Of a stretch of DNA of 64,000 nucleotides, positions 1-64,000 are shown one piece after another. The stretch is from Leptolyngbyaceae cyanobacterium JSC-12. Lineage in GTDB: Bacteria; Cyanobacteriota; Cyanobacteriia; Leptolyngbyales; Leptolyngbyaceae. The DNA lies in assembly GCA_000309945.1 (NCBI GenBank), contig CM001633.1, positions 3,188,199-3,252,198 on the forward strand. The letters run 5' to 3'. The position numbers were made by a program, and so were the translations under genes. The notes beneath the pieces were generated by a model. That model saw only the letters and a list, made by a program, of their open reading frames with translations. It did no database searches and had not been told where the DNA came from. The first letter of the stretch is position 1; every line of letters begins with the position of its first letter.

Positions 1-581
1 TTTTAGCGGCAATGCTGTGACTGGAAATCCAATTACGCTTCGAGAAGGAGGAAATGTCTCTGAAACCATAATGTTATGTCGTGTAAAAAACCAAGAGTCC
101 AAATCTGCTGCCTCATCAGTAAACTGTCTGTTACATGACATGTGTGATGCTTACCTTAATCGAGGTTGGATAAACATGAAACACAAAAATCTCTTTCATT
201 AGCAAAACTCCTCTTGGCGCTTGTTTCATGTCCACTACCATAACCAAGCAATTTTCCACGTTTACGTGAAACTAATCAGTATCACCTACGCTTTGCAGAT
301 GCCGCCTGGCAAAATCAACAGTGCGATCGCTAAACTAGACGGGAACACTGCCAGGACTCAGCGCGAACATTCGCCTGATAGTTCAAATTTATTTAGCAAA
401 GATAATACTGTAGGTTCAGTGGGAGCACCTACGCTATCTGAACCGCTTCACGAAGTCTTTAAAATTTATGAACAAGGAAAATTTTTTCTTTTTCTCAGAT
501 GTTTTCAGGTTTTCATGCAAATCGAGCAGGGAAAATCCTGAAGGCCTTGGAATTGCCTTGTTTCTAAACGTCCCACGCTCC
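1..581. other. Gene-poor region, no supported gene
   Basis: Short open frames exist here (for example 17-202 and 221-541, plus strand), but their translations show no domain, no even amino-acid composition and no good ribosome binding site. One HIP1 octamer lies at 323-330. The region could hold the 3' remains of a gene that begins outside the window, because a plus-strand frame is already open at base 2 and runs to a stop near 202. I see nothing else I can support. Confidence 0.5.
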
Positions 582-896
582 TCACCCAATCTTTGTCAGA
601 GTTGCATTCCACATATCAGAGGGTGATGAATAATAGTCAATACATTCAACTCTATATTTTTCGACTATATTGTTTCGTTGAATATAGATAATGTGTTGGG
701 TGCGGACTCCTTTTCCTTGCCCAGTCATGTGATATTTCTCAGAGCCATCGGCGATAGCCTCAATTACAAAGTCCACTCCGTCGTGAAGCTGGGTATAGTC
801 ATGAACTTTGGCTTGTTCTCTAGCGCCAGCCCATTTGTAACTTGACCAGGCGAGTTGATCAGGGCGCATTACCTTACCGATGGAGCCATGAAGCAT
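582..896 (-). CDS. Hypothetical protein, 104 aa
   Basis: This is a minus-strand ORF starting at an ATG, with a weak AAGG about 11 bases upstream. The translation looks like real protein: it mixes charged, aromatic and hydrophobic residues and has short amphipathic stretches such as VDFVIEAIADGSEKYHM and TQHIIYIQRNNIVEKY, which would suit a small alpha/beta fold. I do not recognise the family, and no membrane segment or signal peptide is visible. It stands alone in a decayed region, with a toxin remnant in the same orientation about 550 bp away, so it may be a leftover accessory gene. It could also be a chance ORF. Confidence 0.4.
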   Translation of the reverse strand: MLHGSIGKVMRPDQLAWSSYKWAGAREQAKVHDYTQLHDGVDFVIEAIADGSEKYHMTGQGKGVRTQHIIYIQRNNIVEKYRVECIDYYSSPSDMWNATLTKIG

Positions 897-1439
897 GAAG
901 ATTATACCTTGCAGTTGTGTGGGTTGCTTATCGAGACTTGACTAATTAAAAGGACTCCGCCCTAAGAAAGACCAGCACTTTACAAAATGCACCCACGCTG
1001 GCTCTGTCGCTTCTATCGAAGGATGGAATCTTTACCTAATTGTTCCCAACTTTTCTGAATTCAACACCTGAACATTCAGACTTCTTAGCACTACTTTGTA
1101 TTCTTTAAAGCCGTCAAACAAACCGCAATAGTATCATCTTTCAACAGATGAAGTTGGTGTGAGCAGAGTATGCCAGTTTCTTGATTTTTTTGCAGCCGGA
1201 ACATAGATTAGGTGAAAACTAGGTCTCTCTTTAATAGGCTCTCTTTCCAGGTAACTTTCCTAAGTTTGCTACTCCTTTTAACAAATTGAGATGGATGAGA
1301 ACCCTGGAATTGTTCATCGCTTTAGAAGCTTAAAGTTGATGATAATGACTTTCAGTATAGATTTAAATCAATAATTGACTCTGATTGGAAGTTGGATAAA
1401 TGATATTTAGCTGGCTTTCTCTAAAAATGTCTTGGCTTG
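897..1439. other. Intergenic region without a recognisable gene
   Basis: Both strands are AT-rich and broken by stops. I found no tRNA, hairpin-plus-T-run terminator or long repeat. The right edge grades into the DUF3368 remnant, whose C-terminal frame stays open on the minus strand to about 1374. The region is best described as decayed accessory DNA upstream of psbD. Confidence 0.5.
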
Positions 1440-1682
1440 TGGTTTCCTCAGGTTCGTGAGCAACAACTAAAGCACATTGATATAGTTGAGGACTAACGCG
1501 AAAACTAGCTTGGTTTAAGGTATCTACGACAGGCTGAACTTAAGGGATCAGCTTCTTTGTTTGGCAACGAGCGGATTACCCAGAATGGGGATGATGGACA
1601 GTCCAATCCGAAAAGCTTCTTGGCGTCCCAGGTGTTCATCAGCGCCAAAGCTGCAGCATTCGTTTCCCTGGCATCAAGTCCT
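1440..1682 (-). pseudogene. Remnant of a DUF3368 (PIN-domain type) toxin gene
   Basis: Three minus-strand pieces in different frames together match the C-terminal half of DUF3368 proteins, VapC-like PIN-domain toxins. Piece 1 (about 1641-1682) reads GLDARETNAAALAL, like the usual LDxGExxAxxLA segment. Piece 2 (about 1550-1645) reads DEHLGRQEAFRIGLSIIPIL and then VAKQRS, like the DERLGRQEARRLGL segment, and ends at a stop. Piece 3 (about 1440-1545) reads LIP, a stop, VQPVVDTLNQA and FRVSPQLYQ, the typical C-terminus. At least one frameshift with loss of about ten codons, a second frame change and an in-frame stop rule out a working product. The N-terminal half and any UPF0175-type antitoxin are absent; psbD begins where they would lie. 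The family assignment is from memory of the motif. Confidence 0.75.
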
Positions 1683-1710
1683 CATTTATTCCTGAGAGAT
1701 ACGTATCAGT

Positions 1711-1738
1711 TTGTAAAATTTCTGATTTCTCCTATGAT
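1711..1738 (+). promoter_or_regulatory. Candidate psbD promoter
   Basis: TTGTAA (1711-1716) and TATGAT (1733-1738) are separated by 16 bases, a reasonable sigma-70-type pair, with 65 bases left to the psbD ATG. The leader then carries GAGGG about 9 bases before the start codon. The promoter sits on the edge of the toxin remnant. It is predicted by eye only. Confidence 0.4.
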
Positions 1739-1803
1739 GTAATACATAAAACTCTTTTCTCTAGAGAACCTGCAATTTTAGTAACACTAGAGGGTTTGAA
1801 TCC

Positions 1804-2862
1804 ATGACCATAGCAGTCGGACGCGCGCCAGCAAGCCGAGGATGGTTCGACGTCCTCGACGACTGGCTGAAGCGAGATCGATTCGTCTTCATCGGATGGT
1901 CTGGTCTTCTGTTATTCCCCTGCGCCTTCCTGGCGATTGGGGGGTGGATGACCGGCACCACCTTTGTATCCTCCTGGTACACCCACGGCCTAGCCTCCTC
2001 CTATCTAGAAGGGTGCAACTTTTTGACCGTGGCAGTATCAACCCCAGCAGATAGCCTGGGACACTCATTATTGTTCTTGTGGGGGCCTGAAGCGCAAGGC
2101 GACTTCACCCGCTGGTGCCAACTCGGCGGCTTGTGGACATTTGTAGCGCTACACGGCGCCTTCGGACTGATCGGGTTTTGCCTGCGTCAGATAGAGATTG
2201 CGCGGTTAGTGGGCATCCGCCCCTACAACGCGATTGCCTTTACCGGGCCCATCGCCGTCTTCGTCAGCGTCTTCTTGATGTACCCTTTGGGACAGTCGAG
2301 TTGGTTTTTCGCCCCGAGCTTTGGAGTGGCAGGCATCTTCCGCTTCATCCTGTTTGTGCAAGGGTTTCACAACTTCACCCTCAACCCGTTCCACATGATG
2401 GGGGTTGCTGGGATTTTGGGAGGAGCCTTGTTGTGTGCGATTCACGGTGCCACCGTTGAGAACACCCTGTTCGAGGATGGGGACTCTGCCAACACCTTCA
2501 AAGCCTTTTCGCCGACCCAGTCAGAAGAGACCTACTCCATGGTGACGGCAAACCGATTCTGGTCGCAGATATTCGGGATTGCGTTTTCCAACAAGCGCTG
2601 GCTGCACTTTTTCATGTTGTTTGTGCCAGTCACAGGGCTATGGATGGCATCGGTAGGGATAGTGGGATTAGCGCTCAACTTGCGGGCGTATGACTTTGTG
2701 TCGCAAGAGTTGCGAGCGGCTGAAGACCCTGAGTTTGAGACCTTTTACACCAAGAACATTCTGCTGAATGAGGGCATCCGTGCCTGGATGGCTCCTCAAG
2801 ACCAGCCTCACGAAAACTTTGTCTTCCCTGAGGAGGTACTCCCCCGTGGTAACGCTCTCTAG
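1804..2862 (+). CDS. psbD: Photosystem II reaction centre protein D2 (atypical variant)
   Basis: D2 forms the photosystem II reaction centre with D1 in the thylakoid membrane. It carries TyrD, one P680 chlorophyll, QA and part of the iron site. The length, 352 aa, is exactly normal. Key residues are at standard numbers: Y160 (TyrD), H189, H197 (chlorophyll ligand), H117, Q129, H214 and H268 (iron/QA), W253 (QA). The odd points are F191 where D2 normally has Trp, C126 for Met, I130 for Phe and F42 for Tyr. The codon for F191 is TTC, two changes from TGG, so a single sequencing error does not explain it. In the first 60 codons 42 end in G or C, more than in psbC. The start ATG has GAGGG upstream. 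The stop overlaps the psbC start by 17 bp, the classic psbDC arrangement. It could be a specialised D2 paralogue. Confidence 0.97.
2831..2848 (+). promoter_or_regulatory. Ribosome binding site that sets the psbC GTG start
   Basis: AGGAGG at 2831-2836 lies inside psbD, 9 bases before GTG at 2846-2848. Translation from this GTG gives [12 protein letters not shown], which matches the usual CP43 N-terminus. The longer in-frame ATG at 2768 would add 26 residues that do not belong to CP43, so GTG is chosen. Confidence 0.85.
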
Positions 2863-4234
2863 TAATTCGATGGTTGCGGGTGCTGGTCGCGACCAGGAAT
2901 CCTCCGGGTTTGCCTGGTGGGCTGGTAACGCTCGCTTGATCAACTTGTCTGGTAAGCTGCTAGGCGCTCATGTTGCTCATGCTGGTTTGATTGTTTTCTG
3001 GGCTGGGGCAATGACTCTGTTTGAGACTGCCCACTTCATCCCTGAAAAGCCAATGTATGAGCAAGGGCTGATCCTCTTACCCCACATTGCAACTCTTGGT
3101 TGGGGTGTTGGTCCTGGCGGCGAAGTAGTAGACACCTTCCCCTTCTTTGTTGTGGGTGTTCTTCACTTGATTTCCTCAGCCGTTCTGGGGTTTGGTGGTA
3201 TCTACCATGCTCTTCGCGGTCCCGAAGTGTTGGAAGACTATTCCAACTTCTTCGGTTACGACTGGAAAGATAAGAACCAGATGACCAACATCATTGGTTA
3301 TCACTTGATCCTGTTAGGATTAGGTGCATTTTTGCTGGTGATTAAAGCCATGTTCTTAGGTGGTGTTTACGATACATGGGCACCAGGCGGCGGTGACGTT
3401 CGTGTCATTACCAATCCAACGTTGAATCCTGCGACAATTTTTGGCTATCTGCTGAAGTCTCCTTTTGGTGGAGATGGCTGGATTGTCAGCGTTGACAACA
3501 TGGAAGATGTGATCGGTGGTCACATTTGGGTTGGTCTGATTTGTATCTTCGGCGGTGTTTGGCATATTCTGACCAAGCCTTTTGGTTGGGCGCGTCGGGC
3601 TTTCATCTGGTCTGGAGAAGCTTATCTTTCTTACAGCTTAGGTGCGCTGTCTTTGATGGGCTTCATTGCTTCCACAATGGTTTGGTACAACAACACTGTT
3701 TATCCCAGCGAATTCTATGGTCCTACTGGACCTGAAGCCTCTCAGGCTCAAGCTTTGACTTTCCTGATTCGTGACCAACGGTTAGGTGCAAACGTCGGTT
3801 CTGCTCAAGGTCCTACAGGTCTGGGTAAATACCTGATGCGCTCTCCGACTGGTGAAATCATCTTCGGTGGTGAAACTATGCGCTTCTGGGATTTCCGCGG
3901 TCCCTGGTTGGAGCCTCTGCGCGGACCCAACGGTCTTGATTTGAACAAAATTAAGAATGACATTCAACCTTGGCAAGCTCGCCGCGCGGCTGAATACATG
4001 ACTCATGCTCCTCTGGGTTCTCTGAACTCTGTGGGAGGCGTGGCGACGGAGATTAACTCCTTTAACTATGTGTCTCCTCGTGCTTGGTTAGCAACCTCCC
4101 ACTTTGTTCTGGGCTTCTTCTTCCTGGTTGGTCACCTTTGGCATGCTGGTCGTGCTCGTGCAGCAGCAGCAGGCTTTGAAAAGGGGATTGATCGTGAGTC
4201 TGAACCTGTACTATCTATGCCTAACCTTGACTAA
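2846..4234 (+). CDS. psbC: Photosystem II CP43 core antenna protein
   Basis: CP43 binds chlorophyll a around the reaction centre, and its large lumenal loop helps ligate the Mn4CaO5 cluster. The 462-aa product carries the expected six membrane helices and the very conserved stretches [35 protein letters not shown] and [17 protein letters not shown]. The last holds the Glu and Arg near the oxygen-evolving centre. The C-terminus NFVLGFFFL-type helix and [17 protein letters not shown] are normal. The start is a GTG inside psbD with a strong internal ribosome binding site, so translation is probably coupled. Nothing here resembles an altered pigment-binding paralogue. A terminator follows. Confidence 0.97.
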
Positions 4235-4265
4235 TCACTTTAGTCTGGATTTAGTTGGATAGTTA

Positions 4266-4300
4266 AAAGGCTCCTGCTTGAGTGCGGGAGCCTTTCTAAT
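4266..4300 (+). terminator. Intrinsic terminator of psbDC
   Basis: AAAGGCTCC (4266-4274) pairs with GGAGCCTTT (4287-4295) around a 12-base loop, followed by a short T-rich tract. It lies 32 bases after the psbC stop, on the expected strand. Confidence 0.7.
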
Positions 4301-4578
4301 TTCTTGGAGAAGATTGATAGCTTTGGTTAGAATGCTTAGGACAAGCACTGCTATCTCAACCATGAGTCTAGCAAGGCTGACTGACAGCCATTGCTCTATC
4401 AACGCTTGCAACGGCTGTATCAGAGACAAAAAATTCTCGCTCGATGGAATCGTCGGAATTCTATTCAAAAGTTCTTCATTGAGTGTTGTGTTTCTTGGTT
4501 AGGGGCGGCTATCCGATAAAATCAAGACTGAACAGGGGAGGTTGCCCTTAAGATTATTTTGATAAACTCGGTAGTTTT

Positions 4579-5145
4579 ATGACTGCACAGATAGCAAACA
4601 CAGAGCAAAACGTATTGCGTCAGACAATTATCGGTTCTCGTCGGTTAAGCAACTATTGGTGGGCAGTAGTGGTTACAGTTGGTGCAACTGGATTTCTGCT
4701 GGCTGCGATTTCTAGTTATCTAAAGATTAATTTGCTGCCTTTCTCTGACCCAACGAAGCTGGTGTTTATCCCTCAAGGGGTTGCCATGGGTTTTTATGGG
4801 TTTGCTGGAATACTCTTTAGCTTTTATCTCTGGTTGACGATCTTCCTGGATGTGGGAGGTGGCTATAACGAGTTCAATAAGGAAACTGGGGTGGTTAAAG
4901 TTTTTCGTTGGGGGTTTCCAGGCAAGAACCGCCGCATTGAAGTTGACTGCAAAACTGAGGATGTTCAAGCCGTTCGGGTTGAGATTCGAGAGGGTTTGAA
5001 CCCTAAGCGAGCTTTGTATCTTCGTGTCAAAGGAAGGCGGGATGTGCCGCTAACGCGGGTTGGGCAGCCGATCGCGCTTTCAACCTTAGAAAATCAAGGG
5101 GCAGAGCTGGCTCGTTTCCTGGGGGTGCCTTTGGAAGGATTGTAG
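4579..5145 (+). CDS. ycf4: Photosystem I assembly protein Ycf4
   Basis: Ycf4 is a thylakoid scaffold protein that helps assemble photosystem I. The 188-aa product has the family layout: a short cytosolic N-terminus with the SRRLSNYWWA motif, two membrane helices (roughly residues 25-45 and 65-90, the second in VAMGFYGFAGILFSFYLWL) and a soluble domain with GGYNEFNKETG, RWGFPGKNRRIE and the late LALYLRVKGRRDVPLTR-like stretch. The C-terminus AELARFLGVPLEGL is typical. It follows psbDC, a frequent cyanobacterial order, but has its own 280-bp upstream region after the psbC terminator, so it is probably transcribed separately. Confidence 0.95.
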   Translation: MTAQIANTEQNVLRQTIIGSRRLSNYWWAVVVTVGATGFLLAAISSYLKINLLPFSDPTKLVFIPQGVAMGFYGFAGILFSFYLWLTIFLDVGGGYNEFNKETGVVKVFRWGFPGKNRRIEVDCKTEDVQAVRVEIREGLNPKRALYLRVKGRRDVPLTRVGQPIALSTLENQGAELARFLGVPLEGL

Positions 5146-5198
5146 TACTTGGAGCTATTCGTTCTAATATTGAAAATCTGGGAAAGTTCAGGATTTGG

Positions 5199-5960
5199 AT
5201 GAGTAAAACCATGCGAAATCTTTTGAAGCGTTGGGTCGCGATCGTGATAGTGACAAGTGCATTATTTGTCAGCGGTTGTTTCCCACAAACTTCAGCATCT
5301 TCTTCTGCAAGCCCCACCCCAGCAGAACAAGCAACCCCAGTCACCGTTGCCAGTGCCGAACCTGCTAATCTGCCAAAGTTAAATGGCAAAGCTACTGTAG
5401 AAATGGTGGTTAGAGGCGAAACTATCACTATGGAGATTGATGGAACCAACGCCCCTGTTACGGCTGGGAATTTCGTTGATCTGGTGCAGCGGGGAGTGTA
5501 TGACGGGCTGGTGTTCCACCGTGTAGTGCGAGAGCCTCAACCCTTTGTGGTGCAAGGAGGTGACCCTCAAAGCAAAGACATGAACTTCCCAGCAGAACGG
5601 TTAGGGACTGGAAGCTTCATTGATCCAGCGACCTCCAGACCGCGCTATGTTCCCTTAGAGATCAAACCACAGGGAGCGGATAAGCCACTCTATCACCAAA
5701 CGTTTGAAGCAGCGGGAATTTCCACAAAGCCGAAACTGCAACATACTCGTGGGGCTGTGGCAATGGCGCGCTCCTCCTTGCCCGATTCAGCTTCTTCCCA
5801 GTTCTATATTGCGTTGACTGATTTGAGCTTTTTGGATGGAAACTATGCTGTCTTCGGTTACGTAACCCAGGGCATGGAAACGGTTGACAAGATCCAGCAG
5901 GGCGATCGCATCGAATCCATCCGCCTTGTCAAAGGTGGTGAAAGTTTGAAGAAAGCATAG
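5199..5960 (+). CDS. Cyclophilin-type peptidyl-prolyl isomerase, lipoprotein
   Basis: This 253-aa protein should catalyse cis-trans isomerisation of X-Pro bonds in exported proteins. Residues 1-27 form a lipoprotein signal peptide: a basic start, a hydrophobic core and the lipobox LFVSGC, with Cys27 as lipidation site. A Ser/Ala/Pro-rich linker follows to about residue 65. The cyclophilin domain (about 68-250) has FHRVV, VVQGGDP, a run of SSLPDSASSQFYIAL and FGYVTQGMETVDKIQ. Compared with single-domain cyclophilins there is an insertion between the GGDP and MARSS motifs, common in cyanobacterial homologues. A second ATG twelve bases in (MRNLLKRW) is a possible alternative start. A hairpin follows the gene. 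Confidence 0.9.
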   Translation: MSKTMRNLLKRWVAIVIVTSALFVSGCFPQTSASSSASPTPAEQATPVTVASAEPANLPKLNGKATVEMVVRGETITMEIDGTNAPVTAGNFVDLVQRGVYDGLVFHRVVREPQPFVVQGGDPQSKDMNFPAERLGTGSFIDPATSRPRYVPLEIKPQGADKPLYHQTFEAAGISTKPKLQHTRGAVAMARSSLPDSASSQFYIALTDLSFLDGNYAVFGYVTQGMETVDKIQQGDRIESIRLVKGGESLKKA

Positions 5961-5994
5961 AGAAGGCAGAGGTTCAGCAGATTCAGCCGATGGG

Positions 5995-6032
5995 AGAAGA
6001 GGTTAGAGCGCAGCGTCTATCCTCTTCTTTAG
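5995..6032 (+). terminator. Probable intrinsic terminator after the cyclophilin gene
   Basis: AGAAGAGG (5995-6002) pairs with CCTCTTCT (6021-6028), and the inner bases TAGAGCG and CGTCTA extend the stem with mismatches. A short TTT follows. It lies between the cyclophilin stop and the next start at 6042, so it may also affect the leader of the next gene. Confidence 0.5.
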
Positions 6033-6041
6033 AGTAATAGT

Positions 6042-7256
6042 ATGAATGTGGTTGTTACAGGGATTGGTTTAATTTCAGCGTTGGGATCGTTAGAAACGAC
6101 CTGGAAGCAACTGTTAGCAGGGATTTCTGGCATCCAACAGCATCAACCCTTTGCGGAATTAGAACCAAAGCCGCTGGGACTGATTGGCAAACACCCTGCT
6201 CAATTGCAAGAACTTGTGAGACGGTCAGTGCTGGATGCGATCGCTGATGCTGGTTTGTCCCTTCCATTGCCCGATTGCGGAGTTGTGATTGGCTCCAGTC
6301 GAGGAAATCAAGCCCAGTGGGAAGAGTTGGTACGCAGCAGGAGTTTTTCTCATCCCCATTCCTTAATGTCTATTCCCTTTTTAGACACCCTGCCTCATAC
6401 TGCAGCAATCACAACTGCTCATTTAATTTGCACTGCAGCCGCTGTGCGATCGCCCATGGCTGCCTGTGCAACCGGGCTATGGGCAATTGCACAAGGCTAT
6501 GAACTAGTGCGATCCGGAGAATATGAGCGGGTGATTGCAGGGGCTGTGGAAGCACCAATTACTCCATTGACGATTGCAGGCTTTGACCAAATGGGCGCAT
6601 TAGCCAAAACAGGCGCTTATCCATTTGACTGCGATCGCGAAGGTCTGGTGTTAGGTGAAGGAGGAGCAGTTTTTGTGTTGGAAAGTGAACCAGTTGCCAA
6701 AAGCCGATGCGCCAAAGTTTATGGCTACATTAAAGGATTTGGGTTGACCGCCGATGGTTATCATGTCAGTGCTCCAGAACCCAGCAACCGTCCCGCTATC
6801 ACGGCGATTACTCAATGCTTGCAACGGAGTGGACTTGAAGCTCAGAACATTGACTATATTCATGCTCATGGAACTGCAACACAGTTGAATGATCATAATG
6901 AAGCACAACTTATCCAGCAGTTATTTCCAGATAGTGTACCAATCAGTTCTACCAAAGGAGCCACAGGACACGCGATTGGGGCATCGGGGGCTTTAGGCGC
7001 TGCTTTTTGCCTGTTAGCTCTCAAACACCAACTTCTCCCCCCCAATCTTGGGCTACGACGAACAGATTTGGGTCTGAATCTTGTTCTTTCTGCTCGTCCT
7101 GCAGTTGTTCACAATACGCTTTGCCTCAGTTTTGGGTTTGGTGGACAAAATGCCGCGATCGCCTTCACTAGGGCGAAGTTGGCGATTGAGGACTGGGCTG
7201 TGGCAACTCCGGTGGGGGTTGATTTGGTACAGTCTGAAGTGGTTGATTTGTGGTAG
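6042..7256 (+). CDS. Beta-ketoacyl-ACP synthase (FabF/KAS II-like)
   Basis: This is a decarboxylating condensing enzyme of the thiolase fold, acting on acyl- and malonyl-ACP in the cytosol. The catalytic triad is visible: Cys142 in AACATGLWA, His276 in HAHGTAT and His310 in STKGATGHAIGASG, with Lys305. The C-terminal SFGFGGQNAAIAF motif is normal. It is somewhat divergent from housekeeping FabF, so it may be a second paralogue serving a special fatty acid or lipid-like product. After the family's normal end there is an extra tail of about 28 residues (from AKLAIEDW), and this tail lies over the 3' end of the convergent gene at 7168-8439 by 89 bp. A lost stop codon would explain that. Confidence 0.88.
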   Translation: MNVVVTGIGLISALGSLETTWKQLLAGISGIQQHQPFAELEPKPLGLIGKHPAQLQELVRRSVLDAIADAGLSLPLPDCGVVIGSSRGNQAQWEELVRSRSFSHPHSLMSIPFLDTLPHTAAITTAHLICTAAAVRSPMAACATGLWAIAQGYELVRSGEYERVIAGAVEAPITPLTIAGFDQMGALAKTGAYPFDCDREGLVLGEGGAVFVLESEPVAKSRCAKVYGYIKGFGLTADGYHVSAPEPSNRPAITAITQCLQRSGLEAQNIDYIHAHGTATQLNDHNEAQLIQQLFPDSVPISSTKGATGHAIGASGALGAAFCLLALKHQLLPPNLGLRRTDLGLNLVLSARPAVVHNTLCLSFGFGGQNAAIAFTRAKLAIEDWAVATPVGVDLVQSEVVDLW

Positions 7257-8439
7257 AAGTTATGGGTCGATTCAAATTGGGAGCCTGGAAGGGCTTGATC
7301 CATCCACGTAAGAAGTAATAGAGCGAATTGAGATATTCCTGGAGCGCCTGAGAACTGATATAGAAGGCTTCAGCAGTTGGCAGCACATCTGTAACTTGAA
7401 TTTCCCGCTCAACGAGGTCACGTCCTGTTGCGACCTGAGCCAGTCTCTGGGGTTGGGGAAGGGTGAAGAAGTCTGTAGGACGGGCAACAATCCGGCTTTC
7501 ATTGAATACTTCCCGAAACGTGAGGGCGGCTCGATTCATGTTGATTGCAGAAGCCACTAGCATAATCTGATTCCCAAAATTAACTTGCTGATTTTGGAGC
7601 AATGCTTTGACTCTTTCAGCACTATTGCGAATGTTGCCATTGTCATGATCAAGCAGAATCCTGTTTTCAGGAACGCCCAGATTTTGAGTCAGTAATCTTT
7701 GGATGTCTCGCGCCTCGGTAATATCTTCTCGAATTTCTCCCTCTTTCTGACGGCGATCGCTGCGGCGACCTGCACTGACTACAATCAACGGATTCGTCCC
7801 GCGGCGAGTTTCTTCCTGATAAAGTTGAGCAGCATAAAGAATGCGATCGCCATGTTCCGTTATTTGAACATGCAGATTACTAAGAACATCAAACTGATCG
7901 GGTGTAATTGCCCGCTCGACAGGGGGCGGATTCGGCGGCAGGGGGTTGACTCGTGGGCGCAACTGGGGACGGGTTGTTCCTCTTCCTAAAAGCACAATGA
8001 CTTGCCTGCTGCCCGCTTCAAGCGCAGGTACCGGAGCAATCAGTTCGATCGCTTCCATCTCCAATTCTTGCGCCAAAAAATAGGCAACCAGGGGAATGCT
8101 GCTGAACGCCAACAGAATTAGAACAGCAATAACAATCCGACGAGTCAGTTTGGCAACTTTGCCTGTGATCAGCAGAAATAGCAGGATTAAACCCAGTCCA
8201 AAAGGAGTCAGCGGAAACGATAATACTCGCCAGAGCAATTCCAACACGCTGCCTGGTTCGTCAATCCCCCCCCGGAAAAATGCCAGAATAATAACTGCCA
8301 GGAAGAGTAGCAAGACCAGCAGTCCTAAAAATTTGCGGTCTAAAACCTTGGATAGGAAATACCAGATGACTAAACCGACCACAATCCACAAGAGGATTTG
8401 GGTCAGTAACAGAAAGACATCCGTCAGAAGAAGAACCAT
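7168..8439 (-). CDS. YdcF/SanA-family (DUF218) membrane protein
   Basis: The 423-aa protein has an N-terminal block of membrane segments (about residues 5-125, at least three or four helices) followed by a DUF218 domain of the SanA/ElyC/YdcF type (about 150-350). Motifs include VIVLLGRGT, the basic SAGRRSDRRQKEG, LLDHDNGNIRNSAERV and VASAINMNRAALTFREV. The family is linked to envelope and peptidoglycan homeostasis in other bacteria; the substrate is unknown. The C-terminus is low-complexity and Pro/Gln/Ser-rich, and overlaps the convergent synthase gene by 89 bp. The ATG at 8439 gives a clean hydrophobic N-terminus. Confidence 0.8.
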   Translation of the reverse strand: MVLLLTDVFLLLTQILLWIVVGLVIWYFLSKVLDRKFLGLLVLLLFLAVIILAFFRGGIDEPGSVLELLWRVLSFPLTPFGLGLILLFLLITGKVAKLTRRIVIAVLILLAFSSIPLVAYFLAQELEMEAIELIAPVPALEAGSRQVIVLLGRGTTRPQLRPRVNPLPPNPPPVERAITPDQFDVLSNLHVQITEHGDRILYAAQLYQEETRRGTNPLIVVSAGRRSDRRQKEGEIREDITEARDIQRLLTQNLGVPENRILLDHDNGNIRNSAERVKALLQNQQVNFGNQIMLVASAINMNRAALTFREVFNESRIVARPTDFFTLPQPQRLAQVATGRDLVEREIQVTDVLPTAEAFYISSQALQEYLNSLYYFLRGWIKPFQAPNLNRPITSTTNQPLQTVPNQPPPELPQPSPQSPTSP

Positions 8440-8805
8440 GTTGAACTGCTTTTATCTGGAAAACTCCACACGTTTGGTTGTCATAATGCAACACCTAACA
8501 TTTTTGCACTGGGGCATCTTTACAAGAGGCAAACACTGAGATAGGGTATGCCCTTAATCATCGATAAAGCTTCTTACCTGCATCAGCTCATTCAAAACAA
8601 ATGTGGGTTCTCTAAAGTTTAGAACGCCTGTACGACTTAAAACAAAATTTACTGAAAGATTTGCATTTGTCAGCGTTGAAATTGTGCTTTGAAACTGAGA
8701 GCTACGTCATTTTAGACCAGCCAGACGAGTGCGATCGCTCCAGAGGACGTTTAATATGTAACGAAGTCTATACGAAATGACGAGTCCTGCATCCTGGTAA
8801 CTTGC
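8440..8805. other. Divergent intergenic region
   Basis: This stretch separates the YdcF-like gene (minus) and the antiporter gene (plus), so it should hold both promoters. One HIP1 octamer lies near 8731-8738. I saw no convincing promoter hexamer pair, hairpin or small ORF. Confidence 0.4.
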
Positions 8806-10254
8806 ATGAGTTGGTTTTCCCTGCTTTCTACTCCTGGGCTTTATCCCACCCCTTGGCTGCAATCGTTGCTGGCAACTACGTCTGAAGCAGCAAATGCACC
8901 CCTGATTTTGGCAGCAGTTTTGTTGAGCTTGGTCATAATTTTTTTGGCGAGTAAACTAGGCGGAGAAATTTGTGCACGAATTGATCTGCCGCCTGTACTA
9001 GGAGAATTGGTTGGTGGCGTGGTAGTCGGTATTTCTGTCCTGCACCTGCTGGTCTTCCCTGAAGGGGTGAGTAGCGTTAATGAGTCCATTTTGATGAAAC
9101 TGTTGGACTTCACTTCCACTGCCGATCAACAATCCTTGACTGCCATTTTTGAGGCGACTAGCGAAGTTGTCTCGGTATTGGCAGAAATGGGAGTAGTCAT
9201 TTTGCTGTTTGAGATTGGCTTGGAATCCGATTTGAAAGAATTGCTCAAAGTTGGTCCACAAGCAACCGTGGTTGCCGTAGTGGGGGTTGTGACTCCTTTC
9301 GTATTGGGAACGGTGGGGTTGACGATGGTGTTTGGTGTACCAGTGGTACCAGCAATTTTTGCAGGTGCAGCACTCACCGCTACAAGCATTGGCATTACGG
9401 CAAAGGTGCTTGCCGAAATTCAACGGCTCACTTCCAGAGAAGGGCAAATTATCATTGGGGCGGCGGTACTGGATGACGTGTTGGGCATTATTGTGCTGGC
9501 GGTAGTTGCCAGTCTCGCTCGTGAAGGCACTGTAGAAATTACAAATGTGATTTATTTGATCGTCAGTGCCAGTGTTTTCTTAATTGGTTCAATCTGGCTA
9601 GGACGGTTGTTGAATCCAGTCTTTGTCGCTATCGTTGATGGACTCAAGACGCGGGGTCAGTTGCTCATTTCAGCGTTGATTGTTGCCTTTACCTTGTCTT
9701 ACGTAGCAGATGTGATTCAGTTAGAGGCAATTTTGGGTTCCTTCGCGGCTGGCTTGATTTTGGCAGAAACGGATAAACGCCACGATCTGCAAGAGCAGGT
9801 AATTCCGATCGCAGATATGCTGGTACCAGTTTTCTTCATCAGCGTTGGTGCTAAAACCGATGTGAGCGTGCTCAACCCGTTTATCCCAGAAAACCGCGAA
9901 GGGCTAATCATGGCATCATTTCTGATTCTGGTGGCAATTGTGGGGAAGGTGATTACGGGATTTGCAGTGTTTGGGCAACCAGGGATTAATCGTCTGGCGA
10001 TCGGTGTGGGGATGGTTCCACGAGGTGAGGTGGGCTTAGTATTTGCTGCAGTGGGAAGTACTAGTGGCGTACTGTCTGCATCGCTCAATGCCGCCATTAT
10101 TGTAATGGTGATTTTAACGACTTTTCTAGCGCCACCCTTACTAAGAGTTGTGTTTCAACAGGGAGAAGAACCCGACGAGATCACTAGTATTCCAGCAGAT
10201 GCCATTGCCGCAGCACCAGCCGAGTCAGAAGAGGTGCAGTCTGAAACAACTTGA
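8806..10254 (+). CDS. CPA2-family Na+(K+)/H+ antiporter, NhaS3-like
   Basis: This is a 482-aa integral membrane cation/proton exchanger with about twelve or thirteen helices. It has the CPA2 signatures: LPPVLGELVGGVVVG in an early helix, VILLFEIGLESDL, and the adjacent acidic pair D223-D224 in GAAVLDDVLGIIVL, where CPA2 members bind the cation and proton. VGMVPRGEVGLVFA near residue 405 is also typical. The short acidic C-terminus lacks a TrkA-N or universal-stress domain, as in the thylakoid antiporter NhaS3 of Synechocystis. Location (thylakoid or plasma membrane) cannot be decided from sequence. It is probably transcribed alone. Confidence 0.88.
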   Translation: MSWFSLLSTPGLYPTPWLQSLLATTSEAANAPLILAAVLLSLVIIFLASKLGGEICARIDLPPVLGELVGGVVVGISVLHLLVFPEGVSSVNESILMKLLDFTSTADQQSLTAIFEATSEVVSVLAEMGVVILLFEIGLESDLKELLKVGPQATVVAVVGVVTPFVLGTVGLTMVFGVPVVPAIFAGAALTATSIGITAKVLAEIQRLTSREGQIIIGAAVLDDVLGIIVLAVVASLAREGTVEITNVIYLIVSASVFLIGSIWLGRLLNPVFVAIVDGLKTRGQLLISALIVAFTLSYVADVIQLEAILGSFAAGLILAETDKRHDLQEQVIPIADMLVPVFFISVGAKTDVSVLNPFIPENREGLIMASFLILVAIVGKVITGFAVFGQPGINRLAIGVGMVPRGEVGLVFAAVGSTSGVLSASLNAAIIVMVILTTFLAPPLLRVVFQQGEEPDEITSIPADAIAAAPAESEEVQSETT

Positions 10255-10334
10255 CCGTTGATTCTAAAGTCAGAATTTCGCGATCGCTCTTTTCAGACAT
10301 CGAGTATAGTTGGCGCAGTTTTTAAGAATGCAGT

Positions 10335-11456
10335 ATGAAACTGGACGGCCTCGCTCGACGTTGTCAACACCTTCTCTATCAACTTTTTTATAGTCTCCTG
10401 TTAACTCCCTCAGTGCTATTCATTGCGCCATTCGCTCATGCTGCAAAGCTAGAGTCTTGGAGGTTCAATGTCAATCAAAACCAACTGGAATTTTCAACCG
10501 ATGAAGGTGTGCAACCTAAAGCGCAGCTAGTAACCGACCCCACCCGATTAGTCATCGATCTACCAGGTGTGACCTTGGGACGTTCAACGATTCAGGAAAC
10601 TTACAATGGGTTGATTCGCTCTATCCGGATTGCACAGTTTGATCGAGGCACCACTCGCCTGGTCATTGAACTAGCACCTGGCTATACACTAGACCCCAAC
10701 CAGATCAAATTTCGCGGTATCACTGCTCAACAATGGATCGTCACTCTGCCAAAACCTTTTCCCATTCCTGGGATGAGTCAAGGATCTGGGTTGCCTATGG
10801 TTAACTCTGCGCCGCCGTCTACCGTGGTTCAAATGCCCGCGATCGCGACTCCCTCAGTCCAGCCAAGGGCAATAAGACCAACACCCTCCATGCCACCAAT
10901 TCCCAATGGCAGAGTAGTAGTTGTCATCGATCCAGGGCATGGCGGTCCTGATCCGGGCGCAGTTGGCATCGGCGGGCTACAAGAAAAGGGGATTGTGCTG
11001 GATATTGGGACGCAAGTTGCTGCTATGTTACAGCAGCGGGGTGTCTATGCGGTGTTAACTCGTGGCGACGATCGCGATCTGGATTTGGAACCCCGTGTCC
11101 GAATAGCAGAACAAGTCAATGCCACTGTGTTTGTTAGTATTCATGCCAACTCCATCAGTTTAAGTCGTCCCGATATTAATGGACTGGAAACCTATTATTT
11201 CCAATCCGGTAGTGAATTGGCGCAAACAATTCATCAATCGATACTACAGGCAACAGGGATTCCTGACCGAGGGGTGCAGAAGGCGCGATTTTACGTGCTA
11301 CGCAAGACCTCGATGCCATCTGTTTTGGTAGAAGTGGGATTTGTGACCGGGCGAGATGATGCTGCACGATTGTCGAATCCTCTATACCGGACGCAGATGG
11401 CAGACGCGATCGCCCGTGGTATCCTACAGTATTTGCAGCAAACCGCAAAGTTGTAA
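10335..11456 (+). CDS. amiC: N-acetylmuramoyl-L-alanine amidase with AMIN domain
   Basis: This periplasmic enzyme cleaves the amide between N-acetylmuramic acid and the stem peptide. In filamentous cyanobacteria such amidases open septal nanopores and help daughter-cell separation. Residues 1-37 form a signal peptide ending at AHA-A. An AMIN domain spans about 38-135 and should target the enzyme to septa. After a Pro-rich linker, the Amidase_3 domain (about 195-370) has zinc ligands in VIDPGHGGPDPGA, the Glu in GLQEKGIVLDIG and the His in FVSIHANS, plus the late catalytic Glu in VLVEVGFVT. The length of 373 aa is shorter than AmiC proteins with two AMIN domains. murI follows closely, so the two wall genes may be co-transcribed. 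Confidence 0.92.
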   Translation: MKLDGLARRCQHLLYQLFYSLLLTPSVLFIAPFAHAAKLESWRFNVNQNQLEFSTDEGVQPKAQLVTDPTRLVIDLPGVTLGRSTIQETYNGLIRSIRIAQFDRGTTRLVIELAPGYTLDPNQIKFRGITAQQWIVTLPKPFPIPGMSQGSGLPMVNSAPPSTVVQMPAIATPSVQPRAIRPTPSMPPIPNGRVVVVIDPGHGGPDPGAVGIGGLQEKGIVLDIGTQVAAMLQQRGVYAVLTRGDDRDLDLEPRVRIAEQVNATVFVSIHANSISLSRPDINGLETYYFQSGSELAQTIHQSILQATGIPDRGVQKARFYVLRKTSMPSVLVEVGFVTGRDDAARLSNPLYRTQMADAIARGILQYLQQTAKL

Positions 11457-11511
11457 AAGGTGTGATTTAGTTAAATGTCAAGAGGTGTGTGGAGTGTTTG
11501 AACAGCAATAT

Positions 11512-12366
11512 ATGAGCGATTTGCCCACAGGTAGCTTTCACGATGCTGCTCCCATTGGCTTGTTTGACAGTGGGTTAGGAGGGCTAACTGTGCTTCGGGA
11601 GCTATATCGACAAGCGCCTCAAGAGTCGGTGATTTACTTTGGTGATACGGCTCGGTTGCCCTACGGCACGAAAACCCCTACTGAAATTCTTCAGTATGTG
11701 CGTGAAATTCTCACCTGGATGACTGAACAGGGCGTCAAGATGGTGGTGATGGCGTGCAACACTAGTTCTGCTCTGGCGTTAGAAACGGTGCGATCAGAAT
11801 TCAACATTCCCATTTTGGGGTTGATTTTGCCTGGAGCGCGAGCGGCTGTGCAGCAAGGACGCCGAATTGGTGTGATTGCAACTCCGGCAACTGTTGCGAG
11901 TGATGCCTATCAACGGGCAATCCACGAAGTGGATGCTACTGCCAAAGTGTGGCAGGTGGGATGTCCAGAGTTTGTGCCGTTAATTGAAGACAACCGGATT
12001 GAAGACCCTTATACCGATGCAATCGCCCAACGTTATCTCCAGCCGTTGATTGATCAAAAAATCGATACACTGGTTTACGGCTGTACCCACTATCCCCATT
12101 TAGCGCCAGTATTGCGTCGCATTTTACCCCCCTCAGTAAAGTTGGTTGACCCGGCTGTGCATGTGGTGGCAGCGGCAGCACAGGAATTGGACTTGTTAGG
12201 ACTCAGCAATGTGCGATCGCCCAAACCTACTCGCTTCTGTGTCAGCGGTTGTCCCGAAACCTTCAACCGCCTGGCAACTCGCTGGCTTGGTTATACTCCT
12301 ATCGCCGAACACATTGAACTCTCCCCCGTTTGCCAACCCGTTCCTTTAGAGGCTGTAGAACCTTAG
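11512..12366 (+). CDS. murI: Glutamate racemase
   Basis: MurI makes D-glutamate for peptidoglycan from L-glutamate without a cofactor. The 284-aa product has the two catalytic cysteines, Cys82 in VMACNTSSA and Cys191 in YGCTHYPHL, as well as the N-terminal FDSGLGGLTVL and GDTARLPYG motifs. The ATG at 11512 places 13 residues before the conserved PIGLFDSG, which suits the family. A GTG at 11494 with AGAGG eight bases upstream is a good alternative that adds six residues. The gene starts 55 bases after the amidase stop, in the same direction, so a cell-wall operon is likely. Confidence 0.93.
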   Translation: MSDLPTGSFHDAAPIGLFDSGLGGLTVLRELYRQAPQESVIYFGDTARLPYGTKTPTEILQYVREILTWMTEQGVKMVVMACNTSSALALETVRSEFNIPILGLILPGARAAVQQGRRIGVIATPATVASDAYQRAIHEVDATAKVWQVGCPEFVPLIEDNRIEDPYTDAIAQRYLQPLIDQKIDTLVYGCTHYPHLAPVLRRILPPSVKLVDPAVHVVAAAAQELDLLGLSNVRSPKPTRFCVSGCPETFNRLATRWLGYTPIAEHIELSPVCQPVPLEAVEP

Positions 12367-12455
12367 CGATCCTTTCCTAAATCATGAAATCAAGCGATGG
12401 ATAGGGCGAGATCGTTCCCATCCCCTATCTGTCGTTGCGATCTGCGTGTGAAGTG

Positions 12456-13085
12456 CTATGGGATAGAGACAGATCCTGCACGGCAATCGCGCAACCATTG
12501 ACGAATTGCTAAACCAATCGCTTCTTGAGTTGTTTCTCGTAACGGAGTTGGAACTTGATTGCTATTAGGATAAGCACCCAGGCGAGAGTAGATCATAGCC
12601 AGTTGCCAGCCATGGTTTTCGGTATGTGCCAGAAACAGCCAATGGTAAGACTGATAATCCGTTTTTTGTTGAGTGTCGTATTGCCGTTCTAGCAGTGTAA
12701 AAAAGATCTGATGCAGTCCCCCCTGCTCTGGATCTGGCGTACTCGTTACGACGGGTAATGGTTCAAGGTTGGCTGGGCTGGAGGCGATCGCATAGTGGTA
12801 GGCTTGGCTACCGCCGCGCTGGTGGCTGATGCGGTTGATGTAACTGGGTAGGTCTCGTAAAAGTGCTTTTATCAGAGGCTCTAGCTCAGTCGGGCAAGTA
12901 GACCGGGGGCGAATAGGGGCAACCTGATGAGCAGCAGAGTTTGGTGCTGATTTGGCTTGAACTTGGTTGACTGCATCTGCTGAGACTGCGCACAGAAAAC
13001 CAGTGGCAAACATAGCGATTGTCCAACACCACGGTTCAACGATTGACAACTGCTTGAAATTAGAGGGGGATGTATTGTTGATCAA
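12456..13085 (-). CDS. Conserved hypothetical exported or membrane-anchored protein
   Basis: The 209-aa frame opens with TTG; no ATG is present until codon 25. It has one hydrophobic segment (about residues 17-38, WCWTIAMFATGFLCAVSA) that could be a signal peptide or anchor. The rest is a globular domain with RSTCPTELEPLIKALLRDLPSYINR, then YHYAIASSPANLEPLP, YHWLFLAHTENHGWQLAMIYSRLG and a C-terminal helix EAIGLAIRQWLRDCRAGSVSIP. It has two well-placed cysteines, near the N-terminus of the domain and near the end, perhaps a disulphide outside the cytosol. I recognise a cyanobacterial pattern but no named family. It lies 18 bp downstream of serS on the same strand... in fact serS ends at 13104, so the two may share a transcript. 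Confidence 0.7.
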   Translation of the reverse strand: MINNTSPSNFKQLSIVEPWCWTIAMFATGFLCAVSADAVNQVQAKSAPNSAAHQVAPIRPRSTCPTELEPLIKALLRDLPSYINRISHQRGGSQAYHYAIASSPANLEPLPVVTSTPDPEQGGLHQIFFTLLERQYDTQQKTDYQSYHWLFLAHTENHGWQLAMIYSRLGAYPNSNQVPTPLRETTQEAIGLAIRQWLRDCRAGSVSIP

Positions 13086-13103
13086 TCCTTTAAAGTCTCA
13101 AAC

Positions 13104-14384
13104 TCACAAAATTTCTCGATTCAGATAGGGCTGGAGGACATCTGGGATTCGCACAGACCCATCAGGCTGTTGATAGTTTTCCAGAATTGCTGCCATTGTT
13201 CGCCCTACTGCTAAACCAGAGCCATTCAGTGTGTGCACAAATTGAGTTCCTTTCTGCCCTGGTTGTTTATACCGAATATTGCCACGCCGCGCCTGAAAGT
13301 CTTTAAAGTTCGAGCAACTGGAAATTTCTCGGTAGCGACCGGCAGAGGGCAGCCACACTTCCAGGTCGTAGCACTTTGCTGCACCAAACCCTAAATCCCC
13401 TGTACATAGTTCTAATACACGATAGGGTAGTTTTAAGGCTTGCAGAACTGCCTCAGCATTTTGCACCAGTGCTTCATGCTCCTGTTCTGAGGTTTCAGGA
13501 CGTACCAGCTTGACTAATTCCACCTTATTAAACTGGTGTAACCGAATTAGACCCCGCGTATCCTTGCCATAACTACCAGCTTCGCGCCGGAAACAAGGCG
13601 TGTAAGCGCAATGGTAAATGGGCAACTCATCTGCTGAGAGAATTTCATCCCGGTACAAGTTGGTTACCGGAACTTCTGCGGTGGGTGCCAGCCAGAGGTC
13701 ATCGTCTGCACATTTGAAGCTTTCTTCAGCAAATTTGGGAAGCTGCCCGGTTGCTGTAAGCGAGATACTGTTGATTAAAAACGGTGGTAGGACTTCTAGG
13801 TAGCCTGCGGCAATTTGCGTATCCAGCATGAACTGAATTAAAGCACGCTCCAAAGCCGCACCTGCACCTAACAGCAACACAAAACGGCTTTGAGCCACTT
13901 TGGTACCTTTTTCTGGGTTGAGAATTCCCAGGTTCTCACCAATTTCCCAGTGAGGTAAGAAGTTGGAGCCTGTGGGCTTATACTCATCACCCCAGCGCCG
14001 CACTTCTACATTTTCAGTTTCGTCTTTGCCGATCGGAGTGCTATCACTGGGCAAATTGGGCAGAGTGAGTAAGAGCGATTCAATCTGAGCTTTAATATCC
14101 TTTTCCTGCGGCTCTAATGCACCTAGCTTTGCCTTGAGGTCATTGCCTTCAGCTTTCAATTCCAGAATTTCTGGATCATCTGGCTGACTGCCAGATTTCA
14201 TTTTTTGTCCCACGAGTTTCCCAATCTCGTTGCTGCGGGCTTGCAGTTGCGATCGCGTTTTTTCCAGTTCCTTTTGTTGCCGATCCAACTCTGCGATCGG
14301 TGCAATGTCATAGCCTGCGCCGCGCTGGTTCAATTTTTCCTGCACCAGCAAAGGGTTTTCTCGAATCAGCTTCAGGTCAAGCAC
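13104..14384 (-). CDS. serS: Seryl-tRNA synthetase
   Basis: This class II synthetase charges tRNA-Ser. From a GTG start at 14384 the product is 426 aa and begins [11 protein letters not shown], exactly the family start; the longer frame upstream adds 58 residues of low-complexity sequence and is rejected. The N-terminal coiled-coil arm (about 25-105) is visible as alternating charged heptads with [18 protein letters not shown]. Motif 2 appears as [22 protein letters not shown] and motif 3 as [18 protein letters not shown]. The gene start borders a purine-rich low-complexity spacer shared with purE. No Shine-Dalgarno sequence is clear before the GTG. Confidence 0.95.
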
Positions 14385-14606
14385 AAACGACTCACAATGA
14401 ATAACAGTTCTCTTCCTAAAACAGGATACACCGAGGAACAGTAGGATTCGAGAAAGGTGAGAAGGTAGAGGGCAGGACTCAGGAGGAGAAGCCAGAAGCC
14501 AGAAGTGATAGGAAGGTAGGGAAGAGAGGGGAGATGAGGGAGGCAAGAGGTAAAGCAATAGAAGGAAGATATGACACTGTTACCCCAGTCCCCCAGTCCC
14601 CCAGCT
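14385..14606. repeat. Low-complexity strand-biased spacer with short tandem repeats
   Basis: On the plus strand this spacer between serS and purE is strongly GA-rich from about 14450 to 14560, with repeated AGAAGCC, GGGAAG and GAGGGA words. It then switches to tandem CCCCAGT units at about 14583-14602. No gene is supported. Similar spacers occur at 36296-36360, 43540-43640 and inside the transporter gene at 55680-55865. Confidence 0.6.
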
Positions 14607-15137
14607 TCAATCTCCTCCTCCCTTCCTTTCCAAATACTCTCGATAGCCTAATTCATCCAACTTCGCCTGTTTATCTAACACCATTTGCTTCAGGCTTTCG
14701 CGGTAGGCTTGTACTTTATCTAGTAAGGCGCGATCGCTGGTAGCAAGAATTTGAATAGCGAGGAGTCCAGCGTTGTGGGCATTGCCAATGGCAACTGTGG
14801 CAACAGGGATTCCGGCAGGCATTTGCACGATTGAGTAAAGCGAATCGACTCCTTGTAAGTGGCGAGTTTGCACGGGAACGCCGATTACAGGTAAAGGGGT
14901 GAGAGAGGCAACCATTCCAGGGAGGTGAGCGGCTCCTCCAGCGCCAGCGATGATGACTTTAATGCCGCGAGTGTGGGCAGTTTTGGCATAGTCCACCAGG
15001 CGCTCTGGGGTGCGATGGGCAGAGACGATACCGACTTCGCAAGAAATGCCAAATTCTTCACAGACAGCGATCGCGCTCTGCATAGTGGGGAGGTCTGAAT
15101 CGCTGCCCATAACAATGCTAACCACTGGCTGTGTCAT
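14607..15137 (-). CDS. purE: 5-(carboxyamino)imidazole ribonucleotide mutase
   Basis: PurE converts N5-CAIR to CAIR in purine synthesis. The 176-aa product has the class I signature: GSDSDLPTM, the SAHRTPERL loop with the catalytic His, and [11 protein letters not shown]. The chosen ATG at 15137 has GGAAGGAG just upstream and gives the standard [15 protein letters not shown] start; a longer frame to 15197 is not needed. The start overlaps the lspA stop as ATGA, so translation is coupled to lspA. The C-terminus has a slightly long basic tail ([12 protein letters not shown]), which runs into the low-complexity spacer. Confidence 0.95.
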
Positions 15138-15676
15138 GATGACTCCTTCCCATTCGGGGTGCGGGACGGATGCTTGAACGCTGCAATTAACAAACAAGCT
15201 AAGCCGATGTTGATAAATGTATCTGCCAGATTAAAGATGGGAAACCGGATGAGTTTGAAGTTGAGAAAATCAACCACATAGCCCCAGAGGAAGCGATCAA
15301 TGCCATTTCCCAACGCTCCAGAAAGAATCAACCCGTAACCAACTTGCTCCCAACGGCTCAATCGTGGACCAAACCACGCCAACACCAGGAGGGCAATACT
15401 GACCCCAAATGAAAGCCAGCGTAGCCAGTTAACTCCGTTGGAGAACAGGCTAAAAGCGGCTCCTTTATTTAAGGCATAGGTGAGATGGAACACACCAGGA
15501 ATGATGGGTAATAATTCTTGCGTGAATTTTTCTAGTTCTTCTTTGGGGGTTTCAGGAGGTGGCAATGGTAAGGTAAACAGGAATAAAATCAGGAATTTAG
15601 AGAGGCGATCAACTACTAAGCCAACTAGGGCAGCAGTCCAAAACAAACGGTTGTTTGAGAACATCCTAAAGCTCAT
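15134..15676 (-). CDS. lspA: Prolipoprotein signal peptidase
   Basis: LspA is the aspartyl protease of the inner membrane that removes lipoprotein signal peptides after lipidation. Four helices are visible. The catalytic aspartates are in [11 protein letters not shown] and [11 protein letters not shown], as in the family. The product is about 180 aa from an ATG at 15676, whose first base is shared with the bioY stop (TAATG), so coupling is likely. An internal ATG at 15664 (MFSNNRLFW) is an alternative. The loop after helix 1 has an unusual Pro/Glu-rich insertion ([15 protein letters not shown]). It is the middle gene of bioY-lspA-purE. Confidence 0.92.
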
Positions 15677-16257
15677 TAGTAAAACAGCATTTGACGCAGC
15701 GCATACGCCAATAAAGTCACGGCACACACCACGGCAAATTGCCCTGGTAATGGTTCAACCGAAAACTTGAGGAGGGCTTTGAGCACTTCAGCCTGGGGCA
15801 GAATGCGCAGTAGCCACAAGATGCCCAAGTACAGGATTCCAGTGATGTGCATACTAAGTAGACCCAAGGCACAACTAATTGCCAGGGACTCCAATCGCGG
15901 CAACAGTTTAAAGGCAAAGTAGCCACATACAAATGCCGCCGGAATAAATCCCAGAAGATAACCAAAGCTGGGTTCTCTTAAGTAACTCAATCCACCGCCT
16001 TTGGCAAAAATGGGAAACCACGGAGTTAGCCCCAGCATGATGTAAGCAATTTGGGAGAGAACGGCGGCGTTTTTGCCACCTACACAGCCTACTAATAAAC
16101 CTGCTCCAAATTGGTAGGTAATCCCTAGAGAGTGAGTTTGGATTGCCTGATGTCCCCAGTCTCGGCTGGGTACTGCGATCGACGCTTCTAAAAACGTTCC
16201 ACCAATCGTTAGAAGCAAGCCAATAAGTGCCCATAGCAGTTCAGTCCAAATAGTCAT
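15676..16257 (-). CDS. bioY: Biotin transporter BioY (ECF S component)
   Basis: BioY binds biotin in the membrane and works with an ECF energy-coupling module or alone. The 193-aa product has six predicted helices and the family core GKNAAVLSQIAYIMLGL, followed by PWFPIFAKGGGLSYL and PSFGYLLGFIPAAFVCG. No ECF ATPase or T-component is nearby, which is common. It is the first gene of the bioY-lspA-purE unit and overlaps lspA by one base. The bioY-lspA order is a recurring cyanobacterial pairing, though the functional reason is unclear. Confidence 0.9.
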   Translation of the reverse strand: MTIWTELLWALIGLLLTIGGTFLEASIAVPSRDWGHQAIQTHSLGITYQFGAGLLVGCVGGKNAAVLSQIAYIMLGLTPWFPIFAKGGGLSYLREPSFGYLLGFIPAAFVCGYFAFKLLPRLESLAISCALGLLSMHITGILYLGILWLLRILPQAEVLKALLKFSVEPLPGQFAVVCAVTLLAYALRQMLFY

Positions 16258-16391
16258 TGAGGAGTAGTCATGGATGGCGCGATCGCGTCTTCAGGAACAG
16301 GCTTAATCTTGCCCAGATCAGAGGCTAGAAGTTTAAGCAAAAATGCATTGTGCGATACAGAGTGATGGCATTGTATCACTTGCCTCTCCGC

Positions 16392-16949
16392 CTAATCGCT
16401 GCTTGCCGTGCTTTCCACTGTCTTTTGAGCCACAACGTTCAGGCTAATTAACGTGTCGAGCACTCGCAGGCTACTACAATCCTGAAACAGCCCAAATTCC
16501 GTGACCTGCCAGTAATGTTCAAACCCCACCTCTTGCAGATACATTCCCAAAGTGTCAAAATCAAACCCGACTTTGTGGACATCGTATTGATTCACCTGCC
16601 CACCAAACATCATTCGCATGATTTGATAACGCTCAATCGGTTCAAAATTAGGATTGAGATACAGCCAACATAGCGTCCTTAAATCAGGAACACTAATTAA
16701 TAGTTGCCCGCCAGGTTTTAAGACTCGTTTCCACTCGGCTAAAACCCGAATCAATTCATTGTCTAAATTGTAAAAAAAGTGTTCTAAAACATGGCTGGCA
16801 TAAATTTGATCAACAGACTCATCTGCAAACTGGCTTAGATTGGCAGCATCGCCAACAAAATCGACCTCTGGGCGTTCCTCGATGTCCAAAATTTTCCAAT
16901 CTGGGTGGGGTTCTTTCCCACCAATATGGAGCTTTAATGTCTCAACCAT
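16392..16949 (-). CDS. SAM-dependent methyltransferase, class I
   Basis: The 185-aa protein has a Rossmann-type methyltransferase core: the region around residues 20-45 (ILDIEERPEVDFVGDAANL) stands where motif I and the acidic ribose-binding residue lie, followed by VDQIYASHVLEHF (motif for Methyltransf_11) and WKRVLKPGGQLLISVPDL (motif post-II/III). The glycine-rich loop normally at motif I is abbreviated, which resembles methyltransferases found in polysaccharide and glycan clusters. The substrate is not predictable. It is divergent from ruvA and has no partner gene nearby. Confidence 0.8.
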   Translation of the reverse strand: MVETLKLHIGGKEPHPDWKILDIEERPEVDFVGDAANLSQFADESVDQIYASHVLEHFFYNLDNELIRVLAEWKRVLKPGGQLLISVPDLRTLCWLYLNPNFEPIERYQIMRMMFGGQVNQYDVHKVGFDFDTLGMYLQEVGFEHYWQVTEFGLFQDCSSLRVLDTLISLNVVAQKTVESTASSD

Positions 16950-16978
16950 ACTGTTGCATCGGTATTGGAGTTAGACTG

Positions 16979-17014
16979 TATCGTCGTTCATTTCTAATAT
17001 CGTCGTTCATTTCT
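16979..17014. repeat. 17-bp direct repeat in the ruvA upstream region
   Basis: TATCGTCGTTCATTTCT occurs at 16979-16995 and again, identically, at 16998-17014, with a 2-base gap. It lies between the divergent methyltransferase and ruvA genes, and could be a binding site pair or a recent slippage duplication. Confidence 0.7.
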
Positions 17015-17089
17015 GCAGAATGTTTGGGAAAGCGATCGCGATATTCAATCTCTGAGTTAGTCCCTACACCTAATTCATTCATCATTCTC

Positions 17090-17713
17090 ATGATTGGTTA
17101 TCTTAAAGGCACGGTTGCCAGCATTCAAAAAACTGGAAATCGCGTGATTTTAACGCTGGATGTTAATCAGGTGGGGTACGATGTGCAGATCGTGCCGCGG
17201 ATCTTGCAACAGCTTCCAGCGATTGGCGAAGTAATGCAGATCTTTACCCATCTACAAATTCGAGAAGACCAGGTTACGTTGTTTGGGTTTGGCTCAGCGG
17301 CTGAACGAGATTTGTTTCGGCAACTGGTGAGTGTGAGTGGTGTTGGGCCCCAACTGGCAGTAGCGCTGTTAGATACATTGGGTTTGCAGGATCTAGTGCA
17401 GGCGATCGTGGCTGGTAACACTCGCACTCTATCTAGAACTCCTGGCGTTGGTAGCAAAACGGCAGAACGGATCGCACTGGAACTCCGCAGCAAACTGGCA
17501 GAGTGGCGGCAAGAAGCAGGAGTGATCACTGTACCATCGGCTGGACCTGTGCTGAATATCCAGGAAGATGTAGAAATGACGTTACTGGCGTTGGGCTATT
17601 CCACGAGTGAAATTTCGCGAGCATTGCAGGCTGTGGGACAAAGCACTACCCTTTCAAAACGAGACAATGCAGAGGAATGGATTCGAGCCGCGATCACTTG
17701 GCTAAGCCAATGA
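17090..17713 (+). CDS. ruvA: Holliday junction branch migration subunit RuvA
   Basis: RuvA binds four-way junctions and loads the RuvB motor in recombination repair. The 207-aa product starts MIGYLKGTVASI, the standard RuvA N-terminus, which fixes the ATG at 17090; the longer frame from 16937 is rejected. Domain I is an OB fold (1-64), domain II holds two helix-hairpin-helix motifs (VSGVGPQLAVALLD and TPGVGSKTAERIALEL), and domain III (about 155-205) is the RuvB-binding three-helix unit with EDVEMTLLALGYS. ruvB and ruvC are not in the window. Confidence 0.95.
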   Translation: MIGYLKGTVASIQKTGNRVILTLDVNQVGYDVQIVPRILQQLPAIGEVMQIFTHLQIREDQVTLFGFGSAAERDLFRQLVSVSGVGPQLAVALLDTLGLQDLVQAIVAGNTRTLSRTPGVGSKTAERIALELRSKLAEWRQEAGVITVPSAGPVLNIQEDVEMTLLALGYSTSEISRALQAVGQSTTLSKRDNAEEWIRAAITWLSQ

Positions 17714-17794
17714 TCTGAATTTATCGCTTTTTAGAGTGTTAAGGTTGACGTAACCCAAATTAACCAGGCATGATCACCAACTAGAATGTTTTGA

Positions 17795-17839
17795 CTAGCA
17801 CATAGTTTACTAGCGCATAGTTTACTAGCGCATAGTTTA
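17795..17839. repeat. Three tandem 15-bp repeats upstream of the large cyclase gene
   Basis: The unit ACTAGCGCATAGTTT occurs three times in perfect phase (17795-17809, 17810-17824, 17825-17839). The first copy has ACA in place of GCG-type bases. The array lies 139 bp before the cyclase start. It could be an operator array or a slippage product; one and a half helical turns per unit would place copies on alternating faces. Confidence 0.8.
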
Positions 17840-17977
17840 ACTGAGTGACAGGGAGCGATCAGCTGCATTTGGCATTTTTATCGATGTCAGTTGGCTGTAT
17901 TTATCGATTTATGGGTTTGAGAGGTCGTGTGTTTGACCTGATGGTAGCCACTGCGTTGATGGGTAGGGTTTCTCGCA

Positions 17978-20900
17978 ATGGTGTCAGACAATTTGCCAGC
18001 AATATTCAATCCGCCCACACAGGCTCCACGAGTGTTTGGTAAAGTTCCTCTATATTTAGTTATGGTGGTGCCCCTGGTGATCCAGGTAGTGGGAGCGGTG
18101 GCAACGGTTGGGTTGCTTTCCTATCGCAATGGGCAACAGGCAGTGCAAGAGGTGGCAACTCAACTGCGGAGTGAAAGTAGTAGTCGAATTCAGCAGCATT
18201 TGGATGCGTATTTAGCAACCCCCTTTCAGGTCAATGAAACAAATGCGGATGCCGTTGAGTTGGGACTGCTTAACTTGCAGGATTTTCAAACAACGGGGAA
18301 GTTTTTCTGGCGACAGATGCAGACGTTTGACATTGGATATGTCAGCTTTGGGACTCCCCGCGGAGATTTTATTGGCGTAGAACGATTAGACAATGGCAAA
18401 CTACTGATTAATGAAAAGTCCTCCAGAACCAACAATCAACTATATGTTTACGCCACTGGAGATCGGGGCGATCGCGCCAAGCGCATCAAAATTACACCCA
18501 ACTACAACCCCTTAATTGAAGCGTGGTATGCCGACGCAGTAGAAGCGCGAGAACCCGTCTGGAGTTCCATTTATCAATGGGATGACAAACCCAATGTCCT
18601 CTCCATCTCCGCGAGCTATCCGCTGTATGATGCCAACAAACGATTGATAGGAGTACTCAGCGTTGACCAAATCTTGACGCAAATTAGCGACTTTTTAAGT
18701 GATATTCGGGTCAGTCAAACAGGCAGAACCTACATTCTGGAACGCTCTGGAGATCTCGTTGCCACATCTTTAACCACCGAAAAGCCGTTTCAAATTATTC
18801 AGGGTAAAGCCGCTCGTCTGCAAGCGGTTGCCAGCAAGGATTCGTTGATTCGTGACAGTGCTCAGTACTTAATAGAGCACTTTGGTAGCCTCAAACAAAT
18901 CCAAACAGTTCAGCAGTTAGATTTTCGAAGTGACGGGCAACGTCAATTTTTGCTCGTGATGCCGTGGAAAGATCAGCACGGATTGGACTGGCTAATTGTG
19001 GTCGTGGTACCAGAGTCAGACTTTATGGCTCAAATTCATGAAAATACCCGCAACACCATCATTTCCTGTGCGATCGCTCTGGCATTAGCAACGCTACTGG
19101 GTATTCCCATTTCTCGCTGGATTGCTCGTCAAATTCTGCGCCTGAGTCAGGCATCAGAAGCACTGGCAAGTGGGCAACTGAATCAAACCGTGAAGGCGCG
19201 GGGCATTACCGAACTGGTGACGCTGGCAGAATCATTTAACCGCATGGCCGAACAACTGCGAGAATCCTTTACTGAGCTAGAGCGCACCAACGAACGGCTG
19301 GAACAAAAAGTAGAAGAGCGTACCGCCTCACTGGCAGCCGCCGAAGCCGAACTGCGAGCACTATTCCTGGCAATGGATGACCTAGTGATTGTCTACGATC
19401 ACCAGGGATATATCCAAAAAATCGTTTCCAATCATACTAAGTTTATGATTGCTTCCATTACAGACCAAGTTGGGAAGCATATTTCTGAAATCTTGCCCCA
19501 ACCAGAAGCAGATATCCTTGTTCAAAGCATTCAACAATCGCTAAGAACTCAGCAACTGGTCACGGTGGAGTATGGAGTTACGGTTGAAAACGAAGTCGTT
19601 TGGTTTTCTGCCAATCTATCGCCCTTAGAAGATGACACGGTGCTTTTTGTGGCGCGGGATGTCAGCGATCGCAAACGGAGTGAAGATGCCTATAGGCGCA
19701 CTGCTGAAAAATTGGCGAAAAGTGAACAACAACTGCGCAAACAGAATCAAGTATTGCTAGAACTAGCCAAAAGTACAGTCCTGAATCAGGGGGATCTCAA
19801 AGCGGCAACGCAAGAAATTACACAAGCGGCTGTGCAGACGCTGGAAGTTGATCGTGCCAGTGTGTGGCTGTTCAATGATGACCGCACCCTGCTTCAGTGC
19901 ATAGACTTATACGAACGGACAAGCGATCGCCATTCTGCCAGTGCAGATCTCTCTGTGGAAGCGTTTCCCCGTTACTTTCAAGCTCTGGAAGAAGAAGGCA
20001 CCATTAATGCGGAAGATGCCCGCACCGATCCGCGCACCCGTGAATTGATTCAACCCTATCTCGCCCCAACCAACCTTGCCTCACTGCTAGATACCCCTAT
20101 CCGTTCTGGCGGCAAAACCGTTGGAGTAATTTGTTTAGAGCAGACAGAACACATTCGCCACTGGACCGTGGAGGAACAAAGCTTTACACGATCAATGGCA
20201 GATCTGGTAGCGTTAGGTATTGTGGCACAAGAGCGAAAACGGGCAGAAGCCGCCCTCCGCAGTTCTCAGGAGCGGTTTGCCAAAGCCTTTAGCGCCTCTC
20301 CAGACTTTATTACGATCAACAGTCTGAAAACTGGGCAGTTTCTGGATGTGAACGAAAGCTTCCTCCAAGCCTCTGGCTTTAGCCGCGAAGAAGTCTTGGG
20401 CAAAAATGTGGTTGAACTGGATGCCTGGGCAAATCGTGAAGACCGAACCACCCTGATGCGCTTGTTGGAAGAACAAGGATATGTCCATGACCTAGAAGTA
20501 CGCCTCCGCAAAAAGTCTGGTGAAATCATCATCGCTCTGCTTTCTGCTGAGATTATTGAGTTGGACGGAGAGCCTTGTATGTTGGCGGTCACTAAAGATA
20601 TTACGGATCGTAAACAGGCAGAAGCCGCGATTCAAGAAAGTCAGAAGAAATATCGGGATTTGGTTGAATCTGCCAATAGTATTATTGTGCGGATGGAACC
20701 AAGCGGCGTCATCACCTTCTTGAACACCTATGGGCAACAGTTCTTTGGGTTTACGTCGGAGGAGATCATTGGACGCAGCGCATATGGGACTTTACTGCCT
20801 ATCACTGAAACATCAGAAACCGAATTAAAAGGCTGGATTGACTTTATATCTCAAACTCCCGAACATCATCAGGATATTGAAGCCGAAAACCTGCGGAGTA

Positions 20901-22078
20901 CAGGAGAAAAAGTATGGGTTAAATGGTCTACAAAGGCAATTTTGAATGACCAGGGTGAGGTTTCCGAGATTTTGTCCATTGGATTTGACATTAGCGATCG
21001 CAAACGGGCAGAAGCCGCCCTCCAGGAAAAAGAGCAATATCTCCGCCTGATTCTCAACAACATTCCCCAGCAGGTGTTCTGGAAAGACACCAATCTCACC
21101 TTCTTGGGGTGTAATCGTAACTGGGCAGAAGCCGCCCAAATCAACGACCCCGAAGAGATTATTGGCAAAACGGATTACGATGTGCTGCCCAGTCGCGAAA
21201 TCGCAGAGCAGTTTCGGCAACAAGATCGCCAGATTATCGAATCAGATACCCCCCAACTGCACCTGATTGCGCCCAAAGTTCGCTCCTCTGATGGTAAAAC
21301 CGTCTGGCTGGATATCAGCAAGATCCCGATTCACGATGCCAATCAAAACGTTATCGGCATTCTGGGCGTGATTGAAGATATTACCCAACGCAAGCAGGCA
21401 GAAGAAGCATTGCAAGCAGAACAACAAAAGGCAGAGCTGTTGTTGCTAAACGTCTTGCCAACTGCGATCGCGGAACAGTTAAAACAAAGTTTGGGCATGT
21501 TGCAAGATCGCCACAGCCATGCCCTAATTGCCGAGAATTACGATGAAGTAACCGTGATGTTTGCCGATATTGTCAACTTCACTACCCTCTCATCCAACAT
21601 TTCTGCCCCTGATCTCGTGGGCTTACTCAACCGCATCTTCCTCATTTTTGATGACCTGTGTGAAAAACACGGGTTAGAAAAAATTAAAACCATTGGAGAT
21701 GCCTATATGGTGGTCGGTGGGTTACCCGATCCCCGTCCTGATCATGCGGAGGCGATCGCCAACATGGCACTGGATATGCAACAGGAAATCGCCCAATTCC
21801 TCACCTATGAAGGGCAAAAAATTCAAGTCAGAGTCGGAATTAATACAGGTCCAGTGATTGCAGGTGTCATCGGCAAGAAAAAATTCACGTATGACCTCTG
21901 GGGTGATGTAGTGAACACCGCGAGTCGCATGGAATCGCAAGGAATCGCAGGCAAAATTCAGGTAACAGAAACGACCTACGAACGACTAAAAGATCGGTAT
22001 CATCTTGAGCCGCGCGGCACCGTTGAAGTCAAAGGCAAAGGCATAATGCAAACCTTCTGGCTAACAGGTAAGCGCTAA
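17978..22078 (+). CDS. Multi-sensor adenylate cyclase (Cache-HAMP-PAS-GAF-PAS3-CYC)
   Basis: This 1366-aa membrane protein should make cAMP in response to several inputs. Order: helix 1 (about 25-48), extracytoplasmic Cache-type sensor (about 50-350), helix 2 (about 358-378), HAMP (about 378-430), coiled coil, PAS (about 460-565), GAF (about 590-745), three more PAS units (about 765-1140) and a class III cyclase domain (about 1185-1366). The cyclase has metal Asp1197 in FADIV and Asp1241 in EKIKTIGDAYM, the adenine-recognising Lys of that motif, the Asp of YDLWGD and the NTASRM asparagine/arginine. Lys plus Asp marks ATP, not GTP, as substrate. A second, smaller cyclase lies at 29652-31064. 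Tandem 15-bp repeats lie upstream. Confidence 0.93.
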   Translation: MVSDNLPAIFNPPTQAPRVFGKVPLYLVMVVPLVIQVVGAVATVGLLSYRNGQQAVQEVATQLRSESSSRIQQHLDAYLATPFQVNETNADAVELGLLNLQDFQTTGKFFWRQMQTFDIGYVSFGTPRGDFIGVERLDNGKLLINEKSSRTNNQLYVYATGDRGDRAKRIKITPNYNPLIEAWYADAVEAREPVWSSIYQWDDKPNVLSISASYPLYDANKRLIGVLSVDQILTQISDFLSDIRVSQTGRTYILERSGDLVATSLTTEKPFQIIQGKAARLQAVASKDSLIRDSAQYLIEHFGSLKQIQTVQQLDFRSDGQRQFLLVMPWKDQHGLDWLIVVVVPESDFMAQIHENTRNTIISCAIALALATLLGIPISRWIARQILRLSQASEALASGQLNQTVKARGITELVTLAESFNRMAEQLRESFTELERTNERLEQKVEERTASLAAAEAELRALFLAMDDLVIVYDHQGYIQKIVSNHTKFMIASITDQVGKHISEILPQPEADILVQSIQQSLRTQQLVTVEYGVTVENEVVWFSANLSPLEDDTVLFVARDVSDRKRSEDAYRRTAEKLAKSEQQLRKQNQVLLELAKSTVLNQGDLKAATQEITQAAVQTLEVDRASVWLFNDDRTLLQCIDLYERTSDRHSASADLSVEAFPRYFQALEEEGTINAEDARTDPRTRELIQPYLAPTNLASLLDTPIRSGGKTVGVICLEQTEHIRHWTVEEQSFTRSMADLVALGIVAQERKRAEAALRSSQERFAKAFSASPDFITINSLKTGQFLDVNESFLQASGFSREEVLGKNVVELDAWANREDRTTLMRLLEEQGYVHDLEVRLRKKSGEIIIALLSAEIIELDGEPCMLAVTKDITDRKQAEAAIQESQKKYRDLVESANSIIVRMEPSGVITFLNTYGQQFFGFTSEEIIGRSAYGTLLPITETSETELKGWIDFISQTPEHHQDIEAENLRSTGEKVWVKWSTKAILNDQGEVSEILSIGFDISDRKRAEAALQEKEQYLRLILNNIPQQVFWKDTNLTFLGCNRNWAEAAQINDPEEIIGKTDYDVLPSREIAEQFRQQDRQIIESDTPQLHLIAPKVRSSDGKTVWLDISKIPIHDANQNVIGILGVIEDITQRKQAEEALQAEQQKAELLLLNVLPTAIAEQLKQSLGMLQDRHSHALIAENYDEVTVMFADIVNFTTLSSNISAPDLVGLLNRIFLIFDDLCEKHGLEKIKTIGDAYMVVGGLPDPRPDHAEAIANMALDMQQEIAQFLTYEGQKIQVRVGINTGPVIAGVIGKKKFTYDLWGDVVNTASRMESQGIAGKIQVTETTYERLKDRYHLEPRGTVEVKGKGIMQTFWLTGKR

Positions 22079-22235
22079 CCAGGGCTGTTTTAATTAACAC
22101 TCGCTTTAAGATAGCAGGCTCTGTTCTAATAATTCTGTGTCGATTCACTGGTAACGCTTACTTCTTCTCTCTCGAAACGGCTATGGTATGATTAGAAGTT
22201 GCTGACTTGATTTAATTAGGAAGATCACACCCCTC

Positions 22236-22505
22236 ATGGCACTGCTGCAAGAGCGTAAACAAGAAATTATTTCAGATTATCAAATTCACGAAACCGATAC
22301 CGGATCGGCAGATGTTCAGGTTGCAATGCTAACCGCACGTATTAATCGCCTGAGTGAACACCTGAAATCCAATAAAAAAGATCATTCTTCTCGTATGGGG
22401 CTGTTGAAGATGATCGGTCAACGTAAACGTCTACTGGCTTACATCCAAAAGCAAGATAGCGATCGCTACAAAGCACTCATCGCCAAACTTGGAATTCGCG
22501 GATAA
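22236..22505 (+). CDS. rpsO: 30S ribosomal protein S15
   Basis: S15 binds 16S rRNA early in assembly of the small-subunit platform. The 89-aa product is the normal size and has the standard motifs [45 protein letters not shown]-like sequence and a C-terminal [19 protein letters not shown]-like -10 box (near 22187-22192) lies about 45 bases upstream. It is followed after 32 bp by the PAM68-like gene, a pairing seen in other cyanobacteria. Confidence 0.97.
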
Positions 22506-22537
22506 TCATCAAATAATCATCAAAGGGGAAACACATT

Positions 22538-23074
22538 ATGTCATCAAAGTCTCAGCCACCCAAGGATTCAGGCAAGAATGATGGCAAAGGCTCCTCTCAA
22601 GAAGCCGGAACAGACAAATCTCGTTTACCCTTTGAACCAACCCAGAATAAAAGGAAAACACCGAAGAAGCCAGTCCAAGCTTCAGCAGCAAGCTCCAAGG
22701 AAAAACCTGACAAACCTGAGAAGAAAGCCAATTCTGTGAGTCAACGGGGCTTTACAGGGGTGCCTGAGATTGTTAGCAAACGCATGGCTCGTCGCATGGC
22801 ATTTTTCTGCGGCGTTCCCACTGGGATGGGAATGTTAACGTTTGTGGTGAGCTACTTCATCGTCAGTCAGCATATCTACAAACTGCCAACAGTGGTTGTT
22901 TTGTTGACAAGTTTGGGCTTTTTCGGTTTAGGTGTTTTAGGACTTAGCTACGGTGCTCTCTCCGCCTCTTGGGACGAAGACCGAACTGGCTCTTGGTTTG
23001 GCTGGAGTGAATTTAGAACTAATTTTGGGCGTGCGGTGGAATCCTGGAAAAATGCACGCCAGAAAGCTTTATAG
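22538..23074 (+). CDS. PAM68-family photosystem II assembly protein
   Basis: PAM68 and its Synechocystis homologue Sll0933 help early photosystem II assembly and CP47 insertion. The 178-aa product has a long basic, disordered N-terminus (1-75, rich in Lys/Ser/Pro), the conserved GVPEIVSKRMARRMAFFCGVPTGMG stretch, and two membrane helices (about 88-110 and 118-140), followed by SYGALSASWDEDRTGSWFGWSEF, a strong family signature. The N-terminus is cytosolic by analogy. An AAGGGG ribosome binding site lies 10 bases upstream of the ATG. It probably shares a transcript with rpsO. Confidence 0.92.
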   Translation: MSSKSQPPKDSGKNDGKGSSQEAGTDKSRLPFEPTQNKRKTPKKPVQASAASSKEKPDKPEKKANSVSQRGFTGVPEIVSKRMARRMAFFCGVPTGMGMLTFVVSYFIVSQHIYKLPTVVVLLTSLGFFGLGVLGLSYGALSASWDEDRTGSWFGWSEFRTNFGRAVESWKNARQKAL

Positions 23075-23146
23075 CATTTTCAAAATAGCAAGTGCAGTCA
23101 ACGATCCTCGTCATACACTCAAAAAAATTATTAAGGGACATACACC

Positions 23147-24211
23147 ATGATTGTGGTTCTAAAAGTTGGTTCTCCAGAAGCCGAAGTAGACCGTTTGACC
23201 CAAGAGTTCAAATCCTGGGGGCTCTCACCCGAAAAAATTGTTGGGAAGCATAAGGTTGTCATTGGTCTGGTTGGCGAAACCGTTGAAATGGATCCCCTTC
23301 AGATTCAGGAGGCTAGCCCCTGGATTGAAGAAGTTCTACGAGTTGAGAAACCATTCAAACGAGCTAGCCGCGAGTATCGCCAAGGCGAACCTAGTGAGGT
23401 CGTTGTTTCGACTCCGAATGGCTCGGTAACGTTTGGAGAACACCATCCCCTCGTGGTGGTTGCCGGACCTTGCTCGGTGGAGAACGAGGAGATGATTGTT
23501 GAAACGGCGCTGCGAGTCAAAGCAGCTGGAGCTAAATTCCTGCGGGGTGGTGCTTTCAAACCCCGGACTTCTCCTTATGCATTTCAGGGACATGGAGAAA
23601 GTGCTTTAGGTTTATTGGCAAGAGCACGGGAAGTCAGCGGTTTAGGGATTATTACTGAGCTGATGGATGCTGCGGATTTGGAGCCTCTGGCTGAAGTGGC
23701 AGATGTGATTCAGATTGGTGCCCGCAACATGCAAAACTTCTCTCTACTGAAGAAGGTGGGTGCTCAAGACAAACCGATTTTGCTGAAGCGGGGGATGTCT
23801 GCTACGATTGAAGAATGGTTAATGGCGGCTGAATATATCCTGGCAGCAGGAAACCCTAACGTAATTTTGTGCGAACGGGGTATTCGCACGTTTGATAACA
23901 AGTACGCGCGTAATACTCTGGATCTGGCTGCAATTCCAGTTTTGCGATCGCTGACCCATCTCCCAATTATGATTGACCCCAGCCATGGTACGGGCAAATG
24001 GGAATATGTCCCCTCGATGGCAGCAGCAGCGATCGCAGCGGGTACTGATTCCCTCATGATTGAAGTGCACCCCAATCCTAAAAAGGCACTTTCAGATGGA
24101 CCGCAATCCCTGACGCCAGAACGTTTCGATTTGCTGATGCAAGAACTTGCCATCATCGGCAATGCAATGGGTCGCTGGGTTGCCCCCGAACCTGTAATGG
24201 CAGCAGTGTAG
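23147..24211 (+). CDS. aroF: 3-deoxy-7-phosphoheptulonate (DAHP) synthase
   Basis: This is the first enzyme of the shikimate pathway, joining phosphoenolpyruvate and erythrose 4-phosphate. The 354-aa product is type I-beta: residues 1-70 form a ferredoxin-like regulatory domain (VVLKVGSPEAEVDRL, VIGLVGET), and residues 85-345 the TIM barrel with GPCSVEN, GGAFKPRTSPYAFQGHG, LKRGMSATIEEWL, LCERGIRTF and IDPSHGTGKWEYV. Metal ligands are expected in the Cys of GPCSVEN and the His of PSHGTG. A clear terminator follows. The N-terminal domain suggests feedback control by an aromatic product, but which one cannot be read from the sequence. Confidence 0.94.
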   Translation: MIVVLKVGSPEAEVDRLTQEFKSWGLSPEKIVGKHKVVIGLVGETVEMDPLQIQEASPWIEEVLRVEKPFKRASREYRQGEPSEVVVSTPNGSVTFGEHHPLVVVAGPCSVENEEMIVETALRVKAAGAKFLRGGAFKPRTSPYAFQGHGESALGLLARAREVSGLGIITELMDAADLEPLAEVADVIQIGARNMQNFSLLKKVGAQDKPILLKRGMSATIEEWLMAAEYILAAGNPNVILCERGIRTFDNKYARNTLDLAAIPVLRSLTHLPIMIDPSHGTGKWEYVPSMAAAAIAAGTDSLMIEVHPNPKKALSDGPQSLTPERFDLLMQELAIIGNAMGRWVAPEPVMAAV

Positions 24212-24238
24212 TAGTTCTCAAGGCGAAAATTCTTACTG

Positions 24239-24272
24239 AATCAGGAGCGTTCTATCCGTTCCTGATTTTTTT
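24239..24272 (+). terminator. Intrinsic terminator of aroF
   Basis: AATCAGGA (24239-24246) pairs with TCCTGATT (24260-24267) around a 13-base loop, followed by a run of Ts to 24272. The next start codon lies five bases later, so transcription of the following gene probably needs its own promoter or read-through. Confidence 0.8.
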
Positions 24273-24276
24273 AATT

Positions 24277-25533
24277 ATGACTTACCGATCTGATCTCATC
24301 TTTCGTCTGGCTGAGGAGCGCGATCGCACTCAATTTATTAACCTGGTGCGGCTATCTTTTATGCCAACGATGGCGCTAGCAGATGTAGAACAGGAATGGG
24401 GCGAACGCCCTCTGAATCCAACTGGGCGTAAAGGGTGGGTGGTGGAAGATGCTTCCGGAGATCTGGTAGCTTGCTACCGCCATCTGGCGTTTGAACTGTT
24501 TTTTGCTGGGGAACGCTTCCCGATGGCAGGCGTGGGAGGTGTTGCGGTGGCGATCGAGCACCGCGGTAAAGGCTTAGCGCAATGGATGCTTACTCAGGCA
24601 TTAAAGGATTTTCGTGATCAGGGCTGTTTGCTATCGATGCTGTATCCTTTTCAACATGGATTCTATCGTCAACTGGGCTGGGCATGGATGGGAGCTACCC
24701 AGCAATATCGTGTGTCGAGTCGCCACATTTGCTCATTTGCAGAACGTGTGAACATTGCCGCTTACCAGCCCAGTCAGGAAGAAGCATTGAAAGCTCTCTA
24801 CGACAAAGTAGCAATCCAACACAATGGTTGGCTGGTTCGAGAACCATGGTGGTGGGGGAACTTCTTTAAGCCTAAAGGTGGACGGGAAATTTACACTTAT
24901 ACGGAAGCAGGGAATCTGCTTGGATATGTCGTGCTGGAATTTATACAACTGGAGCCGGAGAAAAAGCAGCTTGCAGTCGTAGTTCGAGAATGGGTCGCGC
25001 TGACTGCCGCTGCCTATCGCGGAATTTTGGGCTTTCTAGGCTCACTCCGCAATCAAATTACAACAATTGTGTGGAATACCTACCCAAATGATCCGTTTCC
25101 TTATCTGTTGAAAGAGCAACAGCGAGATCCAGCCTTGACACTACCTGCGTTTGATTTCAACTATATGCATCAACTTGGGCTACTCTCTGGTGGCTTTATG
25201 TGGCGTTTGGTAGATGCACGAAAGGCAATTGCTCAGCGTCCTATCCAACCAGTTGCGCCTTTTGCCCTGACTTTTCACATCACTGACCCTGTGTTTGGCG
25301 CAGAACAATTTACAGTCGAGTGTGATGATGGTGTTATGCAACTGATTTCCCAACCCGCCGCAACCATTCTGAAACTATCAGTTGATCACTTGGCACAACT
25401 GTTTAGTGGTGTGCGGCGATCGCAACAGATCCTATGGACAGGGGAACTGGAATTGGAAGGAGATGCTGCTTTGCTAGCTCAACTGGATGCTGCCTGGAGT
25501 ACTCAACCCCCCTTTTGCTGGGATGCTTTCTAA
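24277..25533 (+). CDS. GNAT acetyltransferase of the Eis family
   Basis: The 418-aa protein has the Eis architecture: two GNAT-type folds (about 1-150 and 155-290) and a C-terminal SCP2-like domain (about 300-418). The acetyl-CoA loop appears as VAIEHRGKGLAQWMLTQAL, preceded by MAGVGGVAVA and followed by LLSMLYPFQHGFYRQLGW, a segment characteristic of Eis proteins. The C-terminal carboxylate, used as catalytic base in mycobacterial Eis, is here Phe418 after WDAF. Family members acetylate amines on aminoglycosides or polyamines; the natural substrate is not predictable. The start overlaps nothing, but it is only five bases from the aroF terminator. Confidence 0.85.
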   Translation: MTYRSDLIFRLAEERDRTQFINLVRLSFMPTMALADVEQEWGERPLNPTGRKGWVVEDASGDLVACYRHLAFELFFAGERFPMAGVGGVAVAIEHRGKGLAQWMLTQALKDFRDQGCLLSMLYPFQHGFYRQLGWAWMGATQQYRVSSRHICSFAERVNIAAYQPSQEEALKALYDKVAIQHNGWLVREPWWWGNFFKPKGGREIYTYTEAGNLLGYVVLEFIQLEPEKKQLAVVVREWVALTAAAYRGILGFLGSLRNQITTIVWNTYPNDPFPYLLKEQQRDPALTLPAFDFNYMHQLGLLSGGFMWRLVDARKAIAQRPIQPVAPFALTFHITDPVFGAEQFTVECDDGVMQLISQPAATILKLSVDHLAQLFSGVRRSQQILWTGELELEGDAALLAQLDAAWSTQPPFCWDAF

Positions 25534-25613
25534 ACTGCGTCCAACTCGAGCACCAGAGGTTTCTTTAAGGAGCATGGATTTGATAATTCCGGTAATTGGA
25601 TATTCTTCCAAGC

Positions 25614-25672
25614 TCTCACCCCCAACCCCTTCCTCTCCCAAACTTGGCAGAGGAGGAGGGGGTGCAGGGCAG
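25614..25672. repeat. Palindromic C-rich/G-rich repeat of a type common in cyanobacteria
   Basis: A CCCCCAACCCCTTCCTCT half (from about 25619) faces a GAGGAGGAGGGGGTG half (to about 25664) around AACTTGGC, so the transcript could fold back. This form of intergenic palindrome is widespread in filamentous cyanobacteria. It lies between the Eis-like gene and the EACC1 gene, beside one copy of the dispersed repeat. Confidence 0.6.
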
Positions 25673-25700
25673 CACAGATTCCCCAGGTTATTTAATTCTC

Positions 25701-25745
25701 GTTCCTAACAGAAAACTACGGATTTGGGCGTGGACAAAGTTTACT
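25701..25745 (-). repeat. Dispersed repeat, copy A
   Basis: Read on the minus strand, this stretch contains TGTCCACGCCCAAATCCGTA followed by GTTTTCTGTTAGGAAC. Related sequence occurs at 31930-31985 and 45752-45805 on the plus strand. It sits in the 367-bp gap between the Eis-like gene and the EACC1 gene; the rest of that gap holds the C/G palindrome and no gene. Confidence 0.65.
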
Positions 25746-25900
25746 ACCCGTGTGGGGTATGCGGAATCTCTCATCAACAAAAGAAAATTTATGTATCACT
25801 TGTGGTCAAAACAGGGATGATTTCCTGACAGCGATCAAAGAATCAAAGATAGGAAGTGGTTTGTTGCTCCTGTCGAGAGTGTTGCTCGGAGGAAAAACCG

Positions 25901-26278
25901 ATGTTTACGGCATCTACAGTTCGATTAACCATTGCCCTGGTGGATTCTGAGTTAGATGACGAAGAAAAGGATCAGGCAGTTCGTCAGCTTTTAACAGAGT
26001 TTCAGGAACTGGATGAGGTTGAGCGGGCAGAGCGAGTCTTGGATCCGGCTCCACCTGAAGGAAATAAGGCATTGGGCGGTTTTTTAGTCAATCTCCTGTT
26101 GTTAGAAGTTAACCAGGCAAATATCAAGCGGCTATTTGGCTTTGTGGGCGATCGCCTGAGTGGCAAGCCCATTGAGTTGGAAGTAGAAGCCAACGGCAAA
26201 AAGCTGAAAGTAAAAGCCAGCAGTCAGGAAGAGCTTGCTGCTGCGATTAAAGCGGCTCAAGAGTTCGTCGCCGTGTAA
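25901..26278 (+). CDS. Effector-associated constant component EACC1 protein
   Basis: The 125-aa protein has the EACC1 pattern: an N-terminal beta-alpha unit (RLTIALVDSELDDEEKDQAVRQLLTEF), the VxxxERVLDPAPPEGNKA turn, a hydrophobic helix GGFLVNLLLLEVNQANI, then FGFVGDRLSGKPIELEVEANGKKLKV and a terminal helix with SSQEELAAAIKAAQEFV. EACC1 proteins are encoded beside caspase, CHAT or other effectors in predicted NTP-dependent conflict systems, and are thought to regulate or recruit the effector. The ATG at 25901 has GGAGG eight bases upstream; the longer frame from 25856 is rejected. A broken caspase gene begins 9 bp downstream. The name rests on memory of the family pattern. Confidence 0.75.
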   Translation: MFTASTVRLTIALVDSELDDEEKDQAVRQLLTEFQELDEVERAERVLDPAPPEGNKALGGFLVNLLLLEVNQANIKRLFGFVGDRLSGKPIELEVEANGKKLKVKASSQEELAAAIKAAQEFVAV

Positions 26279-26287
26279 GGGGGCGTT

Positions 26288-26416
26288 ATGGCAAAAGTGG
26301 CATTGTTAATCGGGGTGAGTGAATACGAACCTGGGCTGAATCTGCTACCAAAAGCAGTAAAGGATGTGGAGGCGGTTCAGCGCGTCTTACAAAATGCAGA
26401 TGCTTCCGGGTTGTGA
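26288..26416 (+). pseudogene. 5' remnant of a caspase-family (C14, orthocaspase-type) gene
   Basis: From an ATG at 26288 the frame reads MAKVALLIGVSEYEPGLNLL and PKAVKDVEAVQRVLQNADASGL, then a stop at 26414-26416. This is the well-known start of cyanobacterial caspase-like peptidases (VALLIGVSEYEPGLNPLPxAVKDVEAM), covering the first strand and helix. The body of the domain, with the catalytic His (SGHG) and Cys (DCCFSG), is missing. The next coding sequence begins at once, in the +1/-1 frame and overlapping by GTGA, so the junction looks like an internal deletion that also shifted the frame. The remnant follows EACC1 by 9 bp, as an effector gene would. Confidence 0.75.
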
Positions 26417-27021
26417 AAACGCGGTCCCTAAAAATTCGTGGTGGTCCGGGTACCTCTTATCCTCATATTGGCACTTTGTGGGAGGGCAATGAAATATCAG
26501 GTGTTGAAGATGCATCCGGCTGGTTAAAAGTTGATTCTTTTTCAATCAAAAATCAGTTATTTCCAGAGCATCAGGCTGTGACCGAAGCCTGGGTAGGGAG
26601 AAACTTTGTGAAGTCCTGTTCAGATACTAGTACACCATCGCCTGAGCCAATTGTGACAATGACTCCCTCCCCGTCTCCTATTTCTTCCCCAACTCCCTCC
26701 CCTGGCTCCTCAACCACTGCTACCCGGTGCACTGTGTGTGTGATGTATCGAGATCGCCATACAGAGCAAGCGATCGCTCTGGAACAGGCTCTCAACACTG
26801 CCGGATTTTGGACAAAGACCATCAATACGGATTTAACTGAGGTGCGTGAACCGCTCGCTCCTGGAATGGTGCAGGTGGTTTATACGGAACAGGGGGCGAC
26901 CAAGCTCGATGCCGTATTGGCAGCGATTCGTCCGTTGGTGTCCGAAGGTGCTCTGGTTATTGAACCTCAAGCAAGCCCTAGATTAGGCAGAGGGGATGAA
27001 ATTCAAATCCGGCTGTATTAA
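26413..27021 (+). CDS. SH3b domain protein, probable C-terminal remainder of the broken effector gene
   Basis: The 202-aa frame opens with a GTG that overlaps the caspase stop. Residues 1-75 form a bacterial SH3-like domain (LKIRGGPGTSYPHIGTLWEG, then DASGWLKVDSFS and WVGRNFVKSC). Residues 76-105 are a Pro/Ser/Thr linker. Residues 105-202 (CTVCVMYRDRHTEQAIALEQALN, AGFWTKTINTDL, VVYTEQGATKLDAVLAAIRPL, GDEIQIRLY) form a compact alpha/beta domain that resembles LytR_C-type folds, though I cannot name it. It has no signal peptide. It may be the intact tail of a caspase-SH3b protein whose middle was deleted, or an independent gene fused by chance. Translation probably depends on coupling to the remnant. 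Confidence 0.55.
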   Translation: MKTRSLKIRGGPGTSYPHIGTLWEGNEISGVEDASGWLKVDSFSIKNQLFPEHQAVTEAWVGRNFVKSCSDTSTPSPEPIVTMTPSPSPISSPTPSPGSSTTATRCTVCVMYRDRHTEQAIALEQALNTAGFWTKTINTDLTEVREPLAPGMVQVVYTEQGATKLDAVLAAIRPLVSEGALVIEPQASPRLGRGDEIQIRLY

Positions 27022-27030
27022 TATTGTCAA

Positions 27031-35401: not shown

Positions 35402-35656
35402 AGTTAGTAGAAACCTGATAATGACAACACATGAAGCCAGAGTGTGATCTGAAAGCAGGCAAGCATCGCGATCGCATTCTTAGATGTTGACAATCCTAAA
35501 AAAACTGTCAACTTGCTTCGTAGCTGAGCATACAAATTTCTCGAAAATTATGTCTGTCTAGCTTTATTAGTAATCAGACTTATCAGACTCCTAAGTCGAA
35601 CCTAATTGGTTAGCCTCTATATTATTGGTTAACCTCTATATAGATTCTGATAATGG

Positions 35657-36172
35657 TTAGTGAGGGCTAGGAGCAGAATAACAACCCAGAACTTCTTGTC
35701 CCCACCGTACTAAATTTTCCGATCCTTCCATCATTAACAAATACCGCCCTTGGCGCAGATGATGGCGATAAATACTTGCAGTCGTTCCTTCCCCAAATAA
35801 ACCGAACAAAGCACCGAGCACCACACCCGCAAGACCACTGACCAGAGCACAGGCTGGTAAAATCAAGCTCAGGTCCTGCTGGAGCTTCCAGATTAAGACC
35901 GAACCTGCACCGAGCACAGCACCTACAACGCTAGAAACGAGACCATAGATGACAGCTTTGTACAAAATGATGCGGAGTGGAGTCATTAATCCAACTCGTT
36001 CAGGGCTGCTATAGCCTTGACCCACGATCGCCAGATTTTCGGGTGAGATTCCATGATAATGAAGCAGTCGGTATGCCTGAAAAACAGACCCTTCGTCGGG
36101 GAAAACCACGATTGCCAGATGGGTAGTACGACGTCCCAACGCGGATTTTCTAAAGAGGTGTGAAATGGACAC
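35657..36172 (-). CDS. Hypothetical stress-type membrane protein with glycine zipper
   Basis: The 171-aa protein (GTG start) begins with a soluble region (HLAIVVFPDEGSVFQAYRLLHYHGI, SPENLAIVGQG) resembling general-stress protein 17M/DUF1269-type N-termini. It then has two membrane segments with small-residue spacing (AVIYGLVSSVVGAVLGAGSVL and ALVSGLAGVVLGALFGLFGEG, about 75-130), and a short C-terminal soluble tail. The glycine spacing would allow tight helix pairing in the membrane. I cannot name a function. Confidence 0.6.
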   Translation of the reverse strand: MSISHLFRKSALGRRTTHLAIVVFPDEGSVFQAYRLLHYHGISPENLAIVGQGYSSPERVGLMTPLRIILYKAVIYGLVSSVVGAVLGAGSVLIWKLQQDLSLILPACALVSGLAGVVLGALFGLFGEGTTASIYRHHLRQGRYLLMMEGSENLVRWGQEVLGCYSAPSPH

Positions 36173-36295
36173 TGGAATTGGTTAATGAGTGAGGACTCGT
36201 TTCACATCTTGCATTCTAACCTTACTCGCCAGGTTGCCAAATCCCTAGAAAGTTCATTTAACTAACTCTTTAGATCTGCCTAGATTGAGATAAGG

Positions 36296-36360
36296 AAATA
36301 GGGGTTGGAGAATAGGGACAGGGGGAAAGGTAAGGAAGATAGGGCAGCGCAAAAAGAGAA
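36296..36360. repeat. Purine-rich low-complexity spacer
   Basis: The plus strand reads as runs of GGGG, GGAA and AGGAAG words with few pyrimidines. It sits between two hypothetical genes and resembles the spacers at 14385-14606 and 43540-43640. Confidence 0.5.
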
Positions 36361-36432
36361 ATCTCCCTGGTGTGAAGTCGGGGTTTTCGATACCTTAAAG
36401 AGGAGAACCTTTTGCATGGATACGTTACTGTT

Positions 36433-36747
36433 ATGCCTCCTCGTTGGTCCCGAAAACCCGATCGCGCCGACCCTGACTTTCGTCGTCTGGATGACCGGAT
36501 GACGTTTGCCACCCATGTTGCGTTGTTTGCTGCAACCAATTCTGGGCTTTGGTTTTTCCGTATATTGGGTGAAAAAACGTCGGCAACAGGATTACCGGGT
36601 GGGCTTCCGGTAACCCCGTGGATTACCACTGTCTGGGGAGCGATGCTGGTGGCTCATGCGGTGTTCGTTTTTGCGATTGCCAGATATCCTGAAACATCAG
36701 CTTCTCCGCCTAAAAGTGGTACTGGATTTGGCTCAAATACCAATTAA
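36433..36747 (+). CDS. 2TM-domain-like small membrane protein
   Basis: From ATG 36433 the product is 104 aa: a basic N-terminus (PPRWSRKPDRADPDFRRLDDR), helix 1 (TFATHVALFAATNSGLWFF), a loop, helix 2 (TVWGAMLVAHAVFVFAIA) and a Pro/Ser tail. The layout fits 2TM-type domains found in bacterial and cyanobacterial small proteins. A TTG at 36412, six bases after AGGAG, would add seven residues and is a real alternative. The next gene begins 45 bp after. Confidence 0.6.
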   Translation: MPPRWSRKPDRADPDFRRLDDRMTFATHVALFAATNSGLWFFRILGEKTSATGLPGGLPVTPWITTVWGAMLVAHAVFVFAIARYPETSASPPKSGTGFGSNTN

Positions 36748-36791
36748 TGAATCGATGGTTTATATCAACCCCTGACGCTGAGAAGTCTATT

Positions 36792-37100
36792 ATGACAAAT
36801 ACCAGTTCTAGTCGAGCCGTTGAATCTTTGGCGGCAGAGATCGGTCAAAGTGTTTATATTGACGTGGCAAAATGGCATTTGTATTTATCAGATGCCCATC
36901 TGCATACGGTTCTTGCAGAACAACTCTATCCGCTTCTAGCAAACAAAGAGCTTTCAGAAGCGAAGGTTCAGCAAATTCTACAATCAATTTCTGTCAAGCT
37001 GGGGGGTGGGAAACGCGAACTACCCTTGTCTGATCTGGTGCCTATGCAATGCCAGGTCAATTTGCTGGACTTGCTAGAAGAATTTCAGCGAAATCTCTAA
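36792..37100 (+). CDS. DUF3181 family protein
   Basis: The 102-aa product carries the DUF3181 pattern of cyanobacteria: AAEIGQSVYIDVAKWHLYLSDAHLHTVLAEQLYPLL, then ILQSISVKLGGGKRELPLSDLVPMQCQ and LLDLLEEF. A longer frame from 36747 overlaps the previous gene by one base and is less likely than the ATG at 36792. The fold is alpha-helical; no function is known. Its 3' end overlaps the convergent next gene by four bases. Confidence 0.8.
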   Translation: MTNTSSSRAVESLAAEIGQSVYIDVAKWHLYLSDAHLHTVLAEQLYPLLANKELSEAKVQQILQSISVKLGGGKRELPLSDLVPMQCQVNLLDLLEEFQRNL

Positions 37101-37429
37101 TCTTCTTCTCCAGGGTGAATTTCAGTGACTACTTCGTAGTAGGTTGTGACAGGAGTCGTGGCAAATAGGGGCATCATTTTTTTGAGCACCATTTTATGAG
37201 CCTCTGTGCCTTCATTCTCTTTCATACTTTGCTCGCTGTCCCAAAGGATCACTGCCATCCCGCGTTCAGTGTCTGGCTCTTGTAGCAGGTAGGCACCCTT
37301 GAAGCCGCTGCCATAGGTGGAAACAGCCTCTTGATAAATTTTTCGTGCTTCGTCGAATTTCCCGACTTGAAATTCTCCCACTGTGACGTGAGCAATTTTA
37401 TGACTTAAGCAGTCGTGAAAGTCTTCCAT
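37097..37429 (-). CDS. Antibiotic biosynthesis monooxygenase (ABM)-type protein
   Basis: The 110-aa protein has an ABM-like pattern: VTVGEFQVGKFDEARKIYQEAVSTYGSG in the first half and AVILWDSEQSMKEN, then HKMVLKKMMPLFATTPVTTYYEV. ABM proteins are ferredoxin-like dimers that act on quinones or haem, or bind small molecules. The AGGAGC site lies 4 bases before the ATG. Its convergent neighbour is the DUF3181 gene. Confidence 0.7.
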   Translation of the reverse strand: MEDFHDCLSHKIAHVTVGEFQVGKFDEARKIYQEAVSTYGSGFKGAYLLQEPDTERGMAVILWDSEQSMKENEGTEAHKMVLKKMMPLFATTPVTTYYEVVTEIHPGEED

Positions 37430-37618
37430 AAGTTGCTCCTAACTGTAGTTCTTGACTCTGGACTGTAGACCTTCTTGTTCTCGAAAGCCTGTAATGTTAT
37501 ACCGATTTTAGATTTATGTGATAAGCAGATTATTTTGTCCTCACTTCCCTGCCTCTCTTTCGCTCAACGTTTGGGGAAAGGTTAGGAAATAGAGCAAGTG
37601 TGTGCATGTCCTGAGTTT

Positions 37619-39286
37619 TCATCGTCTTGAGAGTTTTTGCTTCAGGCGATCGCGCAAGAGCGTGACTTCAGGGATTTGCAGTCGAACCAGAATCAGGATG
37701 AATGATATTAATCCAGTGAGGCTAGAAAGGGCGAGTTGGAGCAGGAGGATGAAAAAGCCTTGATTGCCCCAGAGTTGTTCTAGCATTTGTAAGGTGCCCC
37801 AGGAAACAAACCCAGCGATCGCACTTGCACCCGCTAATCTCGCGATCGGCATACTCCATTCCAGCAACGGCAAACCGTTCAATCGCTGGTTGAGAATCCA
37901 GAGCATCACAGTCAAGGAAATCAGATTAACCCCAACCGTTGCCAACACTAGACCCGGTGCACCAAACGGTCTGAATAACAGAAAATCCAGCAGAGCATTG
38001 ATAAAGATATTCACCGCACTAATCCGAAAGGGCGTGTCAGCATCGCCCAATCCGTAAAACACCCGTACTAACACATCCCGCCCCAAATATACAAACATGC
38101 CGACTGAATACGCAACTAACACTGAAGCAGTTAGCAGCGAAGCCTCTTTATCGAAGGCGTAGCGCTCATATACCACCCGCACAATCGGCAACGCCAATGC
38201 CATCATGAATGCACTGAGTGGCAGCATGGTTAACGCTGTTGTCAACAACCCCTGGTGAATGCGCTGCTTCAGTTCTTCCCAGTTTTCTGGGTCTGCTAAT
38301 CGGGAAAACACAGGCATCAGCGGCACCAGAATCATGTTCGACAAAATGCCCAACGGAGTGGTTGCTAGCAGCCCTGCATAGCCCATTGCAGAAACAGCAG
38401 CTTCCGCATTTGGAATGAACGAGGCAAAAAACATATCTGTCCAGACGTTAATCTGCAACATGCCAGACGAAAACGTTGCTGGACCCATGATTCTGATCAC
38501 TTCTTGCACTTCGGGACGGCGAAAGTCGAATCGAGGACGAAAGCTACCGAAGCCTGATCGCCACTGTACTGGTAACTGCACTAACCACTGCAAAATCGCA
38601 CCTGCCAATGTAGACCAAGCAAGCACAATCCCTCCCAACATGGCGTATTGCGGCAGCATTACCTGACTGCCTAGCGACCAGCCTAACCAGCCCAACCCAA
38701 TCAGCACGGTGACACTGGATAGTAACGGGCTAATGGAGGGCAGCCAGTATTGATCAGCCGCATTCAGCGCACCAAAGCCAATACCAATCAGCCCTGCCAT
38801 CATTGCCATCGGTGCCATAATACGGAACTGTTGGATAGCAATCTCACGGGTTTGCACCAAATTTTGATACTCAACGGGCGAAACTCCTCTGGCAGCGGCT
38901 TGTTCTGCGGTTGCAAATAACCCTGGTGCTACAACATGCATTAATGGATCGGCAAAAATAATTAGCCCAATTGTCACGCTTAGAAGAATGCCAACTACTA
39001 GAGTGGTAATAGTTTCCATAATGGGGGCAACTTCTTCTTTTTTACGTTTTGCCAGGGCACTGACGATCGCGCTGTGGAACGGTCCATTAATGCCGCCCAG
39101 CAGAATCAACAAAAATCCTGGAATAATGTAAGCAAAGTTATAGGCTCCAGCAACCACTCCATTCCCAAAAGCAGCCGCGATCGCCTGTTGCCGGAACAAC
39201 CCAAAAAACTTACTGACCAGCGTTGCCACCGCCACAATTCCAGCAATGCTAATTAACGAGCGCGTTGGTTTTTGGGATTCCGCCAC
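37619..39286 (-). CDS. murJ: Lipid II flippase MurJ
   Basis: MurJ moves lipid II across the inner membrane for peptidoglycan synthesis. The 555-aa product has 14 helices and the MOP/MVF-family hallmarks: SKFFGLFRQQAIAAAFG at the start, GGINGPFHSAIVS, MAPMAMMAGLIGIGFGALNA, and VLVRVFYGLGDADTPFRIS near residue 405. The start is a GTG at 39286. It lies 78 bp from dnaA's stop on the same strand. The gene seems intact and of normal length. Confidence 0.93.
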   Translation of the reverse strand: MAESQKPTRSLISIAGIVAVATLVSKFFGLFRQQAIAAAFGNGVVAGAYNFAYIIPGFLLILLGGINGPFHSAIVSALAKRKKEEVAPIMETITTLVVGILLSVTIGLIIFADPLMHVVAPGLFATAEQAAARGVSPVEYQNLVQTREIAIQQFRIMAPMAMMAGLIGIGFGALNAADQYWLPSISPLLSSVTVLIGLGWLGWSLGSQVMLPQYAMLGGIVLAWSTLAGAILQWLVQLPVQWRSGFGSFRPRFDFRRPEVQEVIRIMGPATFSSGMLQINVWTDMFFASFIPNAEAAVSAMGYAGLLATTPLGILSNMILVPLMPVFSRLADPENWEELKQRIHQGLLTTALTMLPLSAFMMALALPIVRVVYERYAFDKEASLLTASVLVAYSVGMFVYLGRDVLVRVFYGLGDADTPFRISAVNIFINALLDFLLFRPFGAPGLVLATVGVNLISLTVMLWILNQRLNGLPLLEWSMPIARLAGASAIAGFVSWGTLQMLEQLWGNQGFFILLLQLALSSLTGLISFILILVRLQIPEVTLLRDRLKQKLSRR

Positions 39287-39364
39287 ACCACTACCTGAAA
39301 AAGAACTTCACCTATGGTACGGCAAGAGGGGAAACAGCCAAAAATAATGATGAACGCCTGTGAC

Positions 39365-40786
39365 CTACGCCTGGTGACGAGCCTGACTGGTTTGATTAAT
39401 CAGGTCGCTTAACTGGCGTAAGGTTTGCATCATCGACGAGTCATTCTCTTTGAGTTGAGCAATCTTATCACAGCTATACATCACTGTTGTATGGTCTTTG
39501 CCACCAAATACTTCCCCAATCTTGGGCAAACTCAGATCAGTATGCTGCCGCATCAGGTACATGCCAATCTGACGAGATGTGCTAACTTCCCGGCGCCGGG
39601 AACTACCTTTCAAGTCCTCAATCGTTACATCAAAGTGCTCTGAAATTACTTTCAAAACATCATCTGGAGAAGCTTCCACCTGTTCTACAGGTGGGTTCAA
39701 CACTGGAGCAATATTCTCAACTGTCATGGGTAACCCTGCAATTGAGATATAAGCCACAGCCCGGATCAGCGCTCCTTCCAGTTCCCGAATGTTGGACGTA
39801 TAGCTAGAGGCAATGTACTCAATTACCTCTCGCGGCAACCGCATATTTTCGTACTCGGCTTTTTTCTGCAAAATCGCCATCCGCGTTTCCAGATCGGGAA
39901 TTTGAATATCAGCAATCAACCCCATTGAAAACCGTGAACAGAGCCGCTCTTGCAATCTGGGAATCTGATTGGGTGGGCGATCGCTGGCCAGGACCACCTG
40001 TTTCCCTGCTTCGTGTAGCGTGTTAAAGGTATGAAAAAATTCCTCCTGGGTATACTCCTTACCTTCAATGAACTGAATATCATCCACCAGCAACACATCT
40101 GCTGCCCGATAGTGCTCCCGAAACGTCTGCATACTGTCTCGCCGGATGGCTGTGATCAAATCATTCGTGAACTGCTCAGTAGACACATAAAACACCCGCG
40201 AACTAGGACAAATCTCCAGGCGATAGTGCCCGATCGCCTGCATTAGGTGCGTTTTGCCCAATCCAACCCCGCCACACAAAAACAGCGGATTAAACTCTCG
40301 TCCTGGGGATTCTGCCACTGCCAGCGATGCAGCATGAGCCATGCGGTTATTGGAGCCAACGACCAATCGAGAGAATACGTACTTAGGGTTTAGCTCCGTG
40401 GAGCGGGGGCGATCTGAGGTTTGAGCGATTGTAGTTTGGGCAGCAGGTGGCAACGGTTCTGTCAAGTTAGCTGGCTTCGCTTCCAGCGGTAGTGTCCAGC
40501 AAAAATCAGGATCGACTGGATTGCCTTCATCATCACAGGCAACAGTCATATGAATTTCAATCGGACGCCCCACAATCTCATGAATCACATCCGTAATCGT
40601 CTTGAAATAATATTTCTTCAGCCACTTCCGTGCAAAAGGGTTGGACGTTCTCAACACCATGCGAGTATCTGTCAGTTCCTCAACGACTGCCGTTTTAATC
40701 CAGGCTTCGTAAGTCGGACGGTTGAGCAATAATTGCAGGCGTTCCAACACCTCTGACCAAAGATCGTCAATCGCTATTAATTCCAC
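39365..40786 (-). CDS. dnaA: Chromosomal replication initiator DnaA
   Basis: DnaA opens the origin by binding 9-mer boxes and also regulates genes. The 473-aa product has domain I (1-80, [18 protein letters not shown]), a short linker with [20 protein letters not shown], the AAA+ domain with Walker [13 protein letters not shown] and Walker [10 protein letters not shown], sensor regions, and domain IV with [37 protein letters not shown], which contacts DnaA boxes. The GTG at 40786 with TTGAGG six bases upstream gives the normal N-terminus; a longer frame to 40819 is rejected. One TTTTCCACA box lies at 41015-41023 in its upstream region. Confidence 0.95.
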
Positions 40787-41252
40787 GGCTGACCTCAAGC
40801 TACTCCCAAACAACAGCAAACCAGAAGCAAATCTAGCAAGGGACGCACATAAAAAACGATGGCTTCAGCAGTTTAGAGAAAGGCGAGAAACTGATGATTC
40901 CCTGCGTTCTCAGAAACTCCCTAATAGACACTACATGCGGAGTTTATTGAGTCCAACTTGCTCCAGATATAGTGTATCAGGTTATGATTTACTGCCAAGA
41001 TTGGTATGTACTACTTTTCCACAGGTATCTAGCTCAGCAGGAAAATGCTGCTGGTAGTCTACCCCATCCATTCCAAATAAGCAGAAAACATGCACTGAAC
41101 TTAAAGTTTGATGCAATGTTCCCGTTCAAGACGGTGAATTTGTAAAAAAATAAAAGCCAGGAGTCAGGTGGTTTGCCACTTCTAACTCTTGGCTCCTAAA
41201 CTACTTAATGCCTATTCAACTCCCAGTTCCTGATTTTGCTTGGTCTAAGCCT
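40787..41252. other. dnaA upstream region with one DnaA box
   Basis: TTTTCCACA at 41015-41023 matches the cyanobacterial DnaA box and may allow autoregulation of dnaA. An imperfect hairpin (AGCCAGGAGTCAGGTGG facing CCACTTCTAACTCTTGGCT, about 41155-41194) lies close to the anti-sigma gene's 3' end, where it could stop the transcript of 41253-43428. I see no gene in this 466-bp gap. Confidence 0.5.
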
Positions 41253-41708
41253 TTATCCTTCTCTCCCAGATAAGGTTGGCGTTTGAGGTTTTGCCTCTGG
41301 CAAGCTTGCCTCCAGTTTTAAACAGTTACGACCATTGACCTGCAAGCGATACTCAACTCGATCCATCAGCCGATTTAAAATTAGCCAGCCGTAACCGCTT
41401 TCCTGCTTTGCTTCTGGAGTCGGCGGTAGATAAGTAGAAATGTCGTAGCCCTGCCCATGATCCCAGATTTCCAAGGCAATATCCCGTTCTTGGAGTTCCA
41501 GACGAATCAGGACGGGTAGGTTGGGTTGATCTCGATGGGCGTGGCGCACCACATTGGAGTAAGCTTCAACGAGTACCAACCGGAGACGATTGGACTGCTT
41601 GGGCCAATCAACATAATCGCCCAGCTCAACTTCTAAACTGCCCAGCAACCAATTCTCGACAATGGTCAAAAATTTGAGATCGCTTGGTACATGAAGTTCG
41701 GTTCTCAT
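41253..41708 (-). CDS. Anti-sigma regulatory factor (RsbW/SpoIIAB-type kinase)
   Basis: This 151-aa ATP-binding protein has the HATPase_c_2 pattern: RLRLVLVEAYSNVVRHAHRDQ (N box), IALEIWDHGQGYDI (G1 box), SGYGWLILNRLMDRVEY (G2 region). Such proteins bind a sigma factor or phosphorylate an STAS antagonist. It ends 4 bp after the PP2C phosphatase at 41713-43428 begins its stop; the order phosphatase then kinase on one transcript is the classic RsbU/RsbW module. The STAS partner is not adjacent; the nearest is at 56924. Confidence 0.88.
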   Translation of the reverse strand: MRTELHVPSDLKFLTIVENWLLGSLEVELGDYVDWPKQSNRLRLVLVEAYSNVVRHAHRDQPNLPVLIRLELQERDIALEIWDHGQGYDISTYLPPTPEAKQESGYGWLILNRLMDRVEYRLQVNGRNCLKLEASLPEAKPQTPTLSGREG

Positions 41709-41712
41709 TTGA

Positions 41713-43428
41713 CTACAGGACCTCCAGGGAGAGTAGGGTTTGGTCGTCTTCTTGAATCACATTATGCGCTCGGATACGAGCCAGTAGATGGGATAAATCT
41801 AACGGTTGCTGCTCATTGAGAAGCAGTCTCCACAGCCCCGTTTGTTGCAGCATGGAGCTAGAAGTTGGTGCTCCAGTATGTCCATTCGACGCTTCTGGTG
41901 TCTGAATGGTTGCCTCGGTAATGCCGTCACTGGTGAGCAGCAATACTTCGCCTGATCGCAAATCGAGGCTGCCTGCTGCAGCTTTCCAGGTTGGCAAAAT
42001 GCCCAATGGAACGCCTCGAACCTTTAAATAGTTTGGTTCAACGGTGACGGTATTGGCTGATTCAGCTTGACGAGAAGCGATCGCCTCTCGTGACCACACC
42101 AGAGGATAAATGTGTCCAGCATTGGCGTAGACCAGTTTTTGAGTCGTTGGGGTGTAACGTGCCAATACCATAGTGATAAAGCAGTTGGCGCTAATCAAAT
42201 CGTCTGACAAACTCCGATTTAAGTTTTGCATCACAATATGGGGCTCTGGCGGCGATTCTTGCGATAATTCTCGACGCAACACTGAAATCGCGCTCGCCAT
42301 AAATAGCGCGGCTGGAACTCCTTTACCAGATACATCCCCGACTGCCAGCCAAATATCTCCTTGGGGATGGGTATACACTTCAAAGAAATCACCCCCTACT
42401 TCTCGCGCTGGATAGCAACACGCCTGCACCTTCATGCCATCCAGCTCAGGCCAGCTTTGGCGCAACAAATTTCCTTGAATTTGACGAGCGACCTCTAACT
42501 CTGCTCGCATCTGTTCTGCCTGTTTTTGGGTGCGTTGATATAGCTTTGCCTGCGAGATCGCTAACGAGGCCTGTTCAGCAACTCCCTGCATCAAATTAAT
42601 GTCTTCAGTGTTCCACGGTTGAGAGGACAAGGGACGATCTAATGCCAAAAGTGCCAGAAAGTCTTGCTGATAGATCAATGGCACCACCAACCGATGGCGA
42701 TCGCCTTCTATTGATTGTGATTGTCCGACTTGGATTTGATGGCTCGTAAGCACGCTTTGGATTAGGGCATCTGTCTCATTAAGGCGATGAACTGATGGAG
42801 CCTGACTGTCTTCGGTGGACACTGGCTCAGCCCTGTAGTGAAAGACGCTCGGAGCCAGGTGATAACTTTCCACCGGTTGCAATATGCATTCATGGGCTGA
42901 AAAGGTTTTACCAAGGGTGGCAGCAATCGTATTCAGCATGCTTTCGTAGTCTAACGACTCCCGAATGGCAGTAGTGATTTCGTTGAACAGCGATTCTCGT
43001 CGAAGTGCCCGCCTTAGTTCATTGGTGCGATGTTTGACAATGCGATAAGTTTCCGCCGCCTGCTGCACTACGACTTTCAGTTGATCTGGCACCCAGGGCT
43101 TGGTGATGTATTTGAAAACTTTTCCGGCATTGATAGCTTCGACCAGATCTTCAACATCGGTATAACCAGTGAGTACGATGCGGATGGTATCAGGGAAGCG
43201 ATCGACCGTTTTGCTCAAAAACTCAGTTCCCAGCATTTCCGGCATCCGCTGATCTGAGATGATGATTGCCATCTCTCCCTGTTCATCCAGAATGCTAAGC
43301 GCCTCGATCGCGCTCTCTGCCTTGACTACATCAAACTCTCGCCGAAAGGTGCGATATAGCAACGCCAGGTTGTCCGGCTCGTCGTCCACAACCATCAGCT
43401 TAAGTTTGCTATCCGTTTCCTCAGCCAT
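41713..43428 (-). CDS. Response regulator with GAF and PP2C (SpoIIE/RsbU-type) phosphatase domains
   Basis: The 571-aa product has a receiver domain (about 5-125) with MVVDDEPDN and the phosphoacceptor Asp in IIISDQRMPEM, a GAF-type sensor (about 150-310) and a SpoIIE phosphatase domain (about 340-568) with ACCYPAREVGGDFFEVY, DIWLAVGDVSGKGVPAALFMA, YANAGHIYPL and LLLTSDGITEA. These are the metal-binding and catalytic acids of PP2C enzymes that dephosphorylate STAS proteins. ATG 43428 has GGAG in its leader; a longer frame from 43440 is similar. It is co-transcribed with the anti-sigma kinase. Confidence 0.9.
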   Translation of the reverse strand: MAEETDSKLKLMVVDDEPDNLALLYRTFRREFDVVKAESAIEALSILDEQGEMAIIISDQRMPEMLGTEFLSKTVDRFPDTIRIVLTGYTDVEDLVEAINAGKVFKYITKPWVPDQLKVVVQQAAETYRIVKHRTNELRRALRRESLFNEITTAIRESLDYESMLNTIAATLGKTFSAHECILQPVESYHLAPSVFHYRAEPVSTEDSQAPSVHRLNETDALIQSVLTSHQIQVGQSQSIEGDRHRLVVPLIYQQDFLALLALDRPLSSQPWNTEDINLMQGVAEQASLAISQAKLYQRTQKQAEQMRAELEVARQIQGNLLRQSWPELDGMKVQACCYPAREVGGDFFEVYTHPQGDIWLAVGDVSGKGVPAALFMASAISVLRRELSQESPPEPHIVMQNLNRSLSDDLISANCFITMVLARYTPTTQKLVYANAGHIYPLVWSREAIASRQAESANTVTVEPNYLKVRGVPLGILPTWKAAAGSLDLRSGEVLLLTSDGITEATIQTPEASNGHTGAPTSSSMLQQTGLWRLLLNEQQPLDLSHLLARIRAHNVIQEDDQTLLSLEVL

Positions 43429-43539
43429 TCCGCGCTCCACTATATGCGTCAGAGTTTTACCAGCCCGTACCTCATCTGCCAGTATGCCGTTTCCACTCTT
43501 AACTCAAAGTACCCTAGATAACGCAGACACTAACAAGAA

Positions 43540-43634
43540 AAGGAAAATGGGGGAATGGGGGAGTTAAGGGATGGGGAGATGGAGAATTTTGAATTTTGCA
43601 ATGTCTCCCTCACCTTCTGCCTCCCCCATCTTCC
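43540..43634. repeat. Low-complexity spacer after the CpeT-like gene
   Basis: Purine-rich runs (GGGGGAATGGGGGAG-like, 43547-43580) switch to pyrimidine-rich runs (CTCCCTCACCTTCTGCCTCC-like, 43605-43634). On the minus strand this follows the CpeT-like gene's stop. It has the same character as the other strand-biased spacers in the window. Confidence 0.5.
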
Positions 43635-44306
43635 TCACTTCCCCCTGTCTGCCTGCTGTCTCCTGAACTGGTATGACTCTGACTGTGCTCCCCATACCTG
43701 GTTGCCATCGGCATCGAAACCCCGATCCCAGGTGTTCATACCAGCAGTGTTGAGCTCAATGGTGTTGGTGATGCGAACGGCTCCTCTGGCATTGGTAGGG
43801 CATCCTTCTGGGGGAGTTTCACCTAAGAAACCTGTTGGGGTTTGTTTGAGAAAAACGCTGCAAACCGGATTGCCAAGGTCGCGAGATTGCAGGGTTCGTT
43901 GAGCATCAGGCTGGTTACAAAAGCCTGCCCAGCGTTCGGGTTGAGTCAGTCGGAAGGAGCGCGATCGCACCGTTTGCGTTTCGGGATGGGGAGAGATCTC
44001 CAGGAAACGCTGTCGATAAGGTTGGGAAAGTTTGCTGGTGAGTGCTTGCTCTTGATACAAAAAGATAGCTGATGTGTGGTTATTTGTATCGATCACCTGG
44101 ACTCGACAAGTTGTCATCTGCACACTAGGTGCTTTAGGATTTACTCTTGCCTGGGCGGTTGTATCCATGACTCCTTCTAGCAGGGTGGCAACTTTCTTCG
44201 CCTGCTGCTGTATTTCAGAGGTTGCGAGGTTTTGGGCATTGGCTAAGCTGCTGATGCTGAGCCAGGAATAACCCATGAGGAGCGCGATCGCGTTTCGACG
44301 ATTCAT
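43635..44306 (-). CDS. Exported CpcT/CpeT-family protein
   Basis: CpcT/CpeT proteins are chromophore lyases that attach bilins to phycobiliproteins in the cytosol. This 223-aa member has the pattern: PYRQRFLEI, FCNQPDAQRTL, VCSVFLKQTPTGFLGETPPEGC and the late LNTAGMNTWDRGFDADGNQVWGAQS. Unusually, residues 1-25 (MNRRNAIALLMGYSWLSISS then LANAQ) look like a signal peptide with an ANA cleavage site. So it may be exported. That would separate it from phycobiliproteins and suggest another role, such as binding a tetrapyrrole outside the cytosol. Longer frames upstream (to 44366) are possible but have no ribosome binding site. Confidence 0.75.
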   Translation of the reverse strand: MNRRNAIALLMGYSWLSISSLANAQNLATSEIQQQAKKVATLLEGVMDTTAQARVNPKAPSVQMTTCRVQVIDTNNHTSAIFLYQEQALTSKLSQPYRQRFLEISPHPETQTVRSRSFRLTQPERWAGFCNQPDAQRTLQSRDLGNPVCSVFLKQTPTGFLGETPPEGCPTNARGAVRITNTIELNTAGMNTWDRGFDADGNQVWGAQSESYQFRRQQADRGK

Positions 44307-44328
44307 CAGGATGACACCCACTGCGGAC

Positions 44329-44622
44329 TTACAAAGAAGCATCTCGAAAAATTCGCGCTTTGCCAATGCCCATTGCTGTTACCCCATTTAATTCCCGCAA
44401 GAGTTTTAATCCCACTTGCGAGACCGCATCAGGCGGCAGACATAGGGCAGTAGCTCTAGTGTTTACCAGGATGTTGTTGAGTGTAATTGAGCGGATTTGA
44501 TCCAGTGAAATTGCTTCATTTTCTGCTCGAATTTGGTCGGTGCAGTTGAGTAAGTGTAAGGGTTGTAAACGCTTTTCCCATTTCAGCGGTGGATTCTGGC
44601 ATGACAACTTCTCCTCCTGCAA
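44329..44622 (-). CDS. Uncertain ORF, 97 aa
   Basis: This frame opens with TTG and has no ATG near its start. The middle (SLDQIRSITLNNILVNTRAT, then PPDAVSQVGLKLLRELNGV) could form a small helical protein. It fills the 367-bp gap between the CpeT-like and SGNH genes. I do not recognise it, and the absence of a good start keeps confidence low. The gap shows nothing else. Confidence 0.25.
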   Translation of the reverse strand: MQEEKLSCQNPPLKWEKRLQPLHLLNCTDQIRAENEAISLDQIRSITLNNILVNTRATALCLPPDAVSQVGLKLLRELNGVTAMGIGKARIFRDASL

Positions 44623-44673
44623 GCGCGAGCGCCTCGATCTTACCGCTTACACCTGGGACTCGTTGGGCGTTGC

Positions 44674-45600
44674 CTACTTTCTGGCAACTTGTGTTTCTGC
44701 ACTATTCAAAACGGCTTGCCAGACTTCGTAACCTTTGGCGTTCAAATGTAAGCCATCGGTTGTAAGGTCAGGACGCAGGTAGCCATTGGCATCTGCCATA
44801 TGGGAATGCACATCCAGGTAATAGGCTCCATTTTGGTTCGCAATTACTTTAAGTTGTTGATTGAGATTGGCGATTCGCTGGCTAGAGACGGGGAGCGATC
44901 GCGTGGGCAAAATTGATTGCATCACAATGTTTGCTTGGGGATGGGTTTGTCGCAGTTGTTGAATAATCTGCTGCAAGTTTCGCAGAATCGTTGTATTGCT
45001 GGCTCCATGCTTCAGGTCATTGATGCCTGCCATTACATAAACAATCCGAGGACGAGTGCGAGCAAAACTGGACAAACGATGCAAAATGCCTGTTGTTGTA
45101 TCCCCAGAAATCCCTTGATTGAGCCAGAGGCGAGTTTGGGGCAGGCGATCGCTAGGAAACCACAGGCTCAGCGAATCTCCCAGCAACACCCCCACGGGTT
45201 CATTGATCTCTCGCACGCTTGCCGCTTCTTGTGCCAGCAACCATTTCCACTGCTCATAGGTGGGTTGCTGAACTGATGTTGCCCAGGCTGAACGAAAGCT
45301 ACTCACTGGAATACGAGTATGGATTTGCCCAACAGTTAATGCAGCGGTTCGTTGAGAATACAACTGGCTACCAGAGCGAGGTCGTTCCAGAGATGGCGAA
45401 AATTCTATGCCTAAGCTGGATTTATCTGGGTTTACGTTTTTTCGCAATTGCCGCAGCAGGCGATCAAGCCTGGCTTTTTCAGCTTGCACCGCCTGACTGC
45501 GCTGGGCTTCAGCAGGGATTACAGGCTTGGCTGCTTGAGCAGGTTGGGCGGTTTGAGTAGTTTGAGCGGCGATCGCAGCAAGCAACAATGGCTCCGGCAT
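44674..45600 (-). CDS. SGNH/GDSL-type hydrolase, exported
   Basis: This esterase-like protein (308 aa) has an N-terminal hydrophobic segment with a Gln/Ala-rich run (AAQTTQTAQPAQAAKPV), then the catalytic domain (about 125-300): block I VGVLLGDSLSLWFP (nucleophile Ser), block II NQGISGDTT (Gly), block III MAGINDL (Asn) and block V DGLHLNAKGYEVW (Asp, His). Members remove acyl or acetyl groups from polysaccharides, lipids or peptidoglycan. The substrate is not predictable. The nearest genes on the same strand are the uncertain ORF and the CpeT-like gene. Confidence 0.85.
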   Translation of the reverse strand: MPEPLLLAAIAAQTTQTAQPAQAAKPVIPAEAQRSQAVQAEKARLDRLLRQLRKNVNPDKSSLGIEFSPSLERPRSGSQLYSQRTAALTVGQIHTRIPVSSFRSAWATSVQQPTYEQWKWLLAQEAASVREINEPVGVLLGDSLSLWFPSDRLPQTRLWLNQGISGDTTTGILHRLSSFARTRPRIVYVMAGINDLKHGASNTTILRNLQQIIQQLRQTHPQANIVMQSILPTRSLPVSSQRIANLNQQLKVIANQNGAYYLDVHSHMADANGYLRPDLTTDGLHLNAKGYEVWQAVLNSAETQVARK

Positions 45601-45912
45601 GAATAGGATTGTTAATCAAAGAACTCTGCTAATCCTTCACAACCCAAGCTGGTGACAGTCAGGAAAATTGCAACTAAAACTTTACGTTGCCGGAGAATTG
45701 CACGCTTGCGCTGAAACAAGATTCAAGGAAAGGCGCGAAGATAGAATAAATGCTGTCCATGTCCAAATCTGTAGCGGTTTCTTAGGGAAACCTCCAATTT
45801 CTAGATTGAATGTAGTTTATTCAAGGTTGCTTGTTCTTGTTAGATGCCCCAACTGGCAAATTCTTCTGCATACTGTTTTTAGTAGCCAATCCTTATAAAC
45901 ACCTGAGTTTTG
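45601..45912. other. Intergenic region with dispersed repeat copy C
   Basis: The gap between the SGNH gene and the small Cys-rich gene holds dispersed repeat copy C (45752-45805). No ORF, tRNA or terminator is convincing. The 5' regions of both neighbours (divergent) must be in here. Confidence 0.5.
45752..45805 (+). repeat. Dispersed repeat, copy C
   Basis: The sequence GCTGTCCATGTCCAAATCTG then TAGCGGTTTCTTAGGGAAAC and CTCCAATTTCTAG resembles copies A (25701-25745, minus) and B (31930-31985). Confidence 0.6.
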
Positions 45913-46119
45913 ATGATGGAAAACACCACCACAATCAACTGTGCCGAAGCGTGCGTCAACGGATGCGTGTTGGGCGACAAATGCCCTAATTTGGAATACA
46001 AAAGTGAAGCAATGAAATTTGTGAACGCAACCTCGCTAGATAAGATGCACGAGATTGCCGAAGCGGCTCGGTTGAAAAAGATGATGGCTCCACCTCAATG
46101 GATCTTGCCAGAAGATTAA
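45913..46119 (+). CDS. Small cysteine-motif protein, 68 aa
   Basis: The product contains CAEACVNGCVLGDKC, a C-x3-C-x3-C-x5-C cluster near the N-terminus that could bind a metal or a cofactor, followed by a helical part (EAMKFVNATSLDKMHEIAEAARLKKMM) and a PPQWILPED tail. Similar short proteins are common in cyanobacteria, but I know of no established role. ATG codons at 45913 and 45916 are both possible. It is convergent with the glycosyltransferase gene, 8 bp apart. Confidence 0.7.
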   Translation: MMENTTTINCAEACVNGCVLGDKCPNLEYKSEAMKFVNATSLDKMHEIAEAARLKKMMAPPQWILPED

Positions 46120-46127
46120 TCCTTGCT

Positions 46128-47141
46128 TCACGTGCTAACCTCACCATGCGGACCAATCACCTCACGCACCCGATAAATAGGGCGTCCCTGAGATTCGTGA
46201 TAGGTTCGCATCAGCAGTTCAGCCAGCAAGCCAAAGCTGAATAGTTGTACTCCTGCCAGTAACAACACGACTGCCAGCGTCAGCAGGGGGCGATTAATGC
46301 TTTCGCCAAAGCCCAACTTGAGTGAGGTCAGGTATAGCCCGATCGCAATGCCAAGAACAGTCGAAACAAACCCCATTAATCCAAACACATGCATGGGACG
46401 GGTCAAAAACTTCCGCATAAAAAAGACAGTTGTTAGATCCATCACCACCCGGAAGGTGCGATCCAGACCATACTTGCTTTTGCCAAACTGGCGCGGATGA
46501 TGGCGGACGGGGACTTCTGTAATTCTGGCTCCTTCAATAAATGCGAGTGCTGGCAGAAAGCGATGTAGTTCCCCGTACAGATTCATGTCTGCTACAAGCT
46601 CTGAACGATAGACTTTCAGCGAACACCCGTAGTCATGCACTTTTACCCCCGTCACTTGCCCAATCAACCAATTCGCAATCTTAGAGGGAACTTTGCGAGT
46701 AATGGTGGCATCTTGCCGATGCTTGCGCCAACCGCTGACTAGGTCGTAGCCCTCGTTCAATTTGTCAATTAGCATTGGAATATCAGCTGGATCATTTTGT
46801 AAGTCCCCATCCATTGTGATAATCACATCGCCTTGAGCAAAACGAAATCCCGCTGCCATGGCTGCCGTTTGTCCATAATTGCGCCGCAGGATAATGGACC
46901 GTAGATCATCCCGTTGCTTCGCCAGTTCTTTGAGTAACTCTGTAGACCCATCAGTTGAGCCATCATCCACGCAGAGAATTTCATAGCTGTAATTGGCATC
47001 TTTGAGGACGCTGGAGATAGCATCCAGTAATCTCGGTAAATTCTCATACTCGTTGTGGATTGGTACCACAATCGACAAATCAAGTGACAAGGCTGGAGAT
47101 GCCCAAAGATGGTTTCTTTCCTGGCTTAAAGAGGTATTCAT
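46128..47141 (-). CDS. Membrane-bound glycosyltransferase family 2 (DPM1/GtrB-like)
   Basis: The 337-aa enzyme should move a sugar from a nucleotide donor to a polyprenyl phosphate at the cytosolic face. The GT-A domain (15-235) has VVPIHNEYENLPRLL, VDDGSTDGSTELL, NYGQTAAMAAGF and TMDGDLQNDPADIP (metal-binding DxD region). The C-terminal part has two membrane helices (about 255-275 and 290-315, MHVFGLMGFVSTVLGIAIGL and LLTLAVVLLLAGVQLF). This layout matches DPMS-like GtrB proteins used in cell-surface glycan synthesis. It lies alone; acceptors are not deducible. Confidence 0.88.
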   Translation of the reverse strand: MNTSLSQERNHLWASPALSLDLSIVVPIHNEYENLPRLLDAISSVLKDANYSYEILCVDDGSTDGSTELLKELAKQRDDLRSIILRRNYGQTAAMAAGFRFAQGDVIITMDGDLQNDPADIPMLIDKLNEGYDLVSGWRKHRQDATITRKVPSKIANWLIGQVTGVKVHDYGCSLKVYRSELVADMNLYGELHRFLPALAFIEGARITEVPVRHHPRQFGKSKYGLDRTFRVVMDLTTVFFMRKFLTRPMHVFGLMGFVSTVLGIAIGLYLTSLKLGFGESINRPLLTLAVVLLLAGVQLFSFGLLAELLMRTYHESQGRPIYRVREVIGPHGEVST

Positions 47142-47209
47142 GCAACGTTTGGAGAAGTAATAACGACAGACAATGACAGGTGGGACAAGGTGCGATCGCT
47201 GGCTTGATG

Positions 47210-47935
47210 TTACCGGGTTTGGGGTGGCTGATATGCCGCTACAATCCGTCCGGCTCCGCGTAGCTGGGCATAATAGGCACGACTAACTGCCGTACCTTGG
47301 TCGGACAAGACATCGATCGCAATCCGATTGTGCCCCTGGTCTTTGCCAGAACTATGAATATACTGATTGTCACCCACGTACAGCCCCACATGGGTTGCTT
47401 TTTGCGAAGAGCCAAAAAACACTAAATCACCTGGTTGCAACTCGCTCAGGGCGATGGGTTGCGTAAATTCTTCTTGCTGATACGCATCTCTTGGTAGCCA
47501 AATCCCCACCGACACAAATGCTGCCTGGATTAAGCCTGAACAATCGTAATTAGGCCCCACCGTGCCACCCCAGAGATATTCATTCGGCTGATTCATCGCA
47601 GCTTGGACAAACGCGATCGCACCTGGAATTTTAGCTCGAATTTCTGGTTCAGATAAGGCAACAGACTGATAGGGAGTAGTAACTGCAATCAAATGCTGCA
47701 AATCGTCTGGCGTGATCCAACCAGAATACTCATCCTCACACAATTGCACCTCAACCGCCATTGCATTCAACGGTGCAGAGGATAGAATCTGCAAGTATCG
47801 TCCAGTTGCTGCCTGGGTTGCCAACCGCTTCAACGACGGAGAGTCATATAGATTCAGGTTTTTTTGACATTGATACTGCCTTGAATTGAGAGCAGCATGG
47901 CAGTGACCTGTTTCAGAATATTCTTGAGAAATCAC
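47210..47935 (-). CDS. NlpC/P60 (C40) cysteine endopeptidase with SH3-type N-terminus
   Basis: The 241-aa product closely follows the known Nostoc/Anabaena gamma-D-glutamyl-L-diamino acid endopeptidases (about 245 aa): an N-terminal SH3-type domain (about 20-95, NLNLYDSPSLKRLATQAATG) and a C40 domain with Cys132 in NYDCSGLIQAAF, His182 in ATHVGLYVG and His194 in YIHSSGKD. It cleaves murein stem peptides and likely acts in wall turnover or recycling. It has no signal peptide, so it may work on imported muropeptides in the cytosol. GTG start at 47935. Neighbouring glycosyltransferase is in the same direction, 68 bp downstream. Confidence 0.9.
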   Translation of the reverse strand: MISQEYSETGHCHAALNSRQYQCQKNLNLYDSPSLKRLATQAATGRYLQILSSAPLNAMAVEVQLCEDEYSGWITPDDLQHLIAVTTPYQSVALSEPEIRAKIPGAIAFVQAAMNQPNEYLWGGTVGPNYDCSGLIQAAFVSVGIWLPRDAYQQEEFTQPIALSELQPGDLVFFGSSQKATHVGLYVGDNQYIHSSGKDQGHNRIAIDVLSDQGTAVSRAYYAQLRGAGRIVAAYQPPQTR

Positions 47936-48052
47936 AGCGAATTACTCACTCGTTCACACCTGCGAGCATCATAGCAGGGCACTTTGCCTTCTGGCTGGAA
48001 CAGGTGGATTGTCACATTTAGCACCACTGACTAAAAAAATCGCCAAATTTCT

Positions 48053-48152
48053 TTGCCATTTCTCCGGACGACTCTGGGATAACACCGAAGAGTGGAGTGG
48101 TAGATGCACCCTGATTGTCGCCCCCGGTCCCAAGCTGGGGGCTTTATTATTT
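48053..48152 (+). ncRNA. Candidate small RNA with intrinsic terminator
   Basis: A plus-strand hairpin, GCCCCC (48120-48125) with GGGGGC (48137-48142), is followed by TTTATTATTT (48143-48152), the shape of an intrinsic terminator. No plus-strand gene lies upstream to need it. A weak promoter is possible: TTGCCA (48053-48058) and a GATAAC-type -10 (48078-48083). That would give an RNA of roughly 60 nt. It could also be the 3' end of a longer untranslated transcript, or inverted repeat noise. I do not recognise a known RNA family. Confidence 0.35.
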
Positions 48153-48191
48153 GGAATGGAGAACAGAGAATGACCAATAAGCAATGACCAA

Positions 48192-49121
48192 TCACAGCAT
48201 CTGAACGGTTGCCCCGGCGCGATCGAGTTGTACGACTTGGACTACGGTTTGTATGCCTTGCTCTTGCCAGGTAGAGGCGATCGCAGTCCGAACTGGTTCA
48301 GCTTTCGATTGTTCTACCAGTGCCAGCACCGTTGATCCAGCTCCACTGATCACCAGTCCATAAGCCCCAGCATTAATCGCCGCTTGATGAATAGCTTCGT
48401 ATCCAGGAATGAGTGCCTGACGATAGGGTTGATGGATGCGATCATAGAGAGCTGCCTGCAACCATGCGGTATTTCCAGTTTCTAAGCCACGAATGAGTAA
48501 TCCCAAATGAGCCGTGTTAAAAATCGCATCCGTGCGACTGTAGCTGTTCGGCAAGACGCGGCGAGCTTCGGCAGTCGATAGTTCAAAGTCAGGAATGGCG
48601 ACAATTGGCACAACTGCCTGATGCCAGGATAGTTCACAGATTTCCCATCCCTCTTGGGGATTGGTTGCGGCTAATTGGCAGCCCCCCAGTAAGGCAGGTA
48701 CAACGTTGTCTGGATGTCCTTCCATGGCGATCGCCAGTTGCATCATCTCAGCCTGACTGACAGAAAAACTAGTGAGCGCATTGGCACCAACCAATCCCCC
48801 GACAATCGCGGTTGCTGAACTGCCCAATCCTCGTGCTAATGGCACTCCCAGATTAATCTCGATTTTTACTGCTGGGATTGACTGTCCTATATAGTGATAA
48901 AACTGTGCGAAGGCTTGATACGCCAGGTTACTGGCATCGGTTTGAACGCGATTAGCTTCCTCTCCAGTGGCTATAATCTGAACGGTTCCAGGTTCTGTCT
49001 CCAATCTTGAGAACGTAAACTGGTTATACAGTGAGAGAGCAGCCCCCAGACAATCAAAACCAGGTCCAATATTGGCAGTGGTTGCCGGAACCGAAACCAT
49101 CACCGACGCAGTATTAGACAT
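48192..49121 (-). CDS. thrB: Homoserine kinase
   Basis: ThrB phosphorylates homoserine for threonine synthesis. The 309-aa product is a GHMP kinase: VPATTANIGPGFDCLGAALSL at the start, the ATP loop GVPLARGLGSSATAIVGG (about residues 90-108), EGHPDNVVPALLGG, and a C-terminal SGAGSTVLALV. ATG start at 49121. It is isolated; thrC and hom are not in the window. Confidence 0.95.
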   Translation of the reverse strand: MSNTASVMVSVPATTANIGPGFDCLGAALSLYNQFTFSRLETEPGTVQIIATGEEANRVQTDASNLAYQAFAQFYHYIGQSIPAVKIEINLGVPLARGLGSSATAIVGGLVGANALTSFSVSQAEMMQLAIAMEGHPDNVVPALLGGCQLAATNPQEGWEICELSWHQAVVPIVAIPDFELSTAEARRVLPNSYSRTDAIFNTAHLGLLIRGLETGNTAWLQAALYDRIHQPYRQALIPGYEAIHQAAINAGAYGLVISGAGSTVLALVEQSKAEPVRTAIASTWQEQGIQTVVQVVQLDRAGATVQML

Positions 49122-49284
49122 TCCAATCCCAATTTCTCAAAAAATAATTGCTTAAAAACCAGGCTTCATTATCCCCTATTCCTGTTCCCCATCCTCCCAT
49201 GCTCTACTCCCAACGGCGAAGGTAAACGGCTAAGGTAAGGATGTAGGGATGTTTTGTTGGGATTTGAGCAGGGATTTAAGCGGT

Positions 49285-50112
49285 ATGTCGTTAGCAAAAT
49301 TGGAGCAACTTAAAGCACTATTTGGAGAAATGGATCGGGCGTTAATTGCTTATTCAGGTGGAATTGACAGCACACTGGTGGCAAAGGTGGCGTTTGATGT
49401 ATTGGGCGATCGCGCTTTAGCCGTAACAGCCGTTTCTCCCTCTCTGCTGCCCGAAGATTTAGAAGAAGCCTGCGTTCAAGCCGAAGAAATTGGCATTGAG
49501 CATGAACTTATCGAAACTCACGAATTAGAGAATCCCAACTATGCGTCTAATCCTGTTAACCGTTGCTACTTTTGCAAGAGCGAACTGCACGATACATTAA
49601 AACCCCTTGCCTTGCAGCGGGGCTATCCCTACGTGGTGGATGGTGTGAATGCTGATGATTTAAGCGATTATCGTCCTGGAATCCAAGCCGCGAAAGAACG
49701 GGGTGCGCGATCGCCGCTGGCAGAAGTAGGCGTTACTAAACTGGAAGTACGCGAAATTGCCAAATATCTGGGCTTGTCCTGTTGGGATAAACCCGCTCAA
49801 CCCTGCCTTAGCTCTCGCTTTCCCTATGGTGAAGAAATTACCCTTGCCAAGTTGCAACGAGTGGGACGCGCTGAAGCCTATCTCCGTAAATTGGGCTTAA
49901 AGACGCTGCGAGTGCGCTCTGAAGGAGATACCGCCCGGATTGAATTGCCGCCGGAACGCATCAAAGAATTTGTCTTGACCACTGATTTGCCCGCCCTAGT
50001 CGAAAAATTCCAGTCTCTCGGCTTTCTCTACGTCACCCTCGATTTGGAAGGCTTCCGCAGTGGTAAGTTGAATCAGGTGCTTCAGTTTGCGGTTGCCAAT
50101 CAACGAGGATAG
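49285..50112 (+). CDS. larE: ATP-dependent sacrificial sulphur transferase LarE
   Basis: LarE builds the nickel-pincer nucleotide cofactor by donating sulphur from its own cysteine. The 275-aa product has the PP-loop IAYSGGIDSTLVAKVA (about 20-35), NRCYFCKSELHDTL, VVDGVNADDLSDYRPG and QPCLSSRFPYGE; the Cys in the last motif is the sacrificial sulphur donor in Lactiplantibacillus LarE. ATG 49285 gives MSLAKLEQLKALFGEMD, which fits; a longer frame starts at 49249. larB, larC and the racemase larA are not in the window. Cyanobacteria often encode LarE separately. Confidence 0.9.
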   Translation: MSLAKLEQLKALFGEMDRALIAYSGGIDSTLVAKVAFDVLGDRALAVTAVSPSLLPEDLEEACVQAEEIGIEHELIETHELENPNYASNPVNRCYFCKSELHDTLKPLALQRGYPYVVDGVNADDLSDYRPGIQAAKERGARSPLAEVGVTKLEVREIAKYLGLSCWDKPAQPCLSSRFPYGEEITLAKLQRVGRAEAYLRKLGLKTLRVRSEGDTARIELPPERIKEFVLTTDLPALVEKFQSLGFLYVTLDLEGFRSGKLNQVLQFAVANQRG

Positions 50113-50409
50113 AATTCATGGCTCAGTTACCCACTCTCAACTCCGCTATTTTCTATGCAGTTTGATGACTTAAAACCGTTGACAGAGATTATGGCAGCCG
50201 AGATGAATATTCCATCGATGATTAGGTTATGGATGGCAGCTTGCGCGATCGGGCTTTGCCCACCATCAGCAAAATGATTCAAGAAGGGAATTGGAACCTA
50301 CCTTTGCCCCAAATCCTAAGCTGAATATGTCATTTCGCTTCGTTAACAAAGGGCCTCAATTCCTGAATCCCGTTTTACTCTACACAGATGAGAGTGGTAG
50401 CAGGCAGCG
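50113..50409. other. Intergenic region, possible degraded gene
   Basis: This 297-bp gap between larE and the YIP1 gene contains a short frame MQFDDLKPLTEIMAAEMNIP (from about 50158) and, after a frame change, DGSLRDRALPTISKMIQEGN. They read like protein sequence but no family comes to mind and the frame is broken, so this may be another small remnant. Confidence 0.3.
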
Positions 50410-51054
50410 ATGGCAGATGCATCATCAGTAATGAGTGTGTGGGATCTGGTGACTGGGACGATCGCGCTAAAGCCCCAAGCCTACAAGAGCATCGAGCATA
50501 TGCCAAATGGCGACCAGATTGCGGTTTGGATCGTGTTCTTTGCAGGGCTTTCTGAAGCGATCGCTCAGGGCATTGTTCTATTCATTAATCGAGTCAAACC
50601 CTTTCGCTTTTTCATCAGTATTGGCATTGCTGCTGTGTTGTTTGTGGTTGGTTTTTTCTTTTGGGCAGGGAGCACCTGGTTCATTGTTAAACTGGTTGTC
50701 CGAGATCCAGTGCCGCTAGGACAATTGATGCGAACTCTGGCGCTTTCCTATTCTCCGCGATTACTCAGCTTTTTTATTGCCTTGCCCTACTTTGGTGTGC
50801 CTCTCTCTGTCATTCTGTCAATCTGGAGCTTTCTGGCATTTCTGGTTGGGATCACGTCTACCCTCAACATTGGAACCTGGCAGGCATTTTGGTGTGGGGT
50901 GATCGGATGGCTGGTGTTTCAAATTCTGGAAAACACGATTGGACGTCCAGTGGCGGCAGTTGGGCGCTGGCTTAAAAACACAGCAGCAGGTGTTCCTCTA
51001 GTAACCGATCTGAAAGAATTAGAGCAACTGGTGGAGCGGGGGCGGCAACCATGA
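50410..51054 (+). CDS. YIP1-domain membrane protein
   Basis: The 214-aa protein has five probable membrane helices with a Yip1-like pattern: an N-terminal amphipathic region (WDLVTGTIALKPQAYKSIEH, where Yip1 proteins have a conserved segment), QIAVWIVFFAGLSEAIAQG, FFISIGIAAVLFVVGFFFWAG, LRTLALSYSPRLLSFFIALPYFG and IGTWQAFWCGVIGWLVFQI. In eukaryotes Yip1 proteins shape vesicle membranes; the bacterial role is unknown. Its stop overlaps the start of the 973-aa gene by four bases (ATGA), so the two are translationally coupled and probably work together. Confidence 0.75.
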   Translation: MADASSVMSVWDLVTGTIALKPQAYKSIEHMPNGDQIAVWIVFFAGLSEAIAQGIVLFINRVKPFRFFISIGIAAVLFVVGFFFWAGSTWFIVKLVVRDPVPLGQLMRTLALSYSPRLLSFFIALPYFGVPLSVILSIWSFLAFLVGITSTLNIGTWQAFWCGVIGWLVFQILENTIGRPVAAVGRWLKNTAAGVPLVTDLKELEQLVERGRQP

Positions 51055-53972
51055 CTCAACAAGGGTTTTTTCGCTGGGTGCTGGTTGGGCTGGTTGGCAT
51101 TGTAACTGCATTGGCGATCGCCTCTGGCTCATTGATTAGAGCACTATTAATCACTCTGTCAGCGACGATAAAAGCTGGACTTGCCACCTGGAACTTGACC
51201 CTGGATTTGCTGTCAGTGTTGCTGGTCGTTGTAATTGTTGCAGGCTTACTGGTTCCCCTAGAAGCCTTAGGGTGGTGGGCTGGCTGGTACGGTGATGAAA
51301 TTGATACCAACATTGATCCGGGCAGATTAGAAGAACCAATTCCAGCCAATGTCCAGGTGCGGAAATATCTGGTTTACTTGGATGGCATCTCGCAGGCGCA
51401 GTATCAATATATTCCAGAAGTAGAACGGTTCTTAGGAGAACTGGCTGCCGTTTTGCCCGATGACATTGTGATTATTCGCGGATTAATGCCTTACTCTGCG
51501 TTCAATAAACCCCTGACGGAAGATCGGATGCTGTCCTTCTTCTGGCGCTTTGCCGATCGCTTTCAGATGGAACCCTCTGCTGGCATTATTGGAGCATTGA
51601 TTGGTGCCACAATCAACGTTCGCAATATTTTGATTGTCAGTGTTTCCGCCGATCAGCGGTACGGTCCTATTTACAACCAGAGCATTGCTCAAACTATTTA
51701 TAACAGCGTTATCTATCACGGCTATCAACACGGGAGTAGAGTTCCGATTACGCTCCTTGGCTACAGTGGTGGTGGGCAGATGGCATTGGGGGCAGCCCCT
51801 TACCTGAAGCGATCGCTCAAAGCTCCGCTAGATGTGATTTCCCTGTCCGGTGTGCTCAGCGGAAATCACAATATTTTGGAATTAGAACATCTCTACCACG
51901 TCGTTGGGGATAAAGATTTGGTAGAGAAAGAAGGCCCAATCATGTTTCCCCGCCGCTGGGGAGTGATGTTTTTGTCGTACTGGAATCGAGCAAAACGGCG
52001 CGGCAAAATTAGCTTTATTTCACTTGGTCCAGTTGGACACAATGCTGCGAGCGGTCCTTACAGTACCAGTGCCCACCTTCCCGATGGGCGAACCCACCTG
52101 GAGCACACGGTTGAAGTAGTTTCCGGTCTGATTGAAGGCACCTCAGCGCTAGTAAAAGCCGAAACCGCTCATAAACTCAGTAACTACGACCGCTACTACG
52201 AAGCCGACTTCAATCAACCTGCATACTACCCACTCAATCAATCAGTCGATCCAACCCTCTATCGTCCGATTGCTCCCTGGATGGGACGTTTAATTTTGCC
52301 ACAGAAACAGGAACGGTGGCACGTGAAAGGTGTTTGGTTTGAAGTCCATCATGCACCCCCTGCCTTTCAGCAACTTATTGGTTCAGTCCTTTCCCTCCGG
52401 TGGAGCCATCAGCCTGAAACTCAAGCATTTGTTCGGGTTGTCACCAAGGATGTGCATTTCAGCAGCGACACTATCTACAGCCAGCAACAGGGGGTGGTTC
52501 ATCCTGATCGCCTGAATCACTGGCAACAGGTTGATCCACTCGAATCCCTGGCAGGAGCGCATCCCCATGATGATGTAATTGTGGCGCTGTGGGGCGAAGT
52601 CAGGGTTACGGGTATGGGGGATGACATCGGTAGGGAACTGCAAATTGATCACACTCCTATCCAGATCAGCGGGCGCTATTATGCACTCGTTAAGGTATTG
52701 GAGCCGATTGATCACGAAACCTCTCCCCCAGAGCGATTTCGTGTAGTGCACTTTAATCGAGAGTTGCGCCAGTTTGTTGGCAAAGAGGAAATTATTCGAT
52801 TTCCGCATGTCGTGTTTGCCAAACTATACGGGAGTTATCCTTCTACTACCAACGGATTAGAGAAGAGCTTCCAGAATGACACAGGTTGGTATGTTTACGG
52901 TGCCAGGGATGCAACGGGGATGTTTGTAGTGCAGGCGATCGCGCCCCGGGCATTGCTACGGCTCCAACCGGATGAGTTCATCGTTGGCAAAACAGCGAGT
53001 TGGAATTACTTAAGGAACGATGCCTGGCAAGTAGAAGGGCAAAAGGGACGCACGAAGTCGGTATTGATGGTGCCGCATGAACCAGAGGGCGAGTCGTCTC
53101 TTCAGGACGCGATCGCAGACTGGCAGGAGGGCGATCGGGCGCTGGTCTTGCATACTTATGGCGGCATTGGTGGCAAGTGTAAAGAACCGGCTGCCAGCAC
53201 TCCAATCTTCTTTGGACATTTTGCTTACGGTGTTGCCACCGTTGTGCGAGAGCCTCTTGCTAATGAGTTAATGTTTGACATTACTTACTATCAGGTCTAC
53301 ACCCACAATGTGGATGGCATCATTTCTGGGCTGCTGGCATGGAATCGGTTTATTGGCGATCGCCAGGTGGGCTGGTTGGGTACGCGCCCGGTATGTGATT
53401 TATTAATTAAACTCCCAGCATTCACAGGTGCGTTTGATGTGTATGGACAACCTTACTCAGTGTTAGATGTATTGCTCAACCAGTTGGAAATGATGACTGC
53501 TCGCTATCGCATTGGGGATGGCACGGGTGGAACCTATGTTGGCGCAGCTCATAACTGTTCACGGGATTCTAACCAGGCGCTTTATGCTGCCTTAAAGCGA
53601 GTGCGAGATGCCAGACAAGCCGATCCCCAGTTTGAGCAAGAACTTCAGGATGATCCGGGAGAAGCTGAACGCTTTGAACAATTGGATAGCCTAACTAAAA
53701 ATATTCGCCGTAAGCTATTGCCCTTTGGCTCTGCCCGTGCTGATTGGCGAACTGGTGACACTATGCTAGGGATCAGTCCAGAAGAGCAGTTTTGGACTGG
53801 AATTTTGATGGGATTACGGAGTTGGCGCACCTTGTTGCCTCGCGTTGCCAGTGAAGCGATCGCTAAGCAATTTATCGATCAAGGTGCATCTGTCTGGATT
53901 TTGCGCACTAATCAGGTAGGTGGCTACGATCCTGACATTGAACCAATCGCGCCAACTCCCTTTGGCTGGTAA
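51051..53972 (+). CDS. Large membrane protein: alpha/beta-hydrolase-like plus permuted papain-like domain
   Basis: The 973-aa protein has two N-terminal membrane helices (about 8-30 and 45-72). Next comes an alpha/beta-hydrolase-like region (about 100-350): LVYLDGISQAQ, VIIRGLMPYS and LLGYSGGGQMALGAAPYL with nucleophile-elbow Ser239 in G-x-S-x-G, then VGHNAASGP as a possible His. A middle domain (400-650) has beta-rich HVKGVWFEVHH and VALWGEVRVTG. The C-terminal domain (about 690-850) has FFGHFAYGVATVV with His723 and, later, AAHNCSRDSNQALYAAL with Cys836. His before Cys in an N-C-x-x motif is the order of permuted papain-like (LRAT/NlpC) hydrolases. That is inference. I do not recognise a named family; the gene is coupled to the YIP1 gene. 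Confidence 0.6.
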   Translation: MTQQGFFRWVLVGLVGIVTALAIASGSLIRALLITLSATIKAGLATWNLTLDLLSVLLVVVIVAGLLVPLEALGWWAGWYGDEIDTNIDPGRLEEPIPANVQVRKYLVYLDGISQAQYQYIPEVERFLGELAAVLPDDIVIIRGLMPYSAFNKPLTEDRMLSFFWRFADRFQMEPSAGIIGALIGATINVRNILIVSVSADQRYGPIYNQSIAQTIYNSVIYHGYQHGSRVPITLLGYSGGGQMALGAAPYLKRSLKAPLDVISLSGVLSGNHNILELEHLYHVVGDKDLVEKEGPIMFPRRWGVMFLSYWNRAKRRGKISFISLGPVGHNAASGPYSTSAHLPDGRTHLEHTVEVVSGLIEGTSALVKAETAHKLSNYDRYYEADFNQPAYYPLNQSVDPTLYRPIAPWMGRLILPQKQERWHVKGVWFEVHHAPPAFQQLIGSVLSLRWSHQPETQAFVRVVTKDVHFSSDTIYSQQQGVVHPDRLNHWQQVDPLESLAGAHPHDDVIVALWGEVRVTGMGDDIGRELQIDHTPIQISGRYYALVKVLEPIDHETSPPERFRVVHFNRELRQFVGKEEIIRFPHVVFAKLYGSYPSTTNGLEKSFQNDTGWYVYGARDATGMFVVQAIAPRALLRLQPDEFIVGKTASWNYLRNDAWQVEGQKGRTKSVLMVPHEPEGESSLQDAIADWQEGDRALVLHTYGGIGGKCKEPAASTPIFFGHFAYGVATVVREPLANELMFDITYYQVYTHNVDGIISGLLAWNRFIGDRQVGWLGTRPVCDLLIKLPAFTGAFDVYGQPYSVLDVLLNQLEMMTARYRIGDGTGGTYVGAAHNCSRDSNQALYAALKRVRDARQADPQFEQELQDDPGEAERFEQLDSLTKNIRRKLLPFGSARADWRTGDTMLGISPEEQFWTGILMGLRSWRTLLPRVASEAIAKQFIDQGASVWILRTNQVGGYDPDIEPIAPTPFGW

Positions 53973-54959
53973 TCAGCCGCCAATTTGCGACATTGTGCGG
54001 GAATAGTGTCCTGTTGTGCCAGAATTCCGTTCTTTGTAATTGATTGCTGGTTTGAGCAGCAACAGCTCTCGTACCTGCTGGCGCAACTCATGCAACGGCA
54101 CCCCTGCGCGCAACTGCGTTCTCAGGTCAATTTGTCCCGTTTCGTTTAGCAAGCAGGGACGCAGCCAGCCATCCGCCGAGAGCCGCATACGATTACAGCG
54201 ATCACAAAAACATTCTGACATCTGGCTAATAAACCCTAACGTTCCTTTTGCCCCTGGGATTTGAAACACATCTGCTGGCCCATTGCCTCGCACCTGCCCA
54301 TCGGTTAATCCCCAGCGATCGCGAATCCAGCGACGCAACTCTTCGGAACTCACCCAACCTCGACTGTGAAAAAGATCGTCATTCCCAATCGGCATGAACT
54401 CAATAAAGCGTACGTGCCAATTCTGGTCAATGCTCAACGCTGCCAGATCGAGAACTTCTGTATCATTTACACCCGGAATCACCACCACATTTAATTTTAA
54501 GGGGTTGAACCCAACTCGATATGCTGCCTGAATGCCATTCCATACTTGCTGCCAGCGAGGCCGCCCCCGGTTGCCAATGATTTGATCAAACACCTCTGCT
54601 TTGAGTGAGTCCAGGCTAATGTTAATGCGTCGCAATCCCGCATCATATAAATCCTGCGCCAACTCCGCCAGCAAAAAGGCATTAGTTGTCATTGCCAGGT
54701 CTTGAGTTTCTGGTAGAGACGCGATCGCTCGCACAATTTCCACCACACCTGGACGCAGCAGCGGCTCCCCTCCCGTTAACCGAAAGCGCGAAAACCCCAC
54801 CGGGATAAACACCTCTTGAATCAACGTCAGCAATTCATCGTGAGTCAATAAATCCTGCTGCAAGGCATAAACAAGGTCGGCACCTTCTGGCATACAGTAC
54901 TGACAGCGAAAATTGCAGCGATCAATCAGGCTAATGCGGAGATAGTTGATATCATTCAT
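53973..54959 (-). CDS. moaA: GTP 3',8-cyclase MoaA
   Basis: MoaA is a radical-SAM enzyme that starts molybdenum-cofactor synthesis from GTP. The 328-aa product has [14 protein letters not shown] with the first cluster (CxxxCxxC) and the C-terminal cluster in [21 protein letters not shown]. It ends in SQIGG, the GG tail that completes the active site. ATG 54959 gives [17 protein letters not shown]; a TTG at 54995 is less likely. Its stop is one base from the YIP1-partner gene stop (convergent). No other moa genes are in the window. Confidence 0.95.
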
Positions 54960-55007
54960 GCCCTCATTCTGCCGGATTTTTTCTAGGGGCTTCAATGATA
55001 CGTGCCC

Positions 55008-56678
55008 TTATTCATCCAGCGGGTCCTTGCATATCTTGTTGGCTTGGTCAACCTCTGCAGAAGCATTCTGTTCAGGAAACAACGTCCGCATCATTTGTCG
55101 GAAGGATTGCCCTCGTTGCTCATGCACCAACACCAGCGGGAGCAAAGCCCCCAGGCGAACAACACCCGACAATGCAAAGAGCCCTGGAATGCCGCCATAG
55201 TTCGCATATTCCACTAACAATCCACCTGCTGTGGTACCCAATGCCCCACAAACACCAGATACTGCCGCCGCGATCGCAAAATACGTCGCCTGATTTCGTA
55301 CAGGAGCCACACCCAGTTGCAGATTGTTATTACACAAATCGATTGCTGCCCAAGTTCCCCCCGCCAACAAATGCAAGGCTGGAAACAAAATCCACAACGA
55401 AAGGGTGTTTTCACCTGTACTCAGCCAGAAGAGTGGCGTAATTGCAACCAGTATCCCAATTCCCAACAGCAAGGGGCGGTTGCCAACGCGATCTGCCAAT
55501 TTTCCCCAAACCACCAGCATTACCAGGTTTGCCCCTGCTTGCAAACTGTTATAAATTGTCACCCAACGTAAATCAACATGCAGACTATCCAACAAATACA
55601 AATTGAAAAAGGGCGCACTCAAATTCACTGCAAACATCCATAATCCAAAATAGAGCAGAAAGCAGAGGAAATTTGAGTCTTGTAGGAGAGAGAAGGGAAG
55701 GGAAGAGAGGGCAGAGGAGAGGGGTTGGGTAATTGGACGTTGAGGATTAAGGATTGGAGATTGAGAATTGGGAAGGGAGGAGGAAGGTGAGAGGTTAGGG
55801 GTTGGGGATTGGGGTGAATCCATCCCCGATCCCTGATCTCCGATCTCCTGATTTGTCTCTCTTGACTGCTGACATCTGGCTTCTAACTCCTCCAATCTAA
55901 AATCCTTCTGACTTCCGGCTCCTGCTTCTTTTCTCTGCACCTGTGGATTCACATCCACCATCAAAAACTGAAATCCTAGGCTGACTAGCCCTGCTATCAC
56001 CCCAAAACTGATGACTAATCCATAGCCTTGAATTGACCCACCATACCAGGATGATACCAACCATCCCAGAAGTGGTACTGAGAGCAGGTTTGTGAGACTG
56101 GCAGCACTGTTGCGAATGCCAAAATAACGACCCCGTAACCGTCGCGGAACCAACGTTGCCAGCCAGCTTAACCAGGAAGCACTGCCTAATGCGCCTACAA
56201 AGTGAGTTGTGAAAACGATCGCCAGGGTCAGCAGAATCAAAGTTTCGGTATCGAATCCCAACCATGGTGTGAGCAAGATACTGATTGCTAAAACCAGCCA
56301 CAACAATCGTGAGGGTGCATATACCCAAAAGCAATACCAGTGACGGCTAGTTGTACGATCGCCCAGCAAAGCCCCAATTGGTTGAGTCAGGTTTGCCAGC
56401 ATCGGGATAGATGCCAACATGCCAATTTGGGTAGGAGTAGCGTGCAGTTCTACCAAAAAGTTGCTTAATAGCACCCCACCAACTGCATTAGAGAAAATCG
56501 CGGCAAATACCCCATCTAGCGTTGATGCTCTCAAACTTGTGCGAATTGCATCTTTCTCTGCTGGAATAGATACAGCCTTTGCCCCAGATGTTGGTTTGTC
56601 AGCACTCAACTCCATAGTCGTTGGATCACTGAATGAGGGCTGTTCCACGAGGTTGGCGTTAGTTGCCTGTCCTACCAT
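55008..56678 (-). CDS. MFS transporter with a low-complexity loop insertion
   Basis: This 556-aa major facilitator has about twelve helices, with MLASIPMLANLTQPIGALLGDRTTSR in the first half and VVWGKLADRVGNRPLLLGIG in the second, where MFS motif A appears. The long cytosolic loop between helices 6 and 7 carries a Pro/Ser-rich insertion (PQSPTPNLSPSSSLPNSQSP and on, about residues 270-335) encoded by a repetitive stretch at 55680-55865. It does not break the frame. The substrate is not predictable. The start is ATG 56678; TTG at 56687 is the alternative. It is 48 bp upstream of moaA on the same strand, so a molybdenum link is conceivable but weak. Confidence 0.8.
   Translation of the reverse strand: MVGQATNANLVEQPSFSDPTTMELSADKPTSGAKAVSIPAEKDAIRTSLRASTLDGVFAAIFSNAVGGVLLSNFLVELHATPTQIGMLASIPMLANLTQPIGALLGDRTTSRHWYCFWVYAPSRLLWLVLAISILLTPWLGFDTETLILLTLAIVFTTHFVGALGSASWLSWLATLVPRRLRGRYFGIRNSAASLTNLLSVPLLGWLVSSWYGGSIQGYGLVISFGVIAGLVSLGFQFLMVDVNPQVQRKEAGAGSQKDFRLEELEARCQQSRETNQEIGDQGSGMDSPQSPTPNLSPSSSLPNSQSPILNPQRPITQPLSSALSSLPFSLLQDSNFLCFLLYFGLWMFAVNLSAPFFNLYLLDSLHVDLRWVTIYNSLQAGANLVMLVVWGKLADRVGNRPLLLGIGILVAITPLFWLSTGENTLSLWILFPALHLLAGGTWAAIDLCNNNLQLGVAPVRNQATYFAIAAAVSGVCGALGTTAGGLLVEYANYGGIPGLFALSGVVRLGALLPLVLVHEQRGQSFRQMMRTLFPEQNASAEVDQANKICKDPLDE
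55680..55865 (-). repeat. Low-complexity repeat inside the transporter gene
   Basis: On the plus strand runs of GGAAGGGAAGAGAGG-like and GGGGTTGGGGATTGGGG-like sequence alternate with GATTGAGAATTGGG words; the minus strand therefore reads as CCAATCC and CTCAATCTCC units. It is the same type of sequence as the intergenic spacers elsewhere in the window, but here it is in a coding region and kept in frame. Confidence 0.7.
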
Positions 56679-56923
56679 AAGTTTCAAAAATACGTTAGAA
56701 AGGGCGCATTTTGATCCATCTTAAGCAGTGTTGGAATCGGTTTCATTCATCCCATAGCGATGTCTGCGACAGCGGCATGAGAAAAGGATAGTGCTGCTTT
56801 TAGTTGTTATTTGAGGTGAGCAATTGCAGCAACTGGACCGCCGCCACGTGGTTCCTGCTGTTCACTTCCACCAGATACACACACTATAAGAATTGATCAG
56901 TCCTGGTTTACAGGTCAGCCAGT

Positions 56924-57322
56924 TTATTGGGCGAGGTTATCTAAAAAATGCTCCAGGTCTGCCTTAAAGCGATCGCTCCAGGAACCAAACCGAATTGCCC
57001 GTTGCCGATCCCATTCGGCTTCCATTGCTATTCGGGTCGAATGACTCATTGATTGAAACGAAATAGCCTTTCCCAAAGAAGCAGCCTTTTCAATTCCAGC
57101 TACAAGTGCTGTCACACCCTCTGCATCTATTGCCTCAACCCAGATCAAATCTACAATGACCCCTTCTATTGCCTGGTCTAGCGCTTCTTCCAACGTTTGC
57201 TGAAAATGCTCACGGCTCTCTCGATCCAGTGCGCCGCTAGGTTGCAGCACAATCGTCGAGGGCTTGCTTACCCCGGGAGCAAGTTCAGAAGTCAACGAAG
57301 AGGAATTAAGTGCAAGATTCAT
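56924..57322 (-). CDS. STAS-domain protein (anti-sigma antagonist-like) without the usual phospho-serine
   Basis: The 132-aa protein has the STAS pattern (about 20-125): TIVLQPSGALDRESREHFQQTL, IEGVIVDLIWVEAIDAEGVTALVAGIEKAA and a C-terminal helical part. In classical SpoIIAA/RsbV proteins the D-S-S-G loop carries the Ser phosphorylated by an RsbW-type kinase; here it reads D66-A-E-G69. So phosphorylation at that site is not possible, and Glu68 could mimic the phosphorylated state. It may still bind the kinase at 41253-41708. A start at 57364 would add residues with no good signal. The promoter side contains a CRP-type palindrome. Confidence 0.8.
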   Translation of the reverse strand: MNLALNSSSLTSELAPGVSKPSTIVLQPSGALDRESREHFQQTLEEALDQAIEGVIVDLIWVEAIDAEGVTALVAGIEKAASLGKAISFQSMSHSTRIAMEAEWDRQRAIRFGSWSDRFKADLEHFLDNLAQ

Positions 57323-57523
57323 AGAGACCTCGTAACATGGCTGGGCAGATGCGGGACAAGTCAATCCAGGAATTGGAACGAACTTCCCCTTCTATCCAAC
57401 TATCAATAGGTTGAGTCAAAATTATGCAAATGGGTTGGCTCTACATCACTGAAATCGTGTGTTCTCAATCAGGTATTTAGGTGTTTGGTGTCATGCTGTC
57501 TTTGTGTGCTCGTCACTTTAGTA

Positions 57524-57539
57524 TGTGATATTGATCACA
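57524..57539. promoter_or_regulatory. CRP-type palindrome TGTGA-N6-TCACA
   Basis: TGTGATATTGATCACA at 57524-57539 is a perfect match to the CRP/SyCRP1-type consensus TGTGA-N6-TCACA. It lies in the 307-bp divergent gap between the STAS gene (minus, 202 bp away) and cbiD (plus, 90 bp away). Two adenylate cyclases are encoded in this window. It is well placed to activate cbiD from roughly one to nine turns upstream. The gap holds no gene. Confidence 0.6.
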
Positions 57540-57629
57540 TGAATTGGTGAAATCACTGAGACGTGCCCTGGATTTTAAAATGTCTTTATCTATGCCTTCC
57601 CGCTTCTCACTCATCTTTCCCATCCCCTT

Positions 57630-58730
57630 ATGTCTCTTCCTCGTCGTGGTTACACTCTTCCTGTCTTTGCTTGTGCTGGAGCGATCGCAGCTCTGCGTTG
57701 GCTACAAACCACAATCATGTCTGCTACGGTTCCTGTGAATTTAATTGAACCTGTGGAAACAGTCACCATTCCAATTGAGCAGGTAGCTGGAGTATCTGGA
57801 TGCTTTGCTTTAGCAGTGACTCGCAGTGACCCTGGGGATAATCTGGATTTGACTCGGAACACTCCTATTTGGGCAATGGTGGAATGGGGAGAACCAGATC
57901 AGACAGATACGATCGCCTTAATTGGTGGTGAAGGAATTGGACGATTAGCTAGTGGGCAACCTGCGATTTATCACTATGCTCAGCAACTTCTAATTGAGAA
58001 CTTAACGCCACTGTTAGCCCCAGGGCAATCCATTCGGGTCACGCTCATGTTGCCAGAGGGACGCGCTCTGGCAAAACGCACCTCTAACGAGGCTTTTGGG
58101 GTGGTTGAAGGGTTATCTCTATTAGGAACAACTGGTATCTCACAACCATTGAGTGCACCAGGTCAACTAGAGGTTTATCGTCAAGAGTTGCAGCAGAAAG
58201 CACAGCAATTTCAATGTCTAGTGTTTTGTGTGGGCGAAAACGGACTGGATCTGTGTCAGCGCTTGGGCATTGACTCAGCACGCCTGGTGAAGACGGCAAA
58301 TTGGCTGGGACCAATGCTAGTTGAAGCTGGTATGCAAGGGGTGCAGTCTATTCTGTTATTTGGCTATCACGGCAAATTAATCAAGCTGGCAGCAGGGATT
58401 TTCCACACCCATCATCATGTAGCAGATGGGCGGTTGGAAATTTTAACGGCTCATTGTGCCAATGCAGGCTTGCCAACTTCCGATCTTCAGGCAGTGTTTC
58501 AGTGTTCCACGGTAGAAGATGGCTTCAATTATCTGCATAAATTAGGCGGTCAATGGGTCGAAAAGGTGTATGGAGCGATTGTGGAGGCAATCGATCAGCG
58601 TGCTCAAGCCTACATTCATGCTCACAGCAATACGGAAGTCGCGATCGGCACAACTTTATTTAATCGGAAACGCCAAATAATTAGCTCTAGTAAAAGAGGA
58701 ACAATCTTGCTCCACGATGTCTGCTCATAG
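57630..58730 (+). CDS. cbiD: Cobalt-precorrin-5B (C1)-methyltransferase CbiD
   Basis: CbiD methylates C1 of cobalt-precorrin-5B in anaerobic-type corrin (B12/pseudo-B12) synthesis. The 366-aa product has RRGYTLPVFACAGAIAAL at the N-terminus, VTRSDPGDNLDLTRNTPIWA, IGGEGIGRL, TTGISQPLS, VGENGLDLCQRLG, LLFGYHGKLIKLAAG with FHTHHHVADGR, and TAHCANAGL, as in the family. A CRP-type palindrome is 90 bp upstream. Other cob/cbi genes are not in the window. Next gene, guaA, follows after 108 bp. Confidence 0.93.
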   Translation: MSLPRRGYTLPVFACAGAIAALRWLQTTIMSATVPVNLIEPVETVTIPIEQVAGVSGCFALAVTRSDPGDNLDLTRNTPIWAMVEWGEPDQTDTIALIGGEGIGRLASGQPAIYHYAQQLLIENLTPLLAPGQSIRVTLMLPEGRALAKRTSNEAFGVVEGLSLLGTTGISQPLSAPGQLEVYRQELQQKAQQFQCLVFCVGENGLDLCQRLGIDSARLVKTANWLGPMLVEAGMQGVQSILLFGYHGKLIKLAAGIFHTHHHVADGRLEILTAHCANAGLPTSDLQAVFQCSTVEDGFNYLHKLGGQWVEKVYGAIVEAIDQRAQAYIHAHSNTEVAIGTTLFNRKRQIISSSKRGTILLHDVCS

Positions 58731-58838
58731 AGTTAAAATAAGAGAATTATTCTTTTAATTTTTGTAAAGCTGTTTTCAAAAATGTCCTCATCTGTAGGCA
58801 CCCCATAGTTCACAAAACCACGCATCAGTAGGAAGACA

Positions 58839-60449
58839 GTGGTGACTCTACAAACTCAGCAGCCGCCTGAAAAAGTTTCAGCCAATCAATTGAATCGCCA
58901 AACCATCGTTATTCTGGATTTTGGCTCCCAATACTCTGAGTTGATTGCCCGGCGCATTCGGGAAACACAAGTCTATTCGGAAGTATTGTCTTATCGCACA
59001 ACAGCCGAGCAACTCCAGCAACTCAACCCCAAAGGCATTATTTTGTCTGGTGGTCCCAACTCCGTATATGACCAGGGTGCACCTCAATGCGATTCAAAGA
59101 TTTGGGGACTAGGCATTCCTATCTTGGGAGTCTGCTATGGAATGCAACTGATGGCTCAACAACTTGGTGGCGAAGTGGAACGTTCTGAACAGGGCGAATA
59201 TGGCAAAGCTTCCTTGCTAATTGATGATCCCACTGATTTACTCACTAATGTGGACGATGGCACCACGATGTGGATGAGCCATGGTGATTCGGTCACCCGT
59301 TTACCCGATGGGTTTGAAGTGCTTGCCCATACCGAAAATACCCCTTGTGCGGCTGTTGCTCATCATGAGAAGAAATTGTACGGAGTTCAATTTCATCCAG
59401 AAGTAGTTCATTCCGTTGGTGGACAGGCGCTAATTCGCAACTTTGTTTATCACATCTGCGATTGTGAACCTACCTGGACAACTGCTGCCTTTGTAGAAAG
59501 CTCTATTCGAGAAATTCGTGCCAAAGTGGGCGATAAGCGTGTGTTACTTGCGCTGTCTGGCGGGGTAGATTCTTCAACCCTGGCATTTTTACTGCATCAG
59601 GCAATTGGGGATCAGCTTACCTGTATGTTCATTGATCAGGGTTTCATGCGTAAGCTAGAACCTGAACGCTTGGTCAAGCTGTTTCAAGAACAATTCCACA
59701 TCCCTGTGGAATACGTAAATGCTCGTGATCGCTTCTTGCGGGCGATCGCAGGTGTCACAGACCCCGAAGAAAAGCGCAAACGAATTGGACACGAATTCAT
59801 TCGGGTATTTGAAGAAGAATCCAGACGCCTTGGTCCTTTTGACTATCTCGCACAAGGAACCTTATATCCCGATGTGATTGAATCTGCTGACACCAATGTT
59901 GATCCTAAAACGGGCGAACGAGTGGCAGTCAAAATTAAAAGTCATCACAACGTGGGTGGATTGCCTAAAGATCTTAGATTTAAGCTAGTAGAACCACTGC
60001 GCAAGCTGTTTAAAGACGAAGTTCGCAAAGTTGGGTTATCGATTGGTTTGCCAGAAGAAATTGTCAAACGTCATCCGTTCCCTGGTCCTGGCTTGGCTAT
60101 TCGGATTCTGGGAGAAGTGACAGAAGAACGGCTGGAGATTCTGCGGGATGCCGATTTTATTGTGCGGCAAGAAATTAATCGTAGTGGTGCTTATAACGAA
60201 TTGTGGCAAGCGTTTGCTGTATTGTTGCCAATTCGCAGTGTGGGTGTCATGGGTGATCAGCGAACCTATGCATACCCGATCGTGCTCCGGTTTGTCACCA
60301 GCGAAGACGGTATGACGGCTGACTGGGCGCGTGTTCCTTATGATTTGCTGGAAACAATTTCTAATCGAATTGTGAATGAGGTGCGTGGGGTTAACCGGGT
60401 TGTGTATGACATCACCTCAAAACCCCCCGGAACCATTGAGTGGGAGTAA
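58839..60449 (+). CDS. guaA: GMP synthase (glutamine-hydrolysing)
   Basis: GuaA converts XMP to GMP with glutamine. The 536-aa product has the class I amidotransferase domain (20-215) with [10 protein letters not shown] (Cys nucleophile) and VQFHPEV (His), and the ATP pyrophosphatase domain with [17 protein letters not shown] (PP loop). The dimerisation domain follows with [16 protein letters not shown] and the C-terminal [13 protein letters not shown]. The start is GTG at 58839; the next codon is also GTG. The stop is 15 bp before a DnaA-box-like array. No IMP dehydrogenase gene is near. Confidence 0.96.
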
Positions 60450-60464
60450 TATTCCTCAACCTTC

Positions 60465-60542
60465 TGTGGAAAACGTTGAAAATATTGTGGAAAACGTTGG
60501 GGTTTTACACAGAGCCTGTGGAAAACGTTGGGGTTTTACACA
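60465..60542. repeat. Array of five DnaA-box-like 9-mers
   Basis: TGTGGAAAA (the reverse of TTTTCCACA) occurs at 60465-60473, 60486-60494 and 60517-60525. TTTTACACA, a related form, occurs at 60503-60511 and 60534-60542. The last four boxes form two copies of a 31-bp unit (60486-60516 and 60517-60543). TTTTCCACA is the DnaA-box type used in cyanobacteria. The array is in the intergenic gap after guaA and may bind DnaA as an origin, a titration locus or a regulatory site. Confidence 0.6.
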
Positions 60543-60586
60543 GGTTACAATCGCCATTGGATTCTATTACCTGGAGATGCATGACG

Positions 60587-60802
60587 ATGTTTTTAGATGA
60601 ACTGACTCCTGTACTAAAGGAGTTGTCTCAACAACCGATCGCCTTTCTTGGCGGTTTTTTCTCTGGAGTTTTCCGTCTTAACTTGACAGACGATCCGGTG
60701 AAAACCTGGTTGGATAAGCAAGCTGGAACGACCTCATTTTCCTCAACAACCGAAGTTCACAATGGCAAGAGTGGAGGGCCGCAGTCGATCTCAATCGAGT
60801 AG
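60587..60802 (+). CDS. Small conserved hypothetical protein, 71 aa
   Basis: The product has MFLDELTPVLKELSQQPIAF then a hydrophobic FLGGFFSGVFRLNL segment, a VKTWLDKQAG stretch and a Ser/Thr/Gly-rich tail. The pattern looks conserved and may pack as one amphipathic helix plus a short membrane-touching segment. GGAG lies 10 bases upstream of ATG 60587; ATG 60581 is the alternative. A longer frame to 60440 would run across the DnaA-like boxes and is rejected. I know no function. It is the first gene after the box array. Confidence 0.6.
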   Translation: MFLDELTPVLKELSQQPIAFLGGFFSGVFRLNLTDDPVKTWLDKQAGTTSFSSTTEVHNGKSGGPQSISIE

Positions 60803-60919
60803 TCTGTTCACTTCGTATCAGATTTTTCAGAATTTTGTGGGGTGAGTGTGATAAGCCAAACATATAGGTTTAGTAGCCTGTCTCTAACCTAATGGTGTTC
60901 GTTCTCTCATAAGCTTCTC

Positions 60920-61177
60920 ATGACTATTTACGTTGGAAATTTATCATACCGGGCAACTGCCGATGATTTGACCGAAGTGTTTGCAGAATATGGTGCGGTT
61001 AAGCGAGTTTCTCTGCCGATGGATCGTGAAACTGGCAAAATGCGAGGTTTTGCGTTTGTTGAGCTAGAAGAAGATGCACATGAAGATACCGCGATTTCAG
61101 AGCTAGATGGTGCTGAGTGGATGGGTCGGCAACTAAAAGTTAATAAGGCAAAGCCTCGCGAAGCTACTCGTGCTTGA
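60920..61177 (+). CDS. RRM-type RNA-binding protein
   Basis: This 85-aa cyanobacterial Rbp has one RNA-recognition motif: RNP2 as IYVGNLSY (residues 3-10) and RNP1 as RGFAFVEL (about 43-50). There is little C-terminal tail, as in the short cold-inducible Rbp class that lacks a Gly-rich tail. It probably binds single-stranded RNA and may be cold- or light-regulated, although the upstream region shows no obvious cold-shock element. Start ATG 60920. Confidence 0.92.
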   Translation: MTIYVGNLSYRATADDLTEVFAEYGAVKRVSLPMDRETGKMRGFAFVELEEDAHEDTAISELDGAEWMGRQLKVNKAKPREATRA

Positions 61178-61311
61178 GATGAATTGGAGGATGCGGGGCG
61201 ATCGCGCCAAAATTTAACCAATTCCTACCGCAAAAATATCCCTTCTATGGCAATCTGAGAAACAGAGACAAGAAGTGTTCATAGTTTCGCGGTAAAGCAA
61301 CCCAATAGCGT

Positions 61312-62547
61312 ATGCAAACCCTGCCTAATCCTCCAACCACTCACTCTAACGAGCAGTCTTCTCTTCATTTTGCGACGACGGGTTCCATTCCTCGCCGCAA
61401 AACTCGCCCAGTGCCGGTAGGTAGCATCACAATTGGTGGTGGTTACCCTGTCGCAGTGCAATCAATGATCAACGAAGATACCCTAGATATTGAAGGGTCT
61501 GTCGCTGCTATCCGGCGATTGCACGAAATTGGCTGTGAAATTGTACGGGTTACAGTACCTAGCATGGCACATGCCAAAGCGATGGAGGAAATTCGGCACA
61601 AGATCAATCAGAGCTATAAGCCTGTGCCACTGGTGGCTGATGTCCATCACAACGGGTTGAAGATTGCTTTGGAAGCGGCGAAGCATGTTGATAACGTCCG
61701 CATTAATCCTGGCTTATACGTGTTTGAGAAACCCAAAAGCGATCGCACCGAATATACTCAGGCAGAGTTTGATGATATCGGCGAAAAGATTCGCGAAACG
61801 CTGGAACCACTAGTCCTCACCCTGAAGGAACAAGATAAGTCCATGCGAATTGGGGTGAATCATGGCTCATTGGCTGAGCGGATGCTGTTTACCTATGGCG
61901 ACACGCCTGAAGGCATGGTGGAGTCTGCATTGGAATTTATTCGCATCTGTGAATCGCTTGACTTTTACAACCTGGAAATTTCACTCAAAGCTTCGAAAGT
62001 GCCCGTGATGATCGCAGCGAACCGTCTTATGGTAGAGCGCATGGATGCTTTGGGCATGGATTACCCATTGCATTTAGGGGTGACCGAGGCAGGTGATGGA
62101 GAATACGGTCGGATTAAATCCACTGCTGGGATTGGAACTCTCTTAGCAGAGGGGATTGGTGACACAATTCGGGTTTCGTTGACGGAAGCACCCGAAAAAG
62201 AAATTCCAGTTTGCTACGGCATCTTACAGGCTCTGGGATTGCGACGCACGATGGTTGAGTATGTCGCCTGCCCCTCCTGCGGACGCACCCTCTTCAATCT
62301 TGAAGAAGTGTTGCATAAAGTTCGAGAAGCAACAAAGCATCTGACTGGGCTGAACATCGCCGTTATGGGTTGCATTGTCAACGGTCCTGGCGAAATGGCA
62401 GATGCCGACTATGGCTATGTTGGCAAGCAAGCAGGCTACATTTCTCTCTACCGGGGGCGGGAAGAGATCAAACGGGTACCTGAAGAGGAAGGTGTTCAAG
62501 AGTTAATTAACTTGATTAAGAGCGATGGACTCTGGATTGATCCTTAA
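61312..62547 (+). CDS. ispG: 4-hydroxy-3-methylbut-2-enyl diphosphate synthase
   Basis: IspG (GcpE) is the penultimate MEP-pathway enzyme for isoprenoids, a [4Fe-4S] reductase. The 411-aa product has [56 protein letters not shown] and the cluster ligands in [17 protein letters not shown] and [17 protein letters not shown]. Length is normal for the ferredoxin-dependent class. Start ATG 61312 is well placed. ctpA-like gene follows after 79 bp in the same direction. Confidence 0.95.
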
Positions 62548-62626
62548 CAGAGTTTGCCTGGCTGGAACGAATTGCCTGTGCTAGATTGGGCATAATCTCC
62601 GTAGTCACTTCTCTAAGTTTATTGAC

Positions 62627-63994
62627 ATGGCTATTAACAAACGCGGGCTTGTCCTTGGTGCAACAGCAGTTGCCGTTTCTACAGTTGCGATCGCCGGTAC
62701 CGGATTGCATTTTTATCGAGGGCAAGCCTTTTTGCGTAGCGACTCTAAAGAAGTTGCTGACCCAGGAGCGCTGCAGCCGATGTCTGTCTTATCTTTGCAG
62801 GCATTCTTTCGTCAAAGTCCTAAAGAATTAGTTGATGAAGTCTGGCAAATTATCGACCGCACATACGTAGATGCTACCTTTAACCAGGTGGACTGGAAGA
62901 AGACACGCACTGAATATTTGAAGCGGAACTACACCAGCCGGGAGGATGCCTACAAAGCGATCCGTGAGATGTTGAAGAAGCTGAATGACCCCTACACTCG
63001 CTTCATGGATCCACAAGAGTTCCGCAATATGCAGATTGATACGTCTGGTGAGTTGACAGGGGTTGGTATTCAGCTTGCGGCTGACGAAAAGACCAAGAAA
63101 TTGACAGTAATTGCGCCGATTGAAGATTCTCCAGCCTTTGCAGCCGGAATTTTAGCCAAAGACATCATCCTCAAAATCGACGATAAGAGCACTGAAGGGA
63201 TGGATGTGAACAAAGCTGTGACGCTGATTCGGGGACCCGTCGGGACTCAAGTTAAACTTACTATTCAACGGGGTGACAAGCAGATTGATTACGTCATCAA
63301 ACGGGCAAAGATTGAGATTCATCCAGTGCGGGTGAGTGAGCAACAAACTCCTCAAGGGAAAGTTGGCTATATTCGCCTAGTGCAATTCAGTGCAAATGCC
63401 CCAGCGGATATGCAGAAAGCGATTGAGAAACTGGAAAAACAGCAAGTGGCTGGCTATATTCTGGATTTGCGAGGAAATCCGGGGGGGTTGCTATACACCA
63501 GTGTTGACATTGCCCGGATGTGGCTTCAGAAAGGAGCAATTGTTTCAACGGTCAATCGTCAAGGAGAACAAGATCGCGAACGCGCTAATGGACGGGCATT
63601 AACCAATAAGCCACTGGTTATTTTGGTGGATGGTGGTTCTGCCAGCGCTAGTGAAATTTTGTCAGGCGCATTGCAAGACAATCGGCGTGCAGTGTTAGTT
63701 GGAACCAAGACCTTTGGTAAAGGATTGGTGCAATCAGTTCGGAGTGTGGGAGATAATTGTGGACTGGCTGTGACGATCGCGAAATACCTGACTCCAAGTG
63801 GACGCGATATTAACAAGCACGGCATTAATCCAGATATTTCTGTGCAACTGACTGAAGCTCAACGCAAAGAATTGAGTGCAAATCGCGATAAAGTCGGTAC
63901 TCCTGAAGATCCTCAATTTGCGAAAGCGCTAGAAGTGCTAGGTCAAAAAATTGTTGAGTTTCGGCAATCTCCCCGAGCAGGTGTTACTCAGTAG
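62627..63994 (+). CDS. Carboxyl-terminal processing protease (S41, CtpA/CtpC-type)
   Basis: This 455-aa serine protease cleaves C-terminal extensions of exported or lumenal proteins. It has an N-terminal signal or anchor (VLGATAVAVSTVAIAGTG, about 8-28), a CPP-type N-terminal helical part, a PDZ domain (about 130-215, GVGIQLAADEKTKKLTVIAP) and the S41 catalytic domain with LDLRGNPGGLL, VDGGSASASEILSGAL (catalytic Ser in 337-343) and GTKTFGKGLVQS (Lys365). The C-terminus beyond 420 lacks extra domains. Family members process D1 or other proteins; which one is not certain, as cyanobacteria have several. ATG 62627; it ends 6 bases before the window end. Confidence 0.92.
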   Translation: MAINKRGLVLGATAVAVSTVAIAGTGLHFYRGQAFLRSDSKEVADPGALQPMSVLSLQAFFRQSPKELVDEVWQIIDRTYVDATFNQVDWKKTRTEYLKRNYTSREDAYKAIREMLKKLNDPYTRFMDPQEFRNMQIDTSGELTGVGIQLAADEKTKKLTVIAPIEDSPAFAAGILAKDIILKIDDKSTEGMDVNKAVTLIRGPVGTQVKLTIQRGDKQIDYVIKRAKIEIHPVRVSEQQTPQGKVGYIRLVQFSANAPADMQKAIEKLEKQQVAGYILDLRGNPGGLLYTSVDIARMWLQKGAIVSTVNRQGEQDRERANGRALTNKPLVILVDGGSASASEILSGALQDNRRAVLVGTKTFGKGLVQSVRSVGDNCGLAVTIAKYLTPSGRDINKHGINPDISVQLTEAQRKELSANRDKVGTPEDPQFAKALEVLGQKIVEFRQSPRAGVTQ

Positions 63995-64000
63995 CTAAGA

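Follow-up and report, generated by a model that had tools for sequence, protein, structure and literature searches.

The window, by which we mean the whole 64-kb stretch of DNA analysed here, covers positions 3188199-3252198 of a single-contig cyanobacterial genome of 5,530,391 bp. A motif scan of the window found five TTTTMCACA boxes within 78 bp (60465-60542), at the 3′ end of a gene that we take to be guaA, following the original prediction. Three of these boxes form a core whose arrangement is the same in relatives. The features of the locus, together with dnaA from the same window, are as follows.

39365-40786, minus strand: dnaA, encoding a canonical DnaA with the box-reading C-terminal domain present
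41015-41023, plus strand: single TTTTCCACA upstream of dnaA, 229 bp before the dnaA start at 40786
58839-60449, plus strand: presumed guaA (GMP synthase), with the array at its 3′ end
60465-60473, minus strand: DnaA box 1, TTTTCCACA, conserved core
60486-60494, minus strand: DnaA box 2, TTTTCCACA, conserved core, 21 bp after box 1
60503-60511, plus strand: TTTTACACA, inverted partner of box 2
60517-60525, minus strand: DnaA box 3, TTTTCCACA, conserved core, 31 bp after box 2
60534-60542, plus strand: TTTTACACA, inverted partner of box 3 (duplicated unit, copy 2)
60486-60543, no strand: local duplication from a repeat search, two 27-bp copies (60486-60512 and 60517-60543) spaced 31 bp
60587-60802, plus strand: ORF of 71 amino acids, 45 bp after the array

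Elsewhere in the window, Rfam matches were found to IsrR, the antisense RNA of isiA (3263-3449, 174.5 bits), and to NsiR1, the nitrogen stress-induced RNA 1 (48098-48149, 47.1 bits).

The dense DnaA-box array that had been predicted after guaA was borne out, with all five boxes in place. As a chance model, 200 first-order Markov windows of 64 kb each were simulated, in which the maximum number of TTTTMCACA boxes per 78 bp was 0 in 36 windows, 1 in 163 windows and 2 in a single window. The duplicated unit, described originally as 31 bp long, does contain four of the five boxes, but the repeated unit itself is 27 bp and recurs after 31 bp. Two further boxes of the original prediction were also found, one upstream of dnaA at 41015 and one at 58399, inside the ORF 57630-58730 (named cbiD in that prediction). 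Across the whole window, TTWTNCACA was not enriched (10 found vs 6.35 expected, with 14 of 100 shuffles equally high), and genome-wide there were 127 single TTTTMCACA boxes vs 99 of the reversed motif, which shows that the signal is clustering and not abundance. The TTTTACACA partners were found near 2 of 47 other guaA arrays (one each, at L089 and L124) and were absent near the arrays of the same-genus genomes G002 and G001, so the TTTTACACA pair of the window looks like a local duplication.

The original prediction had proposed a comparison of guaA neighbourhoods in relatives, and the array does recur there: of 122 distinct guaA loci, scored over 1.2 kb, 44 carry a core of three same-strand TGTGGAAAA (that is, TTTTCCACA) 3′ of the gene, while the other 78 loci have no array. 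For the scoring of guaA flanks, genes were picked regardless of boxes, and a cluster was called when at least two exact boxes lay within 60 bp of each other in the 800 bp 3′ of the gene; 3 of 80 named guaA loci were left out as short. In the relatives set, 18 of 30 loci had such a cluster 3′ of guaA; the counts were 16 of 22 for further loci of the class and 14 of 77 for named genomes. Since these three sets overlap, 44 of 122 is the cleaner figure. As controls, none of the three sets had a cluster of the reversed motif, reversed boxes occurring singly came to 0, 0 and 2, and clusters upstream of guaA came to 0, 0 and 1. Over the overlapping sets, 145 of the 159 boxes 3′ of guaA were TGTGGAAAA on the guaA strand.

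A scan of the whole class for same-strand triplets (gaps of 6-30 bp) gave hits in 97 of 194 genomes, compared with 0 of 194 for the backward pattern. guaA was detected in 188 of these genomes, and at least 39 of the 188 have an exact triplet on the same strand, 19-1090 bp past the end of the guaA hit; the guaA position was unavailable for three of the 82 classified genomes (G114, G173 and G200). The guaA-linked triplets come from ten families (f1, f3, f7, f8, f18, f19, f24, f25, f28 and f38), and the array was found, for example, in Leptolyngbyaceae C42_A2020_001, Elainella, Kastovskya, Trichocoleus, Kaiparowitsia and Phormidium tanganyikae. No cluster was seen at the guaA loci read from Nostoc, Calothrix, Fischerella, Scytonema, Anabaena, Okeania or Microcoleus, some of which have short flanks. 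On the GuaA tree, the array trait needs 13 changes vs a mean of 36 for shuffled labels, and 3 of the 13 gains or losses are forced by well-supported branches. The array is thus inherited along lineages, yet has been gained or lost repeatedly, and since 78 of 122 loci do without it and the tree needs 13 gains or losses, it is dispensable or replaceable.

The internal anatomy of the arrays was compared across relatives. In a pattern-free count of neighbours up to 60 bp apart, the spacings 3′ of guaA were mostly 20, 21, 22 or 31. Among 38 unique triplets, in a count that admits arrays with spacings of 20-22 and 19-33 only, the pair (21,20) occurred 16 times, (21,31) 9 times, (22,21) 6 times and (22,20) 4 times, with three others; the boxes are therefore spaced close to whole helical turns, about two or three. 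Box 1 is usually followed by C (24 of 26 arrays), as is box 3 (33 of 38). In the 26 arrays with a 12-bp first spacer, this spacer has an A-run about one turn past the A-run of the box itself, and 7 of its 12 positions carry less than 0.4 bits.

In two genomes the array is separated from guaA. In G017, the gene order is guaA, array and then three genes that we take, from their sequences, to be a response regulator, an SDR and ispE. In its congener G191, the array adjoins the SDR- and ispE-like genes, guaA lies about 1.09 Mb away, and no exact box was found within 18 kb around guaA; the two arrays are identical in 27 of 27 box bases and in 23 of 34 spacer bases. Similarly, in G198 a further gene separates the array from guaA, 1.09 kb away, and in the draft genome G023 guaA is on a different contig and the array keeps the neighbour seen in G198, with 27 of 27 box bases alike and 7 of 23 spacer bases (without gaps). 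Both separated cases (G191 and G023) come from one family, and guaA-array linkage would be the ancestral order. In both genomes the array is intact away from guaA and keeps its other neighbour, and its function appears to be independent of guaA as a neighbour. Separately, at L143, L149, L153 and L183, which belong to four f24 genomes that lack an exact triplet at guaA, a box array follows a different shared gene, 55-85 bp beyond its 3′ end. This gene is presumably TIGR04376-like, and a fragment of it gave no Pfam match; it is as if the array had moved.

These separated arrays bear on the idea that array-bound DnaA acts as a roadblock that halts RNA polymerase at the end of guaA (compare asnC of E. 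coli), thereby coupling guanine nucleotide synthesis to the replication cycle. A terminator scan from the guaA stop to the array found none, the boxes lie mostly on one strand relative to guaA (145 of 159), a layout that would also suit a transcriptional role, and in E. coli, DnaA is reported to act as a transcriptional roadblock and to repress guaB (PMC11317965, PMC2885671). However, the arrays of G191 and G023 are intact away from guaA, which argues against a role as terminator or regulator of guaA, the distance from the end of the guaA hit ranges from 19 to 1090 bp with an intervening gene in G198, and DnaA was not found in E. coli guaB by the ChIP-seq reported in PMC11317965. We therefore regard the roadblock as unlikely.

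The place of oriC in most cyanobacteria is the dnaN flank, and TTTTCCACA is the usual DnaA box, as described in PMC4674748. In the genome studied here, dnaN lies about 200 kb from the guaA array and has a box cluster of its own upstream (3049685-3049806), with three TTTTCCACA plus the variants TTATCCACA and GTTTCCACA. Box clusters with the same 9-mer, and with 21- and 31-bp spacings among others, were found upstream of dnaN in 22 of 24 loci, these being drawn from the 30 best-scoring dnaN loci and not at random, after 5 short loci and 1 near-copy had been left out. The shared 9-mer and spacings at a published origin position count against a reading in which the boxes are recognized by another protein, such as a nucleoid or regulatory factor, and their likeness to DnaA boxes is coincidental. 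Assays are reported to have confirmed TTTTCCACA in Anabaena PCC 7120, and the box was tested in vitro for Cyanothece 51142 and is named as the S. elongatus consensus (PMC4674748). What speaks for another protein is that DnaA binding at the array is deduced from sequence and that the array spacing is unlike the double boxes of E. coli; on balance, we consider a different reader quite improbable.

The original prediction had also put forward the array as a possible replication origin. The guaA array has a TTTTCCACA cluster and is not adjacent to dnaN. Strand use was 79:73 in the dnaN arrays (both strands) compared to 145:14 in the guaA arrays (mostly one strand). An AT-rich 30-mer (at least 80%) flanks 12 of 48 guaA arrays, 23 of 23 dnaN arrays and 13 of 21 DUF2811 arrays, the dnaN set being AT-richer overall, so that this contrast is supportive but not conclusive as evidence against an origin; in the genome studied here, the best AT 30-mer reaches 70% at guaA and 77% at dnaN, neither being at least 80%. 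GC skew over 23 sampled stretches (20 of 20 kb plus three slices of the window) showed no V shape, and irregular GC skew has been reported for most cyanobacterial genomes (PMC7198777). This irregular skew would leave room for an origin here, or for an additional origin if the chromosome fires at multiple sites, as would the box number and tandem spacing, which resemble some dnaN arrays, and the multiple replication origins that PMC7198777 describes in some cyanobacteria. Since dnaN has boxes of its own and the guaA arrays are less often AT-flanked, an origin at guaA is disfavoured and, in our judgement, very unlikely.

A third original suggestion, that the array is a promoter through which DnaA controls the small ORF at 60587, is highly improbable. 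This ORF begins 45 bp past the array, but it has relatives in no other fetched locus, arrays occur in relatives without it, it has no Pfam match, and a scan for sigma-70-type promoters between the array and the ORF found nothing; on these grounds the promoter reading was set aside, and the ORF is probably not the target of the array. A terminator-like hairpin with a T-tract lies inside the ORF at 60637-60656 (1 site vs 0.8 expected), hinting that the ORF may belong to the guaA 3′ region, and the ORF is possibly no gene. Finally, a REP- or MITE-like repeat or hairpin, as opposed to a protein-binding site, is a scarcely credible explanation: the region of box 3 and the last TTTTACACA does fold as an imperfect RNA hairpin, but the fold z-score is just -1.64, the repeat search gives no inverted pair, inverted boxes are rare at other guaA arrays as noted above, and no second copy of the unit TGTGGAAAACGTTGGGGTTTTACACA was found in the genome, even when as many as 3 mismatches were allowed.

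Arrays at guaA are part of a wider pattern. The genome studied here has TTTTCCACA repeats elsewhere, at 1168127-1168208 (four), 2273909-2273959 (three) and 4732078-4732108 (two), of which the first and the last are upstream of DUF2811 genes. One of these genes is listed here.

L254:1964-2161 (about 4731475-4731645): gene for a DUF2811 small protein, with homologues in L287-L316

A shared ORF beside many arrays proved to be DUF2811. DUF2811 is found in 190 of 194 cyanobacterial genomes and, among 14 controls, only in Synechococcus elongatus; its AlphaFold model suggests three helices with a mean pLDDT of 64, too weak for a fold search. In a draw by HMM score (the 30 best-scoring loci, not a random draw, less 1 near-copy), 21 of 29 DUF2811 loci have a box cluster upstream, with boxes mostly 21 bp apart, 62 of 64 boxes in one direction and arrays mostly 250-570 bp before the gene. 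Scans of 15 array loci for Rfam families (at gathering scores), tRNA and tmRNA found nothing.

We then counted addresses among 110 listed merged arrays, which come from 82 of the 97 triplet-positive genomes. In the first classification, 39 triplets fell 3′ of guaA, 27 preceded DUF2811, 13 preceded dnaN, and the remaining 31 had other locations. When the 31 were re-examined, DUF2811 was found downstream of 7 and dnaN or dnaA beside 3 (G122, G029 and G040), which gives revised counts of 39 at guaA, 34 at DUF2811, 16 at dnaN or dnaA and 21 at other places. Thus 89 of the 110 listed triplets are at three addresses, or 90 if G066 is included by inference, where there is no dnaN hit but a gene common to the dnaN-array flanks of G031 and G033. 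The triplet at 2273909-2273959 (L256:2410-2460), three TGTGGAAAA spaced 21/21 between genes that we take to be ppk-like and sigma-factor-like, is outside the three recurrent addresses, and the same-genus genome G002 has no third triplet site among those listed.

Taken together, these results suggest that the array is probably a conserved DnaA-binding locus outside the origin that tunes the DnaA pool, like datA or the clusters of B. subtilis. The titration or binding site is the option we favour from the original three, given that arrays recur away from the origin and persist apart from guaA. With three strong boxes that share one orientation and are separated by about two and three turns, bound DnaA molecules would line up on the same side of the helix. 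The locus would then retain or remodel part of the DnaA pool and so help to time the firing of oriC at dnaN. In the simplest model, DnaA binding to the array would reduce or adjust the amount of free DnaA, and plain titration would be the likeliest mode, ranked above ATP hydrolysis or nucleotide exchange. The 9-mer TTTTCCACA is the published cyanobacterial DnaA box (PMC4674748), and titration of DnaA on the chromosome has been reported in E. coli (PMC12371093). In B. subtilis, removal of all six non-origin clusters leads to early initiation, and the same review states that clusters with a significant role in initiation control were not identified there (PMC5295017). Several observations count against a DnaA-binding locus: the array is missing from 78 of 122 guaA loci; in vivo, E. 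coli DnaA prefers double boxes 2-3 bp apart (PMC11317965), which the array spacing does not resemble; the distance to dnaN is variable (between 35 kb and 2.0 Mb over 7 measurable genomes); and, as mentioned, the one-strand layout would also suit a transcriptional role.

In most cyanobacteria the chromosome is present in many copies, and in some of them replication proceeds without DnaA (PMC7198777). A bolder and more tentative proposal is that many cyanobacteria possess a DnaA circuit with three addresses (oriC at dnaN, the guaA 3′ end and the DUF2811 upstream region), in which DUF2811 might regulate initiation under the control of DnaA, with the guaA array acting as a movable sink for DnaA in polyploid cells. 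A literature search, which covered few subscription papers, found no paper joining DnaA boxes, guaA and cyanobacteria, a link that may nonetheless have been published, and none mentioning DUF2811; one paper that brings DnaA-box clusters and cyanobacteria together presents an origin-prediction server. To our knowledge, little is known of what sets initiation in the cyanobacteria that do use DnaA. Conserved DnaA-box clusters outside the origin would offer a concrete, deletable handle on this control, and they also draw attention to DUF2811, a gene of nearly all genomes in the class.

The array was compared with known systems. The cyanobacterial oriC at dnaN has the identical 9-mer, and its 21- and 31-bp spacings are partly common to the guaA arrays, but in the sampled set it differs by its two-strand layout, larger number of boxes and AT-rich flank. 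Two kinds of E. coli DnaA-box cluster change the activity of DnaA, datA inactivating and DARS reactivating it (PMC5742627). Like datA, the array is a DnaA-box cluster at a fixed address outside the origin; the minimal form of datA spans 262 bp and includes an IHF-binding site (PMC5742627), whereas the array of the window, compared here on its DnaA boxes, is shorter, tandem and evenly phased. DARS1 and DARS2 have a core of three DnaA boxes outside oriC (PMC5742627), as does the window array, but here, again compared on DnaA boxes, the boxes are head-to-tail at two- and three-turn spacing. The DnaA-box clusters of B. subtilis, as described in PMC5295017, resemble the present case in that several clusters lie outside the origin, also in the genome studied here, and differ from it in that the cyanobacterial arrays recur at guaA and DUF2811 across families.
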